A stretch of DNA of 64,000 nt from Candidatus Bipolaricaulis sibiricus (GTDB taxonomy: Bacteria > Bipolaricaulota > Bipolaricaulia > Bipolaricaulales > Bipolaricaulaceae). The position numbers and the translations under genes were made by a program. A model generated the notes under the pieces. It did not search any database. It had not been told where the DNA came from and worked only from the letters and a program-made list of their open reading frames with translations. Shown here in pieces: positions 1-64,000 of this stretch. The first letter of the stretch is position 1, and each line of letters starts with the position of its first letter. The DNA lies in contig CP034928.1 of assembly GCA_004102645.1 (NCBI GenBank), positions 1,294,153-1,358,152 on the forward strand. Direction: 5' to 3'.

Positions 1-1
1 C

Positions 2-1225
2 AATGACCGGGACCTCCCTGTACTCGTGGGGTTCGGCCTGAGTCCCCGGTACCCCGAGGCGACCCTCCGGCCATACGCGTTCATGGTCGCCGGCCTCCGG
101 GAGACGGAGCGGGATCTTCGCGACCGGGGGATCGCGCTCGTCGTTCGAATCGGCGACCCACCGGCGGTGGCCCTCGACCTCGCCCGGGACGCGGCAGGGG
201 TCGTCGTGGACCGTGGGTACCTCCGCCCTGGCCGGGCGTGGCGGGCCGCGGTCGCCGCGGGGGCACCGTGCCCCGTGATCGAGGTCGAGGGCGACGCTGT
301 GGTCCCCGTTGAGCTCGCCTACGACCGCGCCGCGTGGAGCGCAGCCGTCCTCCGGCGACGGATCGTGCCCCTCGTCGACCGGTTCCTCCAGCCCCTGGCC
401 GAGGGCGCCCCCTGCCGCCCGTCTCTCGGGCTCGACATCCCCGGCGTCGACCTCGACGACGATCGGATTCTGGACGGCCTCGACCTCGACCCGTCCGTCC
501 CCCCGGTCGACCTCCCCGCGGGCCCCACGGCGGCCCGAGCGCGGCTCGCGTTGTTTCTCGAGGAGAGCCTCCCCCGCTACGCCGATCGCCGGAGCGATCC
601 CAGCGCCAACGCGACGTCCGGCCTGAGCCCGTACCTCCACTTCGGCCAGATCTCCCCAGTCGAGGTGGCGTGGCGGGTCCGCGCCGCCGGGGGCGCGGGG
701 GCGGAGGCGTTCGTCGAGGAGCTCGTTGTGCGGCGGGAACTTGCCCTGAACTTCACCCTCTACAACGCCCACTACGACCGGTTCGAGGGCGTCCCCGCCT
801 GGGCCCGGGAGTCCCTTGCCGCCCACGCCGCCGACCCCCGCCCGGCGACCTACGACCCCGCGGCCCTCGACGGGGCGCACACCGACGACCCGGTCTGGAA
901 CGCAGCCCAACAGGAGCTCCGCTGCACCGGGACGATCCACGGCTACCTCCGGATGTACTGGGGCAAGCAGATCCTCCTCTGGACGCCCGACCCGGAGCGC
1001 GCGTTCCGCCTCGCCCTTCACCTCAACAACCGCTATGGGCTCGACGGCCGCGACCCGTCGAGCTACGCCGGGGTCGGGTGGTGCTTCGGCCTCCACGACC
1101 GGCCGTTCCCGGAGCGGCCGGTGTGGGGGAAGGTTCGTCCGATGACGCGGCGCGGGCTCGAGGCCAAGTTCGACCTCCAGCCGTACCTCGCCCGGATCGC
1201 GTCACTGGCACGCCACAAGGAGTAG
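2..1225 (+). CDS. phr: Class II CPD photolyase, 5' end cut by window edge
   Basis: Deoxyribodipyrimidine photolyase, a cytoplasmic FAD enzyme that uses light to split cyclobutane pyrimidine dimers. The frame stays open to base 2 and already reads like the class II N-terminal Rossmann region (NDRDLPVLVGFGLSPRYPEA), so the GTG at 26 is internal and the true start lies upstream; 407 residues are visible. Class II signatures are clear near the C-terminus: NNRYGLDGRDPSSYAGVGWC, then FGLHDRPFPERPVWGKVRPM, and an earlier WNAAQQEL that matches the FAD-binding helical domain. The next gene begins 3 bases after the stop, so the two may be cotranscribed. Family assignment is firm; only the start is missing. 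Confidence 0.93.
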   Translation, partial: NDRDLPVLVGFGLSPRYPEATLRPYAFMVAGLRETERDLRDRGIALVVRIGDPPAVALDLARDAAGVVVDRGYLRPGRAWRAAVAAGAPCPVIEVEGDAVVPVELAYDRAAWSAAVLRRRIVPLVDRFLQPLAEGAPCRPSLGLDIPGVDLDDDRILDGLDLDPSVPPVDLPAGPTAARARLALFLEESLPRYADRRSDPSANATSGLSPYLHFGQISPVEVAWRVRAAGGAGAEAFVEELVVRRELALNFTLYNAHYDRFEGVPAWARESLAAHAADPRPATYDPAALDGAHTDDPVWNAAQQELRCTGTIHGYLRMYWGKQILLWTPDPERAFRLALHLNNRYGLDGRDPSSYAGVGWCFGLHDRPFPERPVWGKVRPMTRRGLEAKFDLQPYLARIASLARHKE

Positions 1226-1228
1226 ACC

Positions 1229-2158
1229 ATGCGCACATCTGCCGTTGTCGTAGCCTTGATCGTTGGGCTCGGCGCCCTGGGCGCGGAGCAGCCGCTCCCC
1301 GGTCCGTTCCCGACGCGAGTGGCCGAGTTTGGGCTCGTCGACCCCAGCCGCGGCCGCCGGGTGGAGGTCGTGCTCGTCGCCCCTGAGGGACACGGACCGT
1401 TCCCGTTCGTCGCCTTCAGCCCGGGGTTCCTCCTCTCGGGCCGGGAGTACCAGTCCACCGCAGTCCTCCTCGCGTCCCACGGGATCGCAGTGGCCCTCCT
1501 CACCTACGACGTGACCCTGTTCACGGCGGACCACCGCCTGCTCGCCGGGGACCTACGGTTCGTCCTGGGAGCGCTTCCCCCTGCCGCGGCCGAACGGGGC
1601 GTGTCACTCGATCCCGAACAAATCGCGCTCGCCGGGCACTCGCTGGGGGGCAAGCTCTCGTTCCTCGTCGCCGCCGAGGTGCCTACCGTGCGAGCGGTGG
1701 CTGGTCTCGACCCGGTGGACGGAGGCGCACCAGGTACCGACGACCCCATCCGCTTTCCCCGTGCTGCAGATCGCATGGCCGAGATCACAGCCCCCAAGCT
1801 CCTCCTCGGTGCCGAGCGAGGTGGAGAGGCCCGGTTCGGGATGCCCTGCGCACCCCGCGACGCCAACTACGCGCGCCTGTTCGAACGGGCCATCTCCTCG
1901 GCGGTAGAGGTGACCCAGCTGGGGGCGGGCCACATGGACTACCTCGACAACCCGAACTGCGGGTTCGCCTGCGCGGTGTGCATCCCTGGTGCCGATCCCA
2001 CACGAACCCGCACCTCTGCGCAGTCCTACCTGGTCCTCTTCTTTCGCGCCTACCTTCTCGGGGAGCCCCAAGCCGCGGAGGCCCTGGCCCGCCAGCTCGC
2101 CGTTGACGAAGCCGCACGCTACATCGAGGTGCGGGGGGCTGTTCACCGCGAGCCGTAG
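1229..2158 (+). CDS. Secreted alpha/beta hydrolase
   Basis: A 309-residue predicted exported esterase or lipase-like alpha/beta hydrolase. Residues 1-20 form a signal peptide ending near ALGAEQ. The nucleophile elbow GHSLGG (136-141) gives catalytic Ser138; an Asp in GLDPVDGG and a His in GAGHMDY are plausible remaining triad members. The layout resembles chlorophyllase and platelet-activating-factor acetylhydrolase relatives. A Cys-rich stretch near 245-256 (CGFACAVC) could form disulfides in the exported protein. It starts 3 bases after the photolyase stop. The substrate cannot be read from sequence. Confidence 0.8.
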   Translation: MRTSAVVVALIVGLGALGAEQPLPGPFPTRVAEFGLVDPSRGRRVEVVLVAPEGHGPFPFVAFSPGFLLSGREYQSTAVLLASHGIAVALLTYDVTLFTADHRLLAGDLRFVLGALPPAAAERGVSLDPEQIALAGHSLGGKLSFLVAAEVPTVRAVAGLDPVDGGAPGTDDPIRFPRAADRMAEITAPKLLLGAERGGEARFGMPCAPRDANYARLFERAISSAVEVTQLGAGHMDYLDNPNCGFACAVCIPGADPTRTRTSAQSYLVLFFRAYLLGEPQAAEALARQLAVDEAARYIEVRGAVHREP

Positions 2159-2271
2159 CCTCGGTGACGGACAGATCTCAACTGCTGACGGCGTCGGCGA
2201 CAGCGCCCGGCCGCGCCGCCCACGTCTGGCCCCGTCGCGGGGGATATGATCGAGAGGACAGGAGGGATCCG

Positions 2272-3144
2272 ATGACCCCCCGAAGCCGTGTGACACTCGC
2301 CTTGGTTCTATCCCTGCTCTTCCTCGTCACACCGGGCCGGCGGGGAGACGCCGCCCAGGGAGACAGTCCGCCGCCGCCGGAAGGGATGTCGCTCATCCCT
2401 GCGGGGAGCTTCCTCATGGGCGACAGCCTTGGCGAGGGCAAGGCCTACGAGCTGCCGGTCCACGAGGTCTTCGTGGGCGCGTTCTTCATCGACCGGTGTG
2501 AGGTTACAAAGGCACTGTGGGACAAGGTGGCAACCTGGGCGACAGGCCGCGGGTACGACCTCCGCCCTGGGGACGGGGCCGGGCAGGGCCCCCACCACCC
2601 GGTGACCCACGTATCCTGGTACGAGGCTGTGAAGTGGGCCAACGCCCGAAGCGAGATGGAAGGGCTCACCCCCTGCTACCGCTCCGAGGGCGGCGTCTAC
2701 CGTCAGGGCGAAGCTGATCCGCAGTGTGTCTGGACCGCGAGCGGCTATCGCCTCCCGACAGAGGCGGAGTGGGAGAAGGCGGCTCGCGGAGGAGCGCCCG
2801 GTCTGCGCTACCCATGGGGAAACGACATCGACTGTGCGCACGCGAACGCGCTCGGCTGCACGGGGGCCACGACTCCCGTAGGCAGCTACGCCCCGAATGG
2901 GTACGGACTCTACGACATGGTCGGCAACGTGTCCGAGTGGTGCTGGGACTGGATGCACGGGAGCTACTACGCAACCTCACCACGGACGAACCCCACCGGC
3001 CCGTCGGTGGGCAACCTCCGCGTCTGCCGGGGAGGAGACAAAGGAGCAGCGGCGGACTGGTGTCGCATTTCGCTCCGCACGTACAACGCCCCCCACCACG
3101 AATCCGGAGCGATCGGGTTCCGCCTCGTGCGGGCTGCACCCTAG
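2272..3144 (+). CDS. Exported SUMF1/FGE-like domain protein
   Basis: A 290-residue protein of the formylglycine-generating-enzyme/sulfatase-modifying-factor family. I choose the ATG at 2272 because GGAGG lies 7 bases upstream and the translation then opens with a signal peptide (MTPRSRVTLALVLSLLFLVT). Family motifs in order are PAGSFLMGD, FFIDRCEVTKALW, HPVTHVSWYEAVKWANA, YRLPTEAEWEKAARGG, YPWGN and YDMVGNVSEWCWDW, ending with GFRLVR. Aerobic FGE uses two cysteines near the C-terminus; here the first is Ala and only the one in DWCRIS remains, so sulfatase activation is doubtful. It may be one of the many non-catalytic paralogues of this lectin-like fold. Confidence 0.85.
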   Translation: MTPRSRVTLALVLSLLFLVTPGRRGDAAQGDSPPPPEGMSLIPAGSFLMGDSLGEGKAYELPVHEVFVGAFFIDRCEVTKALWDKVATWATGRGYDLRPGDGAGQGPHHPVTHVSWYEAVKWANARSEMEGLTPCYRSEGGVYRQGEADPQCVWTASGYRLPTEAEWEKAARGGAPGLRYPWGNDIDCAHANALGCTGATTPVGSYAPNGYGLYDMVGNVSEWCWDWMHGSYYATSPRTNPTGPSVGNLRVCRGGDKGAAADWCRISLRTYNAPHHESGAIGFRLVRAAP

Positions 3145-3544
3145 CGGCCGGTCGGCAGGCACCCCCGATCGCTGTGCGCCGGCTTGCGACGCGCAGCTCC
3201 CGCCGGGCTTCTCCATCCCTGTCCGCACGGCGGTGGACCAGCGAGAGCGCCGAGGAGGCCGCGGGTCCCTGCAACGGCAACCGGCACCGGCGGCGGCACG
3301 GGCACCGTGAGCTCCCGGGAGACGAGGGCCCGAAGGCGCCAGGTTCGAGGCCCTAGATCCTGTTCTGGGGGAAGTGGTCCACGGTTCCTCTGCGATCTGA
3401 CGAGCTTAGCGGTCGGTCCCGCGCTTCCCGCGGGAGCTGGTCTTCTCCGTAGGGCCGGCGGCGGCGCCGCCCGGGCCCGCACAAGCTGCTCGCCGGCACG
3501 TACAGTTGAACTCCATCCCGCGCACGGACTTCCGACACACAACA
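3145..3544. other. Gene-free GC-rich spacer
   Basis: About 400 bases lie between the SUMF1-like gene and the terminator of the convergent Ala-rich gene. Frames here are open only because of high GC; I see no ribosome-binding site with a convincing start, no tRNA, and no repeat unit. Confidence 0.5.
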
Positions 3545-3570
3545 GAGGGGCGGGCAGATGCCCGCCCCTC
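3545..3570 (-). terminator. Hairpin terminator of the Ala-rich protein gene
   Basis: A perfect 11-bp inverted repeat, GAGGGGCGGGC and GCCCGCCCCTC, with loop AGAT sits 20 bases past the stop codon of the minus-strand gene. On the minus strand it is followed by a T/G-rich tail rather than a clean T-run, so it is a good but not classical intrinsic terminator. Confidence 0.7.
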
Positions 3571-3590
3571 GACTCCACGCAGGCTACGTG

Positions 3591-6500
3591 CTACCCGATG
3601 ATGTCTTGGTACCAGATGACGATCTTCACCTTGGCGCTCATCGTGACCGTGATCGAGTAGTACTCGCGCCTTGCGTCCCACGTACCAGTCTTCCGGGTCG
3701 GTGTCGTCGCGTCTCCCACCCACTCGTCGTAGTAGAGTGGCCCGCGGCCATACGCTCCGCCGGCGATGCGGCCGGGGAACCTCAACGTGATCGTTGAACC
3801 TGCCGTGAACGTCCCCGTGAACGGGGTCACGCGGTCCTCCGTCTCACCGCTCACCCGCACCGGTACCTTCAGCTCCTCGTAGCCCGGGGTCACCATCACC
3901 TGACGCCGCGCGTACACCTCGAGGGTGTACCCCAGCGGTCGGACGATGATCGGGCCGATGATGCCCATCTGGAGACAGGTCTCGAGCTCAACCGTCTGCT
4001 CGGCCGTCTTCGTCCGACCGGCAGCGTCGTTCGCCTGAACCCGTACCGTGACCTTTCCACCACTGGACAAGCTGGCCCGAACACCGGCCGAACCCGAGGC
4101 AGGGAAGCTTCCCATCAATGCCTGGGTTGTCCCGTTGGGATAGACAAGGCTGACCGGTCCCACGTAGATGGGCGCGGTGCCACCGCTCGCCTGCCAGTAC
4201 ACCGTGACCAGGTGGCTGTAATCCTTCTCGCACACCTTCTCCACGGCAACTCGCACAATCTGGACAGCGAGATCCGGGACGCGCGTGGCCACCGGCGTTC
4301 GCAGCGAGACCGAGTACCTGAACAGCTCGCAGTTGCGGGCGTCGAATAGGCCAAACAGAACCTCGTAGTTCGCTCCCGCCGTGGGCAGGGTCCCCGTGAG
4401 AATGCCCACTCCGTTGGTCAGATCTAGGTTCAGAGCCGCCCCACTCGGCAGGTTCGACGAAATCGTTGTCACCCGGGCGATCCCCGCCGACCGGAACCGC
4501 GACAGATCGGCGCTCGGAATGGCCTTCGTCGTCAACAGGTGCAGCCCAGTGTTGACCTCGCCGAAATCCCACTTCAGGCCCGTGAGCTGTGGACACTGCG
4601 TTGTCGTCACGGTGTAGACGCTGATCGTGAGCCGGATCACCGGGCACTTGTTTCGGTCGAGCAGGTTGTAGACGATCGTCCACCGCCCTCCGTCCCGCGG
4701 CACCGTTCCCTGAAGCCGCCCCTGCCGTGAGCCCAGGATCAGCTCGAAGCTGAGCCCAGCAGGGAGGGTCGAGCTGACCCGTGCTGCATCGACCACGCCC
4801 AGTGACGCGATCGCGCTCGTCAGGTCGGCCGGGAAAGACTTCGTCGTGTTGACGCTGCTCCCGGCGGTGACCTGACCGAAGTCCCACGCCACCTCACGGG
4901 TCGCGGGACAGCCTGGGGTGGTCGGGGCTGTCGGCACGTACTGCTCACACGTGGGCTGGAGGCAGTTCGGATCGATGAACGTTCGGATGTTGGCCTCGAT
5001 GTTGGGTACGACCTCCACCGACGTGGACGCCGTGGCTGCAGCGCCCGCGCAGGCCTGAGCCATCGCCTGAGCCTGGGCCAGCGCTTCTGCGCACGCATCA
5101 GCGAACGCTGCCGCGCGGACGCGGGCTTCGGCAGCCGCCGTCGCACTGGCCTCCGCTCGGGCCAGCGCCACCGCGCACGCTTGAGCCGAGGCATAGGCCT
5201 CCGCCTCGGCCGTCGCGAGAGCCCGTACGCACGCTTGGGCCGACGCCTGAGCCCCGGCAAACGCCGTGGCCGATGCATACGCCGCCGCTGCCGCCCTCGC
5301 CAGGGCCGTCGCGGCTGCCTGGACGTGCACCGCAACGTGTGCCTCGGCCTGAGCCTGTGCCAACGCTGCTGCCCGGGCATGGGCCAACGCCTCTGCCTGG
5401 GCGCTCGCGTAGACCTCCACACACGCCACCGCCTGGACGTACGCCGACACCGCGGCCTCCGCGGCCGCATAGGCCGCCGCATGCGCCTGGGTGATCGCCT
5501 CCGCCATCGCGGCCACACCGACGGCGACCTGAGCCTCGGCTTGCGCCTGCGCTGCAACGCACGCGCTCGCCGACGCCTGAGCCTCCGCGGTCGCTTGCGC
5601 CACCGCCTGCACGCCGGCCTGAGCCGCCGCCTGGGCCGCAGCGTACGCACTCGCTGCCGCCTCCGCGGCCGCTTGGGCCTGCACCGCCGCCTGGGCGCAC
5701 GCCTGAGCGCGGGCGAGCACCGCTGCCGCTGCGAATCCTTCCGCCTGGGCATAGGCCTGGGCATAGGCCGTACTTCCGAAGGTACCCGCTGCCGACGCCG
5801 ATGCTTGGGCCGACGCCGACGCCGCACTCACCGCAGCCGCTACCGCATTCGCTTCAGCCTGCGCCGTTGCGGCTGCTGCGGCTGCAGCCGCGGCTTGGGC
5901 TTGGGCCTGAGCGACGGCTGCCGCCACCGCTGTGCTCATCGCACTTGCCGCTGACTGCGCCTTCGCATAGGCACTCGCTGCCGCCGACGCACTCGCCTCG
6001 GCCGTGGCCTTGGCCGCCGCTACCGCGCTCGCCATCGCCTTCGCCGATGCGTCGGCCCGCGCGCACGCCTGAGCGCACGCTGCCGCTTGAGCTTCGGCCT
6101 TCGCCTTCGCCGTGGCGATCGCCTGGGCCATGGCGCTCGCCGAAGCCTGTGCCGTAGCGCACGCGCTCGCAATCGCCCTTCCCTCCGCCTCGGCGCTCGC
6201 CTTCGCGGATGCGATGGCCTTCGCAACGGCCGCCGCCACTGCCTGAGCCTCGGCGTACGCCGCGGCACACGCCTGAGCTTGCGCCTGAGCAGATGAGTAG
6301 GCCACGGCCATCGCACTTGCCGCGGCCTTGGCCTCCGCTTCGGCCTTGGCTCGTGCCTGGGCCACCGCCTGGGCAGCAGCCTGAGCCTGCCCGTAGGCAA
6401 ACGCACACGCCGCAGCCTGGGCCTCCGCGCGGGCCTGAGCTGCCGCGGCCGCCTCAGCCTGGGCCAACGCCCACGCCTCAGCCCGCGCCGTGGCCTGGGC

Positions 6501-7433
6501 GGCAGCCTGAGCCGCCGCGCTCGCCTTGGCCACGGCGGTCACCACCGCTTCCACAGTGCCGCCGATCTCGCCCACCACCGTGACACATGGCAGCACGTCC
6601 CGGATGCGCTGGTTCACGACCTGCGCCGTATCCCGTGCCTGGGAGTACGCCTGCGCCGATGCCGCTGCCTGCGCCTTCGCGTACGCATTGGCACTGGCCA
6701 CCGCCTTGGCGAACGCCGAAGCTTGGGCCGCGGCCTCCGCGCACGCTGCGGCCTCCGCCCGTGCAGCGGCCACCGCAGCTGCTGCAGCCTGAGCCTGGGC
6801 ATATGCGGCCGCCTCCGCCCTCGCCAGCGCCTCGGCCGTCGCTTTGGCGTACGCCTGGACGTCGGCCGATGCTGCCGCACAGGCGGCCGCGCTGGCCTCC
6901 GCCTCCGCCACGGCCACTGCGCACGCTTTGACAATCGCTGCCACGGCCGCGGCAGCCTCTGCGTCCGCCGCCGCACACGCCTGGGCCGAAGCTTGGGCCT
7001 CCGCCTGGGCACTGGCGCATGCTGTCGCGAACGCCTGGGCCGAGGCCTGGGCCTTCGCCGCGGCAGCTGCGCATGCCTGAGCCGACGCTTGGGCCTGCGC
7101 ACTCGCCGCCGCGCACGCCGCGGCCATCGCCTTGGCCTCTGCCTCGGCGCGCGCCGCGGCCTGGGCAACCGCTTGGGCCGCGGCCTGAGCCTGAGCACTC
7201 GCTGCAGAAGCTGCGTTGAGGAGTGTGGCTACACTGAGCTCATCCAGGAGCTTCTGGGCCGAGGCAGCCACAGCCTGGGCTTGAGCAGCGGCCTTCGCCG
7301 CCGCCGCGGCCTGCGCTTGCGCCAGCGCCGCGACGTCCTGGAGGAACGGCTGATGGGTGGTCTGTCCGAGAGCTGGAATGAAGACCCCGGCTAGGAGACA
7401 GGCCACGACGAAGAACTTTCCCGTTCTCGCCAT
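3591..7433 (-). CDS. Giant secreted alternating-alanine protein with C-terminal Ig-like domains
   Basis: A 1280-residue protein I cannot assign to a named family. Residues 1-23 are a signal peptide ending in ALG. From about residue 36 to 804 nearly every even-numbered residue is Ala, giving a near-continuous (X-A)n chain; X is Gln, Glu, Ser, Ala, Lys, Arg, Thr and, at spaced intervals, Cys, Tyr, Phe, Val, Ile, Leu or Met. The chain is broken only near 60-75, 267-299 and 549-556. After about 805 come a Cys-containing linker and two homologous domains of about 105 residues (WDFGQV near 850 and WDFGEV about 105 residues later), then more beta-rich sequence, perhaps Ig- or PKD-like. A strong Shine-Dalgarno (AAGGAGGTGG) precedes the ATG. 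A structural fibre, stalk or cell-surface spacer is likely; this is inference. Confidence 0.85.
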   Translation of the reverse strand: MARTGKFFVVACLLAGVFIPALGQTTHQPFLQDVAALAQAQAAAAAKAAAQAQAVAASAQKLLDELSVATLLNAASAASAQAQAAAQAVAQAAARAEAEAKAMAAACAAASAQAQASAQACAAAAAKAQASAQAFATACASAQAEAQASAQACAAADAEAAAAVAAIVKACAVAVAEAEASAAACAAASADVQAYAKATAEALARAEAAAYAQAQAAAAAVAAARAEAAACAEAAAQASAFAKAVASANAYAKAQAAASAQAYSQARDTAQVVNQRIRDVLPCVTVVGEIGGTVEAVVTAVAKASAAAQAAAQATARAEAWALAQAEAAAAAQARAEAQAAACAFAYGQAQAAAQAVAQARAKAEAEAKAAASAMAVAYSSAQAQAQACAAAYAEAQAVAAAVAKAIASAKASAEAEGRAIASACATAQASASAMAQAIATAKAKAEAQAAACAQACARADASAKAMASAVAAAKATAEASASAAASAYAKAQSAASAMSTAVAAAVAQAQAQAAAAAAAAATAQAEANAVAAAVSAASASAQASASAAGTFGSTAYAQAYAQAEGFAAAAVLARAQACAQAAVQAQAAAEAAASAYAAAQAAAQAGVQAVAQATAEAQASASACVAAQAQAEAQVAVGVAAMAEAITQAHAAAYAAAEAAVSAYVQAVACVEVYASAQAEALAHARAAALAQAQAEAHVAVHVQAAATALARAAAAAYASATAFAGAQASAQACVRALATAEAEAYASAQACAVALARAEASATAAAEARVRAAAFADACAEALAQAQAMAQACAGAAATASTSVEVVPNIEANIRTFIDPNCLQPTCEQYVPTAPTTPGCPATREVAWDFGQVTAGSSVNTTKSFPADLTSAIASLGVVDAARVSSTLPAGLSFELILGSRQGRLQGTVPRDGGRWTIVYNLLDRNKCPVIRLTISVYTVTTTQCPQLTGLKWDFGEVNTGLHLLTTKAIPSADLSRFRSAGIARVTTISSNLPSGAALNLDLTNGVGILTGTLPTAGANYEVLFGLFDARNCELFRYSVSLRTPVATRVPDLAVQIVRVAVEKVCEKDYSHLVTVYWQASGGTAPIYVGPVSLVYPNGTTQALMGSFPASGSAGVRASLSSGGKVTVRVQANDAAGRTKTAEQTVELETCLQMGIIGPIIVRPLGYTLEVYARRQVMVTPGYEELKVPVRVSGETEDRVTPFTGTFTAGSTITLRFPGRIAGGAYGRGPLYYDEWVGDATTPTRKTGTWDARREYYSITVTMSAKVKIVIWYQDIIG

Positions 7434-7446
7434 GCCCTACCACCTC

Positions 7447-7465
7447 CTTCCCCCGACGGGGGAAG
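7447..7465 (-). promoter_or_regulatory. Leader hairpin touching the ribosome-binding site
   Basis: Perfect inverted repeat CTTCCCCC-GAC-GGGGGAAG in the leader of the Ala-rich gene. On the minus strand its 3' arm runs directly into the GGAGGTGG ribosome-binding site, so folding could limit ribosome access. A possible -10 box (TATAGT, 7472-7477 on the minus strand) lies just upstream, but I find no well-spaced -35. Confidence 0.4.
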
Positions 7466-7649
7466 ACATTCACTATACACCTTTCGGGGTGATGAGGTGT
7501 CACCCAAGGTAAGACCAGTCCTCTTCCATTCTCATCGTGATTTGCGTCGCACTGGACCACCGAGACCGCCCGGGAACAGCGTGCCGCGGGGGCGCGACGC
7601 ATCCCCACCGCCCCTTGCCCGGGTACCATCCCCACGGAGGTGATTCCCG

Positions 7650-7988
7650 ATGAAGCTCACCGGGTACCGGTTCGGCCGGGTTGAAGCCAATGGCCTGGTG
7701 TACGAGCACGACCTTATCGTCACTCCGACGGAGGTGCGGGAGTGGCGACGCCGGGAGGGCCACCGCGTCCACCCCGAGGACCTCGCCCCCGCGCTGGCTG
7801 CCCAACCCCAGGTCATCGTCATCGGGACTGGCTTCTCCGGCCTCCTCCACCTGACGCCGGAGGCGGAGCAGGCCCTGACGGACCGGCGGGTGGAGCTGGT
7901 GGTCGAGCGGACTGGCCTCGCCGTGGAGGCCTACAACGAGCTTGCCCCCTCGCGCCGGGCGTGCGCCCTCCTCCACCTCACCTGCTAG
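7650..7988 (+). CDS. Mth938-like (DUF498) domain protein
   Basis: A 112-residue protein of the Mth938/NDUFAF3 fold family. Family features are visible: an N-terminal FGRVEANGLVYEHDLIVTP stretch, the central VIVIGTGFSGLL, TPEAEQALTDRRVELVVERT, AVEAYNEL, and a terminal LLHLTC. The length is normal for the stand-alone bacterial form. GGAGGTGATTCCCG provides a strong ribosome-binding site before the ATG. Function in bacteria is not established; eukaryotic relatives assist complex I assembly. The gene is divergent from the Ala-rich protein gene and 51 bases before an M42 peptidase, so it may share transcription with the latter. Confidence 0.8.
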   Translation: MKLTGYRFGRVEANGLVYEHDLIVTPTEVREWRRREGHRVHPEDLAPALAAQPQVIVIGTGFSGLLHLTPEAEQALTDRRVELVVERTGLAVEAYNELAPSRRACALLHLTC

Positions 7989-8039
7989 ACGATCCCCGAC
8001 CGGCTAGACTCGTCCATCTTGTGCAGCGAAGGAGCGAGG

Positions 8040-9161
8040 ATGGACAAGGGGAAGTACACGTTTCTCGAGCGGTTCCTGAGCACGATCAGCCCGTCGGGGT
8101 TCGAGACCGATGCCGCGGCGGTGTGGCGGGCGGAGGCGGCCCAGTTCGCCCAGCGAACCTGGGCTGATCTTCACGGGAACGCGTTTGCGTCCCTCAACGA
8201 GGCCGGTGCACCCCGGGTCATGCTCGCCGGGCACATGGACGAGATCGGGCTCATGGTGTCCCACATCACCGACTCCGGCTACCTGTACACCCGCCCGATC
8301 GGAGGCTGGGACGCCCAGATCCTCCCCGGCCAGCGGGTGTGGGTCCACACGAAGAAGGGCCGTGTTCTCGGGGTGATTGGCCGGAAGCCGATCCACCTCC
8401 TTGCCGACGAGGACAAGAAGAACGTGGTCAAGGTCGAGGACCTGTGGATCGACATCGGCGCGAAGTCGAAGGCCGACGCCGGGAAGCGGGTCGAGATCGG
8501 CGATCCGATTGTCCTGGCACACAGCCCCGACCGGCTCTCTGACGACCTTCTCGTCGCGCGGGGCGTGGACGACCGGATCGGGGCGTTCGTCGCCCTGGAG
8601 GCCCTGCGCCACCTCAAGGCCCTCAAGCCCAAGGCCGCGGTGTTCGCCGTGGCCACGGTGCAGGAGGAGATCGGCCTCCGTGGGGCGCGGACGAGCGCCT
8701 ACGGGCTCGACCCGACCGTGGGAATCGCCGTGGACGTCTGCCACACCACCGACACCCCCGGCACCGAGGGCGAGAAGAAGAAGCTCGGCGAGATCGCGCT
8801 CGGCAAGGGGCCAGTGCTTGCCCGCGGCCCGAACATCAACCCGAAGCTGTTCGACCACCTTGTGGCGACGGCCAAGAAGGCGAAGATCCCCTACCAGGTC
8901 GAGGCCGCGCCTGCCGGCACGGGGACCGACGCCAACGCGATGCAGCTCAACCGGGCGGGAATGGCGACGGCGCTGGTGTCGATCCCCAACCGCTACATGC
9001 ACTCCCCGTGCGAGGTGGTGTCCCTGAAGGACGTCGAAAACGCCGCCAAACTCATTGCCCACGCCGTGGCCGCGCTGACGGCGACGACCGACCTCGTGCC
9101 CGGAGAGAAGGGGTCCTCAACGGCCCGGCCCCGGGCCACCGTCGGACGCAAGCGAGCGTAG
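8040..9161 (+). CDS. M42-family metallo-aminopeptidase
   Basis: A 373-residue cytoplasmic peptidase of the M42 (glutamyl aminopeptidase/endoglucanase-M) family, which forms tetrahedral dodecamers that trim peptides. Metal and catalytic motifs are all present: AGHMDEIG, GVDDRIG, TVQEEIGLRGA, AVDVCHTTDTPG and MHSPCEVV. The ATG at 8040 is preferred over the TTG at 8019 because GGAG lies 5 bases upstream and the conserved N-terminal helix begins there. The C-terminal 25 residues are a poorly conserved basic tail. The radical SAM gene begins 12 bases later. Confidence 0.92.
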   Translation: MDKGKYTFLERFLSTISPSGFETDAAAVWRAEAAQFAQRTWADLHGNAFASLNEAGAPRVMLAGHMDEIGLMVSHITDSGYLYTRPIGGWDAQILPGQRVWVHTKKGRVLGVIGRKPIHLLADEDKKNVVKVEDLWIDIGAKSKADAGKRVEIGDPIVLAHSPDRLSDDLLVARGVDDRIGAFVALEALRHLKALKPKAAVFAVATVQEEIGLRGARTSAYGLDPTVGIAVDVCHTTDTPGTEGEKKKLGEIALGKGPVLARGPNINPKLFDHLVATAKKAKIPYQVEAAPAGTGTDANAMQLNRAGMATALVSIPNRYMHSPCEVVSLKDVENAAKLIAHAVAALTATTDLVPGEKGSSTARPRATVGRKRA

Positions 9162-9173
9162 CCGCGAGGCGAC

Positions 9174-10661
9174 ATGACGTCGCGCGCCGTGGGGAGATGG
9201 CTGCTGGCAGGTCCCGCGGGAACTGCAGCCTTCCTCCTCGCGGCGGAGATCCTCCGCGGACCACGGACGAGACGCTACCTCTTCACCCGCGTCGAGCGGA
9301 GGCTCCGCGAGCGACTCGCCGACCCGCCCGTCCCGCCGCCGTGGCGGGCGCGGGACCGCGAGCGGACCCTCCTCGCCCTGGGAGCCCTGCGGTCCCTCGA
9401 CCGCACCCTGGCCCGCGGAACGCTCTCCCCGCACGTCTTGCGCGCGATCGTGCGCCTGTGGGGACGGGCAGGGCTGGTTCCCAACCGGGCGACCCGGTCG
9501 GGCCGACGGTTCGCCCGACACCACGGGGCCCCGCCCCCGTGGTTCCTCGTCCTCGCCCCCACCCAGGCCTGCAACCTCCGCTGCCCAGACTGCTACGCCG
9601 AGGCCGGCGCCGACGTCCACCTCCCGTGGCCGGTCCTCGACCGAGTTCTCGCTGAGGCGAGGGAACGCTGGGACGCCCGGCTCGTCGTCCTCTCCGGCGG
9701 GGAGCCCCTCCTCTACCGGAGCGAGGGCCACGACGTTCTTGACCTCGTCGCCCGCCACCGGAGGTTTCTCTACCTCATGTTCACGAATGGCACCCTCATC
9801 ACCCCCGACGTCGCGCATCGGCTCGGGAAGCTCGGGAACCTGACCCCCGCCATCTCCGTCGAGGGGGGCGAGGGAACCACCGACCGCCGGCGCGGGGCGG
9901 GTACGTTCCGCCAGATCGAGCAGGCGATGGCCCACCTCCGGGCGCACGGGGTCCCGTTCGGGATCTCCGTGACCGTGACTCGAGACAACGTGGACGAGGT
10001 CCTGTCCGAATCGTTCCTCGACCTGTTCTTCGAGCAGCAGGGGGCATTCTATGGGTTCCTCTTTCACTACATGCCCATTGGGCGACGGCCAAACCTAGAC
10101 CGGATGCTCACTCCCGCGGAGCGGGTCGAGCTGTGGCGTCGATCGTGGGACGTCGTCGAGAGGCGAGGGATCTTCCTGTTCGACTTCTGGAACTCCGGGC
10201 CCGTGGTCCAGGGGTGCCTCGCTGCCGGCCGCGAAGGGGGGTACCTCTACATCGACTGGAACGGGGACGTCTTCCCGTGCGTGTTTGTCCCGTACCGCGG
10301 GGCCAACGTGATCGAGGCTTTCGCGCGGGGAGAGAGCCTCGATGACGTGTGGGAGGCGCCCCTGTTCTCCCGTCTCCGCGGTTGGCAGAGGAGCTATGGC
10401 TACGGCGCACCCGCGCCGACCCGTGACGGGGATTGGCTTCGGCCGTGCCCGATGCGGGACCACCACGTCGAGCTGCAGGGGCTGCTCCAGGATCTGCCCG
10501 CCAGCGCCTCCCCGTTGCTCGATCCTGAGCTCTCCACCGCCCTTGACGCGTTCGGCGCACAGCTCGCCACGCTCACCACGCCAATCTGGCGCGAGCACTA
10601 CCTCTCCGACAACGGCAGGAGCTACAGCAGGCGGCGGAGCTCGCGGAGCTTGTCGCGGTAG
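9174..10661 (+). CDS. Radical SAM/SPASM-type protein
   Basis: A 495-residue radical SAM enzyme. An N-terminal hydrophobic segment (about 10-26) and a basic helical region precede the core. The [4Fe-4S] motif CNLRCPDC lies at 133-140 and is followed by [11 protein letters not shown] and FTNGTLI, typical of the barrel. The C-terminal part has further cysteines in [20 protein letters not shown] and [10 protein letters not shown], as in SPASM or twitch extensions that hold auxiliary clusters. No precursor peptide gene is adjacent, so the substrate is unknown. The last 40 bases overlap the 3' end of the convergent uvrB, and the Ser/Arg-rich tail is antisense to the uvrB C-terminus, so the natural stop may have been lost. 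Confidence 0.85.
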
Positions 10662-12610
10662 GCAGCGGCGAGCTCGAACTCGAGGGCTTCCGCCGCCGCC
10701 TTCATCTCCTTCTCCAGCGTCCGGATGAGCTCGGCCACCTTCTCGCGGGGCAGCTTCTCGGGAGCCTTGGGGAGCTCGATCGGCTCTGCCCGCCGGCCCG
10801 AGAACTCGGCCACGATGTCGCGCACTTCCTTCTGGATCGTCTCCGGGGTGATCCCGTGCCGCCGGTTGTGAGCAAGCTGGATCTCCCGCCGGCGGTTCGT
10901 CTCGTCCACTGCCTGGCGGATGGCGTCCGTCACCTCGTCGGCGTAGAGGATGACCTTCCCCCGAACGTTGCGCGCCGCACGGCCGATCGTCTGGATGAGC
11001 GAGGTCGCCGATCGGAGGAACCCCTCCTTGTCGGCGTCGAGGATCGCCACGAGCGACACCTCGGGAAGATCGAGTCCCTCGCGCAAGAGGTTGATCCCCA
11101 CGAGGACGTCGAACTTCCCCAGGCGCAGGTCGCGGAGGATGTCCACCCGATCCAGGGTCTCGATCTCGGAGTGCAGGTAGCGGGCCCGCACCCCGAGCTC
11201 GACGAGGTAGTCGGTGAGGTCCTCCGCCATCCGCTTGGTGAGCGTGGTAACGAGTGCTCGCTCCTTCCGCGCGGTGACTGCGCGCAGCTCGCCCAGCAGG
11301 TGGTCGACCTGCCCCTGCACCGGATGGACTTCGACCTCGGGGTCCACGAGCCCCGTGGGCCGCACGATCTGCTCGACAACCTTCGCCGACACCCGCCGCT
11401 CGTAGTCGCCGGGGGTCGCGGACATGAAGATGACCTGCCCCACCCGCTCTTCGAACTCCCCGAACGTAAGCGGGCGGTTGTCCAGCGCTGACGGAAGCCG
11501 GAACCCGAACTCCACGAGTGTGCTCTTCCGGGAGCGATCTCCGTGGAACATCCCGTGGATCTGGGGCACCGTCTGGTGCGACTCGTCGATCACGGTGAGA
11601 AAGTCCGGCGGGAAGTAGTCGAGGAGCGTCCACGGCGGTTCACCGGCCGTCCGCCCGTCGAGGTGGCGCGAGTAGTTCTCGATCCCCGGGCAGTACCCCA
11701 TCTCCCGCATCATCTCCAGATCGAACAGCGTCCGTTGCTCGAGACGCTGGGCCTCGAGCAACCTCCCCGCCGCGCGGAGCTCCTTCAGCCGCTCGTCGAG
11801 CTCGGCCTCGATCCCCGCTAGCGCGCCCTTCAGCCGCTGGTCGGGGGTCACGTAGTGGGTGGCGGGGGTGATCGTGAGCCGCGAGAGCTCGGCGAGCGCG
11901 TTCCCCGTGACGGGGTCCACGGTCACGATGCGCTCCACCTGATCCCCAAACAGCTCGATCCGGTACCCCACCTCCTCCGAGGCGGGGATGACCTCCAGCA
12001 CGTCCCCCCGCAGCCGGAACGTCGCCCGCTCGAAGGCGAGCTCGTTCCGGCGGTACTGGAGCATGACCAGCTGCCTCAGAATCTCGTCCAAGTCGTAGTC
12101 GCGTCCCACCTCGAGCGCCACCGATAGCGCCGCGTAGTCCTGCGGCGAGCCCAGGCCGTAGATGCAGGACACCGAGGCCACAACGATCACGTCCCGCCGG
12201 GAGAGGAGGCTTGCCGTGGCGGCGTGACGGAGCCGGTCGATTTCCTCGTTGATCTGAGCGTCCTTCTCGATGTAGGTGTCCGTCTGGGGGATGTACGCCT
12301 CCGGCTGGTAGTAGTCGTAGTACGAGACGAAGTAGTGCACGGCGTTATCCGGGAACAGCTCGCGGAACTCGCCGTAGAGCTGGGCAGTAAGGGTCTTGTT
12401 GTGGGCAATGACCAAGGTCGGTCGCTGAACGTTCTGAACGACGTGGGCGATCGTGAACGTCTTCCCCGTGCCGGTGGCCCCGAGGAGGGTTTGGTAGCGG
12501 TGCCCTTCCTCGAGCCCCGCCGTGAGCTCCGCGATCGCCTTCGGCTGATCGCCCTGGGGCTTGAGCTTCGTCTTGAGTCTGAAGCGGTCTGCTGTTGTGA
12601 CCTTGGCCAT
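10622..12610 (-). CDS. uvrB: Excinuclease ABC subunit B
   Basis: UvrB, the damage-verification helicase of nucleotide excision repair, 662 residues, normal for the family. Visible features are Walker [11 protein letters not shown] (44-53), the beta-hairpin region with [11 protein letters not shown], helicase motifs DESHQT and the QTIGRAARN arginine-finger motif, and a C-terminal UVR domain ([20 protein letters not shown]) that binds UvrC. No Shine-Dalgarno precedes the ATG; a TACAAT box ends 8 bases upstream of it, so the mRNA may be leaderless. uvrA and uvrC are not in the window. Confidence 0.98.
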
Positions 12611-12618
12611 CGGAGCCG

Positions 12619-12624
12619 ATTGTA
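12619..12624 (-). promoter_or_regulatory. -10 box of uvrB (possibly leaderless mRNA)
   Basis: TACAAT on the minus strand, 8 bases before the uvrB ATG. Initiation about 7 bases downstream would give an mRNA with a leader of only a few bases, consistent with the absence of a Shine-Dalgarno. No convincing -35 is seen. Confidence 0.4.
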
Positions 12625-12719
12625 CCCGGCAAGCCGCAGGTGCCGGGCCGTTCCGCTATCGCGCGAGGGGCCACCCGGCGAGAGGGCCACCGCCCGGGCC
12701 CGTGGCGAGGAGGAGGAGC

Positions 12720-12944
12720 TCAGCCGGGCTCAGTCGCCACCGCGGCGGTGAGCCGGAACTCCTCTCCGCTGAACCCGACCTCGTGGTCGCCGATCCGCGG
12801 TTCGGGAGACTCCGCCGCCGGGTCGGCGAGGTGGGCCTTCATCACCGGGCAGCCGGGGCAGGGGGCGACCCAGAAGGAACGGAGATCGCCAGGAAGCGCT
12901 GCGGGGACAGACCGTGCCGCCGGGGACACAACGCAGCGCCTCAT
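12720..12944 (-). CDS. Small CPGC-motif protein coupled to DUF134 gene
   Basis: A 74-residue reading frame whose ATG overlaps the stop of the DUF134 gene in an ATGA tetranucleotide, the usual sign of translational coupling. It contains APCPGCPVMKAH, with two closely spaced cysteines and a histidine that could bind metal, and no hydrophobic segment. I do not recognise the family. The overlap and the motif argue for a real gene, but high GC also favours chance open frames, so confidence is moderate. Confidence 0.45.
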   Translation of the reverse strand: MRRCVVSPAARSVPAALPGDLRSFWVAPCPGCPVMKAHLADPAAESPEPRIGDHEVGFSGEEFRLTAAVATEPG

Positions 12945-13219
12945 GGGTTGACCGCGCCCTCTCGTTGACCGCCGCCCCAGCGGTGTCGGCCGGGACGCAC
13001 GCAGATGTGTTCGCCCCCCGTGAACTGGATCCCCTTTCCGTGCACGAGCGCGTCCGCAACCTTGCTCCGCCCCGCAGCAAGGAGTCGCTGGACGGTGGCC
13101 CGCGACACCCCCATCCGTTCGCCCGCTTCATCCTGATCGAGTCCCAACAAGTCGCACAGGCGAAGCCCCTCTAGCTCGTCCAGAACAAGGTTCACCGTCT
13201 CCACCCGTCTCATCGGCAC
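12941..13219 (-). CDS. DUF134 (UPF0251) helix-turn-helix protein
   Basis: A 92-residue predicted DNA-binding protein of the DUF134 family. The signature runs LDELEGLRLCDLLGLDQDEA, GERMGVSRATVQRLLAAGRS and KVADALVHGKGIQ; the middle part is a sigma-like helix-turn-helix. It is shorter at the N-terminus than the usual family member, starting directly at the DELE helix. DUF134 genes often sit beside Mrp-type ATPases and iron-molybdenum-cofactor-like proteins in anaerobes, and an Mrp gene lies divergently 432 bases away. An iron-sulfur or redox link is inferred, not shown. Confidence 0.75.
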   Translation of the reverse strand: MPMRRVETVNLVLDELEGLRLCDLLGLDQDEAGERMGVSRATVQRLLAAGRSKVADALVHGKGIQFTGGEHICVRPGRHRWGGGQREGAVNP

Positions 13220-13651
13220 GCCGACAGCGGTGGGTATCGGGACACCGGCCGAAGTGGTCGCTTGGGGCCCGTGCCGGCCGGCGGCGCGGTGGCCTCCGCC
13301 CGCCGTTGCGGAGATCGAGGAGCGCGACCACGGTCAGACCGCCAACGAGACAGGCGATCCGGACCCACGGTACGCTGGCCGATGCGCCCGCCCGGCTCGA
13401 CTCCGTCCCCGACGGGAGTAGCCACCACGGTTGGCCGACGGGCAACAGCCGCGCTCACGCCAACCCCGCAGATCGTGGCTGGGTCGCAGCCTCCTCGCGC
13501 CCAGAAGGCGCTGCGCAGCGGCGCTCCCCATCCCTTACGATTGAGGGAGCCCCCGGTCGAGGGCGTCGGGGCGCCGGGGACGACGGAAACCCGCAGCTGG
13601 AACTGGGGAACAAGTGGCGGCATGGGGGTGGAGCGAACCGAAGGAGGAGCG
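13220..13651. other. Divergent spacer between DUF134 and Mrp genes
   Basis: About 430 bases. A minus-strand open frame across 13128-13445 encodes one hydrophobic stretch (RIACLVGGLTVVALLDL) followed by Arg/Pro-rich sequence, but it overlaps the DUF134 start and lacks a clear ribosome-binding site, so I do not call it. Nothing else was found. Confidence 0.4.
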
Positions 13652-14500
13652 ATGAGCGCTCAGTCGAGCGGAAGCGAACCAACGAACGCGACACCCAGCA
13701 CCCCACGGCATGTGGTGATGGTCCTGTCGGGAAAGGGGGGCGTGGGGAAGTCCACCGTGGCGGTGAACGTTGCCGTGGCGTTGGCTCACCGTCTGGACGT
13801 CGGGCTTCTCGATGCCGACCTTCATGGCCCAGACGTGCCCAAGATGCTCGGGATCGAGAATCAAACGATGCCCATCCGCGACGGAAAGCTCTTCCCCGTG
13901 CTCACCCCGCACAACCTGACGGTGGCGTCGATTGCCTTCGCACTCCCCTCGCGGGACGCGCCCATCATCTGGCGGGGGCCGCTGAAGATGAAGGCTGTTC
14001 AGCAGTTGGTCGAGGAGGTGGAGTGGGGTCCGCTCGATTTGCTGGTGGTGGACCTCCCCCCCGGGACAGGCGACGAAGCGCTATCCGTGGCCCAACTCGC
14101 GGGGAAGAGAGCGGCAGCGGTTGTGGTCACGACGCCCCAGGAGGTGGCCCTCCTCGACGCCGCCAAGGCTGTCACGTTCGCCCGCAAGGTGGGCGTGGAG
14201 AAGATCGGCATCGTAGAGAACATGTCCACTCTTGTCTGCCCCCACTGCGGGGGCGAGATCCCCCTCTACGGCACGGGTGGCGGCGAGAGGCTGGCCGCGG
14301 AAATGGGCACTCCGTTCCTGGGCCACATCCCGCTCATTCCAGAGGTCGTCCGGGGGGGCGACGAGGGGCGCCCTGCCGTGCTCGTGCCCACCGCGCGGGA
14401 GCCGTTCCTCGCGGTCGCCGACGCGATCTGGGCGCTCGTGAAGGCCGCCCCCAACGCCTCCCGCGATCCAGCATCCCCCAATGGCGGCACTCGCCCCTGA
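13652..14500 (+). CDS. mrp: Mrp/NBP35-family P-loop ATPase (iron-sulfur carrier)
   Basis: A 282-residue ATPase of the Mrp/ApbC/NBP35 family, which carries and transfers [4Fe-4S] clusters in the cytoplasm. The deviant Walker A GKGGVGKST is at 27-35, followed by LLDADLHGPDVPKMLG, LVVDLPPGTGDE (switch II) and the bridging-cluster CPHC motif (Cys196, Cys199). The ATG at 13652 is chosen over upstream in-frame starts because AAGGAGGAG lies 3-11 bases before it and sequence upstream is not family-like. There is no N-terminal DUF59 domain. Neighbours (DUF134, DUF89, Fur) fit a metal and redox setting. Confidence 0.92.
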   Translation: MSAQSSGSEPTNATPSTPRHVVMVLSGKGGVGKSTVAVNVAVALAHRLDVGLLDADLHGPDVPKMLGIENQTMPIRDGKLFPVLTPHNLTVASIAFALPSRDAPIIWRGPLKMKAVQQLVEEVEWGPLDLLVVDLPPGTGDEALSVAQLAGKRAAAVVVTTPQEVALLDAAKAVTFARKVGVEKIGIVENMSTLVCPHCGGEIPLYGTGGGERLAAEMGTPFLGHIPLIPEVVRGGDEGRPAVLVPTAREPFLAVADAIWALVKAAPNASRDPASPNGGTRP

Positions 14501-14617
14501 CCGTGGTGGCCCACACGTCCGGCATGGGGAACCGCAACATCCGGTCGTGCCCCGTGGTGTGCGTGGTGGATGTCGGACAATCAGATCCGCCTCAGCCCCA
14601 CCGGGCGAGGACGAGCT

Positions 14618-15469
14618 ATGCACACCTACCCTGACTGCATCCCGTGTATCTTGAGAGCGTCTGCAGGTGGTGCACGCCTGACTGGCGCGCCGGACCCCGT
14701 GACGTGGTTGATCGTCACACAGGGAGCACGCCTCGCGGCAAGCTGGGACCGATTGCTCCCTCCGATCCTTCTCGGGGCGGAGGTTGGCCGCCTGCTGCGA
14801 CAGGTGCTGCGGGCAGCCGATCCGTACCTGGCGGAGAAACGGGCTGCGAACGCTGCCGCCCTCAGCCGCTACCCGCGGTGGAAGGACGAGGTCGCCCGCG
14901 CGCCCGACCCGCTCTTCCACGCACTGCAGCTGGCAGCGGCGGGGAACAGCCTCGACCTCGGGCTTCACGCCCGGCTCGACGGGACTGAGGTCGACGCAGC
15001 TGCAGCCGTTCCGTTTGGGCGCAACGACTACGCTGCGTTCTGCCGCCAGCTCGACGGCGCCCGCGCGGTGCTGTACCTCGCCGACAACGCTGGGGAGATC
15101 GTGCTCGACCGGATCCTGATCGAGGAGCTCGTGGGGCGGGGAAAGCGCGTCACCGTCGCCGTGCGGGGAAGTCCCACCCTGAACGATGCCACTGCCGACG
15201 ATGCCGAAGCGGTGGGCCTAGGAACGATCGCGGAGGTCATCACCACGGGATCCGACGTCCCCGGCGTCTTCCTCGACGAATGTTCTGCCGCCTTTCGCCG
15301 ACGCTTCCGAAGCGCCGATCTCATCCTGAGCAAGGGGATGGGGAACTTCGAGGGCTTGTCTCAGACGGAGGCCCCGCTGTTCTTCCTGTTCCAGGCCAAG
15401 TGCTATCCGGTTGCCCAGGAGGCCGGCGTCCCCGCCGGCAGCCTCGTCCTCCTCCAGCAGCATGGTTGA
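14618..15469 (+). CDS. DUF89 (ARMT1-like) damage-control phosphatase
   Basis: A 283-residue DUF89 protein, a family of metal-dependent phosphatases thought to hydrolyse damaged or excess phosphometabolites. It opens with MHTYPDCIPCIL, the conserved Cys pair (7 and 10) of the archaeal-type subfamily, which is why I start at 14618 and not at 14570. Core motifs are YLADNAGEIVLDR, VAVRGSPTLNDAT, ILSKGMGNFEGL and FLFQAKC, which form the metal site. It lies 117 bases after mrp and 34 before fur. Confidence 0.88.
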   Translation: MHTYPDCIPCILRASAGGARLTGAPDPVTWLIVTQGARLAASWDRLLPPILLGAEVGRLLRQVLRAADPYLAEKRAANAAALSRYPRWKDEVARAPDPLFHALQLAAAGNSLDLGLHARLDGTEVDAAAAVPFGRNDYAAFCRQLDGARAVLYLADNAGEIVLDRILIEELVGRGKRVTVAVRGSPTLNDATADDAEAVGLGTIAEVITTGSDVPGVFLDECSAAFRRRFRSADLILSKGMGNFEGLSQTEAPLFFLFQAKCYPVAQEAGVPAGSLVLLQQHG

Positions 15470-15503
15470 CGGACCGGCCCAATCGCGGCACAGTCGAACC
15501 GCC

Positions 15504-15938
15504 ATGAACGAGCGCGCGGCGGACCTATTCGAGGCCTTCCTCCGTCAGCGTGGCCTTCACATCACGGGCCCGCGGCGGGCGGTCGTGGAGGCGGTGTTCG
15601 CCCTCCCTGCCCACTTCGAAGCAGCCGACCTGTGGGCGGCGCTGCGGGGGGTGGTGTCCTCCGCAGCCACGGTGTACCGCACGCTCGACCTCCTCGAGCA
15701 GGCGGGCCTTGTGCGACGGGTGTCGTTCGGCGAGACACACGCCCACTACGAACACCTGGTGGGGAGGGAGGACCACGGCCACCTCGTGTGCCGCGGGTGC
15801 GGGAGGGTGGTCGAGTTCTCGGATCCTGGCCTGAAACGGGTCGTGACCCGCGCTGCTGAGGAGCACGGATTCGAGCTGACGGAGGCCGTCGTCCAAGGCT
15901 ACGGCCTCTGCCCGGCCTGCCGCACCCAGGAGCTATAA
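15504..15938 (+). CDS. Fur-family metal or peroxide regulator
   Basis: A 144-residue Fur/PerR/Zur regulator. The winged helix spans about 1-80 (ITGPRRAVVEAV, AATVYRTLDLLEQAGLV). The dimer domain has THAHYEHLVGREDHGHLVC with the regulatory His/Asp ligands, and the structural zinc is held by C96-x2-C99 and C136-x2-C139. The start is the ATG at 15504, where the family N-terminus begins. I cannot tell Fur, PerR and Zur apart from sequence alone. A TATAAT box for the following tRNA overlaps the last codons and stop. Confidence 0.92.
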   Translation: MNERAADLFEAFLRQRGLHITGPRRAVVEAVFALPAHFEAADLWAALRGVVSSAATVYRTLDLLEQAGLVRRVSFGETHAHYEHLVGREDHGHLVCRGCGRVVEFSDPGLKRVVTRAAEEHGFELTEAVVQGYGLCPACRTQEL

Positions 15939-15939
15939 T
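15934..15939 (+). promoter_or_regulatory. -10 box of tRNA-Leu
   Basis: Perfect TATAAT starting within the last codons of the Fur gene and ending 9 bases before the tRNA 5' end, as expected for a promoter that starts at or next to the tRNA. No recognisable -35 at 17-18 bases. Confidence 0.6.
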
Positions 15940-15948
15940 CGCCTCGTT

Positions 15949-16037
15949 GCCGGGGTGGCGGAATTGGCAGACGCGCGGGACTCAAAATCCCGTGCCCTGA
16001 GAAGGGCGTGTGGGTTCGACTCCCACCCTCGGCACCA
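15949..16037 (+). tRNA. tRNA-Leu (CAA)
   Basis: Full cloverleaf: acceptor GCCGGGG/CCTCGGC with one G-T pair, anticodon loop CTCAAAA giving CAA (reads UUG), a long class II variable arm (GCCCTGAGAAGGGC), T-loop TTCGACT and encoded CCA at 16035-16037. Confidence 0.96.
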
Positions 16038-16045
16038 CACAGACC

Positions 16046-16585
16046 ATGCTGAACCTGTTGCGGATCATCGGGTACCTTCTGCGGGGCCGGACCTCACTCT
16101 GGCAGTGCTACACGGCGATCACGTGGTCCACGTGTGACCGATGTCTGTCGTGGCATGGGAGGATCGTTGCCGCTCCGGCATCCTTTCCCGTTCACGACGG
16201 CTGTCACCACGAGTTGAAGGCGTTTCCCGTGTGGCAGCTTGCAGCGCACCGCGCGCGCGGCCGGCGGATGGCCGAGCGTGCTCAGGACGAACTCCGCCGC
16301 CGCAACCTGTTCCGGACAGCACAGTCACTGCTCCCCATCGATCCCGAGCGCAGCTTGAGTCTGCTCGACGAAGCCGCGTCCGTAGATGTGTACCTCCCCG
16401 AGGTGGAGGCCCTCGCCTCGGACCCAGCGCTCGCTGATCCTAGCCTGCAGGCCAGGATCCGCGGGATCTTCCTCTTCCGCTGGAAGTCGAAGTTCGCCAA
16501 AGCGCGGTACGAGCGCCAACCCGAACTCGCCCGCGCCCAACAGGAGCAGTGGGGTGTCCAGCGAATCAAGGAGCTGTTCTCGTAG
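16046..16585 (+). CDS. Unrecognised Cys/His-motif protein
   Basis: A 179-residue protein beginning 8 bases after tRNA-Leu. I do not recognise it with certainty. The first 60 residues carry TCDRCLSWHGRI (C30, C33, H37) and, further on, FPVHDGCHHE (H50, C53, H54, H55), a pattern like the small zinc-binding CxxC-x3-HG of phage minor-head proteins. The remainder is helical and charged (AERAQDELRRRNLFRTAQ, RSLSLLDEAASVDVYLPE). No Shine-Dalgarno is evident. The 3' end overlaps the likely start of the ComEA-like gene. Confidence 0.6.
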   Translation: MLNLLRIIGYLLRGRTSLWQCYTAITWSTCDRCLSWHGRIVAAPASFPVHDGCHHELKAFPVWQLAAHRARGRRMAERAQDELRRRNLFRTAQSLLPIDPERSLSLLDEAASVDVYLPEVEALASDPALADPSLQARIRGIFLFRWKSKFAKARYERQPELARAQQEQWGVQRIKELFS

Positions 16586-16949
16586 AAGGCAGACCGAACC
16601 GCGGTTCTGGACGGCGGCGGTTCTTGTATTCTTTCTCTTGGCGTGGGCTGCCCTCCGCCTCATCCCCTCACCGCCGGCTGCCCCCGTCCCTCTTGGATCC
16701 GTGGACATCGCGGCAACGGTCATCGCCATCGAATTCCGACTACCCGGGCCGATCAACATCAACACGGCCCCGGCTGAGCGGCTCCAGGAGCTCCCCGGGA
16801 TTGGCCCCGCCCTTGCAGCCCGCATCGTCGCCTTCCGCGAGGAGCACGGCCCCTTTGACACAATCGAGGACCTCACCCACGTGCCGGGGATCGGTCCGCG
16901 GACCCTTGATGCTGTGCGCGACCTGATCACCGTGGTCGACGAGCGGTGA
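16554..16949 (+). CDS. ComEA-like membrane-anchored helix-hairpin-helix protein
   Basis: A 131-residue protein with one N-terminal membrane segment (WTAAVLVFFLLAWAALRLI) and a C-terminal double helix-hairpin-helix domain: ININTAPAERLQELPGIGPA and then LTHVPGIGPRTLDAVRDLI. This is the ComEA architecture, the DNA receptor for uptake during natural transformation. The GTG start at 16554 is my choice because GGAG lies 7 bases upstream; it makes the gene overlap the previous one by 32 bases. The product is shorter than B. subtilis ComEA and lacks the linker domain. No comEC is visible. Confidence 0.75.
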   Translation: MSSESRSCSRRRQTEPRFWTAAVLVFFLLAWAALRLIPSPPAAPVPLGSVDIAATVIAIEFRLPGPININTAPAERLQELPGIGPALAARIVAFREEHGPFDTIEDLTHVPGIGPRTLDAVRDLITVVDER

Positions 16950-17074
16950 CCGGGTTGCCGCGACGGGCCCTCCGCAGGACACGCTTCGCCGCGTGGGCCC
17001 ACTGCGTCGAGCCTCGAGACCGTGTACGGGTGGACTTCCCAGGGTAAGCTACCTCCGATTGAAGGAGGATTCAC

Positions 17075-19465
17075 ATGCGGATGCGCGCAGTTGCGGCAGT
17101 GCTCTTTGTTGTCGTGGTTGGGGTCATTCTTGCTGGATGCAGCAGGGCCACCCCGCCCACGATTTCCACCCAGCCCAGCGCTCAGACAGCGTGCGTAGGG
17201 GGGGCGGTCACGTTCAGCGTGACCGCGGCTGGCACAGCCCCCCTGAGCTACCAGTGGCGCAAGGACGGGACGAACATCCCTGGGGCAACTAATGCGACGT
17301 ACACCATCAGCTCCGTCACCACGGGGAGCGCGGGGAACTACACCGTCGTCGTCACCAACAAGGCGGGCACGGTTACGTCAACGGCCGCGAGCCTCACTGT
17401 GAACGTCCCCCCTACGATCAGTGCGCAACCCGCATCGCAGTCGGCCTGCCTTGGTCAATCGGTCTTGCTGAGCGTGACCGCCGCTGGCACAGCCCCGCTG
17501 AGCTACCAGTGGCGCAAGGACGGGACGAACATCGCCGGTGCCACGACCGCCATCTACACAATTCCCGCTGCCACAGCCGCCGACGCGGGGGCCTACACAG
17601 TTGTCGTCACGAACCCCTGCGGAAGCGTGACCTCGACTCCCGCCACCCTTGCCCTCGACGCCGGCGTGACGATCGCAACCCAACCGTCCCCGCAGTCCGT
17701 GTGTGAGGGACGCCCCGCCACGTTCACCGTGGTTGCGACCGGAGCCGCCCCGCTTAGCTACCAGTGGCAGAAGGACGGCTTGGACATCCCCGGCGCCACG
17801 GAGGCCACGTACACGGTCCCCGCTGCGGCAGGGCCCGACGCCGGAACCTACGCCGTGATCGTTACAAGTGCGTGCGGAACGGCAACCTCCGACCCGGTCC
17901 CTCTCACCGTAAGCGCAAGCCCAGCGATCACCGTTCATCCGGCATCCCAGACGGTTCAGGCAGGAAGCGCTGTGACGTTCGCCGTAACAGCGACCGGAAC
18001 GCCACCCCTCAGCTACCAGTGGCGCAAAGACGGCGCAGACATCCCAGGAGCGACGGCCGGGACCTACGCGATCTCCTCCGCAACCGCCGCGGATGCCGGG
18101 ACCTACACCGCGGTCGTCACAAACGCGTGCGGGGCCGCAGTCTCGACCCCGGCGATCCTTGCCGTGACCCCCACCTCCGTCGAGCCGACCCCGCCGCCCA
18201 CCACGGACGGTGCGTTTGTCACGGTCAACGACCATCCGATCAGCCGGGCAGCGTTCGACGACATCCGCCAGTCGATCCTCAGCTACTACGCGCGCCTCTA
18301 CGCGCAGTTCGGCATCGACATCCGGGTGTTTCTCGTTGGTGCGCGAGGACGCATGTTCGAACTCGAGCTGGAACTCAGCGCCCTGACCGGGCTTGTCACC
18401 CGGGGAATCGTCGAAGGTGAGGCAGCGAAGCGGGGGATTGCCATCAGCCCCGACGAGATCGATGCGGAGTTCGAGAGGCAGTACCAGGCCATGTTGGAGA
18501 CCTACGGGATCACCGAGGAATACCTCATCGAGTACTTCGCCGCCCAAGGGGGAACCCTCGACGAGTTCAAGGAAGAGGGACGGGCCAGCATCACCGAGCA
18601 GCTTCTCTACGACGCGGTACAGAAAGCGGTGGTCGGGCCGATCGAGATCACAGACGACGAGCTTCGGGAGTACTTCGAGGCGCACAAGGCCGACTACGCG
18701 ACCGCGGAGCAGGTCGAGGCCTCGCACATTCTCGTCGCCACAGAGGAAGAGGCCCAGGCGATCCTCGATGAACTCGCAGCTGGGGCGGACTTCGCCGAGC
18801 TGGCCCGAACCCGCTCGACCGACCCGGGCAGCGGGGCCAGGGGGGGGCAGCTGGGCTGGTTCGGCCGCGGGGTCATGGTCCCTGAGTTTGAGGAAGCGGC
18901 GTTCGCCCTCGAAGTCGGGGAGACGAGCGGGATTGTTCAGAGCCAGTTTGGGTTCCACATCATCCGCGTCACAGACCGCCGTGCGGCAACCGAACCGGAG
19001 TTCGCCGACATCGCCGACCGCGTCCGCCGCGACCTGGAAAGCGAGCGCACCACCGAAGCCTTCCAGACCTGGCTGAAGACAGCTCGGCAGGAGGCCCGGG
19101 TCGTGATCGCCGATCCCATCCTCTCCGCGATGTACGAGAAGGACCTCGATCTCGACCGCGGGATCGCAGCGTTCGAACGACTCCAAGCCGAGGGGAAGGT
19201 TGAGGAGAAGTACCTCTCGTTCATCATCGGCTCGCTGTACGAGGACAAGATGGCGATGCTCGAGTCGGACATCGAGCTCCTGGAGACCCAGCTCCCCGAG
19301 GGACCCGAACGGGAAGCGCAGATCACTGCGTTGCAGAAGTCGATCGACGAAGCCCGCGCTGCGGCGCTGGCTGCCTACTACCGAGCCCTGAAGGAACTCC
19401 CCGACGACGAGGACGTGAAGGAGCGCATCATCGCGCTCGAGGGCTCGGGGCTCGTCCCACGCTAG
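17075..19465 (+). CDS. Lipoprotein with four Ig-like domains fused to parvulin (SurA/PrsA-like)
   Basis: A 796-residue lipoprotein. The signal peptide ends in the lipobox LAGC (about residue 22). Four tandem Ig-like domains of about 85 residues follow (roughly 26-366), each with a PLSYQW(R/Q)KDG core and a Y(T/A)V(V/I)VT(N/S) strand. After a Pro/Thr linker comes a SurA-type chaperone region (ISRAAFDDIRQ, about 380-530), then a PpiC peptidyl-prolyl isomerase domain (ASHILVATEEEAQ, GGQLGWFGRG, FGFHIIRVTDR), and a helical charged tail. The likely role is folding of exported proteins at the cell envelope. GAAGGAGG precedes the ATG. The Ig and parvulin fusion is unusual. Confidence 0.9.
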   Translation: MRMRAVAAVLFVVVVGVILAGCSRATPPTISTQPSAQTACVGGAVTFSVTAAGTAPLSYQWRKDGTNIPGATNATYTISSVTTGSAGNYTVVVTNKAGTVTSTAASLTVNVPPTISAQPASQSACLGQSVLLSVTAAGTAPLSYQWRKDGTNIAGATTAIYTIPAATAADAGAYTVVVTNPCGSVTSTPATLALDAGVTIATQPSPQSVCEGRPATFTVVATGAAPLSYQWQKDGLDIPGATEATYTVPAAAGPDAGTYAVIVTSACGTATSDPVPLTVSASPAITVHPASQTVQAGSAVTFAVTATGTPPLSYQWRKDGADIPGATAGTYAISSATAADAGTYTAVVTNACGAAVSTPAILAVTPTSVEPTPPPTTDGAFVTVNDHPISRAAFDDIRQSILSYYARLYAQFGIDIRVFLVGARGRMFELELELSALTGLVTRGIVEGEAAKRGIAISPDEIDAEFERQYQAMLETYGITEEYLIEYFAAQGGTLDEFKEEGRASITEQLLYDAVQKAVVGPIEITDDELREYFEAHKADYATAEQVEASHILVATEEEAQAILDELAAGADFAELARTRSTDPGSGARGGQLGWFGRGVMVPEFEEAAFALEVGETSGIVQSQFGFHIIRVTDRRAATEPEFADIADRVRRDLESERTTEAFQTWLKTARQEARVVIADPILSAMYEKDLDLDRGIAAFERLQAEGKVEEKYLSFIIGSLYEDKMAMLESDIELLETQLPEGPEREAQITALQKSIDEARAAALAAYYRALKELPDDEDVKERIIALEGSGLVPR

Positions 19466-19492
19466 AGCGGAAGCTCCCGCGCTGACCCGCTC

Positions 19493-19532
19493 CCGCCGAG
19501 CCCTGGGCCCACCACAGCTCAGGGCTCGGCGG
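19493..19532. terminator. Bidirectional terminator hairpin
   Basis: A perfect 13-bp inverted repeat, CCGCCGAGCCCTG and CAGGGCTCGGCGG, with a 14-base loop lies between the convergent Ig-parvulin and PKD lipoprotein genes and covers the stop codon of the latter. It probably ends transcription from both sides. Confidence 0.75.
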
Positions 19533-20193
19533 TGAATGCCTCAGTCTGAAGCTCCACCCAGTCGTACTGCCACGGCCACAGATAGGTCGTGATCATGAAC
19601 AGCCGTTCCTCGCCAGGGCGGATGTCCCACAGCTCGCGCTGGGCCTCGCCCACCACCACGTGCCCGGGTTCGCGGTAGAACCGGGCATAGACCTCAGCGT
19701 GGGTGACCCGCCGATCCGCGCTTTCATTGCGGACAACGCCCTCGACCCACGACCCGTTGTAGGCCGGGCGAACCTGCCAGTGCAGGATGTTCAACGGATG
19801 GCTGACTCCGTAGCGCAGAACGCGCACTGCCTGCGCATCGCAGCGACAGAGGCCGGCCTCCGTCCCATGCTCCTGCACCACAGTAAGAACCACGCGGAAC
19901 TCCTGTTCCTCAGCCCCTTCCCCAGTCCGATCGAACCGGTGCTGGACAAGTCGTCCCCTTGCTGTGCCACCGTCCCCGAACTCCCAGACGTACTCGACGA
20001 TCTCCCCGCTGCCGGGGGACGAATCGGCAGCGTCAAAGGTTACCAGGAGCGGTAGTTCGCCACTCTCCGGCACGACGCGAAACGTAGCCACCGGGGGCGC
20101 CACCCCTTGACACGGGTCGCGCGGGGTCCGCGTGCAGCCCGAGAGCAGCACCACGCCAATCGCCACCCACTTGAGCCATCGCGTGTGTCTCAT
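19519..20193 (-). CDS. PKD-domain lipoprotein
   Basis: A 224-residue lipoprotein. I start at the ATG at 20193 because GGGGAGGT lies just upstream and the protein then opens with a lipoprotein signal (WVAIGVVLLSGC). Residues about 36-125 form a PKD domain (FRVVPESGELPLLVTFDA, YVWEFGDGG). The second half looks like an FxLYD-type beta domain (GSWVEGVVRNES, AEVYARFYREPG, DIRPGEERLFMI), common in envelope proteins. It probably faces outward or into the periplasm; its partner is unknown. Confidence 0.8.
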   Translation of the reverse strand: MRHTRWLKWVAIGVVLLSGCTRTPRDPCQGVAPPVATFRVVPESGELPLLVTFDAADSSPGSGEIVEYVWEFGDGGTARGRLVQHRFDRTGEGAEEQEFRVVLTVVQEHGTEAGLCRCDAQAVRVLRYGVSHPLNILHWQVRPAYNGSWVEGVVRNESADRRVTHAEVYARFYREPGHVVVGEAQRELWDIRPGEERLFMITTYLWPWQYDWVELQTEAFTAEP

Positions 20194-20229
20194 CGTGACC
20201 TCCCCGTTCCGCACCCCCGACACGTGTCC

Positions 20230-20258
20230 TTGTGCCCCCCCGTCGAACAGGCTACAGT
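20230..20258 (+). promoter_or_regulatory. Possible sigma70-type promoter
   Basis: TTGTGC, a 17-base spacer and TACAGT. It would drive a short transcript containing the tiny frame at 20318-20347 and the hairpin at 20359-20385. Box matches are only moderate. Confidence 0.3.
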
Positions 20259-20317
20259 GAACGTGCCTAGGCGCCCATCCTCCCGGCCCTGTGCTGGGAT
20301 AACACAAGGAGGTGGGA

Positions 20318-20347
20318 GTGTTGGCCATAGAGAGGTGCAACGTCTAG
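20318..20347 (+). CDS. Possible 9-codon leader-like micro-ORF
   Basis: GTG TTG followed by seven codons and TAG, preceded by AAGGAGGTGGGA, one of the best Shine-Dalgarno matches in the window, and followed 11 bases later by a terminator hairpin. The peptide would be MLAIERCNV. The layout is that of a leader peptide, but the next gene lies on the other strand, so the role is unknown and chance cannot be excluded. Confidence 0.25.
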   Translation: MLAIERCNV

Positions 20348-20358
20348 TTCGGTAACGG

Positions 20359-20385
20359 AACGGCCCGTGCACAGCGCGGGCCGTT
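20359..20385 (+). terminator. Intrinsic terminator
   Basis: Nine-base inverted repeat AACGGCCCG/CGGGCCGTT with a 9-base loop, followed on the plus strand by CTTCTCT. It could also serve the minus-strand LOG gene that ends at 20420, but the tail is T-rich only on the plus strand. Confidence 0.6.
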
Positions 20386-20419
20386 CTTCTCTCCAGCGCA
20401 GTCCGTACCCTCCCGCCCG

Positions 20420-21118
20420 TCAACCTTCCTCCGGCACTGCGAACCCCCCGTGGTCCGCCTGGAGTCGGTAGGCCTCGATGCTTCCCGGGATCCTCGTCAC
20501 GTCGTCCACCACCTGGAACAACCGCACATCGTCAGGGCTGATCGTCCCCTGACCCACAAGCGTGTCCCGAATCCAGTCCACCAGCCCCGCCCAGAACGGG
20601 CTTCCCACCAGGTACACCGGAAACGGGTGAATCCTCAGGGTCTGGATCAGGGTCAATGCCTCAAACAGCTCGTCGAGCGTCCCGTAGCCCCCCGGGAACA
20701 CCACGAACGCCGACGCGTACTTGACGAGCATCACTTTGCGCACGAAGAAGTACCGGAACGAGAGGGCGTGGGTCTGATAGGGGTTGGGAACCTGTTCCTG
20801 AGGCAAGTAGATGCTGAGGCCCACGCTCTTGCCACCGGCCTCGAACGCCCCCTTGTTCGCCGCCTCCATGATCCCCGGCCCCCCCCCAGTGAGCACGGCG
20901 TAGCCCGCCCCAACGAGGGCCACCGCCAGTTCCTCGGCCTTCCGATAGTAGCCGGCATCAAGCGCCTTGCGCGCCGAACCGAAGATGGCCACCGCTCTGC
21001 CCAGCCCGCCAAGGGCCTCGAACCCCTCGGCGAACTCACCGAGGATCCGGAACATCCGCCAGGCGTTCTCTGCCATCGCGTCAACGATGAATTCTCGGTT
21101 CTCCCCTCGTGCCGTCAT
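20420..21118 (-). CDS. LOG-family (TIGR00730) nucleoside monophosphate phosphoribohydrolase
   Basis: A 232-residue Rossmann-fold protein of the LOG/YgdH family, which cleaves the base from nucleoside 5'-monophosphates (cytokinin-activating type in plants). Both signatures are present: GGGPGIMEA (78-86) and PGGYGTLDELFE (142-153), with AIFGSAR near the N-terminus. The length matches the bacterial subfamily. In bacteria these enzymes are often misnamed lysine decarboxylases. The physiological substrate here is unknown. Confidence 0.88.
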   Translation of the reverse strand: MTARGENREFIVDAMAENAWRMFRILGEFAEGFEALGGLGRAVAIFGSARKALDAGYYRKAEELAVALVGAGYAVLTGGGPGIMEAANKGAFEAGGKSVGLSIYLPQEQVPNPYQTHALSFRYFFVRKVMLVKYASAFVVFPGGYGTLDELFEALTLIQTLRIHPFPVYLVGSPFWAGLVDWIRDTLVGQGTISPDDVRLFQVVDDVTRIPGSIEAYRLQADHGGFAVPEEG

Positions 21119-21179
21119 GGGTCCGATCCTACTCCATCGTCAGGAGCGGCGGGGACGCTAGCGCCGGCCGCGGCCGTCC

Positions 21180-21207
21180 TTGACCGAGCGGCTGACCGTG
21201 CTATACT
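21180..21207 (+). promoter_or_regulatory. Strong sigma70-type promoter
   Basis: TTGACC, a 16-base spacer and TATACT, each five of six to consensus. Transcription would run toward the small frame at 21303-21377 and the GNAT gene at 21508, implying a leader of about 290 bases before GNAT. Confidence 0.6.
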
Positions 21208-21302
21208 CCGGCCTTCATCGTGCGATGGGCCGCCGTGCCCCAAGCGTCGGCGGATGGCAGAAGTGGACCGCCGGATCTCCGGCATGCCAAGGAGGCCCCG
21301 AT

Positions 21303-21377
21303 ATGGATCAGACCCATCTAGCGACGCGCGGGCAGGCCGCACGCGGCACGCCGGCCGGAGTGCGTAACCCCATCTAG
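21303..21377 (+). CDS. Small 24-residue peptide gene in the GNAT leader
   Basis: An ATG with AAGGAGG placed 6 bases upstream opens a 24-codon frame (MDQTHLATRGQAARGTPAGV, then four more residues) ending at TAG. It lies about 90 bases downstream of the strong promoter and 130 bases before the GNAT gene. I recognise no family. The exact ribosome-binding site supports translation, but the role (leader peptide, small protein or chance) is open. The surrounding 21119-21507 stretch holds no other feature that I can see. Confidence 0.4.
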   Translation: MDQTHLATRGQAARGTPAGVRNPI

Positions 21378-21507
21378 GTCCAACCCTCCTCGCATCTCCG
21401 TTCCGTCAAAGCACAGCAAGCAGCCCTTGCAGGCCGATCCGCTTCGAGCGCGGAGGCTGGGCACGCCTTCCTTCGCGCCCGCCCAACCCCGTTGCAGGGA
21501 GGAGATC

Positions 21508-22512
21508 ATGCAGTCGTTAAACAAACGTGGTTACGCGTATCGCCCCGCAGAGCGGGACGATGTGGCCGCTGCCGTGGAGCTGTTCAACGCGTGCTCTCGG
21601 CATGCGTTCGGGAGAGACCATTTCACCGTGAACGACGTCCGCTCCGAGTGGGGCACGCCCGGGTTCGACCTCGCGTCCGACACCCGGCTCGTGTTCCACA
21701 AGGACCGGCTTGTGGCGTATGCCGAGTTCTGGAACCTGACCGCGCCCTACGTGCGGCCCTGGTTCTGGGGCCGCGTTCATCCCGAACACCGCAGGCGAGG
21801 CATCGGCAGTCTCCTCGTGGAGTGGGCCGAGGAGCGGGCTCACCGCTCGCTCCCCCTGGCTCCGGCCGATGCTCAGATCACGCTCGGTCAGAGCGTGTGG
21901 GAGGAGGATCGCGAGGCACAGGCCCTTCTCATCGGCCGAGGGTACGCGGTTGCGCGGCGGTTCTACCGGATGAAGACCGTGTTCAACGGGGCGATCCCCG
22001 AGCCCGTCTGGCCGGAGGGGATCACCGTGCGCACGTTCGATCCCGACCGCGACCTCGAGCCCGTGGTGCGGGCCGTGGCCGATGCGTTCCGCGACCACTG
22101 GGGCAACGTCGAGGGGCCGGTTGAGCAGCGCCTCGCCCTGTGGCGGCAGTGGATCGCCACCGACGCAGAGTTCGACCCGCAGCTGTGGTTCCTCGCAGTG
22201 GAGGGGGACGAGATCGTCGGCGTGTCCCTCTGCCGGCGGGCCGACTCCGAAGACCCGGATCAGGGGTGGGTGAACACCCTCGGCGTCCGGAGGCCATGGC
22301 GGCGGCGCGGGATCGCTCTCGCTCTGCTGCACCACTCGTTCCGCGAGCTGCGCAAGCGGGGACGCAGCGGGGCGGGGCTCGGCGTGGACGCGACGAGCCT
22401 CACCGGAGCAGACCGCGTGTACGCCCGGGCCGGGATGTCCCCAGAGCGGACGACCATCGCTCTGGAGAAGGTCCTCCGCCCCGGCGTGGACCTGCGGCGA
22501 ACGTCGCTGTAA
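21508..22512 (+). CDS. Tandem GNAT acetyltransferase
   Basis: A 334-residue protein with two GNAT N-acetyltransferase domains. The acetyl-CoA loop of the first is VHPEHRRRGIGSLLVEW (about 92-108), and of the second VRRPWRRRGIALALLHHSF (about 258-276), the latter followed by GVDATSLTGADRVYARAGM. Double-GNAT proteins include mycothiol synthase MshD, but mycothiol is not expected here and similarity is general. The ATG at 21508 has AGGGAGGAG directly upstream. The acceptor substrate is unknown. Confidence 0.85.
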   Translation: MQSLNKRGYAYRPAERDDVAAAVELFNACSRHAFGRDHFTVNDVRSEWGTPGFDLASDTRLVFHKDRLVAYAEFWNLTAPYVRPWFWGRVHPEHRRRGIGSLLVEWAEERAHRSLPLAPADAQITLGQSVWEEDREAQALLIGRGYAVARRFYRMKTVFNGAIPEPVWPEGITVRTFDPDRDLEPVVRAVADAFRDHWGNVEGPVEQRLALWRQWIATDAEFDPQLWFLAVEGDEIVGVSLCRRADSEDPDQGWVNTLGVRRPWRRRGIALALLHHSFRELRKRGRSGAGLGVDATSLTGADRVYARAGMSPERTTIALEKVLRPGVDLRRTSL

Positions 22513-22522
22513 CGGTGGACGG

Positions 22523-22555
22523 GCCGTGCTGGGTGGGAGACCTGCCCGGCACGGC
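22523..22555 (+). terminator. Terminator after the GNAT gene
   Basis: Inverted repeat GCCGTGCTGGG/CCCGGCACGGC (11 bp with one G-U pair) and an 11-base loop, 10 bases after the GNAT stop, followed by TCTCCCCT. Confidence 0.65.
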
Positions 22556-22788
22556 TCTCCCCTCGCTCCGCATGCGGCACATCCCCCGCGTGAAGGGTCG
22601 CATCATCAGGGCCTATTCGCGCTGTGTGAGGTGGGGACAAGCGGCTCGGCCGACCGCTGGACCCAGCGGGAGACGGCGTCAGCGGTCAGGACGGATTGGT
22701 CCGGAGACGGGGCTCGCTCTCCGAATGTGGCATTTCAAGATCTGACCCCCGGCCGTTTCCAGGGACCGTGCTGCTTCCGCGTCAAGCC

Positions 22789-23667
22789 CTACAGGAGTCG
22801 TGCTTCCACAAGCTCTGTCGGTATCGGCCTTTGATCGCCAGTGAGCGCGTTCTCGTACACGTGGCTGAAGTGATCGAGAGCATCCACCTCGATGGTGGAA
22901 TCGTGCTTGTAGTGCTGAACTTCCGCAGAGAACACTACGAACTGGTATCGAACGTTGTTGATGGTGAGATAGCGGGGTTCGGCGTAAGCAATGCGGATGT
23001 GGATAGTGGCGTTCTCCGGAGAAACCTGCCGTTCGTACTGCTCTGCAAACTCATCCCAGAGGTTCCCCCGTATGTTGCCATGCTCATCTTGAAGGAACAG
23101 ACGATCTCGGTCCAGATAGGAGAAGCGGAACAGGACTGGTCTGGCAGGGCTGTGCACAGGGTCCATTCTGCGCACCTGGAATACAACCCGGTCCTCAGGG
23201 ACGCGAGGTAGGAGGAAGGAGCCCACGATGCGCACCTTCTGGACCCGTCCATCAAAATCCCTCTGGGTCAGTTCCCGCACCTGCCAGAGCTCGACTCGGT
23301 TGGTTGGGTTCTTCGCGAAATCCTTCGCTCCCTTTGTGAACCCACTTGTGGAGACGATGATCCCCTTCGCAGCCCCAAACTGCTGTACCACACTCGCCCA
23401 CTCTCTTGCGTGCTTCACGCCCACCCGCGATGACAGGCACTTGCAGCTTATCAGAATGGGCGCTTGATACGGCATGCAAGGCCTGAGCATGACGTCTACT
23501 TGAGCAGTGCTACCGGCGCAGTCCGCGAGCCGACAATTCTGCTGGACGTCGAACAGCTCTCTGGGGAGACACCTGTGGAGGTCAGCTACAAGATCCTCCA
23601 GGCCTTTCCAGGTGAGTCCAGGCTGTGTGCTTGCTCCAGTCTTCTTCATTCGTGGGCTCGGGTTCAC
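22789..23667 (-). CDS. Mrr-like restriction endonuclease
   Basis: A 292-residue protein with an N-terminal Mrr/RecB-type nuclease domain (about 18-125): GLTWKGLEDLVADL, then AQVDVML with Asp58, the core strand ILISCKC with Lys76, and VGVKHAREWASVVQQFGA, GIIVSTSGFTKGA. In Mrr enzymes the core is usually (E/Q)xK; here Ser74 takes the acidic position, so activity is uncertain. The C-terminal half is unassigned and beta-rich. The GTG at 23667 overlaps the upstream stop in a GTGA, which supports this start. Base composition is lower in GC than the neighbours, a hint of transfer. Confidence 0.78.
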   Translation of the reverse strand: MNPSPRMKKTGASTQPGLTWKGLEDLVADLHRCLPRELFDVQQNCRLADCAGSTAQVDVMLRPCMPYQAPILISCKCLSSRVGVKHAREWASVVQQFGAAKGIIVSTSGFTKGAKDFAKNPTNRVELWQVRELTQRDFDGRVQKVRIVGSFLLPRVPEDRVVFQVRRMDPVHSPARPVLFRFSYLDRDRLFLQDEHGNIRGNLWDEFAEQYERQVSPENATIHIRIAYAEPRYLTINNVRYQFVVFSAEVQHYKHDSTIEVDALDHFSHVYENALTGDQRPIPTELVEARLL

Positions 23668-23964
23668 TGGTTGGGTTCCACAGCTCCTACGAGTGGGCTC
23701 TCCTCAGCTGTAAGGTACAGCGCGGCGATCTCGTTCTGGATTTCAATGGTCTTGGAGAGGGCGGTGGTGATGCGGCAGTAGGTGCGGATGTCGTCGCGGG
23801 TGAGGGTGCGATCCTTCCGGTCCTTGAGCCGCTCGTGTCACATCCCCACGCATCGCCCGTGCCTGCCGCCCGCCTCCGCGGAGGGTCTCCTCGCGGGCGT
23901 CGCCCAGGGCGGCGACCGCGGTGAGCCAGGCGAGGTAGTCGGGGAACAGCGCCTTCTCGGCCAT
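23664..23964 (-). pseudogene. Decayed 3' remnant of a restriction-modification gene
   Basis: The minus strand from 23837 down to 23664 encodes ERLKDRKDRTLTRDDIRTYC and then a helical tail with TALSKTIEIQNEIAAL, which resembles C-terminal ends of type ISP/IIG methylase-restriction proteins (from memory, not searched). A TGA stands immediately upstream in that frame at 23838-23840. The matching upstream part, starting at 23964 (MAEKALFPDYLAWLTAVAAL), is in another frame. So a frameshift plus loss of the 5' body are inferred. Its stop overlaps the nuclease start, showing the two once formed an operon. Confidence 0.5.
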
Positions 23965-24011
23965 CCTCTGCCTTAGACCTTGTTTGCGGCCGCCAGGGCA
24001 AGGCGACTCCC

Positions 24012-24030
24012 GTCGGGGACAAGCCCCGAC
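24012..24030. repeat. REP-like palindrome
   Basis: GTCGGGG-ACAAG-CCCCGAC, a short hairpin of the dispersed palindromic kind common between genes in GC-rich genomes. It lies in the spacer between the decayed gene and the exonuclease gene. Only one copy is seen in this window. Confidence 0.4.
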
Positions 24031-24157
24031 GCTACAACGGAAGGCGTGGGTTTCGTAGCGCCCGCCTCTATGGCCGATGAGGCGGTTTCCGACCACGATC
24101 GGCGGCGGGGACGAAACCCGGCGCGACCGAACGCCCCGGTCGGGGCTGGGGGTCGCG

Positions 24158-24691
24158 TTACCAGGCCACCGGCACCCGCAACGGGCCGCCTCTGCGTTGG
24201 GCCACCTTCACGTATCCGTTCTGGCGGCCGAACGCGTACAGTCGCCACGTGATCTCGACGTCCTTCTTGCAGTACGCGATCACACGCTCCAGGTCCCCCT
24301 GGCGAAACCAGCGAACCGCGTCGAGCCCGCCCCCGGCTTTCGACTCGCCCAGGGTGGCCGCGGCGACGTCGTCCAGCCGTGGTCGCCACCCGAGGCTGTT
24401 CGCGAGATGGACCATGAGGTCCACCGTCGGCACGTCACTCAGCGGGCGCGAAGCATAGGGCCGCAGGACTTCGTAGTCGAACCCCACAACGTTGTAGCCC
24501 ACCACCTGACCGGCCGCGCGCAGCGCAGCCTCGAGCTGAGCTGCGTCACCCTCCTGGTAGGTGTCGAACCGCCCTGCCTCCGGATCGAACGTCACCCCAA
24601 CCGCCAACCCCAAGAGATGGATCCCTTCTCTCCCTCCCACCTCGTCGAGGGTGCGCTGGGTCTCAAGATCGAACGCGAGCAGAGCGGGCAC
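24158..24691 (-). CDS. DEDDy 3'-5' exonuclease / RNase H-like protein
   Basis: A 177-residue stand-alone exonuclease-fold protein. ExoI is FDLET (Asp8, Glu10), ExoII is GYNVVGFD (Asp72) and ExoIII is YCKKD (Tyr140, Asp144), giving the DEDDy catalytic set. SLGWRPRLDDVAAATLGESK between ExoII and ExoIII matches the family fold. Small proteins of this kind resemble the YprB-type predicted 3'-5' exonucleases. No helicase is fused. It lies 7 bases downstream of the PhoU-like gene and is probably cotranscribed with it. Confidence 0.85.
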   Translation of the reverse strand: MPALLAFDLETQRTLDEVGGREGIHLLGLAVGVTFDPEAGRFDTYQEGDAAQLEAALRAAGQVVGYNVVGFDYEVLRPYASRPLSDVPTVDLMVHLANSLGWRPRLDDVAAATLGESKAGGGLDAVRWFRQGDLERVIAYCKKDVEITWRLYAFGRQNGYVKVAQRRGGPLRVPVAW

Positions 24692-24698
24692 CCGCGAC

Positions 24699-25361
24699 CT
24701 ACGCGCCGGAGACCATCGCCCGGAGGTCGCCGGCGGCGTTCTCTACCTGATCTGCAATCCCGCCCAGCATGAGCACGAGCTGGATGAGGTGGTAGCGGTC
24801 GAACGGCGGCAGCTCCTCGCTGGCGTAGATGGCCGAGACGATCTCCCGTTCAACCAGATCCGACTCGTGCTCCAGTTGGTTGATGCGGTCGACACCCTCG
24901 GCGATCTTGCCGGCCGCGCCGCGCAGATCCCGAGCGGTGATTGCGTCGTCGAAGTCCTCGATCGTCACCCCGTACGCGTGCACGATCCGACTCACTGCCT
25001 CGGCAAGCGCGCGATAGGCATCCTCGAGAGCGATCCCCAGCTTGGGGCGCCGAAGGGACATGAGAAGCGCCGCGTCTTGGCACAGATCGGCGATCTGGTC
25101 CTGGTGCCACAGGAGTTGGTACAGGGCGGACCGCGGCATGAGCAGCCGCCGGGACTGCGTCAGCTCGTTGCGGATCCGCCGCTTGATGAGGTCGGCCTCG
25201 TGCTCCCGCTGGCTCACAAGCTCGGCATCCACTTTGTCTCCCCGCAGCCAGGCCCGCGTCTGTCGACCCAGCTCTTCGGCTGCCTCTTCCACTGCTGTGG
25301 CGTGGGTTCTGAACGAAACAAGTGGTTGCCGTCCCCTCAAGAAGTCCATCATCCGTCCCAT
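24699..25361 (-). CDS. PhoU-like DUF47 protein (first of two)
   Basis: A 220-residue all-helical protein of the DUF47/TIGR00153 group, related to PhoU and usually a partner of PiT phosphate permeases. Family-like segments are ELVSQREHEADLIKRRIRNE, QDQIADLCQDAALLM and INQLEHESDLVEREIVSAIY; the two E-x-E/D-x2-D metal-binding helices of PhoU are recognisable. The ATG at 25361 has GGAGG 5 bases upstream, better than the GTG at 25367. No phosphate transporter gene is next to it. Confidence 0.8.
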   Translation of the reverse strand: MGRMMDFLRGRQPLVSFRTHATAVEEAAEELGRQTRAWLRGDKVDAELVSQREHEADLIKRRIRNELTQSRRLLMPRSALYQLLWHQDQIADLCQDAALLMSLRRPKLGIALEDAYRALAEAVSRIVHAYGVTIEDFDDAITARDLRGAAGKIAEGVDRINQLEHESDLVEREIVSAIYASEELPPFDRYHLIQLVLMLGGIADQVENAAGDLRAMVSGA

Positions 25362-25461
25362 CCGCACCTCCTCGCTCTATCCCCGCCGGCCGTCACCGAC
25401 CCGCTCCGTTCCTCGTCACCGATGTCGTGTCGCTTCCGACAAGCCCTGCCCGTCCCTCGCG

Positions 25462-26109
25462 CTACGGGCGACGCACTGCAACCGCCATCACAACTAGGTC
25501 GGAGACGTCCTCGGCCCGATCGGAGAACTCGACGAGCTTCTCCAGGAACTCCCGCGCCAGGATCTTCTCCGCCAGGGGAAGATCGGTTGCGAACAAGCGA
25601 GCTATGGCCCGTCGCTGCAGCTCATCCACGCGGCTCTCCTTGCGATCGACCTCTTCGGCGTGCTTGATTGCCAGCGGGTCGCCGTCGAGAAGGCCAACCA
25701 CCGCTGCCTTCACGTCAGCCATCTGGCCCACAATCGCCTCCACGGCGTCCCGGATCAGGGAATGAAGAAGCTCCGGCAAGCTGACCCGCTGAAGGGTGAG
25801 GAAGTACATCACCGCTTCAGCTGCGTTCGCCAACCGGTCTACTCCCTCCACGATGTCCAGCAGGCTGCGCCGCGTCCCCGCGAGGAACGCCCCGCGCACG
25901 AGTTCACGCTCCGATGCCCGGCGGAGATCATCGGCCCGCGCCTCAGCACGATGCGTCAGCACCGCCAGCTCCTCGATCTCCTCCCACGGGCGACCGTCGA
26001 GGGCAGCACCGACGCCCTTGGCCATGGTCATCACCGCCTGCTCTACTTGAGCCAGATGGTCCACAACAAGATCATGGACCTTGGTAGCCCGGTTGCGTCG
26101 AAACATCAT
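25462..26109 (-). CDS. PhoU-like DUF47 protein (second of two)
   Basis: A 215-residue helical protein paralogous to its downstream neighbour (same strand, 100 bases apart). Motifs include VLTHRAEARADDLRRASERE, DIVEGVDRLANAAEAVMYFL and IKHAEEVDRKESRVDELQRR, again the PhoU-type metal-helix pattern. Start: ATG at 26109 after GGGAGG; the longer frame up to 26169 is not family-like. The two could form a heteromer. The gene is divergent from the EF-G-like gene. Confidence 0.8.
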   Translation of the reverse strand: MMFRRNRATKVHDLVVDHLAQVEQAVMTMAKGVGAALDGRPWEEIEELAVLTHRAEARADDLRRASERELVRGAFLAGTRRSLLDIVEGVDRLANAAEAVMYFLTLQRVSLPELLHSLIRDAVEAIVGQMADVKAAVVGLLDGDPLAIKHAEEVDRKESRVDELQRRAIARLFATDLPLAEKILAREFLEKLVEFSDRAEDVSDLVVMAVAVRRP

Positions 26110-26119
26110 CGGCCTCCCT

Positions 26120-26149
26120 TTGTCGGTCGTCTCCCCAGTAGGATATACT
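26120..26149 (+). promoter_or_regulatory. Promoter of the EF-G-like gene
   Basis: TTGTCG, an 18-base spacer and TATACT, giving a leader of about 30 bases before the ATG at 26187. Confidence 0.5.
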
Positions 26150-26186
26150 GCCGCCGCGTCGCCAAGCAACTTCTGAGGTGATCGGG

Positions 26187-28145
26187 ATGAGACAAGCCCA
26201 CAGTGTGTGTTTCGTCGGCCACTCCGGCTCGGGGAAGACCGCGCTCGCGGAGGCGATGCTCCGCGTGGCAGGCACCACCGGAGACATCGCCCTCGACAGG
26301 ACGCCCGAGGAGAAGAATCGCAAGCAGTCCATTGACCTCTCCGTTGGCGCCTGCACGTGGCAGGGGAAGCGGATCGATCTCATCGTGACCCCTGGCCTGG
26401 GGGAGTTCGTGGAGGAGATCTACAAGGGCGTTGAGGCGGCCGATGTCGTTGTCCTGGTCGTGAACGCGGAGAAGCCGGTTGAGGTAATGACGGAGCAAGC
26501 GTGGGACATCCGCCGCGCTGCCGGCCGCCCGGCGGTCGTGTTCGTCAACATGCTCGACAAACCCCTCGCGGATCCAGACACCGCGTTGGCGACCGTTCGC
26601 ACAGCGCTCGATGGGACGTTCCTCCCCCTTCAGCTCGCGGTCCGCGAAGGCGACGCGTTCCTTGGCGTAGTGGACCTGTTCACCGGAAACGTCACATCCG
26701 GCAAGTTCACACCCTCCGCCGACGCGAGGTCCCGCCTTGAGGAGCTGCGCGCGGAGGTTGTCGAGGAAGCAGCAACGTGCGATGACGCCCTGTTGGAGAA
26801 GGTCCTCGGTGACGAGAAGACATCACGGGAAGAGGTCCTGGCTGCGGTACGAACCGGCATGCTCGCCGGTCGTCTCGTGCCGGTCCTGTGGGGCTCGGTT
26901 GCCCAAGGGCACGGGGTGCGAGAGCTCCTCGATGCCCTTCACTTCCTGTTCCCCGATGGTGGCGACGACCCGACGGCACGGCTCCGCGTGTTCTCGTTGG
27001 CCCTGGACCCGTACCTCGGCCGGCTCGCATACGTGAAGGTGATGAGCGGTGCCGTGCGCGATGGCGATGTCCTGTTCAACCTCTCTACGAAGGACAAGGT
27101 GCAGGTCCGCGACGTGTATGCGTTCGCCGGGACGAAGCTAGAGAAGGCGGGCCAGGCGTTGGCTGGGAGCATCGCCGCGCTCGGGAAGCTCGACGGTGTC
27201 GAGCTGGGTGCAACCTTGGCCACTGATCCTGCCGGCGAGCCAGAGCCCCCGATCCCGTTCCCGAAGCCGGTGTTCATCCGAGCGATGGCCGCAAGGACGC
27301 AGGCCGAGGAGGAGAAGGTAGGCACGGCGCTCCGCGACCTCGTGATGACCAAGGCCACACTTACCTTCCAGCGCGACCCGGTGACAAAGGAGGGGCTCGT
27401 CGCGGGGATGGGCGACGTCCAGCTCGACGTGCTCGCAGAGCGGCTGCGCAACAAGTACGGAGTCGAGGTTCACTACAAGGTGCCCAAGGTTCCGTACCGG
27501 GAGACGATCCGCAAGACGTCCAGTGCGATGTACCGCCACAAGAAGCAGACCGGCGGACACGGGCAGTTCGGGGAGGTCCATCTGCGCATCGACCCCTTGC
27601 CCCGTGGATCTGGGTTTGAGTTCGCAGACGAGATCAAGGGCGGCGTGATCCCGCAACAGTTCATCCCCGGCGTGGAGAAAGGCGTGCGCGAAGCCCTCGA
27701 AGAGGGCGTCCTCGCCGGATTCCCAGTGGTGGATGTACGGGCCGCTGTGTACTACGGCACGTACCACGAGGTCGATTCGTCTGAGCTGTCCTTCAAGATC
27801 GCCGCTCGCACCGCGTTCAAGATGGCGGCCGAGAACGCCGAGCCCGCCCTGCTCGAGCCGATCATGGCCCTCAGCGTGACCGCCCCCGACACGTTCACGG
27901 GGGATATCATCTCTGACCTTACATCCCGGCGCGGACGGATCCTGGGGATGGAAGCCGAGGGGGGCCGAACCACGATCCGGGTTGAGGTCCCAATGGCAGA
28001 GACCCTGTCCTATGCTCTTGATCTGAAGGCGCTCACCCAAGGCCGGGCAACGTTCCAGATGGCCCCGGCCCGCTACGACTTCGTTCCGGCACAGCTCCAA
28101 GAGCGCTTGCTCGCTCAGCTGCGGGCGGCCGCCAATGAGAGTTAG
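26187..28145 (+). CDS. EF-G-like translational GTPase (EF-G2 group)
   Basis: A 652-residue protein of the elongation factor G-like group that is distinct from canonical FusA. The P-loop is GHSGSGKT (11-18), but the G3 element is VTPGLGEF instead of DTPGH and G4 is NMLDKP instead of NKxD, both typical of this divergent clade. Domain IV shows KKQTGGHGQFGEVHLRIDPL and SSELSFKIAARTAFK, and domain V ends with GRILGMEAEGGRTTIRVEVP. Start: ATG at 26187 after GAGGTG. Relatives are often found beside canonical EF-G, but their role in translation is unclear. It overlaps the CBS gene by 11 bases. Confidence 0.9.
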   Translation: MRQAHSVCFVGHSGSGKTALAEAMLRVAGTTGDIALDRTPEEKNRKQSIDLSVGACTWQGKRIDLIVTPGLGEFVEEIYKGVEAADVVVLVVNAEKPVEVMTEQAWDIRRAAGRPAVVFVNMLDKPLADPDTALATVRTALDGTFLPLQLAVREGDAFLGVVDLFTGNVTSGKFTPSADARSRLEELRAEVVEEAATCDDALLEKVLGDEKTSREEVLAAVRTGMLAGRLVPVLWGSVAQGHGVRELLDALHFLFPDGGDDPTARLRVFSLALDPYLGRLAYVKVMSGAVRDGDVLFNLSTKDKVQVRDVYAFAGTKLEKAGQALAGSIAALGKLDGVELGATLATDPAGEPEPPIPFPKPVFIRAMAARTQAEEEKVGTALRDLVMTKATLTFQRDPVTKEGLVAGMGDVQLDVLAERLRNKYGVEVHYKVPKVPYRETIRKTSSAMYRHKKQTGGHGQFGEVHLRIDPLPRGSGFEFADEIKGGVIPQQFIPGVEKGVREALEEGVLAGFPVVDVRAAVYYGTYHEVDSSELSFKIAARTAFKMAAENAEPALLEPIMALSVTAPDTFTGDIISDLTSRRGRILGMEAEGGRTTIRVEVPMAETLSYALDLKALTQGRATFQMAPARYDFVPAQLQERLLAQLRAAANES

Positions 28146-28695
28146 TGACTTCATGACACGTGACCCGCCCGTGGCGCGGGCGGAGGCTCCGGTGAGCGAG
28201 GCCCAACGCCTGGCAGCGGAGACAGGGGTTGCAGTCCTGTTCGTGGTGGATGCTGAAGACCGGCTGGTGGGTTTCCTGACCCGGAAAGCGCTCTCTTCAA
28301 GCCCCGACGCGAACCTCCCTGCGGGCAAGTTGGCCTCTCCCCCAACCGTGATGATGAGTCCGCACGACCCGCTCGAGCGAGCGGTCGTTCTTCTTTCCGA
28401 GCGCTACCTCCTCCTGCCGGTGACGGACGGGGAGAAACGCCTTGTCGGCGTACTCACGAGCGTCGGCCTGCTGCGTGGGCTTGCCCAGATGGCGGGCCTG
28501 GGAGAGGAGGGGACGCGCATTCGTATCCAACCATCGTCACCAGCCGACGCGTACCGGGCGCTGGCCGTCCTCGGCGCGAAGGGGCTTCCCCTCGTGGCCG
28601 TGCTCCGGGGACACCGCGGCGAGCTCATCATCCATGTTCAGGGGGTGCAGGATCCGGCCCTGCTCCTGGAAGAGCTGAAGGGGACCCTGCGGTGA
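28135..28695 (+). CDS. CBS-domain pair protein with ACT-like tail
   Basis: A 186-residue protein. Two CBS motifs cover about 1-120 (VSDFMTRDPPVARAEAPVSE, FVVDAEDRLVGFLTRKAL; then MMSPHDPLERAVVLLSERYL, LLPVTDGEKRLVGVLTS). CBS pairs bind adenosine nucleotides. The tail (TRIRIQPSSPADAYRALAVL, then VAVLRGHRGELIIHVQG) reads like an ACT regulatory domain. Start and end overlap both neighbours, so it is translationally coupled to the EF-G-like and YjbQ genes. The partner it regulates is not evident. Confidence 0.85.
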   Translation: MRVSDFMTRDPPVARAEAPVSEAQRLAAETGVAVLFVVDAEDRLVGFLTRKALSSSPDANLPAGKLASPPTVMMSPHDPLERAVVLLSERYLLLPVTDGEKRLVGVLTSVGLLRGLAQMAGLGEEGTRIRIQPSSPADAYRALAVLGAKGLPLVAVLRGHRGELIIHVQGVQDPALLLEELKGTLR

Positions 28696-29111
28696 GCGGG
28701 AGGGCTGGGCGCGTCGAGATCTCCGTTCACAGCAGAGCTCGCGAGGAGGTTCTCGACATCACACCGCTCGTCGCAGCGGCCCTCCCGGCGTTGGGGCTGG
28801 CCAACGGCGCTGTCCTCCTCCTCTGTCCCCATACCACCGCTGCACTGACGGTAAATGAGACCGCTGACCCTGACGTACGGACCGACGTGCAAGCCGGGTT
28901 TGCGAACCTTGTTCCGGATCTTCCGTTCCGCCATGCCGAGGGCAACTCCGGGGCCCACCTCCGCTCGGCCCTCCTCGGGCCGTCGCTCGTGCTCCCCGTC
29001 GCCGCGGGGAGACTCGTTCTCGGGACCTGGCAGGGAATCTACTTCTGCGAGTTCGACGGCCCACGGCAGCGTCAGGTGTGGGCCTTCCCCCTGCACTCCC
29101 AGCCGGGATGA
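28692..29111 (+). CDS. YjbQ/UPF0047 family protein
   Basis: A 139-residue protein of the UPF0047 (YjbQ) family. Key motifs are LLLCPHTTAALTVNETADPD, VRTDVQAGF, HAEGNSGAHLRSALLGPS and GTWQGIYFCEFDGPRQRQVW, including the His and Glu residues of the metal-like pocket. E. coli YjbQ has secondary thiamine-phosphate synthase activity in vitro; the true role is unsettled. GTG start overlaps the CBS stop in GTGA. Confidence 0.9.
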   Translation: MSGRAGRVEISVHSRAREEVLDITPLVAAALPALGLANGAVLLLCPHTTAALTVNETADPDVRTDVQAGFANLVPDLPFRHAEGNSGAHLRSALLGPSLVLPVAAGRLVLGTWQGIYFCEFDGPRQRQVWAFPLHSQPG

Positions 29112-29243
29112 GCGCGCGCCCCGGCGCCGCGCCCCGCGGGTCACGCACTCCCCCCAGCGGGCGGTCACCTGAGGGCGAGCCCGCCTTGCCCCGAGCCCGC
29201 GGGCTCTGGCATCCGGTCGTGACAGCCGCCAGGCTTCCCGACC

Positions 29244-29272
29244 TTGCCTAGGTCTGTGCTCCCCGGTATAGT
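29244..29272 (+). promoter_or_regulatory. Promoter of the tRNA-tuf operon
   Basis: TTGCCT, a 17-base spacer and TATAGT. The start point would be near 29279, about 36 bases before tRNA-Thr(TGT). Confidence 0.65.
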
Positions 29273-29314
29273 CGGGCCTGGCTCTCGCACGAGCAGCGGT
29301 CCCTCGACGTCGCA

Positions 29315-29387
29315 GCCAGTGTAGCTCAAGTGGCAGAGCATCCGCCTTGTAAGCGGAAGGTTGCCCGTTCGATTCGGGCCACTGGCT
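29315..29387 (+). tRNA. tRNA-Thr (TGT)
   Basis: Acceptor GCCAGTG/CACTGGC, anticodon loop CTTGTAA giving TGT (reads ACA), T-loop TTCGATT. Discriminator T; CCA is not encoded (CAC follows). Confidence 0.96.
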
Positions 29388-29470
29388 CACCAACCGGTGT
29401 CGGTTGTTGGTTCGGCGGTTCACGGGGCCACCTGGAACCGGCACCCGAGAACCGGCGAACGGGTCTTCCC

Positions 29471-29557
29471 GGAGGGGTAGCAAAGCGGTCAAACGCACCG
29501 GGCTGTAAACCCGGCGGCCTGAGGCCTTCGGGGGTTCGAATCCCTCCCCCTCCACCA
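29471..29557 (+). tRNA. tRNA-Tyr (GTA)
   Basis: Acceptor GGAGGGG/CCCCTCC, anticodon loop CTGTAAA giving GTA, long class II variable arm, T-loop TTCGAAT and encoded CCA at 29555-29557. Confidence 0.96.
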
Positions 29558-29561
29558 TGAC

Positions 29562-29591
29562 TTGCGCGCCACGGGCGCGGTAGGTTAGACT
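29562..29591 (+). promoter_or_regulatory. Possible internal promoter before tRNA-Thr(GGT) and tuf
   Basis: TTGCGC, an 18-base spacer and TAGACT, ending 10 bases before tRNA-Thr(GGT). Matches are moderate. Confidence 0.4.
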
Positions 29592-29601
29592 GTGCCTCCT
29601 C

Positions 29602-29674
29602 GCCCGTGTAGCTCAGTCGGCAGAGCACTTCCTTGGTAAGGAAGAGGCCGTCGGTTCGATTCCGACCGCGGGCT
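29602..29674 (+). tRNA. tRNA-Thr (GGT)
   Basis: Acceptor GCCCGTG/CGCGGGC with one T-G pair, anticodon loop TTGGTAA giving GGT (reads ACC/ACU), T-loop TTCGATT. Discriminator T; CCA not encoded. Confidence 0.95.
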
Positions 29675-29748
29675 CTCGGACAGGAGCGGGCAGCGAGCAG
29701 CCCGGCCTTCCGGATCTGAGCTAGGGAGGAAAACGAGGAGGGTGTAGG

Positions 29749-30963
29749 ATGGCAAAGGAACAATTCGTACGAACGAAGCCGCACGTCAACATCGGCACGA
29801 TCGGGCACATCGACCACGGGAAGACGACGCTGACCGCGGCGATCACCAAGGTCCTCGGGCTCAAGGGGCTGGCCAAGCACCGGTCCTACGACGAGGTCGC
29901 CAAGGCCGACGCGAAGCTGTTCCGCCGCGACGCGACGAAGATCTTGACCGTGAACGTGGCCCACGTCGAGTACGAGACGGATACCCGCCACTACGCGCAC
30001 ATCGACTGTCCGGGGCACCAGGACTACATCAAGAACATGATCACCGGCGCCGCGCAGATGGACGGAGCGATCCTCGTCGTCTCGGCAGCCGATGGACCGA
30101 TGCCGCAGACCCGGGAGCATGTGGTGCTCGCCCGCCAGGTGAACGTGCCGGCGATTGTCGTCTTCCTCAACAAGGTGGATCTGGTGGAAGACCCTGATCT
30201 GGTGGACCTCGTCGAGATCGAGATTCGCGATCTGCTCTCGAAGTACGAGTTCCCCGGCGACAAGACCCCGATCATCCGCGGCGCAGCGTCGAAGGCCCTG
30301 GCAGCGAGTTCGGTGGATGACCCCGCTGCGAAGCCCATCCTCGACCTCATGGACGCCGTGGACAGCTTCATCCCGTTGCCGAAGCGAGAAGAGGACAAGC
30401 CGTTCTTGATGCCGATCGAAGATATCTTCTCCATCAAGGGCCGCGGTACAGTGGTCACGGGCCGTGTCGACCGGGGCCGGATCACCCCCGGGGCAGAAGT
30501 GGAGATCGTGGGATTGACCGACGAGATTCGCAAGACCGTCGCCACGAGCCTCGAGATGTTCAACAAGGTCCTCGACCAGGCGATCGCTGGAGACAACGTG
30601 GGCATTCTCCTGCGTGGGATCGAGAAGGACGAGGTGGAGCGTGGACAGGTGCTGGCCGCACCCGGTTCCATCACTCCGCACACGGAGTTCGAGGCGCAGG
30701 TGTACGTGCTCTCCAAGGACGAGGGTGGACGCCACAGCCCGTTCTTCAACGGCTACAAACCCCAGTTCTACTTCACGACCACCGATGTGACGGGCGAAGT
30801 GCAGCTCCCGGCTGGCGTGGAAATGGTCATGCCGGGCGACAACGTGGACAAGCTTCGCTGCAAGTTGATGAAGCACATCGCGATGTCGGAAGGCCTTCGG
30901 TTCGCAATCCGCGAGGGTGGGCGCACCGTCGGCGCGGGCGTGGTGACGAAGATCATCAAGTAA
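29749..30963 (+). CDS. tuf: Elongation factor Tu
   Basis: EF-Tu, 404 residues, delivers aminoacyl-tRNA to the ribosome. G1 is GHIDHGKT, G3 DCPGHQDY, G4 NKVD; domains 2 and 3 are conventional ([43 protein letters not shown]). Odd point: the switch I motif, nearly always RGITI in EF-Tu, reads KILTV here. The essential Thr is kept but Arg-Gly-Ile becomes Lys-Ile-Leu, and the preceding loop ([13 protein letters not shown]) also differs. A GGGAGGAAAACGAGGAG stretch provides ribosome binding. It lies in the conserved order tRNA-Thr, Tyr, Thr, tuf, rpmG, tRNA-Trp, secE, nusG. Confidence 0.97.
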
Positions 30964-30964
30964 C

Positions 30965-31126
30965 ATGGCGAAGAAAGACACGATCCAGCTTGTTACACTG
31001 GCTTGTTCCGCGTGCGGGCGGCACAACTACCACACGCGCCGCAACCGCAACAACACACGCCAGAAGCTCGCGCTGAACAAGTACTGCCGCTGGTGCACCA
31101 AGCGCACCGAGCACAAGGAAGCGTAG
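30965..31126 (+). CDS. rpmG: Ribosomal protein bL33
   Basis: A 53-residue protein beginning 1 base after the tuf stop. It has the zinc-ribbon form with CSACG and CRWC, plus [20 protein letters not shown] and the basic C-terminus of bL33. Position between tuf and secE is standard. The four-cysteine (C+) version is the zinc-binding type. Confidence 0.95.
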
Positions 31127-31186
31127 CGGATCGGAGGAGGGGTTGAAGTGCGGTATCCCTGCGGTGAAACAGGTCCGCGGGGTCTG

Positions 31187-31262
31187 AGGCCCGTAGCTCA
31201 AGTGGCAGAGCGGCGGACTCCAAATCCGCAGGCTGGGGGTTCAAGTCCTCCCGGGCCTGCCA
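31187..31262 (+). tRNA. tRNA-Trp (CCA)
   Basis: Acceptor AGGCCCG/CGGGCCT, anticodon loop CTCCAAA giving CCA, T-loop TTCAAGT, discriminator G and encoded CCA at 31260-31262. It lies between rpmG and secE. Confidence 0.96.
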
Positions 31263-31284
31263 GCGAAGGAAGAAGGTGAGCGCG

Positions 31285-31470
31285 ATGATGAGGGTCCGGA
31301 GTTACCTGACGTCCGTGCGGACGGAGATCAGCCGTGTCAGCTGGCCATCCCGGAAGGAGGTGGTGAGCCTCACTGTGCTCATCATCCTTCTCTCGGTCGT
31401 GCTCGGCATCTACCTGGGACTCGCTGATCTCATCGTCACACAGGTTCTCCGGCTCCTCCTCCGCGGCTAG
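31285..31470 (+). CDS. secE: Preprotein translocase subunit SecE
   Basis: A 61-residue single-span SecE. The conserved amphipathic helix EISRVSWPSRKEVVSLTVLI leads into one membrane segment (VLIILLSVVLGIYLGLADLI). It clamps SecY in the translocon. The ATG at 31285 follows AGGTGAG; a GTG at 31276 with its own AAGGA site is an alternative start that adds three residues. nusG follows after 10 bases, the usual neighbour. Confidence 0.93.
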   Translation: MMRVRSYLTSVRTEISRVSWPSRKEVVSLTVLIILLSVVLGIYLGLADLIVTQVLRLLLRG

Positions 31471-31480
31471 GGTAGCTACG

Positions 31481-32584
31481 ATGCAACGAAAGCGCTGGTA
31501 CGCCATCCAGACGTATGCGGGTTCGGAGCTGCGCCTCAAGCACCAGCTAGAGGAGCGCGTCCGCAACCTGGGATGGGAGAAGTCGTTCGAGCCCCTCCAG
31601 ACGGGGGAGGCGACGGAGTTCTTCTTCGTCCCGGTCGAAGAGGTCGTCACTTCCCGCTCAGGCCGCGGGCGTGCAAGCGAGTACCGCGTTCCCTACGACT
31701 ACGACCTGCTCGCCACCACGAATGAGCGTATCCAGCGCGGCGATCTCATTGCCCGCCGCCCGCCGAAGCACCTCGCCCGCCGAGCAGAGGTGATCTCGGC
31801 CGAGTCGCTGTGGCGGGTCGTCGTAGAGACCCTAACCCATACCGAGATCGAGTACCTGATCCCGCAGGAGAAGGGCCTGCGCCGTGACATTCGAGTCGGA
31901 GAAAAGACCCGCCCCGGGCTTCCCCTCACCGTAGACTCCGATGAGCGCTATGTCACCGAAGAGAGAGGCCAGATCGTGGCCCGCGAGCGCGTGAAGCGCA
32001 TCGTGCTCCGCTACGATGACGGCACCGAGGAGACCCGGATCATCCCCGAGGCGTACCTTCATCCCAAGGTCCGTGCCGGCGCCACGCTGGAAGAGGGCAC
32101 AGAACTGGAGCGTGAGCACAAGATCCACGCCCGGGCGTCGGGGCTGGTCAAGGTCAAGGAGTACAAGGACAAGCGCGAGGTATCCGTGCAGCGGATCGAG
32201 CGCCGCCGCCTGATCCCAGGCTATGTGTTCACGAAGATGGGCCTCGACGAGGAGGAGATGTTCGAGCTGATCCGCGGCCTGGAGCGATCCGCGCGCTTCG
32301 TGGGCAGCAAGACCCGCCCCGTGCCGATTGAGGGCCCGGAGATTCTGCTCGTGCAGCGCAAGGCGGGCCTGGTGGAGGCTCCCCAGACCGAGGCCAAGGC
32401 CCCCCGGGTCGAGCTGGAGTTCGAGGTGGGAGAGGTCATTCAGATCGTGGAAGGACCGTTCGCCGATTTCACGGGAGAGGTCCGCGAGATCGACAAGGAA
32501 GCGGAAGAGGCAGTGGTGATGGTGAAGATCTTCGGCCGGGAGACGCCGGTCCGCATTTCGTTCGACGGAATCGAGAAGGTGTAA
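31481..32584 (+). CDS. nusG: NusG with large internal insertion
   Basis: Transcription factor NusG, 367 residues against about 180 for a standard NusG. The NGN domain begins [20 protein letters not shown] and is interrupted near residue 58 (VPVEEVV). An insertion of about 180 residues follows, rich in beta-like charged sequence ([42 protein letters not shown]). The NGN then resumes at [13 protein letters not shown] (about 241-253). The C-terminal KOW domain ([20 protein letters not shown]) is normal. Thermotoga NusG has a comparable extra domain. It links RNA polymerase with ribosome or Rho. Confidence 0.95.
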
Positions 32585-32594
32585 GGAGACGACG

Positions 32595-33023
32595 GTGGCG
32601 AAACAACAGGTGGCCAAGATCAAGCTCCAGATCCCGGCCGGGCAGGCCAACCCCGCCCCCCCGGTGGGACCGGCGCTGGGCGAGCACAAGGTCAACATCA
32701 TGGACTTCTGCAAGAAGTTCAACGAGGCGACGAAGGGCGAGGAGCCTGGCCTGATCATCCCCGTGGAGATCGCGGTCTACCAGGACCGTTCGTTTGACCT
32801 CACCCTGAAGCAGCCGCCCGTGGCCGTGCTCCTGCGCAAGGCCGCCGGAGTGGATAAGGGCTCAGCGACGGCAAAGCGGCTCCGGGTTGGACGAGTGAGC
32901 ATGGAACAGGTGCGCCGGATCGCAGAGCGAAAGCTCCCCGATCTCAACACGGATGACCTGGCAGCCGCAGTGCGGATGGTCGTGGGCACTGCGGAGAACA
33001 TGGGGCTCGAGGTGGTCCAATGA
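32595..33023 (+). CDS. rplK: Ribosomal protein uL11
   Basis: uL11, 142 residues, binds 23S rRNA at the GTPase centre. [20 protein letters not shown] and a C-terminal rRNA-binding domain ending MGLEVV are typical. GTG start at 32595 after AAGGAGACG. The stop overlaps the rplA start in ATGA. Confidence 0.97.
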
Positions 33024-33727
33024 AGCGGAGCCGGAGTTACCAGTCGAAGGTCGCCCTGCTGGAGCGGGAGAAGGTCTATCCTGTCCGCGAGGCGATCGAT
33101 CTCCTCAAGAAGACAGCCACCGCCAGATTCCCGGAGACGGCGGAAGCCGCCATCGTGCTCGGCATCAACCCTGCCCAGCATCAGGTTCGGGGAACGTGCC
33201 CGTTGCCCCACGGGACCGGCAAGTCGGTGCGGGTGCTCGTGTTCGCCCGCGGAGAGAAGGTACGGGAAGCCGAGGCGGCAGGAGCGGACTACGCCGGCGG
33301 CGAGGACCTCGCCGAGAAGATCCAAAAGGAAGGGTGGCTGGAGTTCGAACGGGTCGTCGCCACGCCGGACATGATGTCTGTGGTCGGGAAGCTCGGAAAG
33401 ATCCTCGGCCCACGCGGCCTCATGCCGTCTCCCAAGACGAACACCGTGACCATGGACGTCGGGGCGGCGGTGCGAGAGCTGAAGGCGGGGATGATCGAGT
33501 TCCGCGCCGAGCGAACGGGGATCGTGCACGCCATCTTTGGAAAGACGGACTTCGAGCCGGAGAAGCTCGAAGAGAACCTGATCGCCTTGGTACGCGCCGT
33601 GATCGAGCGCAAACCCGAAGGCGTGCGAGGACGGTACATTCAGCGCGTGTCCATCTCCGCGACGATGGGACCGGGGATTCGGGTGGACGAGGCGGAGCTT
33701 GTTGCCGCCGCGCAGAGAAAGGGGTGA
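33020..33727 (+). CDS. rplA: Ribosomal protein uL1
   Basis: uL1, 235 residues, forms the L1 stalk of the 50S subunit. [20 protein letters not shown] and [20 protein letters not shown] are the family signatures. In many bacteria L1 represses its own mRNA; no obvious L1 target mimic was found upstream. Only 5 bases separate it from rplJ. Confidence 0.97.
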
Positions 33728-33732
33728 GGGAG

Positions 33733-34257
33733 ATGCCGCGACAGGACAAGGTCGTTGCGGTTGAGGACCTGCGGGGCAAGCTGTCCCGCGCGCGGTCGGT
33801 GGTGATCCTCGACTACCGCGGGCTGTCCGGCTCGGACATCACCGCACTCCGTCGGTTCGTCCGCAAGCAGGGCGTCGAGCTCCGGGTGGTGAAGAACACG
33901 TTGACCCGCATCGCCGCCACCGAAGCAGGGCTCGAGGGGTTTCCCCCGACCCTCACCGGCACGAACGCGTTGTTGCTGGGAGAAGGCGATCCCGCCGTTC
34001 CGTTCCGCGTGGCACGGGAGTGCGCGCGGCGCTATCCCCAGGTGAAGGTCAAGGCGGGGGTGTTCGATAGCGTCGCTGTTTCAGCGACAGAGGCAGACTG
34101 GTACGCGACCCTTCCCACGCGGGAGGAGCTCCTGGGACGGCTGGCGGGAGCCCTCGCTGGTCCGATTCGGGGGCTCGCGGTCACCCTTTCCGGGGTCACG
34201 CGCAAGTTCGCAGTGGCACTCTCGGAAGTGCAGAAAAAGAAGGAAGCGGAGGGCTAG
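33733..34257 (+). CDS. rplJ: Ribosomal protein uL10
   Basis: uL10, 174 residues, anchors the bL12 stalk. SVVILDYRGLSGSDITALRR and ELRVVKNTLTRIAA mark the family, and the C-terminal helix (RKFAVALSEVQKKKEAEG) carries the L12-binding sites. The ATG at 33733 lies just 5 bases after rplA, so the usual folded L10 leader is absent. Confidence 0.96.
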   Translation: MPRQDKVVAVEDLRGKLSRARSVVILDYRGLSGSDITALRRFVRKQGVELRVVKNTLTRIAATEAGLEGFPPTLTGTNALLLGEGDPAVPFRVARECARRYPQVKVKAGVFDSVAVSATEADWYATLPTREELLGRLAGALAGPIRGLAVTLSGVTRKFAVALSEVQKKKEAEG

Positions 34258-34260
34258 ACG

Positions 34261-34635
34261 ATGACAAAGGAAGAGTTCATCCAGGCGATCGAGCAGATGA
34301 CGGTCAAGGATCTCGCCGAGCTTGTGTCGGCGATCGAGGATCGGTTCGGCGTCTCGGCACAGGTTGCGGCCCCGGTGGCCGTGGCCACGGCTGCCCCGGC
34401 CGCCGATGCTGGCGGTCAGGCGAAGTCCACGGTAGACGTCGTCCTCACGAACGCCGGGCAGCAGAAGATCCAGCTGATCAAGGTTGTGAAGGACATCACC
34501 GGCAAGGGCCTCAAGGAATGCAAGGACCTCGTGGACAAGCTCCCCGCGGTGATCAAGGCCGGCGTGAGCCCGGAGGAAGCCGACGACATCCAGAAGAAGC
34601 TCGTCGCCTCCGGTGCCGAGGTCGAGCTGCGCTAG
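34261..34635 (+). CDS. rplL: Ribosomal protein bL12
   Basis: bL12 (L7/L12), 124 residues. The N-terminal dimer helix ([20 protein letters not shown]), an Ala-rich hinge and the factor-binding C-terminal domain ([36 protein letters not shown]) are all present. It lies 3 bases after rplJ and 18 before rpoB. Confidence 0.97.
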
Positions 34636-34653
34636 GGAGGAAGAGCTCACCTC

Positions 34654-37600
34654 TTGGCCTCACCTGTGATGACGCGACGTGGCTACGGAAGGGCCCGGCG
34701 GTGGATTGAGCCGCCGGACCTCATTTCTGCCCAGGTAGCATCCTACGAGAGCTTCCTGCGTCAGGGCATCCCCGCAGCGTTTGCCCAAGTGAGCCCGATC
34801 CGTGCTCCCAACCGCGACGGGCTGTACATCGAGCTTGTCGAGCCCCATCTGGGGGAGCCGCGCCACGACGAGTGGGAGTGCCGGGACAAGGATCTCACGC
34901 TCGCTGTCCCCCTCAAGGCAACAGGGCGCCTGTGGGAGGACGGGCGGTTGCGCCAGGAAGCGGAGCTGTATCTGGCCGAGATCCCGCTGATGACGCCACG
35001 GGGAACGTTCGTGATCAACGGAACGGAGAACGTTCTCGTGAACGAGCTCGTCCGCTCTCCGGGGGTCTACCTAACCCAGGAGGAGCCCCACGTGTACCGG
35101 GCTCACTTCCTCCCCGAGTCCGGGGCTTGGCTAGAGTTCGATCTGGACACGAAGCGATGGACGTTGCGGGCGAACCTGGACCGGCGTGGCAAGGTTCCCG
35201 CCACCACGCTGCTGCGGGCGATCGGCCTCAGCGAGCGAGACATCCTCACCCAGTACGCGGTAACGGTCCCGGTGGAGGACCTCCCGGACTACCTCGCGTC
35301 GTGGAAGCGCGCCACCCTCGCCGAGGACATCTCGATCGGGGACGCCGAATGGAAGGTCGGCGAGGAGCTGTCGGCCGAACGCGCCACCGCCCTCGCCCGT
35401 GCCGGCCGCGCCAAGGTCCGCCTCGTCCATCCCGCGATCGCCAAGTCGCTCGAAGAAGAGCACGAGAAGCGCATCACGACCCAGGAAGAGGCCGCGCGGT
35501 ACATCTACTTGCGGTTCCGATCCGGCGAGCGGGTGACTTCGAGCCAAGCGTTCGAGTACCTGAACAACCTGTACTTCAACCCTGAAACGTACCGACTGAC
35601 GCCGGTTGGGAGGTTCAAGGTGAACCGCAAGCTCGGCCTCCAGGGTGACGCGACGTGCCTCACCCCCCAAGACCTCTTCGGGGCACTCAACCTCCTGCTG
35701 CGAACGATGGACGACCCGTCCCTCGTCGACGAGACGGATCATCTCGCCAACAAGCGGGTCCGCCTTCCCGGCGAGCAGGCTCAGATGGCGCTCCGGGAGG
35801 GCCTCACGCGCATGGCGCGCATCGCCCAGGACAAGCTCTCTCACTACGACCCGGAGGACAAGGATGCTCTGCGGCGCATCGTCTCGGCACGGACGATTCA
35901 GGCGTCGATGAACTACCTCTTCTACACCGGCCGCCTGTCCCAGTTCCTCGAGCAGACGAATCCCCTCGCCGAGCTCACCCACAAACGACGTCTGTCGGCG
36001 CTGGGCAGCCTCACCGCGCGGCGGGCGAAGATCGAGATTCGCGACGTGCACGCTTCGCACTACGCCCGGATCTGCCCGATCGAGACACCGGAAGGGCAGA
36101 ACATCGGTCTGATCACGTCCCTCGCCCTCCACGCCCGCGTCAACGACTACGGCTTTCTCGAGGCTCCGTACGTCGTCGTCAAGGACGGGAAGGTCACGGG
36201 GGAGATCCGGTACCTGATGGCCGACGACGAGCGCCAGTACAGGATCGCCCCGGCGACAATCGCCATTGGCAAGGACGGGCGAATTCGCGAGAGCCGCGTC
36301 CAGGTACGCACTGGAAACGAGGACGTCCACTTCGTGTCCCCCCAAGAGGTCGACTTCGTCGAGGTCGCCCCGGACATCATCGTCGGCGCGTCCGCGGCGT
36401 TGGTCCCGTTCCTCGAGCACGACGACGCGAACCGAGCGCTGATGGGCGCAAACATGCAGCGCCAGGCAGTGCCGCTGTTGCGTCCGGAAGCACCGTTCGT
36501 GGGAACCGGCCTTGAGGGCAAGGCCGCGCGCGATTCCGGGGCCACGTTGCTCGCAGACGAGGACGGCACGGTCACCTTTGCCGATGCCCAGCGAATCGAG
36601 GTCAAGGGGAAGAAGGAGACGAAGGTCTATCGTCTCCTCAACTACGAGCGCTCGAACCAAGACACGATTCTCCACCAGTACCCAGCGGTGCGGACCGGGG
36701 ACAAGGTGAAGCGGGGCGATGTGCTCGCGGACTCGCAGTCTTCGGTGAACGGCGAGCTCGCCTTGGGGACGAACCTTCTCGTCGGGTTCTTGCCGTTCGA
36801 AGGGTACAACTACGAAGACGCGATCGTCATCTCCGAGCGGTTGGTCCGGGAGAATCGGCTCGACTCGATCCACATCCAGGAGTTCGAGGTTCGCGCCGAG
36901 GAGACGAAGCTCGGACCCGAGGAGATCACCGCCGACATTCCCAACATCTCCCGGGAGGCGCTCCGCAACCTGGACGAGCACGGGATCGTCCGTGCAGGAA
37001 CCGAGGTCCAGACGGGGGACGTGCTCGTGGGCAAGATCACCCCCCGCGGCGAAGCCGAACCCACCCCCGAAGAGCGAATCTTCCGGTCCATCTTCGGGGA
37101 GCGGATGCGGAACTTCAAGAACACGTCCCTTCGCATGCCCCCCATCTCCGGGACGGCAACCGTGATCCGGGTGAAGCGAATGTCCCGTGCTGCCGGCGAC
37201 GAGCTGGAAGCAGGGGTCAACGAGCTGGTGAAGGTCTACGTTGCCCAGCGACGGCGGATCGCGGTGGGCGACAAGCTGGCCGGACGCCACGGCAACAAGG
37301 GCGTGATCGCCGCAGTGCTTCCCGATGAGGACATGCCGTTCCTCCCCGATGGGACGCCACTCGACGTGGTGCTCAACCCCCTCGGCGTACCGTCGCGGAT
37401 GAACCTCGGACAGATCTTCGAGGCGAACCTGGGGTGGCTTGCTTCGCTGCGCGGGGAGACCGCCGCTTCACCGGTGTTCGACGGGGCGCACGAGGACGAG
37501 ATCCTCACCGACCTCACCCAGGCCCTTGTTGAGCACGGTCTCGCCGACGGAACCCGGATGGACGGCAAAGTGGTGTTGCGGGACGGTCGCACCGGAGAAC

Positions 37601-37995
37601 CCTTCCAGTCGCCCATCACCGTGGGGGTGCTCTACCTCCTGAAGCTTGAGCACATCGCTGCGGAGAAGATCCACGCCCGATCCACGGGTCCCTACGCTCT
37701 CATCACGCAGCAGCCGCTCGGCGGGAAGGCGCAGTTCGGCGGGCAGCGGCTGGGGGAAATGGAGGTGTGGGCGCTCGAGGCGTACGGTGCGTCGTCCCTG
37801 CTCCAGGAGATGCTGACCCTCAAGTCCGACGACGTGAAGGGACGCGTCCAGCTCTACAAGGCGATCCTTCGGGGAGAGGACTTCCCCCGCCCCGGGATCC
37901 CGGAATCGTTCCGCGTCTTGTGGCAGGAGCTGCGCTGCCTCGGGCTGTCCGCCAAGGCCTACGACAAGGACAACCGAGAGCTGGAGATCGTGTGA
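34654..37995 (+). CDS. rpoB: RNA polymerase subunit beta
   Basis: RpoB, 1113 residues, a compact form close to the Thermus length and without the large lineage insertions of E. coli. Key regions: SQFLEQTNPLAELTHKRRLS (rifampicin pocket), VRDVH-like IEIRDVHASHYARICPIETP, GYNYEDAIVISERLV, and the catalytic GDKLAGRHGNKGV. After THKRRLSALG the usual PGGLT reads SLT, a two-residue shortening of fork loop 2. I accept the TTG start because GGAGGAAGAG lies 8 bases upstream. rpoC, nearly always next, is not here; a Nudix gene starts 4 bases after the stop. Confidence 0.97.
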   Translation: MASPVMTRRGYGRARRWIEPPDLISAQVASYESFLRQGIPAAFAQVSPIRAPNRDGLYIELVEPHLGEPRHDEWECRDKDLTLAVPLKATGRLWEDGRLRQEAELYLAEIPLMTPRGTFVINGTENVLVNELVRSPGVYLTQEEPHVYRAHFLPESGAWLEFDLDTKRWTLRANLDRRGKVPATTLLRAIGLSERDILTQYAVTVPVEDLPDYLASWKRATLAEDISIGDAEWKVGEELSAERATALARAGRAKVRLVHPAIAKSLEEEHEKRITTQEEAARYIYLRFRSGERVTSSQAFEYLNNLYFNPETYRLTPVGRFKVNRKLGLQGDATCLTPQDLFGALNLLLRTMDDPSLVDETDHLANKRVRLPGEQAQMALREGLTRMARIAQDKLSHYDPEDKDALRRIVSARTIQASMNYLFYTGRLSQFLEQTNPLAELTHKRRLSALGSLTARRAKIEIRDVHASHYARICPIETPEGQNIGLITSLALHARVNDYGFLEAPYVVVKDGKVTGEIRYLMADDERQYRIAPATIAIGKDGRIRESRVQVRTGNEDVHFVSPQEVDFVEVAPDIIVGASAALVPFLEHDDANRALMGANMQRQAVPLLRPEAPFVGTGLEGKAARDSGATLLADEDGTVTFADAQRIEVKGKKETKVYRLLNYERSNQDTILHQYPAVRTGDKVKRGDVLADSQSSVNGELALGTNLLVGFLPFEGYNYEDAIVISERLVRENRLDSIHIQEFEVRAEETKLGPEEITADIPNISREALRNLDEHGIVRAGTEVQTGDVLVGKITPRGEAEPTPEERIFRSIFGERMRNFKNTSLRMPPISGTATVIRVKRMSRAAGDELEAGVNELVKVYVAQRRRIAVGDKLAGRHGNKGVIAAVLPDEDMPFLPDGTPLDVVLNPLGVPSRMNLGQIFEANLGWLASLRGETAASPVFDGAHEDEILTDLTQALVEHGLADGTRMDGKVVLRDGRTGEPFQSPITVGVLYLLKLEHIAAEKIHARSTGPYALITQQPLGGKAQFGGQRLGEMEVWALEAYGASSLLQEMLTLKSDDVKGRVQLYKAILRGEDFPRPGIPESFRVLWQELRCLGLSAKAYDKDNRELEIV

Positions 37996-37999
37996 TCCC

Positions 38000-38437
38000 A
38001 TGCCGGACGAGCGCGCGTCCGGGATGATCCTGTACCGAGACCACGGGCAACTCCGGGAGTACCTGCTCATCAAGAACAGGGTCGGCGGCCACTGGGGGTT
38101 CCCGAAGGGACGTCTGGAGCCAGGCGAGGACGAGATGCGGGCCGCACTGCGCGAGGTAGCAGAGGAGGTGGGAATCGCCCATCCCCAGGTCGTGCCGGGG
38201 TTCCTGGAGCGCCTCTCGTACCGGTTTGTCCGCAACCGGGCGCTCGTCCAGAAAGAGGTCATCCTGTTCCTCGCCGCAACGAACGAGGAAGGAACCCCCG
38301 AAGGCCATGAGATCGAGGCCCAGGCATGGCTTCCCCTTCCCGAGGCCCTGGCCCGGCTCAGCTACCCCGAACAGCGATCGGCCCTTTCCCGAGCTGACGC
38401 GTTCCTACAGGCGCAGCATCCGCGCTCGGGGAGGTGA
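38000..38437 (+). CDS. Nudix hydrolase (Ap4A-type)
   Basis: A 145-residue Nudix enzyme with a perfect Nudix box from Gly37 to Ile59 (Gx5Ex7REVAEEVGI). WGFPKGRLEPGE preceding the box and an early SGMILYR strand resemble diadenosine-polyphosphate hydrolases. It follows rpoB by 4 bases in the position normally held by rpoC and overlaps the transporter gene by 4 bases (GTGA), so it is probably expressed from the rpoB transcript. Confidence 0.9.
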   Translation: MPDERASGMILYRDHGQLREYLLIKNRVGGHWGFPKGRLEPGEDEMRAALREVAEEVGIAHPQVVPGFLERLSYRFVRNRALVQKEVILFLAATNEEGTPEGHEIEAQAWLPLPEALARLSYPEQRSALSRADAFLQAQHPRSGR

Positions 38438-39741
38438 TCGGCGTGGGTTGGCCCCAACCCGTGGCCGCACTGACGGTCTTTGTCGCTGCCTACGCGCTCA
38501 TCTTCTCCGGCTACCTCCACCGCACCGTTGCGGCCCTCATCGGCGCAGTGGCGATGATCGTTGCAGGTAGTGCCCTCGGGTTCTACGCTCACCGCGCGGC
38601 CGTAGCGAGCATTGACGCCGACACGCTGTGGCTTCTGTTCGGGATGATGGCGCTCGTGGGGCTTCTTCGCGAAACCGGCTTCTTCCAGTACATCGCCATC
38701 CGGGCGGCGAAGATCGCCCGTGGCAACCCCACCGTGCTCTTCATCTCCTTTGGGCTCTGCACGGCCGTGGCGTCGATGTTCCTGGACAACGTCACCACCC
38801 TGCTCACCGTGGTCCCCGTGACGATCTCCGTGGCCGAGGTGCTGGCGATTCCAGCCGGGCCGCTCCTCATCATGGAGGCGATGGCCTCGAACATCGGAGG
38901 AACCGCGACCCTCGTCGGCGATCCGCCGAACATCCTCATCGGGTCCGCAGCGGAGTTCCCGTTCAACGCGTTTCTCAGCCACACACTGCCCGTCGCGGTG
39001 ACCGTGCTCGCAGTGGCAATGGCGTTCCTCCTTGTTCGGTTCCGCCGACGAGCGCAGTCCGGCGCCTCGAACGTGGAGGCGGTGATGGCGATGGACGAAC
39101 GTCAGGTGCTCACGCAACCCCAGGCCATGGGCAGGCTTGTGGCGGTCCTGGCCCTGGTGTTCGTCCTGTTTGCCTTCCACCACTTGATCGGCCTAACCCC
39201 GGGGGTAATCGCGCTCATCGGCGCGGCACTGAGCGCGCTCGTCCTCAGACCGAGCATCGAGTCGTTCCTCCACGGAGTGGAGTGGGATCTCCTCGTCTTC
39301 CTCGCCGCGCTGCTCGTCCTCACGGGTGGCCTCGAGGCTTCTGGCGCCCTGAGCGTTGCCGGCCAGTGGGTCGTTGCCGCGGCAGGCGGCTCAGTCCTTG
39401 TTCTCGCGCTCTTCCTGCTGTGGTTGGGGGCCCTCCTCAGCTGGGTGGTGAGCGCCATCCCGGCCTCAGTTACGCTCATCGCCCTTGTGCGCGGACTGGC
39501 CGGCACAGGCATCCCGCTCACCCCCCTGTGGTGGGCGCTCGCGCTGGGGGTCGGGCTTGGCGCGAACGGGACCCCGCTCGGTTCGGCCGCGAACATGGTT
39601 CTCGTGTCGATCGCCGAACGTGCGAGTCAGGTCGTACACTTCAAGGCTTGGCTCAGAGACGGAGTGCCTGTTGCCGTCCTGTCGTGTGGCGTGGCGAGTC
39701 TCTTCCTGTGGCTGGGGATCGCCACGGGGTGGTTTCTGTGA
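38434..39741 (+). CDS. ArsB/NhaD-type (ion transporter superfamily) membrane protein
   Basis: A 435-residue protein with about 11-12 membrane helices. The conserved halves each have a hairpin motif: FLDNVTTLLTVVPV with MASNIGGTATLVGDPPNILI, and WVVSAIPASVTLIALVRG with GLGANGTPLGSAANMVLVSI. This matches the ArsB/P-protein/NhaD group, which moves arsenite, Na+/H+ or anions. The exact substrate cannot be fixed; no arsR or arsC is near. GTG start overlaps the Nudix stop, and its own stop overlaps the next GTG. Confidence 0.87.
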   Translation: MIGVGWPQPVAALTVFVAAYALIFSGYLHRTVAALIGAVAMIVAGSALGFYAHRAAVASIDADTLWLLFGMMALVGLLRETGFFQYIAIRAAKIARGNPTVLFISFGLCTAVASMFLDNVTTLLTVVPVTISVAEVLAIPAGPLLIMEAMASNIGGTATLVGDPPNILIGSAAEFPFNAFLSHTLPVAVTVLAVAMAFLLVRFRRRAQSGASNVEAVMAMDERQVLTQPQAMGRLVAVLALVFVLFAFHHLIGLTPGVIALIGAALSALVLRPSIESFLHGVEWDLLVFLAALLVLTGGLEASGALSVAGQWVVAAAGGSVLVLALFLLWLGALLSWVVSAIPASVTLIALVRGLAGTGIPLTPLWWALALGVGLGANGTPLGSAANMVLVSIAERASQVVHFKAWLRDGVPVAVLSCGVASLFLWLGIATGWFL

Positions 39742-40640
39742 GCCGGGGCGATCTCCCGCTGCGTGAGGCCCACCGCGGGGTGTGGCTCCTCGACACGGAC
39801 CAATTCGGGGTTTCCGGTCAAGGCGGTGTCTACATCGTCCCCGGCCGCCCGGCGGCGCTCGTCGAAGCGGGGACGTCGCTCGCCCGGGACACGGTCCTCG
39901 CCGCCCTCGACGCGCTCGACGTTCCGCGCGACGATGTGGGTTGGATCTTCGTCACGCACATCCACCTCGACCACGCGGGGGGAGCGGGCGGGCTCCTCGC
40001 GGCTCTTCCCCGGGCGAAGGTCGTCGTCCACGCCCGCGGGGCGCGACACCTTCTCGACCCGTCGCGCCTCGTGGCCTCGGTCCGGGAGGCGGTCCGGGAC
40101 CGGTTCTCCCTCTACGGGACGGTCACCCCGATCCCGGAACGCCGGCTCCACGTTCCAGCGGACGGGGAGGTCTTCCCGCTCGCGGGGTTCCGGATCCGGG
40201 CCGTGGATGCCCCGGGCCACGCCCCCCATCACCTGTGCTACTTCGAGGAGGGGGAGCGGCTTCTCTTCACCGGGGATGCGGCCGGCCTCTACGTGGGAGG
40301 AACGCTGATCCCATCCACTGTCCCACCCAGCTTCGACCTCGACGAGTCCCTTGCCACGCTGACCCGGCTCGCCGCGCTCCGACCTCAGAAGCTCCTCTTC
40401 ACCCACTTCGGGCCCGGTTCCCCCGACCTCCTCGTCCGTTACGGGGAGCTCCTCCGGGAGTGGGTGGACCGCGTGCGACGGCTGGGGGCCGAGCACCGGG
40501 ACGAGGACAGCCTCGTGGCGGCGGTGCTCGCCGAGGTGGAGCGGGCGGGGGGGATCCCGTCCGGGGAGGCGCGGGGGGACCTCGCGATGTCCGTGCGGGG
40601 GGTTCTCGGCTACCTCCGCCAGCGGGAGGGGACGGCGTGA
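39738..40640 (+). CDS. MBL-fold metallo-hydrolase
   Basis: A 300-residue metallo-beta-lactamase-fold hydrolase. The metal motif THIHLDHAGG is at 73-82, with further ligands in DAPGHAPHHLCYF, FTGDAAGLYV and LFTHFGPG. The C-terminal 80 residues are helical. GTG start at 39738 overlaps the transporter stop in GTGA, and its stop overlaps the priA GTG. Substrate unknown; the fold includes hydrolases of thioesters, phosphodiesters and lactones. Confidence 0.9.
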   Translation: MSRGDLPLREAHRGVWLLDTDQFGVSGQGGVYIVPGRPAALVEAGTSLARDTVLAALDALDVPRDDVGWIFVTHIHLDHAGGAGGLLAALPRAKVVVHARGARHLLDPSRLVASVREAVRDRFSLYGTVTPIPERRLHVPADGEVFPLAGFRIRAVDAPGHAPHHLCYFEEGERLLFTGDAAGLYVGGTLIPSTVPPSFDLDESLATLTRLAALRPQKLLFTHFGPGSPDLLVRYGELLREWVDRVRRLGAEHRDEDSLVAAVLAEVERAGGIPSGEARGDLAMSVRGVLGYLRQREGTA

Positions 40641-42694
40641 TTGCCCGGGTGGCCCTGCCCATCCCCCGGGCCGCCCCGTTCGACTACGAGGTCCCGCCAG
40701 ACCTGCGGGTGACCGTCGGAGACCGGGTACGCGTTCCGTTCGGAACCCGCCGCATATGGGGGATCGTGGTCGGCGTGTCCCCCGAGCCCACGTTCCCCGG
40801 GCGCGTGCTCCCGATCGAGGCCGTGGCCGGGCCGTGTCTCTCCCCCGCGGGCGTGGACCTGATCGCGGAGGTGGCCCGGGGGGCGTTCGTGGGGGTGGGG
40901 CTCGCGTTGGCGCGGCTCGTTCCCCCGCCCAGCCGGGCCCGGGTGCGGGCGGTGGAGCTGGCGGTCCCCGCGGAGGCGGCCTCCGATCTCGCCCGCCGCG
41001 CCCCGGCCCAGGCGCGGGTCCTCGCCGCGGTGGCGGGGGGGACGACGCGGATTCCCGAGTTGCAGGCCCTCCCGGGAGGAGGGAGGGCAGTGGGGGCGCT
41101 CCTCCGCAAGGGCGTCCTCCGCCCGCAGCGACTGCCGTTCGCCTACCGCGAGGAGAGGACGGCCATCGTTCTCACCCCCGCCCAGCGGGGGGCGGTGGAG
41201 GCGATCCGGGGGGGGATCGGACGCGGAAAGGGGTACCTCCTGTTCGGGCCCCCGGGGTCGGGGAAGACCGAGGTCTACCTCCAGGCCGCCGCCGCGGCCC
41301 AGGCCGAGGGCAGGTCGTCCCTCCTCCTCGTCCCCGAGGTCTCGCTCCTGCCCCAGCTGTGGGCCCGGGCGGGGCGGGCCGTCGGCACCTTCCCGGAGAC
41401 CTACTTCGGCGAGCTCCCGCCGGGCGAGCGGTGGGCGGCCTGGCACGGCGCGCTCGCGGGCGCGGTCCGCTGCGCTGTGGGGACGCGGTCGGCGTGTTTT
41501 CTCCCGCTGCAGGACCTCGGCCTCGTCGCCCTCGACGAGGAGGGGGAGCCCGCCTACAAACAGGAGGAGATGGCCCCCTCCTACCACGCCCGGGCCGTGG
41601 CCGAGAGGCGGGCGGAGCACGAGGGCGCGGCGGTGGTCCTCGGCGCGGCCGCGCCGTCCGTGGAGACCTACTTCCGTGCCGAGCGGGGCGAGATCGATCT
41701 CCTCTCTCTCCCGGAGCGCGTCGCGGGGGCGGCGCCCGAGGTGCGGGTCGCCCCCCGCGGCGAGGACGTGATCGGCCCGATCCTCCAGGACGCGATCCAC
41801 CGCCACCTCGGCACCAAGGGACAGGTCATCCTGTTCCTGAACAGGCTCGGGTTCTACACCGGCGCCGCCTGTCGCTGCCGGGCGATCCTCCGCTGCCCGC
41901 ACTGCGAGATCCCCCTCGTGTTCCACCTCGCCGACCGCGCGTTCCACTGCCACACCTGCGGGAAGACCGTGCGCGACCCGACGTGCCCGGCGTGCGGGGG
42001 GACGCGGTTCCACCTGTTCGGGGTGGGGACCGAACGGGTCGAGCACGAGGCGAAGCGGCTGTTCCCCGCAGTCACCGTGGCCCGGCTGGACAGCGACACG
42101 GCGCGCGATCGCGATCAGATCCTCGCTTCCTTTGCCCGGGGCGAGATCCAGATCCTCGTCGGGGCACAGATGGTGGGGAAGGGGCTCGACTTCCCGGGGG
42201 TCACCCTCGTCGGGGTGGTGAGCGCCGACGGGCTTCTCTCGACCCCCGACTTCCGCGCCGGGGAGCGGACGTACCAGCTCGTCGCCGGCGCCGCCGGCCG
42301 GGCCGGCCGAGGCGAGCGGCCTGGCGAGGTGGTCGTCCAGTCCGACCAGCCGGATTACTACGCGATCCGCTGCGCCCTGGCGGGCGACTATGGGGGGTTC
42401 TACCGCGAGGAAGTGCGGTACCGGGAAGCCCTGCGCTACCCACCGTTTGCCCGGCTGGTGCGGATGGTGGCCACCGGGCGCGGAGCCGAGACGAGGGCGG
42501 AGGCGCTCGCCCGCGACCTCGCCGGCCACGGGTTCGAGGTTCTGGGCCCGGCGCGGCTCTTCCCCCGCCGCGGGGTTCCCCGGGTGCAGCTCGTCGTCCG
42601 GGGAGGGGATGACGTGGTGGAACTCCTCGCCGCGGCCCTCCCCCAGCCGCCCCCGTGGCTCCGGGTCGACCCCGACCCGATCTGGCTCGGTTAG
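40637..42694 (+). CDS. priA: Primosomal replication restart helicase PriA
   Basis: PriA, 685 residues, reloads the replisome at stalled forks. The N-terminal DNA-binding domain (ARVALPIPRAAPFDYEVP) and winged helix precede Walker A GPPGSGKT (204-211). Eight zinc-binding cysteines lie in the CRCRAILRCPHC, HCHTCGK and CPACGG group. VGAQMVGKGLDFPGVTLVGV and RAGRGERPGEVVVQS are helicase motifs V and VI. Odd point: the Walker B box, DEEH in PriA, reads DEEG (300-303). GTG start overlaps the MBL stop. GC content is extreme here. Confidence 0.93.
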   Translation: MIARVALPIPRAAPFDYEVPPDLRVTVGDRVRVPFGTRRIWGIVVGVSPEPTFPGRVLPIEAVAGPCLSPAGVDLIAEVARGAFVGVGLALARLVPPPSRARVRAVELAVPAEAASDLARRAPAQARVLAAVAGGTTRIPELQALPGGGRAVGALLRKGVLRPQRLPFAYREERTAIVLTPAQRGAVEAIRGGIGRGKGYLLFGPPGSGKTEVYLQAAAAAQAEGRSSLLLVPEVSLLPQLWARAGRAVGTFPETYFGELPPGERWAAWHGALAGAVRCAVGTRSACFLPLQDLGLVALDEEGEPAYKQEEMAPSYHARAVAERRAEHEGAAVVLGAAAPSVETYFRAERGEIDLLSLPERVAGAAPEVRVAPRGEDVIGPILQDAIHRHLGTKGQVILFLNRLGFYTGAACRCRAILRCPHCEIPLVFHLADRAFHCHTCGKTVRDPTCPACGGTRFHLFGVGTERVEHEAKRLFPAVTVARLDSDTARDRDQILASFARGEIQILVGAQMVGKGLDFPGVTLVGVVSADGLLSTPDFRAGERTYQLVAGAAGRAGRGERPGEVVVQSDQPDYYAIRCALAGDYGGFYREEVRYREALRYPPFARLVRMVATGRGAETRAEALARDLAGHGFEVLGPARLFPRRGVPRVQLVVRGGDDVVELLAAALPQPPPWLRVDPDPIWLG

Positions 42695-42854
42695 CCCTTC
42701 CCAAGGGCGCCCCGCTCTCCCTGGGACGCGGCCCAGCTGAGGACTGGGCGCCGACTGGGACCGACGAACACGGGGGTGGTTCCTCCCGGTCTTCGCCCAT
42801 TCCAGCCGCTTGAACAGCAACCCTTCCCGAACCTACCCCGACGTGACGGTACGC

Positions 42855-42860
42855 TACACT
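42855..42860 (+). promoter_or_regulatory. -10 box of unit 1
   Basis: TACACT within CTACACTACGTTCGGACTG, followed by a leader nearly identical to that of unit 3 (49209 onward). No -35 is recognisable at normal spacing. Confidence 0.4.
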
Positions 42861-42895
42861 ACGTTCGGACTGATCGAAGAAGCCGGAGGTGGCGG

Positions 42896-45133
42896 ATGAG
42901 GGAGCAGCGACGGTTGGGCGTTGTGTTGGCTTTGGGGCTGGCCGTGGGAGCCGGCGGAATCTCTAGCCCCGTCTTCCCGCCGGGGGTGGAGGAACTTTTG
43001 CCCCATGCGGTGAACCTCTGGCACTGGAAGACGCTTGCGCCCTTTGGGGCAGCTTCGCTGACCGTGTTGGCAGTGGGAGACCTCACCGAGGATGGATTGG
43101 ACGACGTGGTGGTGTCAGACCACCAGACGATCTATGTGTTCGCGGGTACGCCGGACGGAGGGTTTGTGGATCGTCCCGTTGGGTTCTATGAGGTCAAATG
43201 GCACAATGGGCGGTACTACACCGTCATCGGCTCGACTCAACCTTTGTCTGCGACTCTCGTTGACCTGGATGAAGACGGCGCCCTTGACCTCGTGGCGGGG
43301 GCGACCAGTACGCAAGACAAGCTCTACCTGTTCCGCAACGGGGGGCGGGGAGGGCTGGACAAGATGGCCGCCTTGGAGGTCCCCAAGCCCCCGTACCAGC
43401 TGTGGGTACTGGACTTCACAGGGAATGGGTTGTTGGACATCCTGTGGTGGACGGAGGGGGGCCGGAACGACGGGCAGCTATTCCTGCACGAGGGACAGGG
43501 CGGGTTTACTTTTGGCGGCCCCCTGGTTCTCGCGGAAGTGAAGGGGCAGCCGCTTGGTCTGGCGGACCTCAACGGGGATGACTTTCTGGAGTTCGTGTTT
43601 TACTCATCGGATGCGGTCCAGGTGCTGTGGGGAAGCCCGCAAGGCTTTACCGAAAAGACGGAGTGGCTGAGCCCTCACGGCAAGATCTGGCACGGGCGCC
43701 TGATGGAGCATGGGGGCGGCCTAGTCGAGCTCGTCCTCGGCACCAGCGAGGGCTTGGTCACCGGCTTGCTCAGCCGAGAGGGTCTGGAGGTGGGGGCATT
43801 CTACCCTGTGGGGGAAGTGATATGGGTCCACCTCATCGATCTGACCTACGATGGCGTTGAGGACGCGCTGGTTCTGCTGCGCTCGGCGGGTTGGATGGTG
43901 CTGGCAGGCAAGGGTGATGGGGGGTTCCACCTCCCCACCAGCGAATTCCTGCTTTTCGGAAGCCTGTCCCTGGGAGGGAGGGAGAGCACGTGGACAATGA
44001 CCATTGCCGGCCAACCGGCGCTCGTACTCAACAGCAGACCGTTCCCGACCGTATACGTTGTGAGCAGCGCGCCCCGTGGGGAGAGCCTGATCCCGTTTTC
44101 GGGAAGATACCTCCTGGCAGTGGGTGACCTCAGCAGAAACGGAAGCCCGGACCTGGTGGTCGAAGGCAGAGCGGGAGTGGACGTGTTGTGGAACAACGGA
44201 ACCGGAGCGTTCGTACGCCGCGAGCTTCTGCAAGCAGAGCTGAACGTCATCACGGCGGAGGTCGAGGAGGGAAAGCTTTACCTATTGAACCTCGTCCCTC
44301 GCGAGCGTGGCTGGGCTGCGATCGAGCTGTGGACAGTGTCCGCGCGGGGGGACGTGCTCAGCCGTGAAGTGCTCGAGGAGTTTGGGCCCTACGAAGAGAA
44401 CACCATCCAGCCTGTTCTCCTAGTGGCGGATTTTGACGGCAACGGGACAAGCGACGTCCTTCTTCTCCGCAAAGAAGCGGTGCTCGTCAAGTGGGATGAG
44501 AGGACCTGGGAGAGCTTCCCCTGGGAGAAGGGGAACTTGGGGTTGGCCACGGCGGGGCAGTTCACCCGCAAGGACATTCCCGAAGCAGCCCTCCTCAGCG
44601 AGGAGGGGGTGTTCTTCGTCTCGTTCCCCCACAGGGTTCTGGAGGTGAAGCAGGCGCCGTTTGCACTCGAGGTCCTACCCCTGGCAATGTCCGCAGGGGA
44701 CCTGGATGGGGATGGGTACGACGACCTCGTGCTTTTAGGCTTGGAGATCGAGATCCAGGTGAATGAGGAGAGGGTGGCGGTCGGGGTGGTCGGCTCCCGG
44801 GGATGGGTGCTGTGGTCCACGGGTGAGGTCGCAGAGCTTGCGCTTCCACAGCTTTCGCAGGGTGACGCGCCATGGCCCTTGCAGGGGCTGGCCCTGGGGG
44901 ACTTCACGGGTGACGGGATAGGTGACATCGCGTTCACCACCATCCACGGTGCGGGGGTGTTCGTGCTTCCTGGTCGAGGGGACGGCACGTTTGCCGAGGC
45001 CGTGCAGATTCCGCGTCCCATGGGGCCGTTGTTCGCGGCCGATCTCAGCCGCTCGGGCCAGCCCGCGCTCATCGGCTCCTCGGTGGGGCTTGAGCCCTAC
45101 CTGTGGATTCGTTGGAACGGAGGTGGACAATGA
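42896..45133 (+). CDS. Secreted FG-GAP repeat protein, unit 1
   Basis: A 745-residue exported protein. ATG at 42896 follows GGAGGT, and the product opens with a signal peptide (RRLGVVLALGLAVGAGGISS). About nine FG-GAP/VCBS-type repeats with calcium-loop motifs can be picked out, for example DLTEDGLDDVVV, DLDEDGALDLVAG, DFTGNGLLDILW, DLNGDDFLEFVF, DFDGNGTSDVLLL, DLDGDGYDDLVLL and DFTGDGIGDIAFT. Such repeats build beta-propellers like integrin alpha heads and often mediate adhesion. The C-terminus WNGGGQ is shared with unit 3 (WNGGGR). Its stop overlaps the start of the partner gene (ATGA). Confidence 0.88.
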   Translation: MREQRRLGVVLALGLAVGAGGISSPVFPPGVEELLPHAVNLWHWKTLAPFGAASLTVLAVGDLTEDGLDDVVVSDHQTIYVFAGTPDGGFVDRPVGFYEVKWHNGRYYTVIGSTQPLSATLVDLDEDGALDLVAGATSTQDKLYLFRNGGRGGLDKMAALEVPKPPYQLWVLDFTGNGLLDILWWTEGGRNDGQLFLHEGQGGFTFGGPLVLAEVKGQPLGLADLNGDDFLEFVFYSSDAVQVLWGSPQGFTEKTEWLSPHGKIWHGRLMEHGGGLVELVLGTSEGLVTGLLSREGLEVGAFYPVGEVIWVHLIDLTYDGVEDALVLLRSAGWMVLAGKGDGGFHLPTSEFLLFGSLSLGGRESTWTMTIAGQPALVLNSRPFPTVYVVSSAPRGESLIPFSGRYLLAVGDLSRNGSPDLVVEGRAGVDVLWNNGTGAFVRRELLQAELNVITAEVEEGKLYLLNLVPRERGWAAIELWTVSARGDVLSREVLEEFGPYEENTIQPVLLVADFDGNGTSDVLLLRKEAVLVKWDERTWESFPWEKGNLGLATAGQFTRKDIPEAALLSEEGVFFVSFPHRVLEVKQAPFALEVLPLAMSAGDLDGDGYDDLVLLGLEIEIQVNEERVAVGVVGSRGWVLWSTGEVAELALPQLSQGDAPWPLQGLALGDFTGDGIGDIAFTTIHGAGVFVLPGRGDGTFAEAVQIPRPMGPLFAADLSRSGQPALIGSSVGLEPYLWIRWNGGGQ

Positions 45134-46896
45134 TCGGGCGGATCGGATGGATACTAGCGTACCTTGGGTTGGCGTTCACCCTTGAAGCTAGAGCGGACGA
45201 CTGCAAATGTACTGCTACTCCCTTCTGGGGTAGCCAACCGGGGACCAGTATTAGGGTCGGGGTTTCCTTTGGCGGGCGGGTTACAGAAAAGGTCCAGATT
45301 GGCGCAGGCGTGGGCCTGACTCTTACCTGGGGAGGCGCAATAACGGCCCGTCAAGAGTGTACCTGCGTCGACTACTGCTGCCCTGATCCTGAGGTCGTCC
45401 GCCCCACAGTGATCATGAGCTCGATCCCGCTTTCGGTTGAGATGCCTGGCCCGTTGGATCCACGATACCGAATAGAGCAAAAAATGACAGTAAGCCCTGT
45501 ACCTATACCCGACGAGGATGTATGGGAATGCCAAGATTGTGAGAAGGAGGAAGTGCCGCGGGCTTGCCGGGGAACGAGAGGAATGACCTACAGGCAGGCG
45601 GGGGTGAGTGTAGGTCTTTCGTTCTCCGCGTCCGTCGCGGGGAAAACGGTCACGGTGGGGTTCTCGCTGCCAGGGCCCGCAGAGCCGGAGATGACGATTC
45701 TTCTCAGTCCCTGCCGGGCCGAAGAGTCGCCAAAGAACCGACGACCTTTCTTCTCCGAGGTTCCCGCGTCTCTTTGTCTTGCGCCAGGCCAGTCGGTGGA
45801 CATCGTCTTGCACGCCTACGACCCTGACGGTCCGGATGACATTGCTTTTGTTGAACCTTCGTCTCCCTGGCCGGAGGGGATCAGCGGTTCTATCGTTCAG
45901 GACCGGATTGTGCAGTGGAGGCTGGAGGGAGCGTATGAAGCCGTGTGGGCCCGTGAAGTCACCTTTAGGATTGAGGTTGACGAGGCGTACACGGGCACCG
46001 GTGGGGAGCTGCAATTTCTTGTCTTTGATAGGGAACGCGAGTTAGCACTCGTTGAGGTTCCCTTTGAGGTCATTTGGCCCATCGAGATCCGAATGGAGAA
46101 CCCAACAGAGTACTGGGAGCAAGTCCGAGCACGAGATGGACGGATGGTCTCCGTTCTTGTGCAGGAGTTCGATCTTGTGATCAATGACCCGAATTGCCCG
46201 AACCCGTTGTGTCGGACTTTTCTTGTCCCGTGGTTCGCGTACTGTATAAGGACCAAGAGCAACCAGGGCAGGATCCGGATCGATTCATCATCAGAAGGAT
46301 TTGGTTCATTCTGCGCAGCATCAGAGGCACGGACGAAGAGGAGGCACATCAAGTTTGTGCCCGATCCAGATGCCCAAGAGGAAGAAGACGAAGTGGTGGT
46401 GGAAGTTAGCCACTATGGGTGCCAAGTTGTCTTCACCAAGAACGGTTTTCCCGTCAAGGTTGTGGTGAACACCATGCCCGAGACCAGTGTCTCCCCGTCT
46501 GAACTCACCACCCGCGCCGGTGGGTCCGTGCGGGCGAGGGTCATCGCCACGGACCCGGACGGGGACTGGGTCACACTTGTCCAAACCTCCGGCCCGGGCG
46601 CGTTCACGCCGGTAACAGGGGAGGGCGAGGCAAGCGGCACCTGGAGCTGGACGGTGCCCCAGGCGTACGGGGGCAGCTCGTGGCGGCTGGCCGGGTTCCG
46701 GGCTGAGGACGCCTGGGGCGGTAGCTCCCTTGCCTACCTCTTGGTGCGGATCAGCACCCCGCCGCGGCTGTACTGTACAGGGAGCAAGAGTGTGATGCCG
46801 GTTGTACCCGATCGCTGTGGTGGGGGAGGGACACTTATAGAAGAGACGCGTTGGGAGGGTGGTTATTATGAATACAGCGCAGGTCAGTCCGGCTGA
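45130..46896 (+). CDS. Secreted Cys-containing Ig-like partner protein, unit 1
   Basis: A 588-residue exported protein, ATG overlapping the FG-GAP stop. The signal peptide is MIGRIGWILAYLGLAFTLEA. The N-terminal third is Cys-rich (CKC, CTCVDYCC, CQDCEKEE). The middle contains cadherin/Ig-like beta sequence (VDIVLHAYDPDGPDDIAFVE). The last 120 residues hold a module (DPDGDWVTLVQTSGPGAFTP, GTWSWTVPQAYGGSSWRLAG, AYLLVRISTPPR) that recurs in units 2 and 3. Past STPPR the sequence departs from unit 3 and soon stops, so this copy may be truncated. The family is not recognised. Confidence 0.75.
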   Translation: MIGRIGWILAYLGLAFTLEARADDCKCTATPFWGSQPGTSIRVGVSFGGRVTEKVQIGAGVGLTLTWGGAITARQECTCVDYCCPDPEVVRPTVIMSSIPLSVEMPGPLDPRYRIEQKMTVSPVPIPDEDVWECQDCEKEEVPRACRGTRGMTYRQAGVSVGLSFSASVAGKTVTVGFSLPGPAEPEMTILLSPCRAEESPKNRRPFFSEVPASLCLAPGQSVDIVLHAYDPDGPDDIAFVEPSSPWPEGISGSIVQDRIVQWRLEGAYEAVWAREVTFRIEVDEAYTGTGGELQFLVFDRERELALVEVPFEVIWPIEIRMENPTEYWEQVRARDGRMVSVLVQEFDLVINDPNCPNPLCRTFLVPWFAYCIRTKSNQGRIRIDSSSEGFGSFCAASEARTKRRHIKFVPDPDAQEEEDEVVVEVSHYGCQVVFTKNGFPVKVVVNTMPETSVSPSELTTRAGGSVRARVIATDPDGDWVTLVQTSGPGAFTPVTGEGEASGTWSWTVPQAYGGSSWRLAGFRAEDAWGGSSLAYLLVRISTPPRLYCTGSKSVMPVVPDRCGGGGTLIEETRWEGGYYEYSAGQSG

Positions 46897-47536
46897 GGTT
46901 CATGTTCGGAAGGCGGTGATCGGCCTGGGGCTTGAGGACAGGACCAGATCTCCGCGGTCCATCCCCGGTCTCAGCGCAAGAGGGAGACAAGATCGCGCTT
47001 CCGAACGCCAGTCCTTGCCTCACATCCGATCTGCTGGGCAAGATAGCGAAAGTCCACGGGCCACCGCATTCCCCCACAGGTTCCTAGCCGGGATCTTACT
47101 GGTGTCCATGCTCTGGGCCGTCGCCCCTGCGGTGCTTGCGGCAAGTGCTGGGCAGGGATTACCTCCGGCGGTTGTCCTTGGCTCTGTGCGTGTGTTTCGC
47201 TCTGCCGAGCACGTCCGACTCCTGGGCACGTGCGATCTGGACGGTGACGGACACCTCGACATCATCTGGGGTGACCGTCAGTACCTAGGGGTACTGTGGG
47301 GGCAAGAAGGCGGCATGTTCCGAGAGGGGATGCCAAGCCCGTACTCCTTCCTTTTAGGTCCCCGGAAAGATGGTTTCCGCGAAATCCAGCCGGTGGGTGA
47401 CTTCTTTCCCCTTCTCGGTACTGTAGGGGACCTGGATAGTGACGACGACTTGGATGTCGTCGCGGCGGTGATCAACACCGAAACCGGGTTTCACGAGCTC
47501 ATCGTGTTCGAGAACAAGAGAGATCGCCTCCTATAG
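46868..47536 (+). CDS. FG-GAP protein fragment, unit 2 (ends at in-frame TAG)
   Basis: A 222-residue frame with ATG at 46868 after GGGAGGG, overlapping the end of unit 1. About 60 low-complexity polar residues precede a signal-like stretch (FLAGILLVSMLWAVAPAVLA). Two FG-GAP motifs follow (DLDGDGHLDIIWG and DLDSDDDLDVVAA). The frame stops at TAG 47534-47536, but the same frame continues without other interruption into the next open segment. I read it as the 5' part of one broken gene spanning 46868-49047. Confidence 0.6.
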   Translation: MNTAQVSPAEVHVRKAVIGLGLEDRTRSPRSIPGLSARGRQDRASERQSLPHIRSAGQDSESPRATAFPHRFLAGILLVSMLWAVAPAVLAASAGQGLPPAVVLGSVRVFRSAEHVRLLGTCDLDGDGHLDIIWGDRQYLGVLWGQEGGMFREGMPSPYSFLLGPRKDGFREIQPVGDFFPLLGTVGDLDSDDDLDVVAAVINTETGFHELIVFENKRDRLL

Positions 47537-47548
47537 AGGGCTCAGACC

Positions 47549-48382
47549 TTGGAGCTTCTTTTGCTCGGTAGGGATGAGTTAGGATACCACATCCGCATCT
47601 GGGATCTGCCGACACGCAACCCTCACAGGGTCGTCGTCATGACCACGGATGAGCGCGGGCAGGGCACAAGAGTTAAAGTTCCTGTGGTCTCCATCCACCG
47701 CCCGAAGATCACCGTTGAAGATGCGGACTGGCAGCAGGTCTCGCGGGATAAGTGGGTCTACACAGTTATTGCGACCGTGACCGACCGCGACTTCCAGCCC
47801 TGTGTCGAGCGCACGCTTGCGGAGCGGCTGCGACTGACCGCCTATTCAAGCGGAGGTGGGAAGTTTCTGTTCGCGCATCCCTGGAACGTTGCCGAGCGGG
47901 AAGTTGGTTGTACAGACGCCTTTAAACTGGATGACAGCTACGGTAGGCAGGTGAAGCTCGAGTATTCCCCAAGCAGTGAAGCGATTCCTCGCCAGTTTAT
48001 GCTCGCCCTGACGGCGACCGACGCGTGGGGCTTCAGCGAGAAATGGAACCTGGAGCTGAAGGACGGCATGCCGTCGTTCGAGAAGTACGAGAGCTTTCCG
48101 CCGGCTTCCTCCCCCATCAGGATTCCGTTCGGCGCACAGGTGCGCTTGACCCTCTCGTTCCGCGATCCAGATGGAGACTGGCTTGAGCTCCGGCAAGTTC
48201 GAGGTCCTGGCACCTTTACTCCGGTGCAGGGAATGGGCAGGGTCGAGGGGACCTGGTCCTGGACAGCAGATTCGCGGCAGAGGTACTGGTTAGTTGAGTT
48301 CGAGTGTCAGGACTACGTTTTCCCCGGCGGCCCCCCTTATGAAGGCCCTGCCAGGGCGATGTTCCTCTTGGAAATCGTTTAA
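47549..48382 (+). pseudogene. Middle segment of the broken unit 2 gene
   Basis: A 277-residue open segment in the same frame as 46868-47536, separated from it by one TAG. The first codon is TTG without a good ribosome-binding site. It encodes LLLLGRDELGYHIRIWDLP and then Ig-like sequence ending in the GDWLELRQVRGPGTFTP and GTWSWTADSRQRYWLVEF module of the partner family. It ends at TAA 48380-48382, exactly where unit 3 reads ISTPPR (here IV-stop-PPR), so a nonsense change in a longer gene is likely. Confidence 0.6.
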
Positions 48383-48412
48383 CCCCCGCGGCCGCACAGT
48401 GGCTCGGCCTGG

Positions 48413-49047
48413 GTGAACTGGGGCGCCACCGCGCGGACCATCCTCTACGTTCAGGATCCGGACAGCTTCTCCCACAGCTTCGCTTTCGACCCGCCGCCGG
48501 GGATCTCGGTGCAGGTGGTGGGCGAGCAGGCGCCACGGGAGGAAGACGACGCATGGGGCGGCCACCTCTACGAGGTCGAGGTCTCGGCGGATGAAACCCT
48601 GTGCCCTGGTACCTACTCGGTTCCCTTCACGGTGACCGACCCGGACGGCAACTCTGACCAGGCGACCCTCACCGTCCACGTGGTGGGCAACCAGCCGCCG
48701 CAGGCTTCCCCGCCCTACCTGCAGGGGGAGACCACGGTCATCCTCAGCCCAACCGGCCTTGTCCGCACGCCCGTGGTCTTCCAACCGATCAACGTTGGGA
48801 TCCTGACGGTGACCCTGTGACCATCGAAGGCTATGGCATCCCATCCGTTTACGCCGCGAACTTGTCCGCTTTCCTGGGCTCGCTTGTGGCCCTCTACACG
48901 CCGGGCGGGCTCACCGACGAGGACCTTTGCGGAGCCGTGCGGGAAAGGGATGTGATTGTGGACGAGCTCTCCCTAACCCTGCGGGACAAGTGTGGTGCCA
49001 CCACCGAGGTTCTAGCCATTGTCACCATCAAGGTGAGCTTGTCTTAA
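48413..49047 (+). pseudogene. 3' segment of the broken unit 2 gene (shared module copy A)
   Basis: Continues the frame past the TAA and encodes GATARTILYVQDPDSFSHSF, EEDDAWGGHLYEVEVSADET and GNQPPQASPPYLQGETTVIL, near-identical in DNA to unit 3. At about 48795 one T is missing relative to the unit 5 copy (GTTGGGA against GTTTGGGA), so the frame ends at 48820. The remainder (YAANLSAFLGSLVALYTPGG, RERDVIVDELSLTLRDKCGA) is open in the next frame from 48817 to 49047. No promoter or start of its own is apparent. Confidence 0.65.
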
Positions 49048-49092
49048 ATTCCCCTCCCCCTCAATGGGGGAGGACCGGGTGGGGGTGAATTT
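49046..49092. repeat. REP-like palindrome / terminator
   Basis: Inner hairpin CTCCCCC-TCAAT-GGGGGAG (49054-49072) inside an outer AAATTC/GAATTT pair, followed by T-rich sequence. It resembles widespread REP-like elements of the form CCTCCCCC...GGGGGAGG...GGGTGGGGGTG and probably terminates unit 2 transcription. Confidence 0.55.
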
Positions 49093-49182
49093 CCCCATTC
49101 TTCCACCTACCACCCACTAGAGGAGGGAGAAGCGACTTCCTGGTCGATCAAGAAAATGTTTGCAAGATAAGCCCTTTGAGGC

Positions 49183-49214
49183 TTGACAGACCGGGGGGGG
49201 GGAAAGAGTACACT
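49183..49214 (+). promoter_or_regulatory. Unit 3 promoter with G10 tract in the spacer (phase-variable type)
   Basis: Perfect TTGACA at 49183-49188 and TACACT at 49209-49214, separated by 20 bases that contain ten consecutive G (49193-49202). An optimal 17-base spacer would need seven G. Slippage in the tract would change promoter strength, as known for porA and opc of Neisseria. The ATG follows 36 bases after the -10. Confidence 0.65.
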
Positions 49215-49249
49215 ACGTTCGGACTGATCGAGGAGGCTGGAGGTGGCGG

Positions 49250-51535
49250 ATGAGGGAGAAGCGACGGTTGGGCATCGTGGTGGCCGTGGCGCTGGCCGTG
49301 GGAGCCAGCGGGGTTTCCGGGCCTGTCTTCCCACGGGGAGTGGAGGAGATCCTGGGCCATGCAGTGGTACTGAGGGAGGCTTTTGCCCTCTCGTTTCCCG
49401 GCATCGGTCTAGGTGCGCTCCTTGGCGTTCACGACTGGAATGGGGATGGGTGGCCCGACCTTGTGGTGGCCAGTGACCGCCGAGTTCAGGTGTGGTTCGG
49501 CGACGGGCAGGGCGGATTCAACCCCGGCCCTTGGTTGTACTTGGAGGTGGAGGAGTACGTCGAAGGAAAGCGGATTCCCTATCGGCCCGTTTCGGACTCC
49601 CCCGAGGTTCCCTGGCAGCCCTATGAGCTCGAGGAGCGGGAGGGCAAGCTGTTTGTCCCGATCGAGGTCATTGTCCACACCGGTGCCCTGGTGGACTTGG
49701 ACGGGGACGGGATCCTTGACCTTGTTGTCCGCGGCTACGGCGGGCCTCGAGAAGATAGGGGTCTTCGGCTCTACCTCCTGCGGGGGCTGGGCGGTGGCGA
49801 GTTCGCCCGCGCTGGAAGCGTTCCTCACCCCCAAGGGTTGTACATCTCCGAGCTTAGGGCTGCGGACGGCGGGGTCCTGTTCACCGCGGCGGAGGAGGAC
49901 AGCCCCACCCGCCTGTACCGGCTGAGCGCACCCGAGGGGCTGGCGAGCCCCCGCTTGGTCCAGCTGGCCGAGGGGCCGTGGGGCCTTCGCTGGGCGGGCG
50001 ATCTGACGGGCGATGGTCTTTACGATCTTGTGGTCTCCACAGGGGAGATGGTCCAGGTCCTCGTGGGAAGCGGCGGGGGCGAGTTTCAGGAGGGCCCACA
50101 GTTCACCTCCCGGGTCGGGGAGGTACAGGGAGTAGAGGTGGCCGACTTGGACGGGGATAGCTTCCTTGACCTGGTCGTTCTGACCCCCTCCGGGATCGTT
50201 ACCGCCCTGAGACGCGAGGACGGGTATACGGAGAGTTTCTTCCGCGACCCGGGGTTTCCCTTGTGGCAGCATGCGGTGGCCGACCTCACGGGAGACGGGA
50301 TCCCCGACCTCCTCGTGCAGCGATCCACAGGTTTTTCCGAGTACCTCCTTCTTCCCGGCGATGGGCAGGGTGGGTTCCTGGAGCCCGTGATCTCGCTCGT
50401 TGTCCCTGATGGCATCTTGACCAAGCCGTATTTTGTGGACCTCAACGCCGATGGCCTTCTGGACGTCGTCTTCGCCCCCTTCGTCGGAAGGCGCGTACGG
50501 GTCTACCTGAACGGCGGGACGCCCTCGGGGACAAGCCTGCACCCTCTCCCCGGGACGCTGCTGGCGGTGGGCGATTTTTCGGGAAACGGGCATCCGGACA
50601 TCCTGACCGCGGACACAAGCCAACGCGGCGTGGGAGTTTGGTGGAACGATGGCCGAGGCGGTTTGGTCTATCAGCCCCTTGCCTCGTTGGGCCGGGTTCC
50701 TACAGCCGGGGCTTTGACTCCCGGCGTGGCTTACATCCTTCTGCTTCCTGAGGAAAAGGCTCCGGCCGAGCTTGTGGCCATCGCCGCCACGGGAGAGATC
50801 CTGGACCGGTGGCGGTTGAGCGAGGAGAGCCTGCCGGTGGTGGTGGCAACTGACCTCAATGGGGATGGCCTCATGGACGTGGCCATCCCGGCCAAAGGGA
50901 AACTCTTGGTCCTGTGGAGCGGTCGAAACCTGGGCACCTATCCCTGGCCAGCGGGGGAGGTGAGCTTCCTTGCTCCAGGAGATGGTGGGCTGTGGGCCGT
51001 TTCGATCGGGGAGTACGCCGACCTGGTGGAGGTCAAGTTCCCAGGCCGCAGGCTTGTGGTTTCCCATCCCCTCCTTCAGCTTGAGGCCCTCCCCCTGACC
51101 ATGACCGCGGGCGACCTGGACGGGGATGGGATCCCCGACCCGGTGGTCCTGGCGGTCGAGCTGGGGGCGAAGACTGAGAATGACGAGGTGGTGCTGTTCA
51201 TCGAGCGGGTGGTGGCGGGGATCGCCCTCTCCTCCAGCGGGCCTGTGGTCGAGGAGGTGCCGGGCTTTCCCGAGGACCAGACGCCCTGGCCGTTTCTTGG
51301 TGCAGGGGTGGGTGTGTTCGGCGGGGTCCCGCACCTTGTCCACACGACCTCGGCCGGGGGTGGGGTGTTCCTCCTGCCCTGGCAAGGGGGATGGGGCGAG
51401 CCGAGGCGCCTCGACGTGGCGGCAGGTCCTGTGCTCGTGGCCGACCTCGACGGAAACGGTGAACCCGAGGTCATCGCCGCCACGGTGGGTCTGGCAACCC
51501 TCCTTGGGGTGATCTGGAACGGAGGTGGGCGATGA
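49250..51535 (+). CDS. Secreted FG-GAP repeat protein, unit 3
   Basis: A 761-residue paralogue of the unit 1 FG-GAP protein, with the same leader DNA, ribosome-binding site (GGAGGTGGCGG) and signal peptide pattern (RRLGIVVAVALAVGASGVSG). Repeats include DWNGDGWPDLVVA, DLDGDGILDLVV, DLTGDGLYDLVVS, DLDGDSFLDLVVL, DLTGDGIPDLLVQ, DLNADGLLDVVFA, DLNGDGLMDVAIP and DLDGDGIPDPVVL. It ends in WNGGGR and its TGA overlaps the ATG of the partner. Predicted surface or secreted beta-propeller with calcium loops. Confidence 0.88.
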   Translation: MREKRRLGIVVAVALAVGASGVSGPVFPRGVEEILGHAVVLREAFALSFPGIGLGALLGVHDWNGDGWPDLVVASDRRVQVWFGDGQGGFNPGPWLYLEVEEYVEGKRIPYRPVSDSPEVPWQPYELEEREGKLFVPIEVIVHTGALVDLDGDGILDLVVRGYGGPREDRGLRLYLLRGLGGGEFARAGSVPHPQGLYISELRAADGGVLFTAAEEDSPTRLYRLSAPEGLASPRLVQLAEGPWGLRWAGDLTGDGLYDLVVSTGEMVQVLVGSGGGEFQEGPQFTSRVGEVQGVEVADLDGDSFLDLVVLTPSGIVTALRREDGYTESFFRDPGFPLWQHAVADLTGDGIPDLLVQRSTGFSEYLLLPGDGQGGFLEPVISLVVPDGILTKPYFVDLNADGLLDVVFAPFVGRRVRVYLNGGTPSGTSLHPLPGTLLAVGDFSGNGHPDILTADTSQRGVGVWWNDGRGGLVYQPLASLGRVPTAGALTPGVAYILLLPEEKAPAELVAIAATGEILDRWRLSEESLPVVVATDLNGDGLMDVAIPAKGKLLVLWSGRNLGTYPWPAGEVSFLAPGDGGLWAVSIGEYADLVEVKFPGRRLVVSHPLLQLEALPLTMTAGDLDGDGIPDPVVLAVELGAKTENDEVVLFIERVVAGIALSSSGPVVEEVPGFPEDQTPWPFLGAGVGVFGGVPHLVHTTSAGGGVFLLPWQGGWGEPRRLDVAAGPVLVADLDGNGEPEVIAATVGLATLLGVIWNGGGR

Positions 51536-53472
51536 AACGCGCGCTTTTGCTGGTGCTGATCGCCGTGCTCGGCACGTCAAGCTTCGCTCTTGCTGACTGC
51601 ACGGCTGGCTTCGAGTACGAGTTTGGAAAACGGGAGGTCTCCCTTTCCGTACCGGCCAAACTGGTGCGGAAGGTCGTGAAGACGGTGCCCGTCGTTGGAC
51701 AGATCCTCAGTCTGTTCAAGGTGGAGATCACCTTCCTGGAGACGTGGCGCGTTGCCGAGGCGGTTTGTAGATGTAAACCATGTTGCGAGGCCCCGAGCTT
51801 TCAGTACTTGGGGGTGACCATTAGGGCTGCTGCAGAAGGCATTGTGTGGTTTGACACGTTGACGGCCACCCAGCCTGGCGAAAGCCCGCCCGTTGATCCG
51901 AAGCGATCGTGTTCGATCTGGACCACATTCCGGGAGTACCGCGCAGGGACGAAGGTCGAGCTCGCGTGGAATCTTCCCATCGAGATCAAGGAAACCCTGC
52001 TGCAGATCAGCGAGTGGGTGGACTGCAAGTGCACCGAAAACCCTGAATGCGAGGGCAACGCGCCGCCAGAAGTTCGCGTCTTCGACCCAACTAAAATCGT
52101 GATGAACTACGGGGAGGAGGCGGAGTTCTACGTCAGTGCATACGATCCAGGACCCCGTCCAAATCTGTTGGACTTCAGTGAGGTGGCAGAGGCAGCAGGC
52201 TGCCTCACCGCCTATTGTGTTGAACAGAACATCTACGAAGGTCAGTACGGCTTGGCGACGTACCGTGTGTCCTACACCGGCGAGGAGGAGCTCATCAAGA
52301 GCTGCGCTGAAGCTGTAGCTAGCGACAGGTGCGGCAGCGTAGGTGGAGCCCGTGTCGACGTGTACATCAACTATCCGCCTGAGATCCGCCTGGACCCGGA
52401 TAGTCGTTGGTTCGGCAGCGAATACAGGGCCTTCTTCAGGATCCGCGATCCGAACTTGCGGGGCTGCCCCGATCCATGGGAGGCGATCAACCTTTCGGTC
52501 GAGGATCCCAGCTGTGGCACATATTCTCTCTCCAAAGAGCAGATCAGCTGTAACTGGGCTGATGTCGAGGAGGCTTCGGGAGCGGCCGTCGTCGTGTTTT
52601 ACCCGCAACCGGACTGCTGCAACCGGAGCTTCACCCTTGTGGCGCAGGACCTCTCCAGGCAGTCGGACAAGATTACAGTGCAAATCCCAGACCAGGGGCC
52701 GGTGGCCGAGGTGGTTATAAATCCGCAGACCTTTCGGCTGAAGCCAGGAGAAATGGCAGAAGCCCGTGTGAGCTGCGAAGGTGATCCCAACGGGCACACA
52801 GTCACGCTGTCCAAAGAGTCGGGGCCAGGACTTTTCGAGTCCAAGACTGGGCGGGGGCGGCTCAGAGGCACCTGGAGCTGGAGGGTGCCCGGGCGCTACT
52901 TGGGCAGCCCCTGGCAGCTGGTGGGCTTTCGGGCCAAGAGCTTCTGCGGCGGAAGCTCCGTTGCCTACCTCCTGGTGCATATTAGCACCCCGCCGCGGGC
53001 GTATAGTGGCTCGGTCTGGGTGAACCGGGGCGCCACCGCGCGGACCATCCTCTACGTTCAGGATCCGGACAGCTTCTCCCACAACCTCGCTTTCGACCCG
53101 CCGTCGGGGATCTCGGTGCGGGTGGTGGGCCGATCCGAGCCACGGGAGGAAGACGGCGCATGGGGCGGCCACCTCTACGAGGTCGAGGTCTCGGCGGATC
53201 AAACTTTGTGCCCTGGTACCTACGCGGTTCCGTTCACAGTGACCGACCCGGACGGGTACAAAGTCCAGGCGGCCCTCACCGTCCACGTGTGGGGCAACCG
53301 TCCTCCTGTGGCCTCTCCGCCCTACCTGCGGGGGGAGACCACGGTCACCCTCAGCCCAACGGGTGTTGTGCGCACGCCCGTGGTCTTCCAAGGATTGACG
53401 TCTGGGACCCTGACGGTGACCTTTTCACCATCAAGGGCTACGGCGCTCCGCCTATTTACGCCGCAAATTTGA
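51532..53472 (+). CDS. Secreted Ig-like partner protein, unit 3 (frameshifted at 3' end)
   Basis: A 646-residue frame, ATG overlapping the FG-GAP stop. Signal peptide MKRALLLVLIAVLGTSSFAL. A Cys-rich N-terminal half (CRCKPCCEAP, DCKCTENPEC) is followed by Ig-like segments, the GTWSWRVPGRYLGSPWQLVG module, and the shared DNA module (GATARTILYVQDPDSFSHNL, GNRPPVASPPYLRGETTVTL). Near 53390 one base is missing relative to units 4 and 5 (CCAAGGATT against CCAACCGATT), so the last 28 residues are out of frame. The rest of the gene is open in another frame from 53392 to 54188. Confidence 0.7.
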   Translation: MKRALLLVLIAVLGTSSFALADCTAGFEYEFGKREVSLSVPAKLVRKVVKTVPVVGQILSLFKVEITFLETWRVAEAVCRCKPCCEAPSFQYLGVTIRAAAEGIVWFDTLTATQPGESPPVDPKRSCSIWTTFREYRAGTKVELAWNLPIEIKETLLQISEWVDCKCTENPECEGNAPPEVRVFDPTKIVMNYGEEAEFYVSAYDPGPRPNLLDFSEVAEAAGCLTAYCVEQNIYEGQYGLATYRVSYTGEEELIKSCAEAVASDRCGSVGGARVDVYINYPPEIRLDPDSRWFGSEYRAFFRIRDPNLRGCPDPWEAINLSVEDPSCGTYSLSKEQISCNWADVEEASGAAVVVFYPQPDCCNRSFTLVAQDLSRQSDKITVQIPDQGPVAEVVINPQTFRLKPGEMAEARVSCEGDPNGHTVTLSKESGPGLFESKTGRGRLRGTWSWRVPGRYLGSPWQLVGFRAKSFCGGSSVAYLLVHISTPPRAYSGSVWVNRGATARTILYVQDPDSFSHNLAFDPPSGISVRVVGRSEPREEDGAWGGHLYEVEVSADQTLCPGTYAVPFTVTDPDGYKVQAALTVHVWGNRPPVASPPYLRGETTVTLSPTGVVRTPVVFQGLTSGTLTVTFSPSRATALRLFTPQI

Positions 53473-54188
53473 GTGCGTTCTTGGGTTCGCTTGTGGCCCT
53501 CTACACACCAGGCGGGCTCACCGAGGAGGACCTTTGCAGAGCCGTGCGGGAAAGGGATGTGTATGTAGACGAGTTCTCCCTGACCCTGCAGGACAAGTGT
53601 GGTGCCACCACCAAGATTCCAGCCATTGTCACCATAAGGGTGGAGGACAAGGTCCCGCCCAAGATCGTCTACCCGGCCCAGAACCGCACCGTGGAATGTG
53701 ACGGTCAGGGAAACACCGCCGAGCTTTCCGCCTGGCTGGCAAGCCATGGTGGGGCCTGGGCGTTTGACAACTGCTGTGACGTGACATGGACAAATGACTA
53801 TAGTCCTGAGAATTTTGTTTACACCTGTGGGAAAGCAGGTTCGGTCACCGTGACGTTCACCGCGACGGACTGTGCTGGGAACAGCTCCCCCACCACTGCC
53901 ACGTTCCAGATCGTGGATATCAAAAAGCCCTGGTGGGACCAGCCGATGCCCGGGGACCTTGTGGTGGAATGTGACCAAGTGCCCAAGCCACCTCCGGTGA
54001 GGGCCTTGGATATCTGTGATCCCGAGGTGGAGGGGAGCTTCCAAGAGATCCGCTGGCCTTTCCCCTGGCTTCTTGAGCTCCTGTGGAATACTGTGGCAGG
54101 CGAAGGTAGCAAGACACACCTTGGCCGGGCCGTCAACTTGGCCAAGAAAAAGTACACCCGGAGAAATCTGGGAAGGAGGTTAGGATGA
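53392..54188 (+). pseudogene. Out-of-frame 3' part of the unit 3 partner gene (module copy B)
   Basis: In the shifted frame this encodes DVWDPDGDLFTIKGYGAPPI, YAANLSAFLGSLVALYTPGG, CDGQGNTAELSAWLASHGGA and CGKAGSVTVTFTATDCAGNS, about nine in ten bases identical to unit 5. A second HYR-like domain begins (PMPGDLVVECDQVPKPPPVR) but soon changes to unrelated sequence and stops. The TGA overlaps the ATG of unit 4, so the original gene was translationally coupled to it. Confidence 0.65.
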
Positions 54189-55609
54189 AACGAGTGTCAA
54201 GGTGGTGGTGCAGCAGATGGGACGTTGCCATGTTCCTGACCAGAGGCGTTGTCATCTGCGGGTTGGCTCTCCTGTCCCCACACGATGGTACCTCAGCTTC
54301 GGATAAGACTTTGCATCTCTCCTCTTGGGACGTTGTCACGTTCCAATTCCCAATTGGCGAACCAGTTGTCATGGCTGCTGGGGACTTCAATAGAGACGGA
54401 TCCGATGACTTATTTCTCGTTACCGCGATCAAGCGCCCGAGACTGGTCTTCGGAGCCCTGGGACCTGAATTCTTGCCGAGCGATGAACACGAGATACGGT
54501 TCTTCATCCTCTCATGGCGGGCAGAAGAGCCAGAAGAACCTTATCTGATCAGCACATTGCCAGCTTCCAACCAGCAGGTCGGTCTGGATAAGCCACTTGT
54601 AGCCGACCTTGACAGAGATGGCTATCAAGACGTCGTGGTTCTTTTGAGCATAGGCCCCATTTCGGCACCACCCGCTCTGTTTGATCTCGAGAACATTAAG
54701 ACCCAGCTCGTGATCTTCTGGAATGAAGGGGACGGCACCTTCGTCCAAGATCGAATACCAGTCGAGCTATTGCCCATTCCCGCATATCACGTCCCTACCC
54801 TTTTCGCATTGGGCGACTTCAACTCTGATGATCTACTGGACATCGCGTGTCTTGACTCCCGCAATCTCCGTCTGCAAGTCTTCTACAACAAGGGAAACCG
54901 TAGCTTCACGGGCCCGGAGTTTGTGCTGCTTGGACACACTGATGATGCATGTATCCCTGTCGCGATGAATCTTCATTCTGCCCGGGTAGATGAGACGAGG
55001 CAAGGTGACGATATTGTCGTTAGCGGACCCTGCTACCATGCTGAAGACAACTTCGACCACTTCATCCGTGTGATCTTCTCCTGTGGGACAGACTGCTGGG
55101 AGGCGTCTCCTCTTCTTCTGGCGGACGTACAGATGCAGAGTTTCCAGGATGCACTATGGGATATCGCGATCGAGGACGTTGATGGCGATGAGCACATGGA
55201 TATTCTCCTTCTTGGCCAACTTGGCGCTGCAGAAGCTAAACCACAGATCCCCAGGCCAGCACCTTCTCTCATGGACATCTACCTATTGCCTGGGGATGGT
55301 CGCGGGCAGTTTGGACCACCGCGTTTTCTCGGATGGAGCGAGATGGGGCGTTTCCTCTTCGTCGACTCCCAGCCAGAGGGGGAGTGGGGCGTTACCATTG
55401 TTGTTCTCACTGAAAACGTGGTTTGGCCGGCCATTGTCGTACACATATCCAGCGACTTCTCACAGGTGTCCTCAACCACACTCTATGGGCGGGGGTATGT
55501 GATCGATGGCGCCGTGATCAACAAAGGGACGAGTCGTGAGCTGGTACTGCTGGCTTCACTGGATCTTGAGAGCGAGGTCACGCTCGTCAACGTGGTGCGG
55601 GGGTGGTGA
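54185..55609 (+). CDS. Secreted FG-GAP protein, unit 4
   Basis: A 474-residue FG-GAP protein shorter and more AT-rich than units 1 and 3. GGAAGGAGGTTAGG precedes the ATG. An N-terminal hydrophobic stretch (FLTRGVVICGLALLSPHDG) acts as signal. Repeat motifs are DFNRDGSDDLFLV, DLDRDGYQDVVVL, DFNSDDLLDIACL and DVDGDEHMDILLL. The lower GC suggests a different history from unit 3. The stop lies 2 bases before the partner ATG. Confidence 0.8.
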   Translation: MKRVSRWWCSRWDVAMFLTRGVVICGLALLSPHDGTSASDKTLHLSSWDVVTFQFPIGEPVVMAAGDFNRDGSDDLFLVTAIKRPRLVFGALGPEFLPSDEHEIRFFILSWRAEEPEEPYLISTLPASNQQVGLDKPLVADLDRDGYQDVVVLLSIGPISAPPALFDLENIKTQLVIFWNEGDGTFVQDRIPVELLPIPAYHVPTLFALGDFNSDDLLDIACLDSRNLRLQVFYNKGNRSFTGPEFVLLGHTDDACIPVAMNLHSARVDETRQGDDIVVSGPCYHAEDNFDHFIRVIFSCGTDCWEASPLLLADVQMQSFQDALWDIAIEDVDGDEHMDILLLGQLGAAEAKPQIPRPAPSLMDIYLLPGDGRGQFGPPRFLGWSEMGRFLFVDSQPEGEWGVTIVVLTENVVWPAIVVHISSDFSQVSSTTLYGRGYVIDGAVINKGTSRELVLLASLDLESEVTLVNVVRGW

Positions 55610-55611
55610 CG

Positions 55612-56997
55612 ATGACCCAGCGCATTCTAGTGCTAACCGTGATTTTCGCCTTCATCGGAAGCTCCGGAGCCTTTGGCGGGGATTGTCCTCGGGTCTGTCC
55701 AGGCGACTGTTCTGTGTGGCGGGCGTTCTGGCGCGACGTACGGGATCCTGTGCTTGGAGTCACAAGGGTACAGTGCATAGAAGCAAAGTGTCCCCTGACA
55801 CCGTGGTGCTTCGAGGTCTTGACAGTTCTTCAGCTCCCCTTTCCCCCGTTCAACTCGGTGAAGTACTACGTGTTTGGAGGACTGGTGGATGAGACAACGA
55901 GGGACTTTACTCCAGACCCGGGCATCACGGCGAAGGTGCGGGATGGGGTTGCAACCGTCTGCGTTTCGGGCGGGTATGAATGGCCAATTGTACTCCCCGG
56001 TATCGGTGGTGCTGCTGGAAAAGCGGCTGTTTTCCGAATCCCTATTGGGCACCTAGAGGGTACTGCTTGCATGGGGGAGTGTTTTTGCACCGACTTTAGG
56101 TGGCTACCTCCTTTCGTGTGGGTATCCTCCATACCTATGGAATCACCTAATAATAGGTGGAAGGAGTGGAAGATCGACGTAAGAGCTTCTGATCCGAACA
56201 GCGACATCTTATGCGTCTGGCATAAACTTATCACCTCTGTCCCGCCCGCTCCTGAGATCACGTATACACCAGAAGCTGAGCTTACCCATCAACCGTACTT
56301 CGTGGGCGACTGTTCGTATTCGTTTAGCCTCAAGCTACCTTGTTCTACTGAACCCGCTTCCGCGGCGGTCATCGCTTGGGCCAAAGACGCGAAAGGCCTG
56401 GAGGGGAAAAGGTTACATATAATCGACGTAGCGGGCAACAGGCCCCCTGCAGCTTCCTTGCCCTACCTGCAGGGGGAGACCACGGTCACCCTCACCCCAA
56501 CGGGCGTTGTCCGCACGCCCGTGGTGTTCCAACCGATCAACGTTTGGGACCCCGACGGCGACCTTTTTACCATCAAGGGCTACGGCACTCCACCCATTTA
56601 CGCCGAAAACTTTGGTGCTTTCTTGGGCTCGCTTGTGGCCCTCTACACACCGGGCAGGCTCACCGAGGAGGACCTTTGCAGAGCCGTGCGGGAAAGGGAT
56701 GTGTATGTAGACGAGTTCTCCCTGACCCTGCAGGACAAGTGCGGGGCGGAGACGGAGATCCCGGCCAGGGTGGTGATCCATGTGGAGGACAAGGTCCCGC
56801 CCGAAATCGTCTACCCGGCTCGCCACCTCACCGTGGAGTGCAACAGGCAAACCAATCCAGCCGAGCTTTCCGCCTGGCTGGGCAGCCATGGTGGGGGTCC
56901 TGGCCGTGGCCAACCGCCTATCCCACCACTTGGACGGACGACCACCACCCAGACAAGTTCGTGCGCACCCGCGGGAGCGCTGGGCGCATTAAGGTAA
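55612..56997 (+). CDS. Secreted HYR/Ig-like partner, unit 4 (frameshifted and truncated, module copy C)
   Basis: A 461-residue frame with signal peptide TQRILVLTVIFAFIGSSGAF and Cys-containing N-terminal domains that are not shared with other units. From about 56430 the common module begins (GNRPPAASLPYLQGETTVTL, VWDPDGDLFTIKGYGTPPIY, TEEDLCRAVRERDVYVDEFS) and is in frame through the site broken in units 2 and 3. At about 56892 two extra bases appear after AGCCATGGTGGGG, and the homologous sequence (TWTDDHHPDKFV) continues in another frame to about 57000. The annotated C-terminus, GPGRGQPPIPPLGRTTTTQT, is therefore probably a frameshift product. Confidence 0.65.
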   Translation: MTQRILVLTVIFAFIGSSGAFGGDCPRVCPGDCSVWRAFWRDVRDPVLGVTRVQCIEAKCPLTPWCFEVLTVLQLPFPPFNSVKYYVFGGLVDETTRDFTPDPGITAKVRDGVATVCVSGGYEWPIVLPGIGGAAGKAAVFRIPIGHLEGTACMGECFCTDFRWLPPFVWVSSIPMESPNNRWKEWKIDVRASDPNSDILCVWHKLITSVPPAPEITYTPEAELTHQPYFVGDCSYSFSLKLPCSTEPASAAVIAWAKDAKGLEGKRLHIIDVAGNRPPAASLPYLQGETTVTLTPTGVVRTPVVFQPINVWDPDGDLFTIKGYGTPPIYAENFGAFLGSLVALYTPGRLTEEDLCRAVRERDVYVDEFSLTLQDKCGAETEIPARVVIHVEDKVPPEIVYPARHLTVECNRQTNPAELSAWLGSHGGGPGRGQPPIPPLGRTTTTQTSSCAPAGALGALR

Positions 56998-57006
56998 AAA
57001 GTACGC

Positions 57007-57034
57007 TACACTCCGCTGGGCAAGATCAGCGGAG
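57007..57034 (+). promoter_or_regulatory. -10 box and start-site hairpin of unit 5
   Basis: TACACT (57007-57012) in the context GTACGCTACACT, which is also found at 42849-42860 before unit 1. An 8-bp hairpin CTCCGCTG/CAGCGGAG (57011-57034) lies at the expected transcript start. No good -35. Confidence 0.35.
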
Positions 57035-57099
57035 CGTCCCGTAGCCGAGAGGCCAAAAAGGAGCGCTATTCGGCAAGCAGGGTCGGAAAGGAGGTTGAG

Positions 57100-58398
57100 A
57101 TGCGAGGGAACCGCGTTGCGGGGCAATGTGGTGGTGGGACAAGGGGCCGGGCGATGACCACGTCGACCATTTTGCAGGCTAGGGCGCTGAGGGCAGTGAC
57201 ATCCATGGTGCTTGTTGGCCTGCTGCTGGTCTACACTGGCAATGCGGGCCAGCAAGGAGAAGAAGACGAAGATCTCCTTCCAGTGAAGCCTGCTAGCTAT
57301 TCTCCCGTTGAGCTCGATGTAGGCCAACCCATGTTTGTCGCGGCTGGCGACATAGATGGGGACGGCCATGTAGACCTCGTGCTTTTGTCATTCTTCGTAT
57401 TGGAGGAAGGACAAGTTAAGACTCAGGTCCACTTCATCAAGGTGGACTGGGCAACAGGAGTTGCACATACACGTCTGCTTTACACCACCGAACATCTTGC
57501 GCCATACGCTCTTGCGCCGTACGCTGCTATCACCGACTTTGACGGCGACGGGCACCCCGATGTTGTTCTCTTCGACAACGGAGGCGGGGCGTTCGTTGTG
57601 CTGTGGGGAGACGGGCACGGATCGTTCGAGAAGGACTCCATTGTGCTGGATCGGCACGGCTTCGTCGGGAACTTCGCGGTCGCTGACCTTGACGGTGACG
57701 GATACGAGGACCTTGTGTTCGGGGATCATCTCCTCGGCTACGTGCAGATTCTGTGGGGGGAGGGCCGCCTGGGGTCAGCCAGAACTTCAGCCTACGCCTT
57801 CCCCGCTGGCCGCTATCCGGCGAGCGTCGTGACCGGTGACTTCACGGGCGACGGGCGTCTCGAAGTGGCGACCTTGGGTCTTCGGGCTGATGAGATGGGT
57901 TGGGTCTACTTCGTGGCTCTCTTCTCTGTCGATGGAAGCCGCCAGCTCAGCTTGCTCAGCACAACGGAGATTGGGGAGCCAGATCCCGTGGCTTTTGGAG
58001 TACCATTGGCAGCCGGTGATTATGACCGCGACGGGCATCTTGATCTGTTAACGGCGCGAAGCGAGCACGGGTACGTGTTGCTAGGCCGCGGAGACGGGAC
58101 CTTCGTTGTCGAGGAGGTCTACTGGCTCCTTGGCGAAAAGCTCGTTTCCCAGATGGTCCTCGCCGACCTCGACGGCGACGGATGCCTCAACGATATCGTC
58201 GTTGGTCAGGGATCAGCCCGGGTCTGGATCATGACCGGCTGCTATGGTGAGAGTGGGTACGGGGTAGTGGCCCCGGTGATTGGGCTTCCTGTTTCGGTCG
58301 TCGTTGCAGACGTAGACAGAGATGGCACACTGGACGTCGTTGTCGCGAGCAACTCGCTGCTGGGATCAACATACCTTGAAGTGTTCTTGGGGGATTAA
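57100..58398 (+). CDS. Secreted FG-GAP (seven-repeat) protein, unit 5
   Basis: A 432-residue exported protein with seven recognisable FG-GAP calcium-loop motifs, the number expected for one seven-bladed propeller: DIDGDGHVDLVLL, DFDGDGHPDVVLF, DLDGDGYEDLVFG, DFTGDGRLEVATL, DYDRDGHLDLLTA, DLDGDGCLNDIVV and DVDRDGTLDVVVA. AAAGGAGGTTGAG precedes the ATG. The hydrophobic signal core (VTSMVLVGLLLVYTGNAG) starts about 32 residues in, so an internal ATG at 57154 is an alternative start. The partner gene begins 8 bases after the stop. Confidence 0.85.
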   Translation: MRGNRVAGQCGGGTRGRAMTTSTILQARALRAVTSMVLVGLLLVYTGNAGQQGEEDEDLLPVKPASYSPVELDVGQPMFVAAGDIDGDGHVDLVLLSFFVLEEGQVKTQVHFIKVDWATGVAHTRLLYTTEHLAPYALAPYAAITDFDGDGHPDVVLFDNGGGAFVVLWGDGHGSFEKDSIVLDRHGFVGNFAVADLDGDGYEDLVFGDHLLGYVQILWGEGRLGSARTSAYAFPAGRYPASVVTGDFTGDGRLEVATLGLRADEMGWVYFVALFSVDGSRQLSLLSTTEIGEPDPVAFGVPLAAGDYDRDGHLDLLTARSEHGYVLLGRGDGTFVVEEVYWLLGEKLVSQMVLADLDGDGCLNDIVVGQGSARVWIMTGCYGESGYGVVAPVIGLPVSVVVADVDRDGTLDVVVASNSLLGSTYLEVFLGD

Positions 58399-58406
58399 GG
58401 AGGCCG

Positions 58407-61400
58407 GTGATGAAGAGCGTACTGAGCGTTGTTCTCGGTGCGTTCGTGGCCTTCGCACCGAGTTTTGACCCAGTTGTAGCTGAGGAATGCCAAGTCACCA
58501 ATCTTTCCTCGTCCCAAGACCCTCTACGGATCTACTGGAATGTGTGGTGCATAGGAACCATTCGGGAGGTGCCGGCTCAGGGGTGGTCTGTAGAAGGCAT
58601 CCACTGCTGTCTTACCGGCGTCGGGGGGCTCGCAGTGCCGATGTGCAAGTCAGAAGGTACTTATGGACATGAGAAAGTACTCGAGGTTCAATTCTCGCAT
58701 GGCTGTGCATGGGTTCCTCTTGCGGCTGAGCCATGGGGAGCTACCCCAGCCATCACGGTTCAGCCAGTTTGCTGGTGCTGTGTGGGACACTGGCCCTGTA
58801 AGGGCACAGAAGGAAGGAAGCTTGGGCTTGCAGGAGGGCAAGTCCGGACGACACACCCTCCCAGGGTGCATGCACCGAATGTGGTTCGCATAGAACGCGA
58901 TGGAGTGACCTCAATTCCAGTTCAGGTTACGGACAGCGGTGGCGATCTGATAGCGATCTACTGGACACAACCCAAGAACGGGACAGTACGGGGTGAGCAG
59001 CGCGTATTCGCTGAACCCGTCTACGAATACAGCGCCTCGCTTCAGTACCAGCCCAGTCCCTGCTGGACTGGGTGGGATAGTTTCGAAGTGCGAGCTCTTG
59101 ACGCTCGTGGAGGTCTCAGCCGGAGCGTTGTCAGACTTCGGGTGATCGATGCCCCTCCTCAGCTAGAGAAGCCCGCCCCTGTAATCGTGAGCGTCGACGG
59201 AGAACCTGTGAGGTTCGAGCTTCCGATGGCCACCGCGGCCCCGCCGTACACTTCGGATGTACTGAAGTACAGTGTGATTCGTGAGCCTTTGCACGGAGCA
59301 CTGGAAGGAAGCGGCCGCCAGTACACATTCACCCCGGATCCGTCTTACTGTGGGATTGACGTGCTGGAATACGTTGTGGAAGACCCCTGCGGAGCGCGCT
59401 CCTGCGGAAGCGTGGAGCTCGTTATTCAGCGCAGGCCGACTATCGATGGACCCAGCGAAGTCGAGGCACAGCGGAGTAGGAAAACCACGTTCGATGTAGT
59501 GGTCTACGACCCCTGCCACGGCTTTCCTCAAGTTGCTGTCACTGCGGATTCTGGAAGCTACGTGAGCGCTCTGCCGGTATTCTTGGCCCCTGCGATCGGG
59601 CTATGCTCAATTGAGTATACGTCACCTAAAGAGCTATGCGAAGATATGGTACGAGTTACCGCTACTTCACGCGCAACCGGACTCACCGCAGAGCTAGATG
59701 TGCACGTAACCGTGGTGGGCAACCAGCCGCCGCAGGCTTCGCCGCCCCACCTGCAGGGAGATACCACAGTCACCCTCACCCCAACGGGCGTTGTGCGCAC
59801 GCCCGTGGTCTTCCAACCGATTGAGGTTTGGGACCCCGACGGTGACCCCGTGACCATCGAAGGCTACGGCCTTCCGCCCATTTATGCCGCAAACTTATCC
59901 GCCTTCTTGGGTTCGCTTGTGGCCCTCTACACGCCGGGCGGGCTTACCGACGAGGACCTTTGCAGAGCTGTGCGGGAAAGGGATGTGTATGTAGACGAGT
60001 TCTCCCTGACCCTGCAGGACAAGTGTGGTGCCACCACCGAAGTTCCGGTCATCGTCACCATCAGGGTGGAGGACAAGGTCCCGCCCAAGATCGTCTACCC
60101 GGCCCAGAACCGCACCGTAGAGTGCGACGGTCAAGGGAACACCACCGAGCTTTCCGAGTGGCTGGCAAGCCATGGTGGGGCCTGGGCGTTTGACAACTGC
60201 TGTGACGTGACATGGACAAATGACTATACTCCTGACAAGTTTGTGTACAGCTGTGGGAAAGCGGGCTCGGTCACCGTAACCTTCACCGCTGCGGACTGTG
60301 CGGGAAACAAGTCCTCCACCACCGCGACCTTTACCGTTGTGGACACCACCCCACCAGAGCTGACGATACCTCCAGATGTGGACTTGGGGTGCAATCCTGC
60401 TGACACAAGCCCGCAGGCCACCGGCTGGGCCACAGCCACCGACAAGTGCGATCCAAGCCCCGCGGTGACTTACACAGACAGCGTGTCCACGCTGGGTTGC
60501 CAGGTGACCATCGAGCGAACTTGGATAGCCAGGGATTCCTGTGGAAGGGAGGCAAAAGGGGTCCAGCGCATCACCTACATCCAGGACACAGAGCCTCCAA
60601 CGCTCGTTGTTCCAGGGGATGTGACGGTGGAGTGCGACAAGGTGCCACCTGTTGGCGAGGCCACGGCGACGGACAACTGTGACCCGGCCCCGAGTGTGGA
60701 GTACTTGGGCGAGGAGCGGGTCGATGGTTCCTGCCCCTACACCTACACACTGATCCGCACCTGGCGGGCCACCGACGCTTGTGGGAATGCTGGTGAGGAG
60801 AGCCAGACGATCACGGTGGCGGACACGACGCTGCCTGTTCTCACGTGCCCGGGGAACGTGAACCTGGGATGCAACCCCAGCGACACGAGTCCAGACGTCA
60901 CGGGGTGGGCGACGGCCACGGACAACTGTGACCCGAACCCGACGGTGACGTACACCGACAGCCTCTCCACGGTGGGGTGCACGACGACGATCAGCAGGAT
61001 CTGGAGCGCTTCGGATGCGTGTGGGAACACCACGCAGTGCACGCAGGTCATCACCTACACTGCGGACACGGTTCCGCCCACGATCCACTGCCCGGGCCAC
61101 GTGTGGCGCAGCTCCAGCGAGCCGCCGGGGACCCTGGTTTGGGTGACCTTCCCCATCACCGCGAGCGACGCCTGCGACCCGAGCCCGACCCTGAGCTGCA
61201 GCCCGTCGGGCGGGCACTTCCAGGTCGGAGAGGACGCTCTGGCCCACACCAGCTGCACGGCTTGGGACGCCTGCGGGAACGAGACAAACCGGGACTGCAC
61301 GTTCTGGGTCATCGTCGAGTTCGTCTGCCCGCCTCTGTTCGCCTGGCCCGACTTCGCCGACGCTCCGGGTCATGTGTGGATCCCGGTGTTGGCCAACGAC

Positions 61401-61652
61401 AGCGGCTACGGGCTGCGGATCGTGGGCGTCTCTCCCCCGACCTGCGGGAGTGCCTGGATCTCGGGGGATGGGATCGTGTACACCACCATGGGGTGGTCTC
61501 CCGGGTGTCCCCCTCCCTACGCGGGGATGCAGGAGACGTTCTCCTACACCGTGGAGGATGCGTGCGAGAACCAGGCGTCAGCTGCAGTGACGGTGACCAT
61601 CACCTGCGACATCTGTCCTCTGTCCGTCCCGGGCGGCAAGGAGGAGAAGTGA
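58407..61652 (+). CDS. Large secreted HYR-repeat protein, unit 5 (only intact partner)
   Basis: A 1081-residue exported protein. Signal peptide about 1-26 (LSVVLGAFVAFAPSFDPVVA). A Cys-rich region, then cadherin-like domains (about 170-430; VFAEPVYEYSASLQYQPSPC, TFTPDPSYCGIDVLEYVVED), then the shared module (about 438-640), then four or more hyalin-repeat (HYR) domains with paired cysteines: DTTPPELTIPPDVDLGCNPA, GEATATDNCDPAPSVEY, TRTWRATDACGN-type ends. A final domain (HVWIPVLANDSGYGLRIVGV, FSYTVEDACENQASAAVTVT) is Big/cadherin-like. HYR domains are linked to adhesion. The stop overlaps the next gene start (GTGA). Confidence 0.88.
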   Translation: MMKSVLSVVLGAFVAFAPSFDPVVAEECQVTNLSSSQDPLRIYWNVWCIGTIREVPAQGWSVEGIHCCLTGVGGLAVPMCKSEGTYGHEKVLEVQFSHGCAWVPLAAEPWGATPAITVQPVCWCCVGHWPCKGTEGRKLGLAGGQVRTTHPPRVHAPNVVRIERDGVTSIPVQVTDSGGDLIAIYWTQPKNGTVRGEQRVFAEPVYEYSASLQYQPSPCWTGWDSFEVRALDARGGLSRSVVRLRVIDAPPQLEKPAPVIVSVDGEPVRFELPMATAAPPYTSDVLKYSVIREPLHGALEGSGRQYTFTPDPSYCGIDVLEYVVEDPCGARSCGSVELVIQRRPTIDGPSEVEAQRSRKTTFDVVVYDPCHGFPQVAVTADSGSYVSALPVFLAPAIGLCSIEYTSPKELCEDMVRVTATSRATGLTAELDVHVTVVGNQPPQASPPHLQGDTTVTLTPTGVVRTPVVFQPIEVWDPDGDPVTIEGYGLPPIYAANLSAFLGSLVALYTPGGLTDEDLCRAVRERDVYVDEFSLTLQDKCGATTEVPVIVTIRVEDKVPPKIVYPAQNRTVECDGQGNTTELSEWLASHGGAWAFDNCCDVTWTNDYTPDKFVYSCGKAGSVTVTFTAADCAGNKSSTTATFTVVDTTPPELTIPPDVDLGCNPADTSPQATGWATATDKCDPSPAVTYTDSVSTLGCQVTIERTWIARDSCGREAKGVQRITYIQDTEPPTLVVPGDVTVECDKVPPVGEATATDNCDPAPSVEYLGEERVDGSCPYTYTLIRTWRATDACGNAGEESQTITVADTTLPVLTCPGNVNLGCNPSDTSPDVTGWATATDNCDPNPTVTYTDSLSTVGCTTTISRIWSASDACGNTTQCTQVITYTADTVPPTIHCPGHVWRSSSEPPGTLVWVTFPITASDACDPSPTLSCSPSGGHFQVGEDALAHTSCTAWDACGNETNRDCTFWVIVEFVCPPLFAWPDFADAPGHVWIPVLANDSGYGLRIVGVSPPTCGSAWISGDGIVYTTMGWSPGCPPPYAGMQETFSYTVEDACENQASAAVTVTITCDICPLSVPGGKEEK

Positions 61653-62743
61653 GCTCCGCTCTGAAGTGGGCTGCCGTGGGGTTGGCGCTGGTGAGCGGGG
61701 CGCTGGGGGCCGCCGGCCCGCTGGAGTTCGAGTGGGAGGGGGAGGTCGCGTGGAACGAGCCCGGTTCTACGGTGACGTGGCGTTCGAACCTCTCCCTCAA
61801 GGGGGAACTCGCCGGCTGGGCGTGGGCGGCGGCGAGCTCGCTGGCCGATGGCGCCTGGACGAGTGTGCAGCTGACAGGCTCGGGCAAGCTCGGCGAGATC
61901 ACGGTCTCCGCATCCGTGGCGATGGCCCCGGGGGCCCCTGCGTTCCAGGGGGCCCGGCTCTCCTGGGGGTACGCCTGGGAGGGGATCGAGAGCTCGGTCT
62001 TGGCGAAGATCGAGAGCGTGGGGTTCGGTTGGGGTCTCGTTCTTCAGGGCCCGTCTGGATCCCTTCTCGAGCGGGTGCGGCTTCGGTTCAACCTGAAGCG
62101 TCAACTGGACGAGGTCGCGGGTCCCACGTTCGCTCCGTCGTTCTCGTTCGGTGAGGCGCGGTTCGGGATCCCCCTTTCGTGCTGCGTGGAGCGGGTGCGG
62201 GGTCGGATCGCGTTCACCAAGGCCGGGTTCGAGGAGGCAGCGTTAAGCTTCCCGCTTCCCGGAAAGCTCGGCTGCGGGGTGTCGTTCGGGGCAAGCTTGC
62301 GGTTCCGCACAGACGAGGCGCAGGGGTCCCTGTTCCCGAGCCTCGTGTACCAGGGACCGGCCGGCGTGGACGTCTTCCTTGTCCTCGACTGGGATGCTGC
62401 CACCTCGGCCCTGCAGGGGATCAAGGTGTACGGGTTCGGGTTCCACGGAGAAGTGGGGAACCTGCGGTTCCGCAGCGTGACCAGTCTGGCGGAGGACGCG
62501 ATCGGTCTCGTGAAGGAACCGTACTGGGAACTCCTGGAGCTGATCTGGAAGGTGCCCGGTTGTTGCGGAGACGGTGAGGCGGCGGTCACGTTCTACTTCG
62601 GGGACAGCGGCCCGTTCGGCCTGGGCGAGGTGGAGGCAACGGGGCGGATTCCCCTCACGGCTGGCATCCAGCTTGTTGTGGGGTTCTCCGCCTCGCACGC
62701 GGGGGAACTGAGCGTCGCGTTGGGCGGAAAGATCCTCCTGTAG
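61649..62743 (+). CDS. Exported beta-rich protein at the end of the array
   Basis: A 364-residue protein with GTG start overlapping the HYR gene stop and GAGGAGAA upstream. Signal peptide SSALKWAAVGLALVSGALGA. The mature part has long runs of alternating polar and nonpolar residues (VTWRSNLSLKGELAGWAWAA, KLGEITVSASVAMAP, GRIPLTAGIQLVVGFSASHA), as in beta-barrels or beta-helices, and two short Cys pairs (SCCVERV, GCCGDGE). I do not recognise the family. It could be an outer-membrane or secretion partner for the array proteins; this is inference from position only. Confidence 0.7.
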   Translation: MSSALKWAAVGLALVSGALGAAGPLEFEWEGEVAWNEPGSTVTWRSNLSLKGELAGWAWAAASSLADGAWTSVQLTGSGKLGEITVSASVAMAPGAPAFQGARLSWGYAWEGIESSVLAKIESVGFGWGLVLQGPSGSLLERVRLRFNLKRQLDEVAGPTFAPSFSFGEARFGIPLSCCVERVRGRIAFTKAGFEEAALSFPLPGKLGCGVSFGASLRFRTDEAQGSLFPSLVYQGPAGVDVFLVLDWDAATSALQGIKVYGFGFHGEVGNLRFRSVTSLAEDAIGLVKEPYWELLELIWKVPGCCGDGEAAVTFYFGDSGPFGLGEVEATGRIPLTAGIQLVVGFSASHAGELSVALGGKILL

Positions 62744-62913
62744 CAGCCTGGGCGGGGATTCCGCTGGTCCACGGACGTCCCGGCGCGCGGCTCCGTGCTC
62801 GGTCGCCCGTGGTCCGTTGTCCGTACGGGCTCGTTCGGCCCCTGGAGGACGGGCAGTGGCCACGGTTCTTGTCCCACTGAATCCGCCCTCTATGTGGAGC
62901 TGAAGGGTCCGTA

Positions 62914-62932
62914 GGCCGTTCTCAGAACGGCC
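62914..62932. terminator. Palindrome between convergent genes
   Basis: Perfect 9-bp palindrome GGCCGTTCT-C-AGAACGGCC covering the stop of the rubrerythrin-like gene. A one-base loop is tight, but it may act as a terminator. Confidence 0.4.
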
Positions 62933-63413
62933 AGAAGCGCTGGTCGTTCCACACCCGCTGGCGCAGCTCTTGGTCGAGGGAAGTGAGGAGATCGAGGTGG
63001 GACCGTTCCCACTGGGCGAGCCACCCGTAGAGCTCCTTCGCCTCCCCGCTCGACTTCCCCTCGGCATCGGCGTAGAACGCGACCGCCCGTTCCTCGAGCG
63101 CCATCGCCGCGTACAGCGCTGCCGCCTCGTACGAGGCAGCCGAGATCTCCGTCTCGATCGCACGGGTGAGCACGCGGGTCGCGATCTCGGTCGGCCCCTG
63201 CGCCGGGGGGCCCATGGTCACCTGTCCCGTGCGCATGAGGTCAGCGAACGCCTGCGAGAGGACCTCGATGTGGCGCCCCTCTTCCTGGGCCAACGTGAGG
63301 AAGATCTCCCGCACTGCCTCGCTCTCTGCGCCGCGTGCGCTCGCCTCGTACAGAGCCTTGCCCCGCTTCTCGAGGAGCAGCGCTCCCTTCAGGATGTCCT
63401 CTTCGCTCTCCAT
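62922..63413 (-). CDS. Rubrerythrin-like ferritin-fold protein
   Basis: A 163-residue four-helix diiron-type protein. Helix motifs: EDILKGALLLEKRGKALYEA, LTLAQEEGRHIEVLSQAF (ExxH), AASYEAAALYAAMALEERAV and YGWLAQWERSHLDLLTSL (ExxH). These are the carboxylate and histidine ligands of the rubrerythrin/ferritin-like fold. There is no C-terminal rubredoxin domain. ATG at 63413 follows AGGAGGGACG. A role in peroxide or iron handling in an anaerobe is likely. Confidence 0.85.
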   Translation of the reverse strand: MESEEDILKGALLLEKRGKALYEASARGAESEAVREIFLTLAQEEGRHIEVLSQAFADLMRTGQVTMGPPAQGPTEIATRVLTRAIETEISAASYEAAALYAAMALEERAVAFYADAEGKSSGEAKELYGWLAQWERSHLDLLTSLDQELRQRVWNDQRFWPF

Positions 63414-63575
63414 CGTCCCTCCTGGATCGATGGTAGCCGCACGTTCGCTTGAGCACAACTACGTTCCTCCCGCCCACGCTCCTTCCGCTGCCCCCCGGCG
63501 TGGCGACACCGCCGAGAACGCGTCGTCCGATCGTGGCCGGCTCTATCTTGGAGTAAACCAGCGGGTCCGCCCTCC

Positions 63576-63896
63576 CTACCCTCCCCGAGCCCGCTCTTGC
63601 ACGAGGAGGGCCCGTCTGACCTCCTCGTGCGCTGCGAGCCCTCTCTCGACCAAGATCTCCCCGATTGGCCGCGGGTGTTGCCCGGACTGCTGGTGCTCCA
63701 ACGCCGCCCGCACGTTCTCGGGGGAGATGATGCCCATGTCCACCAGGATCTCTCCTAACCTCTTCTCGCGTTCGAAGTGTTTCTCGAGAATGGCCATGAT
63801 TACCGCCGACCGGGAAGTTCGCCGTCGCTCTGCTTCACGGTCCACAAGGTCCAACAAGTAATCGTCCTCATCGCGGTAGTAGAGTGTGGCCTGCAT
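63576..63896 (-). CDS. RHH and MshEN (GspE N-terminal-like) fusion protein
   Basis: A 106-residue protein. Residues 1-45 (LYYRDEDDYLLDLVDREAER, RRTSRSAVIMAILEKHF) look like a ribbon-helix-helix DNA-binding domain. Residues 46-100 hold two copies of the motif RLGEILVDMGIISPENVRAA / PIGEILVERGLAAHEEVRRA, which is the MshEN fold that in other proteins binds cyclic-di-GMP or starts pilus ATPases. AAGGAGGAGGGGAGGGG precedes the ATG at 63896. A nucleotide-responsive regulator is possible but unproven. Confidence 0.7.
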   Translation of the reverse strand: MQATLYYRDEDDYLLDLVDREAERRRTSRSAVIMAILEKHFEREKRLGEILVDMGIISPENVRAALEHQQSGQHPRPIGEILVERGLAAHEEVRRALLVQERARGG

Positions 63897-64000
63897 CCCC
63901 TCCCCTCCTCCTTGCGCCCCACGCGCCCCGCCTGGCGGGCCAACCGGTCCCGGCTGGTCCCACCTTCGCAATGGGTTGGCCCTTGATCCGGGTTCGTTAC

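Follow-up and report, generated by a model that had tools for sequence, protein, structure and literature searches.

The window, a stretch of 64,000 nucleotides from the genome of Candidatus Bipolaricaulis sibiricus, encodes on its minus strand an exported protein which, judging from its sequence and from structural models, is probably a single-chain antiparallel three-helix rod that carries four beta-sandwich domains and serves the envelope as a stalk or spacer of fixed length. Its long chain, with alanine at every second residue, is selected at the protein level, has a helical period and a 32-residue repeat, falls into three segments of near-equal length, and keeps this length across homologues. 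In the proposed arrangement, residues 31-802 would fold up-down-up into a three-helix coiled coil of about 37-40 nm, with the N-terminus at one end of the rod and a flexible Cys/Pro linker followed by the four beta-sandwich domains at the other. The odd positions would offer the partner helices a narrow stripe of hydrophobic residues (A, C, V, I, M, L) and would otherwise be polar (Q, E, S, K, R). The even alanines would allow close packing of the helices and would also leave the outer surface shallowly grooved. As a stalk or spacer of fixed length in the envelope, the rod would keep the Ig-like domains at a distance of about 40 nm. It might be attached or packed at the end opposite these domains, or along its sides, and serve as stalk, spacer or scaffold.

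The protein adds an uncatalogued, phylum-wide exported component to bacteria known almost only from their genomes and some microscopy, one of which bears long bipolar prosthecae. It also exposes an annotation trap, since a sequence of near-perfect period 2 can encode a helix instead of a strand, and it offers a possible rule for designing stiff, compact helical rods that grow in 32-residue steps.

The gene and the alternating chain

The features of the gene, with helices and domains as predicted, are as follows (residue numbers are those of the protein).

3591..7433, minus strand: whole gene, exported alternating-alanine rod protein of 1280 aa (open frame; homologues of the same architecture in relatives)
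7365..7433, minus strand: signal peptide, residues 1-23, probably cleaved between ALG and Q (between A-x-A and Q in homologues; sequence and alignment)
6594..7343, minus strand: first helix, residues 31-280 (AlphaFold2, anchor lengths, helical period 3.55)
6537..6629, minus strand: break without alternation, residues 269-299, containing the first turn with a conserved PC(G) at 282-283 (sequence, AlphaFold2, anchors)
5790..6584, minus strand: second helix, residues 284-548, 268 residues anchor to anchor (AlphaFold2, anchors, helical wheel)
5769..5789, minus strand: second turn, residues 549-555 (AAGTxG), site of a 2-residue indel (AlphaFold2, anchors)
5028..5768, minus strand: third helix, residues 556-802, 250-252 residues anchor to anchor (AlphaFold2, anchors, helical wheel)
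4908..5027, minus strand: conserved Cys/Pro-rich linker, residues 803-842, FIDPxCLxPTCExYVP...GCP (invariant columns in A1/A3)
4611..4898, minus strand: beta-sandwich domain 1, He_PIG-like, residues 846-941 (AlphaFold2; Pfam He_PIG subthreshold)
4299..4583, minus strand: beta-sandwich domain 2, residues 951-1045, resembling domain 1 (AlphaFold2)
3984..4268, minus strand: beta-sandwich domain 3, residues 1056-1150 (AlphaFold2)
3603..3932, minus strand: beta-sandwich domain 4, residues 1168-1277 (AlphaFold2)

An earlier, sequence-only reading had drawn attention to positions 5020-7330 on the minus strand, which correspond to residues 35-805 of the open reading frame 3591-7433 on that strand. It described codons of the type GCN at every second position over more than 2 kb, and this is real: alanine occupies 330 of the 385 even residues between 36 and 804, and 69 of the 384 odd ones (Fisher p = 9e-86). 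Its wording that alanine stands at even positions almost without exception was slightly too strong, as the alternation breaks off at about 62-74, 269-299, and 549-555. With these breaks excluded, 91% of the even residues (327/360) are Ala, and the parity of the Ala sites survives all of them. The longest run without interruption spans 43 Ala sites. After Ala, the even sites between 36 and 804 hold Val (26), Ser (8), and Gly (6), and the odd sites of the chain are mainly Q, S, and E. Turn formers are scarce: the 769 residues include 12 Gly and 1 Pro. The DNA is no simple repeat, and each of the four GCN codons is used.

The gene stands alone at its locus, without operon partners. Its neighbours are DUF498/M42/uvrB on one side and a hydrolase/photolyase on the other, an order kept in near relatives only. 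Other open frames of 80-257 aa in the stretch that codes for the chain are by-products of the GCN periodicity.

Distribution and export

We found no relative of the whole protein in Pfam, NCBIfam, or the PDB. The Pfam scan returned a subthreshold He_PIG only, with no SLH domain and no ALF-repeat domain, and there was no match in NCBIfam and PHROGs. The earlier statement that the chain belongs to no named family therefore holds: its homologues are unannotated genes of the same phylum, Bipolaricaulota, and a search for close homologues in an already described fibre family found none. In 41 of 100 Bipolaricaulota genomes, which represent 23 genera out of 39 and no fewer than five families, there is a strict 19-fold GCN-NNN pattern, and the reversed control pattern has zero matches in those 100 genomes. 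In the source genome (a single contig of 1.70 Mb), the matches listed for this pattern all fall in the rod gene. Homologues of the C-terminal part were present in 27 of 60 relatives. The search of public collections beyond Bipolaricaulota used this C-terminal part, not the alternation pattern, and nearly all of its matches are records under the titles Acetothermia, Bipolaricaulis, or Bipolaricaulota (one is oddly titled "Thermotoga sp." and one "uncultured bacterium"). Many members of the phylum have no match. Some of these are incomplete metagenome-assembled genomes, but one (G004) is 94% complete, so not every member can require the protein. Overall, it appears to represent a new, uncatalogued family that is phylum-wide in Bipolaricaulota.

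Export had been proposed from a signal peptide and C-terminal Ig-like domains, and the alignment and AlphaFold2 support both. The He_PIG match scores 16.9 bits in the protein itself against a cut-off of 24, with a best E-value of 1.5e-5 among 12 homologues. AlphaFold2 models the C-terminal region as beta-sandwich folds, preceded by the Cys/Pro-rich linker at low confidence. A fold search with the C-terminal region returned many Ig/cadherin-like chains with low TM-scores, which suggests beads on a string; its profile has no sequence relative in the PDB.

Possible place in the envelope

Ig-like domains are commoner at surfaces than elsewhere. Cells of Candidatus Bipolaricaulis bear two long, flexible prosthecae, and their envelope has been judged hard to class, perhaps that of a simple diderm like Thermotoga (PMC6092417). 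An outer membrane is likely, since Omp85 is among the proteins encoded in the source genome. The closest functional parallel would be Omp-alpha (OmpA1) of Thermotoga maritima, a coiled-coil spacer described as a 50-nm rod (PMC5082667, PMC3387000). Both are exported alpha-helical rods of tens of nanometres from bacteria with unusual envelopes, for both a length-conserved spacer has been considered, and the rod protein shares the long alpha-helical coiled-coil character by its period, helical wheel, and AlphaFold2 model. They differ in that Omp-alpha carries an SLH domain, is anchored in the membrane by its C-terminus, and has been modelled as a parallel four-stranded intermolecular coiled coil, whereas the rod protein looks like a single-chain three-helix bundle with alternating Ala and Ig-like domains. 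Its C-terminus holds no hydrophobic membrane anchor and is a beta-sandwich ending in ..IVIWYQDIIG.

The rod could be a periplasmic spacer that holds the outer membrane at a set distance from the cell body, as Omp-alpha does in Thermotoga. The similar length of the two rods (about 50 nm for Omp-alpha, PMC5082667), the presence of Omp85, and the conservation of length speak for this possibility, which we nevertheless regard as unlikely: the rod protein has neither SLH domain nor membrane anchor, and Ig-like domains would be expected rather at a surface. Moreover, the source genome encodes one short Omp-alpha-like protein of its own (signal peptide, SLH, a coil of about 50 residues, and a C-terminal membrane helix). 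Such a protein suggests a much narrower periplasm, and hence slightly favours a surface position for a rod of 40 nm.

Three helices of matching length

The division of the chain into three is marked by conserved anchors (FL 31, LL 63, PC 282, the AAGT turn at 550, and TSV 802), which all full-length members of the main family keep at spacings of 32/219/268/250-252. Conserved turns at about 281 and 552 separate helices of 251, 268, and 250-252 residues, three matching lengths with short turns between them as in an antiparallel three-helix coiled coil. The first helix opens at a conserved [FIV]L(P)(D)[IV] motif, measures 32+219 residues from anchor to anchor, and has a conserved kink at about 63-68 (LLxxLs); together with the N-terminal piece it matches the third helix in length. 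The third terminates at a conserved TSVxVVP.

Two homologues (L110 and L112) have an anchor spacing of 32/251/300/282, i.e., helices of 283/300/282 residues, each of the three being longer by exactly 32 residues. A further one (L111), whose aligned row starts late, has 251/300/282 in its last three spans. This longer class is one related group and therefore stands for few events. The insertions lie after residues 92, 471, and 678 in one alignment and at somewhat different points of the same helices in another, and we relied on the totals only. Indels of two residues are confined to the two turns and the N-terminal kink, and all indels inside the chain are of even length. The more distant members group at about 780 and about 870 residues; in one of them, L244, every helix is shorter, by roughly 30, 46, and 48 residues, with no clean multiple. 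At 0.15 nm per residue, the rod would be 37-40 nm long, and 42-45 nm in the longer class. Its length is strongly conserved.

Structure prediction had been suggested as a check by the sequence-only reading, and AlphaFold2, run with 16 homologues, gave helices plus turns: nearly the whole chain is helical, and the breaks fall at 66-68, 281-283, and 549-555. The mean pLDDT is 77 in the best of five models and 60-68 in the rest, with a pTM of 0.40. Confidence is best beside the turns and dips in mid-helix (148-171, 392-414, and 686-712), as a long hairpin bundle would be expected to give, and the topology that we propose is predicted on this basis.

These helices might instead associate between molecules in a coiled coil, or extend singly for up to about 115 nm, with the breaks as flexible joints. 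The composition fits long helices, and the contacts between helices of one chain in the AlphaFold2 reading are putative. Still, this arrangement seems quite improbable to us given the near-equal lengths, the joint gain of 32 residues in all three helices, the restriction of 2-residue indels to the breaks, and the turn-like Pro/Gly character of these breaks. A fold search with the chain gave no significant match, the best Foldseek match being the stalk of UmbC from the Streptomyces umbrella particle (PDB 8w20; E 0.19, probability 0.21). UmbC is likewise exported and has a long single-chain coiled-coil stalk (PMC11062931), but it has ALF repeats and partners. A profile search up to E = 1 found no sequence match to 8w20, and a relationship to umbrella toxins was rejected on this and on the weak fold match.

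A helix, not a strand

Period-2 alternation is the classical pattern of a beta-strand, and Bombyx-type beta silks, (Gly-Ala)n, are alternating, Gly-rich, and beta-structured. We first thought of a fibre of beta structure, either silk-like or a solenoid, with Ala on one face and variable residues on the other, in which a 32-residue lag could be the rung of a solenoid. Such a lag exists: the autocorrelation of the odd-column profile reaches 0.98 at lag 32 (99% quantile of the shuffled maximum, 0.24), with further peaks at lags 14, 18, 46, and 64, so that the 32-residue repeat is composed of 14+18. Once the parity mean is subtracted, however, each of the three segments has its hydrophobicity peak at 0.282 per residue (period 3.54-3.55). 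At the odd sites alone, a period of 3.55 is indistinguishable from its alias of 4.57, an ambiguity that the even sites settle. Odd and even sites independently point to the same face of the helix (coherence 30.0, null sd 6.5, 0/5000 permutations). On a helical wheel of the odd sites, the core is 58% hydrophobic plus 28% Ala, and the far side is 7% hydrophobic with Q and E dominant. The repeat of 32/9 equals three heptads and one hendecad (7+7+7+11; 9 helical turns). The period, the agreement between odd and even sites, the wheel, the scarcity of turn formers, and the AlphaFold2 helices led us to drop the beta-strand, silk, and beta-solenoid models, which are now very unlikely. Hence, of the fibre, stalk, or silk-like material suggested initially, the stalk stands and a silk-like beta-sheet does not, the chain being helical, which also sets it apart from Bombyx-type silks.

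A helical comparison is offered by the silk fibroins F1-F4 of Hymenoptera (honeybee), material-forming, Ala-rich antiparallel coiled coils with a 24 nm rod (PMC12284834). The rod protein is also Ala-rich and probably an antiparallel coiled coil. The bee silk is a four-chain heterotetramer built on heptads with Ala concentrated at core positions a, d, e, and g (PMC12284834), whereas the rod protein has a 32-residue repeat with Ala every second residue all round the helix. We found no sequence relation between the two.

Selection on a translated protein

We compared 17 full or near-full-length homologues, the window's own included. Ala makes up 79-88% of their even sites and 13-20% of the odd ones, and identity at odd residues falls to 28-31% in the most distant. 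Where orthologue pairs share an even-site Ala, the codon is identical in only about 27-43% of cases. The dN/dS is 0.02-0.05 at even codons, 0.04-0.23 at odd codons, and 0.12-0.28 in the C-terminal part, and 0.02-0.14 within the genus against a high dS, these ratios being rough because dS is near saturation in places. The even codons are thus under strong purifying selection, which indicates a translated protein and not an accident of repeats.

Alternating alanines do arise in other ways. Runs of X-Ala from hexanucleotide expansion exist in viral contigs, mostly of about 60-140 aa and often as simple AV/AT/AP repeats, and (Gln-Ala)n tracts with Ala at every second residue occur in TCERG1/SPT20-like proteins. 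The latter are short simple repeats in eukaryotic nuclear proteins, and the PDB profile matches of the chain (SPT20-like, TCERG1, eL29) were set aside as compositional, reflecting QA tracts and Ala-rich tails. A viral origin was rejected because no viral contig encoding a relative of the C-terminal part was found and the viral pattern matches are mostly short simple repeats. Although two relatives (L096 and L080) have internally deleted copies, real or due to assembly errors, a low-complexity expansion, a sequencing artefact, or an untranslated frame is extremely improbable in view of non-repetitive DNA, codon turnover, low dN/dS against high dS, an analysed span of 767-771 residues in 15 of the 17 homologues (the outliers have 777 and 863), and odd residues conserved at specific positions, e.g., Cys 107, 153, 185, and 283.

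Possible lateral packing of rods

Even sites are 86-92% Ala at every angle of the helix, and polar or charged residues reach at most about 1% of them, even on the outer face. As the alanines of this face are left unexplained by packing inside one rod, it is simplest to suppose that neighbouring rods are in contact with one another, and many of them are probably arranged side by side. Residues of equal parity lie along i, i+4 rows, which would result in alternating grooves and ridges. Alternating Ala might then be a new packing code in which rods interlock like screws, Ala grooves receiving side-chain ridges, to form a sheath or scaffold, e.g., the wall of the Bipolaricaulota prosthecae, whose thickness would depend on how many 32-residue units are present; we put this forward tentatively, as a rather doubtful extension of the single-rod reading. 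Where even-site Ala is replaced, Val is commoner toward the core, and Ser and Thr toward the outside.

Rod-gene copies and their surroundings

The alanine chain of the rod protein is mostly deleted in two close relatives, in frame in one (L096, where about 120 residues of the chain remain) and with a frameshift in the other (L080); these deletions may reflect either true loss or assembly collapse. The G014 genome carries a normal copy of the rod gene plus a longer second one (L085), which encodes additional beta-sandwich-type domains at its C-terminus.

L096 (genome G003) 9536-11407: copy missing most of the alanine chain
L080 (genome G015) 8412-10196: copy missing most of the alanine chain
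L085 (G014:C225) 9907-14814: second copy, 1636-aa frame

A public record titled 'Thermotoga sp.' (L093, DYGJ01000050.1) encodes this Bipolaricaulota rod protein (81% identity) and is probably a mislabelled MAG.

Two genes flank the rod gene, one on each side, and no operon joining it with either was seen.

Window 2263-3144 (+): FGE-sulfatase domain protein
Window 9174-10661 (+): radical SAM/SPASM protein

A small SLH protein

The window's own genome encodes a small protein that combines a signal peptide and a single SLH domain with a short coiled-coil-like segment of about 50 residues and a membrane helix at its C-terminus.

L115:1237-1722 (-), G000:C1 near 1550677-1550805: 161-aa SLH protein

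This layout reproduces in miniature that of Omp-alpha, the coiled-coil spacer of Thermotoga maritima, and the protein is a possible outer-membrane tether of Bipolaricaulota.

Alanine runs in viral contigs

Viral contigs (e.g., L147, L161, and L173) contain open frames in which simple runs, either (Ala-Val)n or (Ala-Thr)n, extend over about 90-200 residues; they arise from hexanucleotide-like repeats. These runs are of low complexity, a respect in which the rod protein differs from them.
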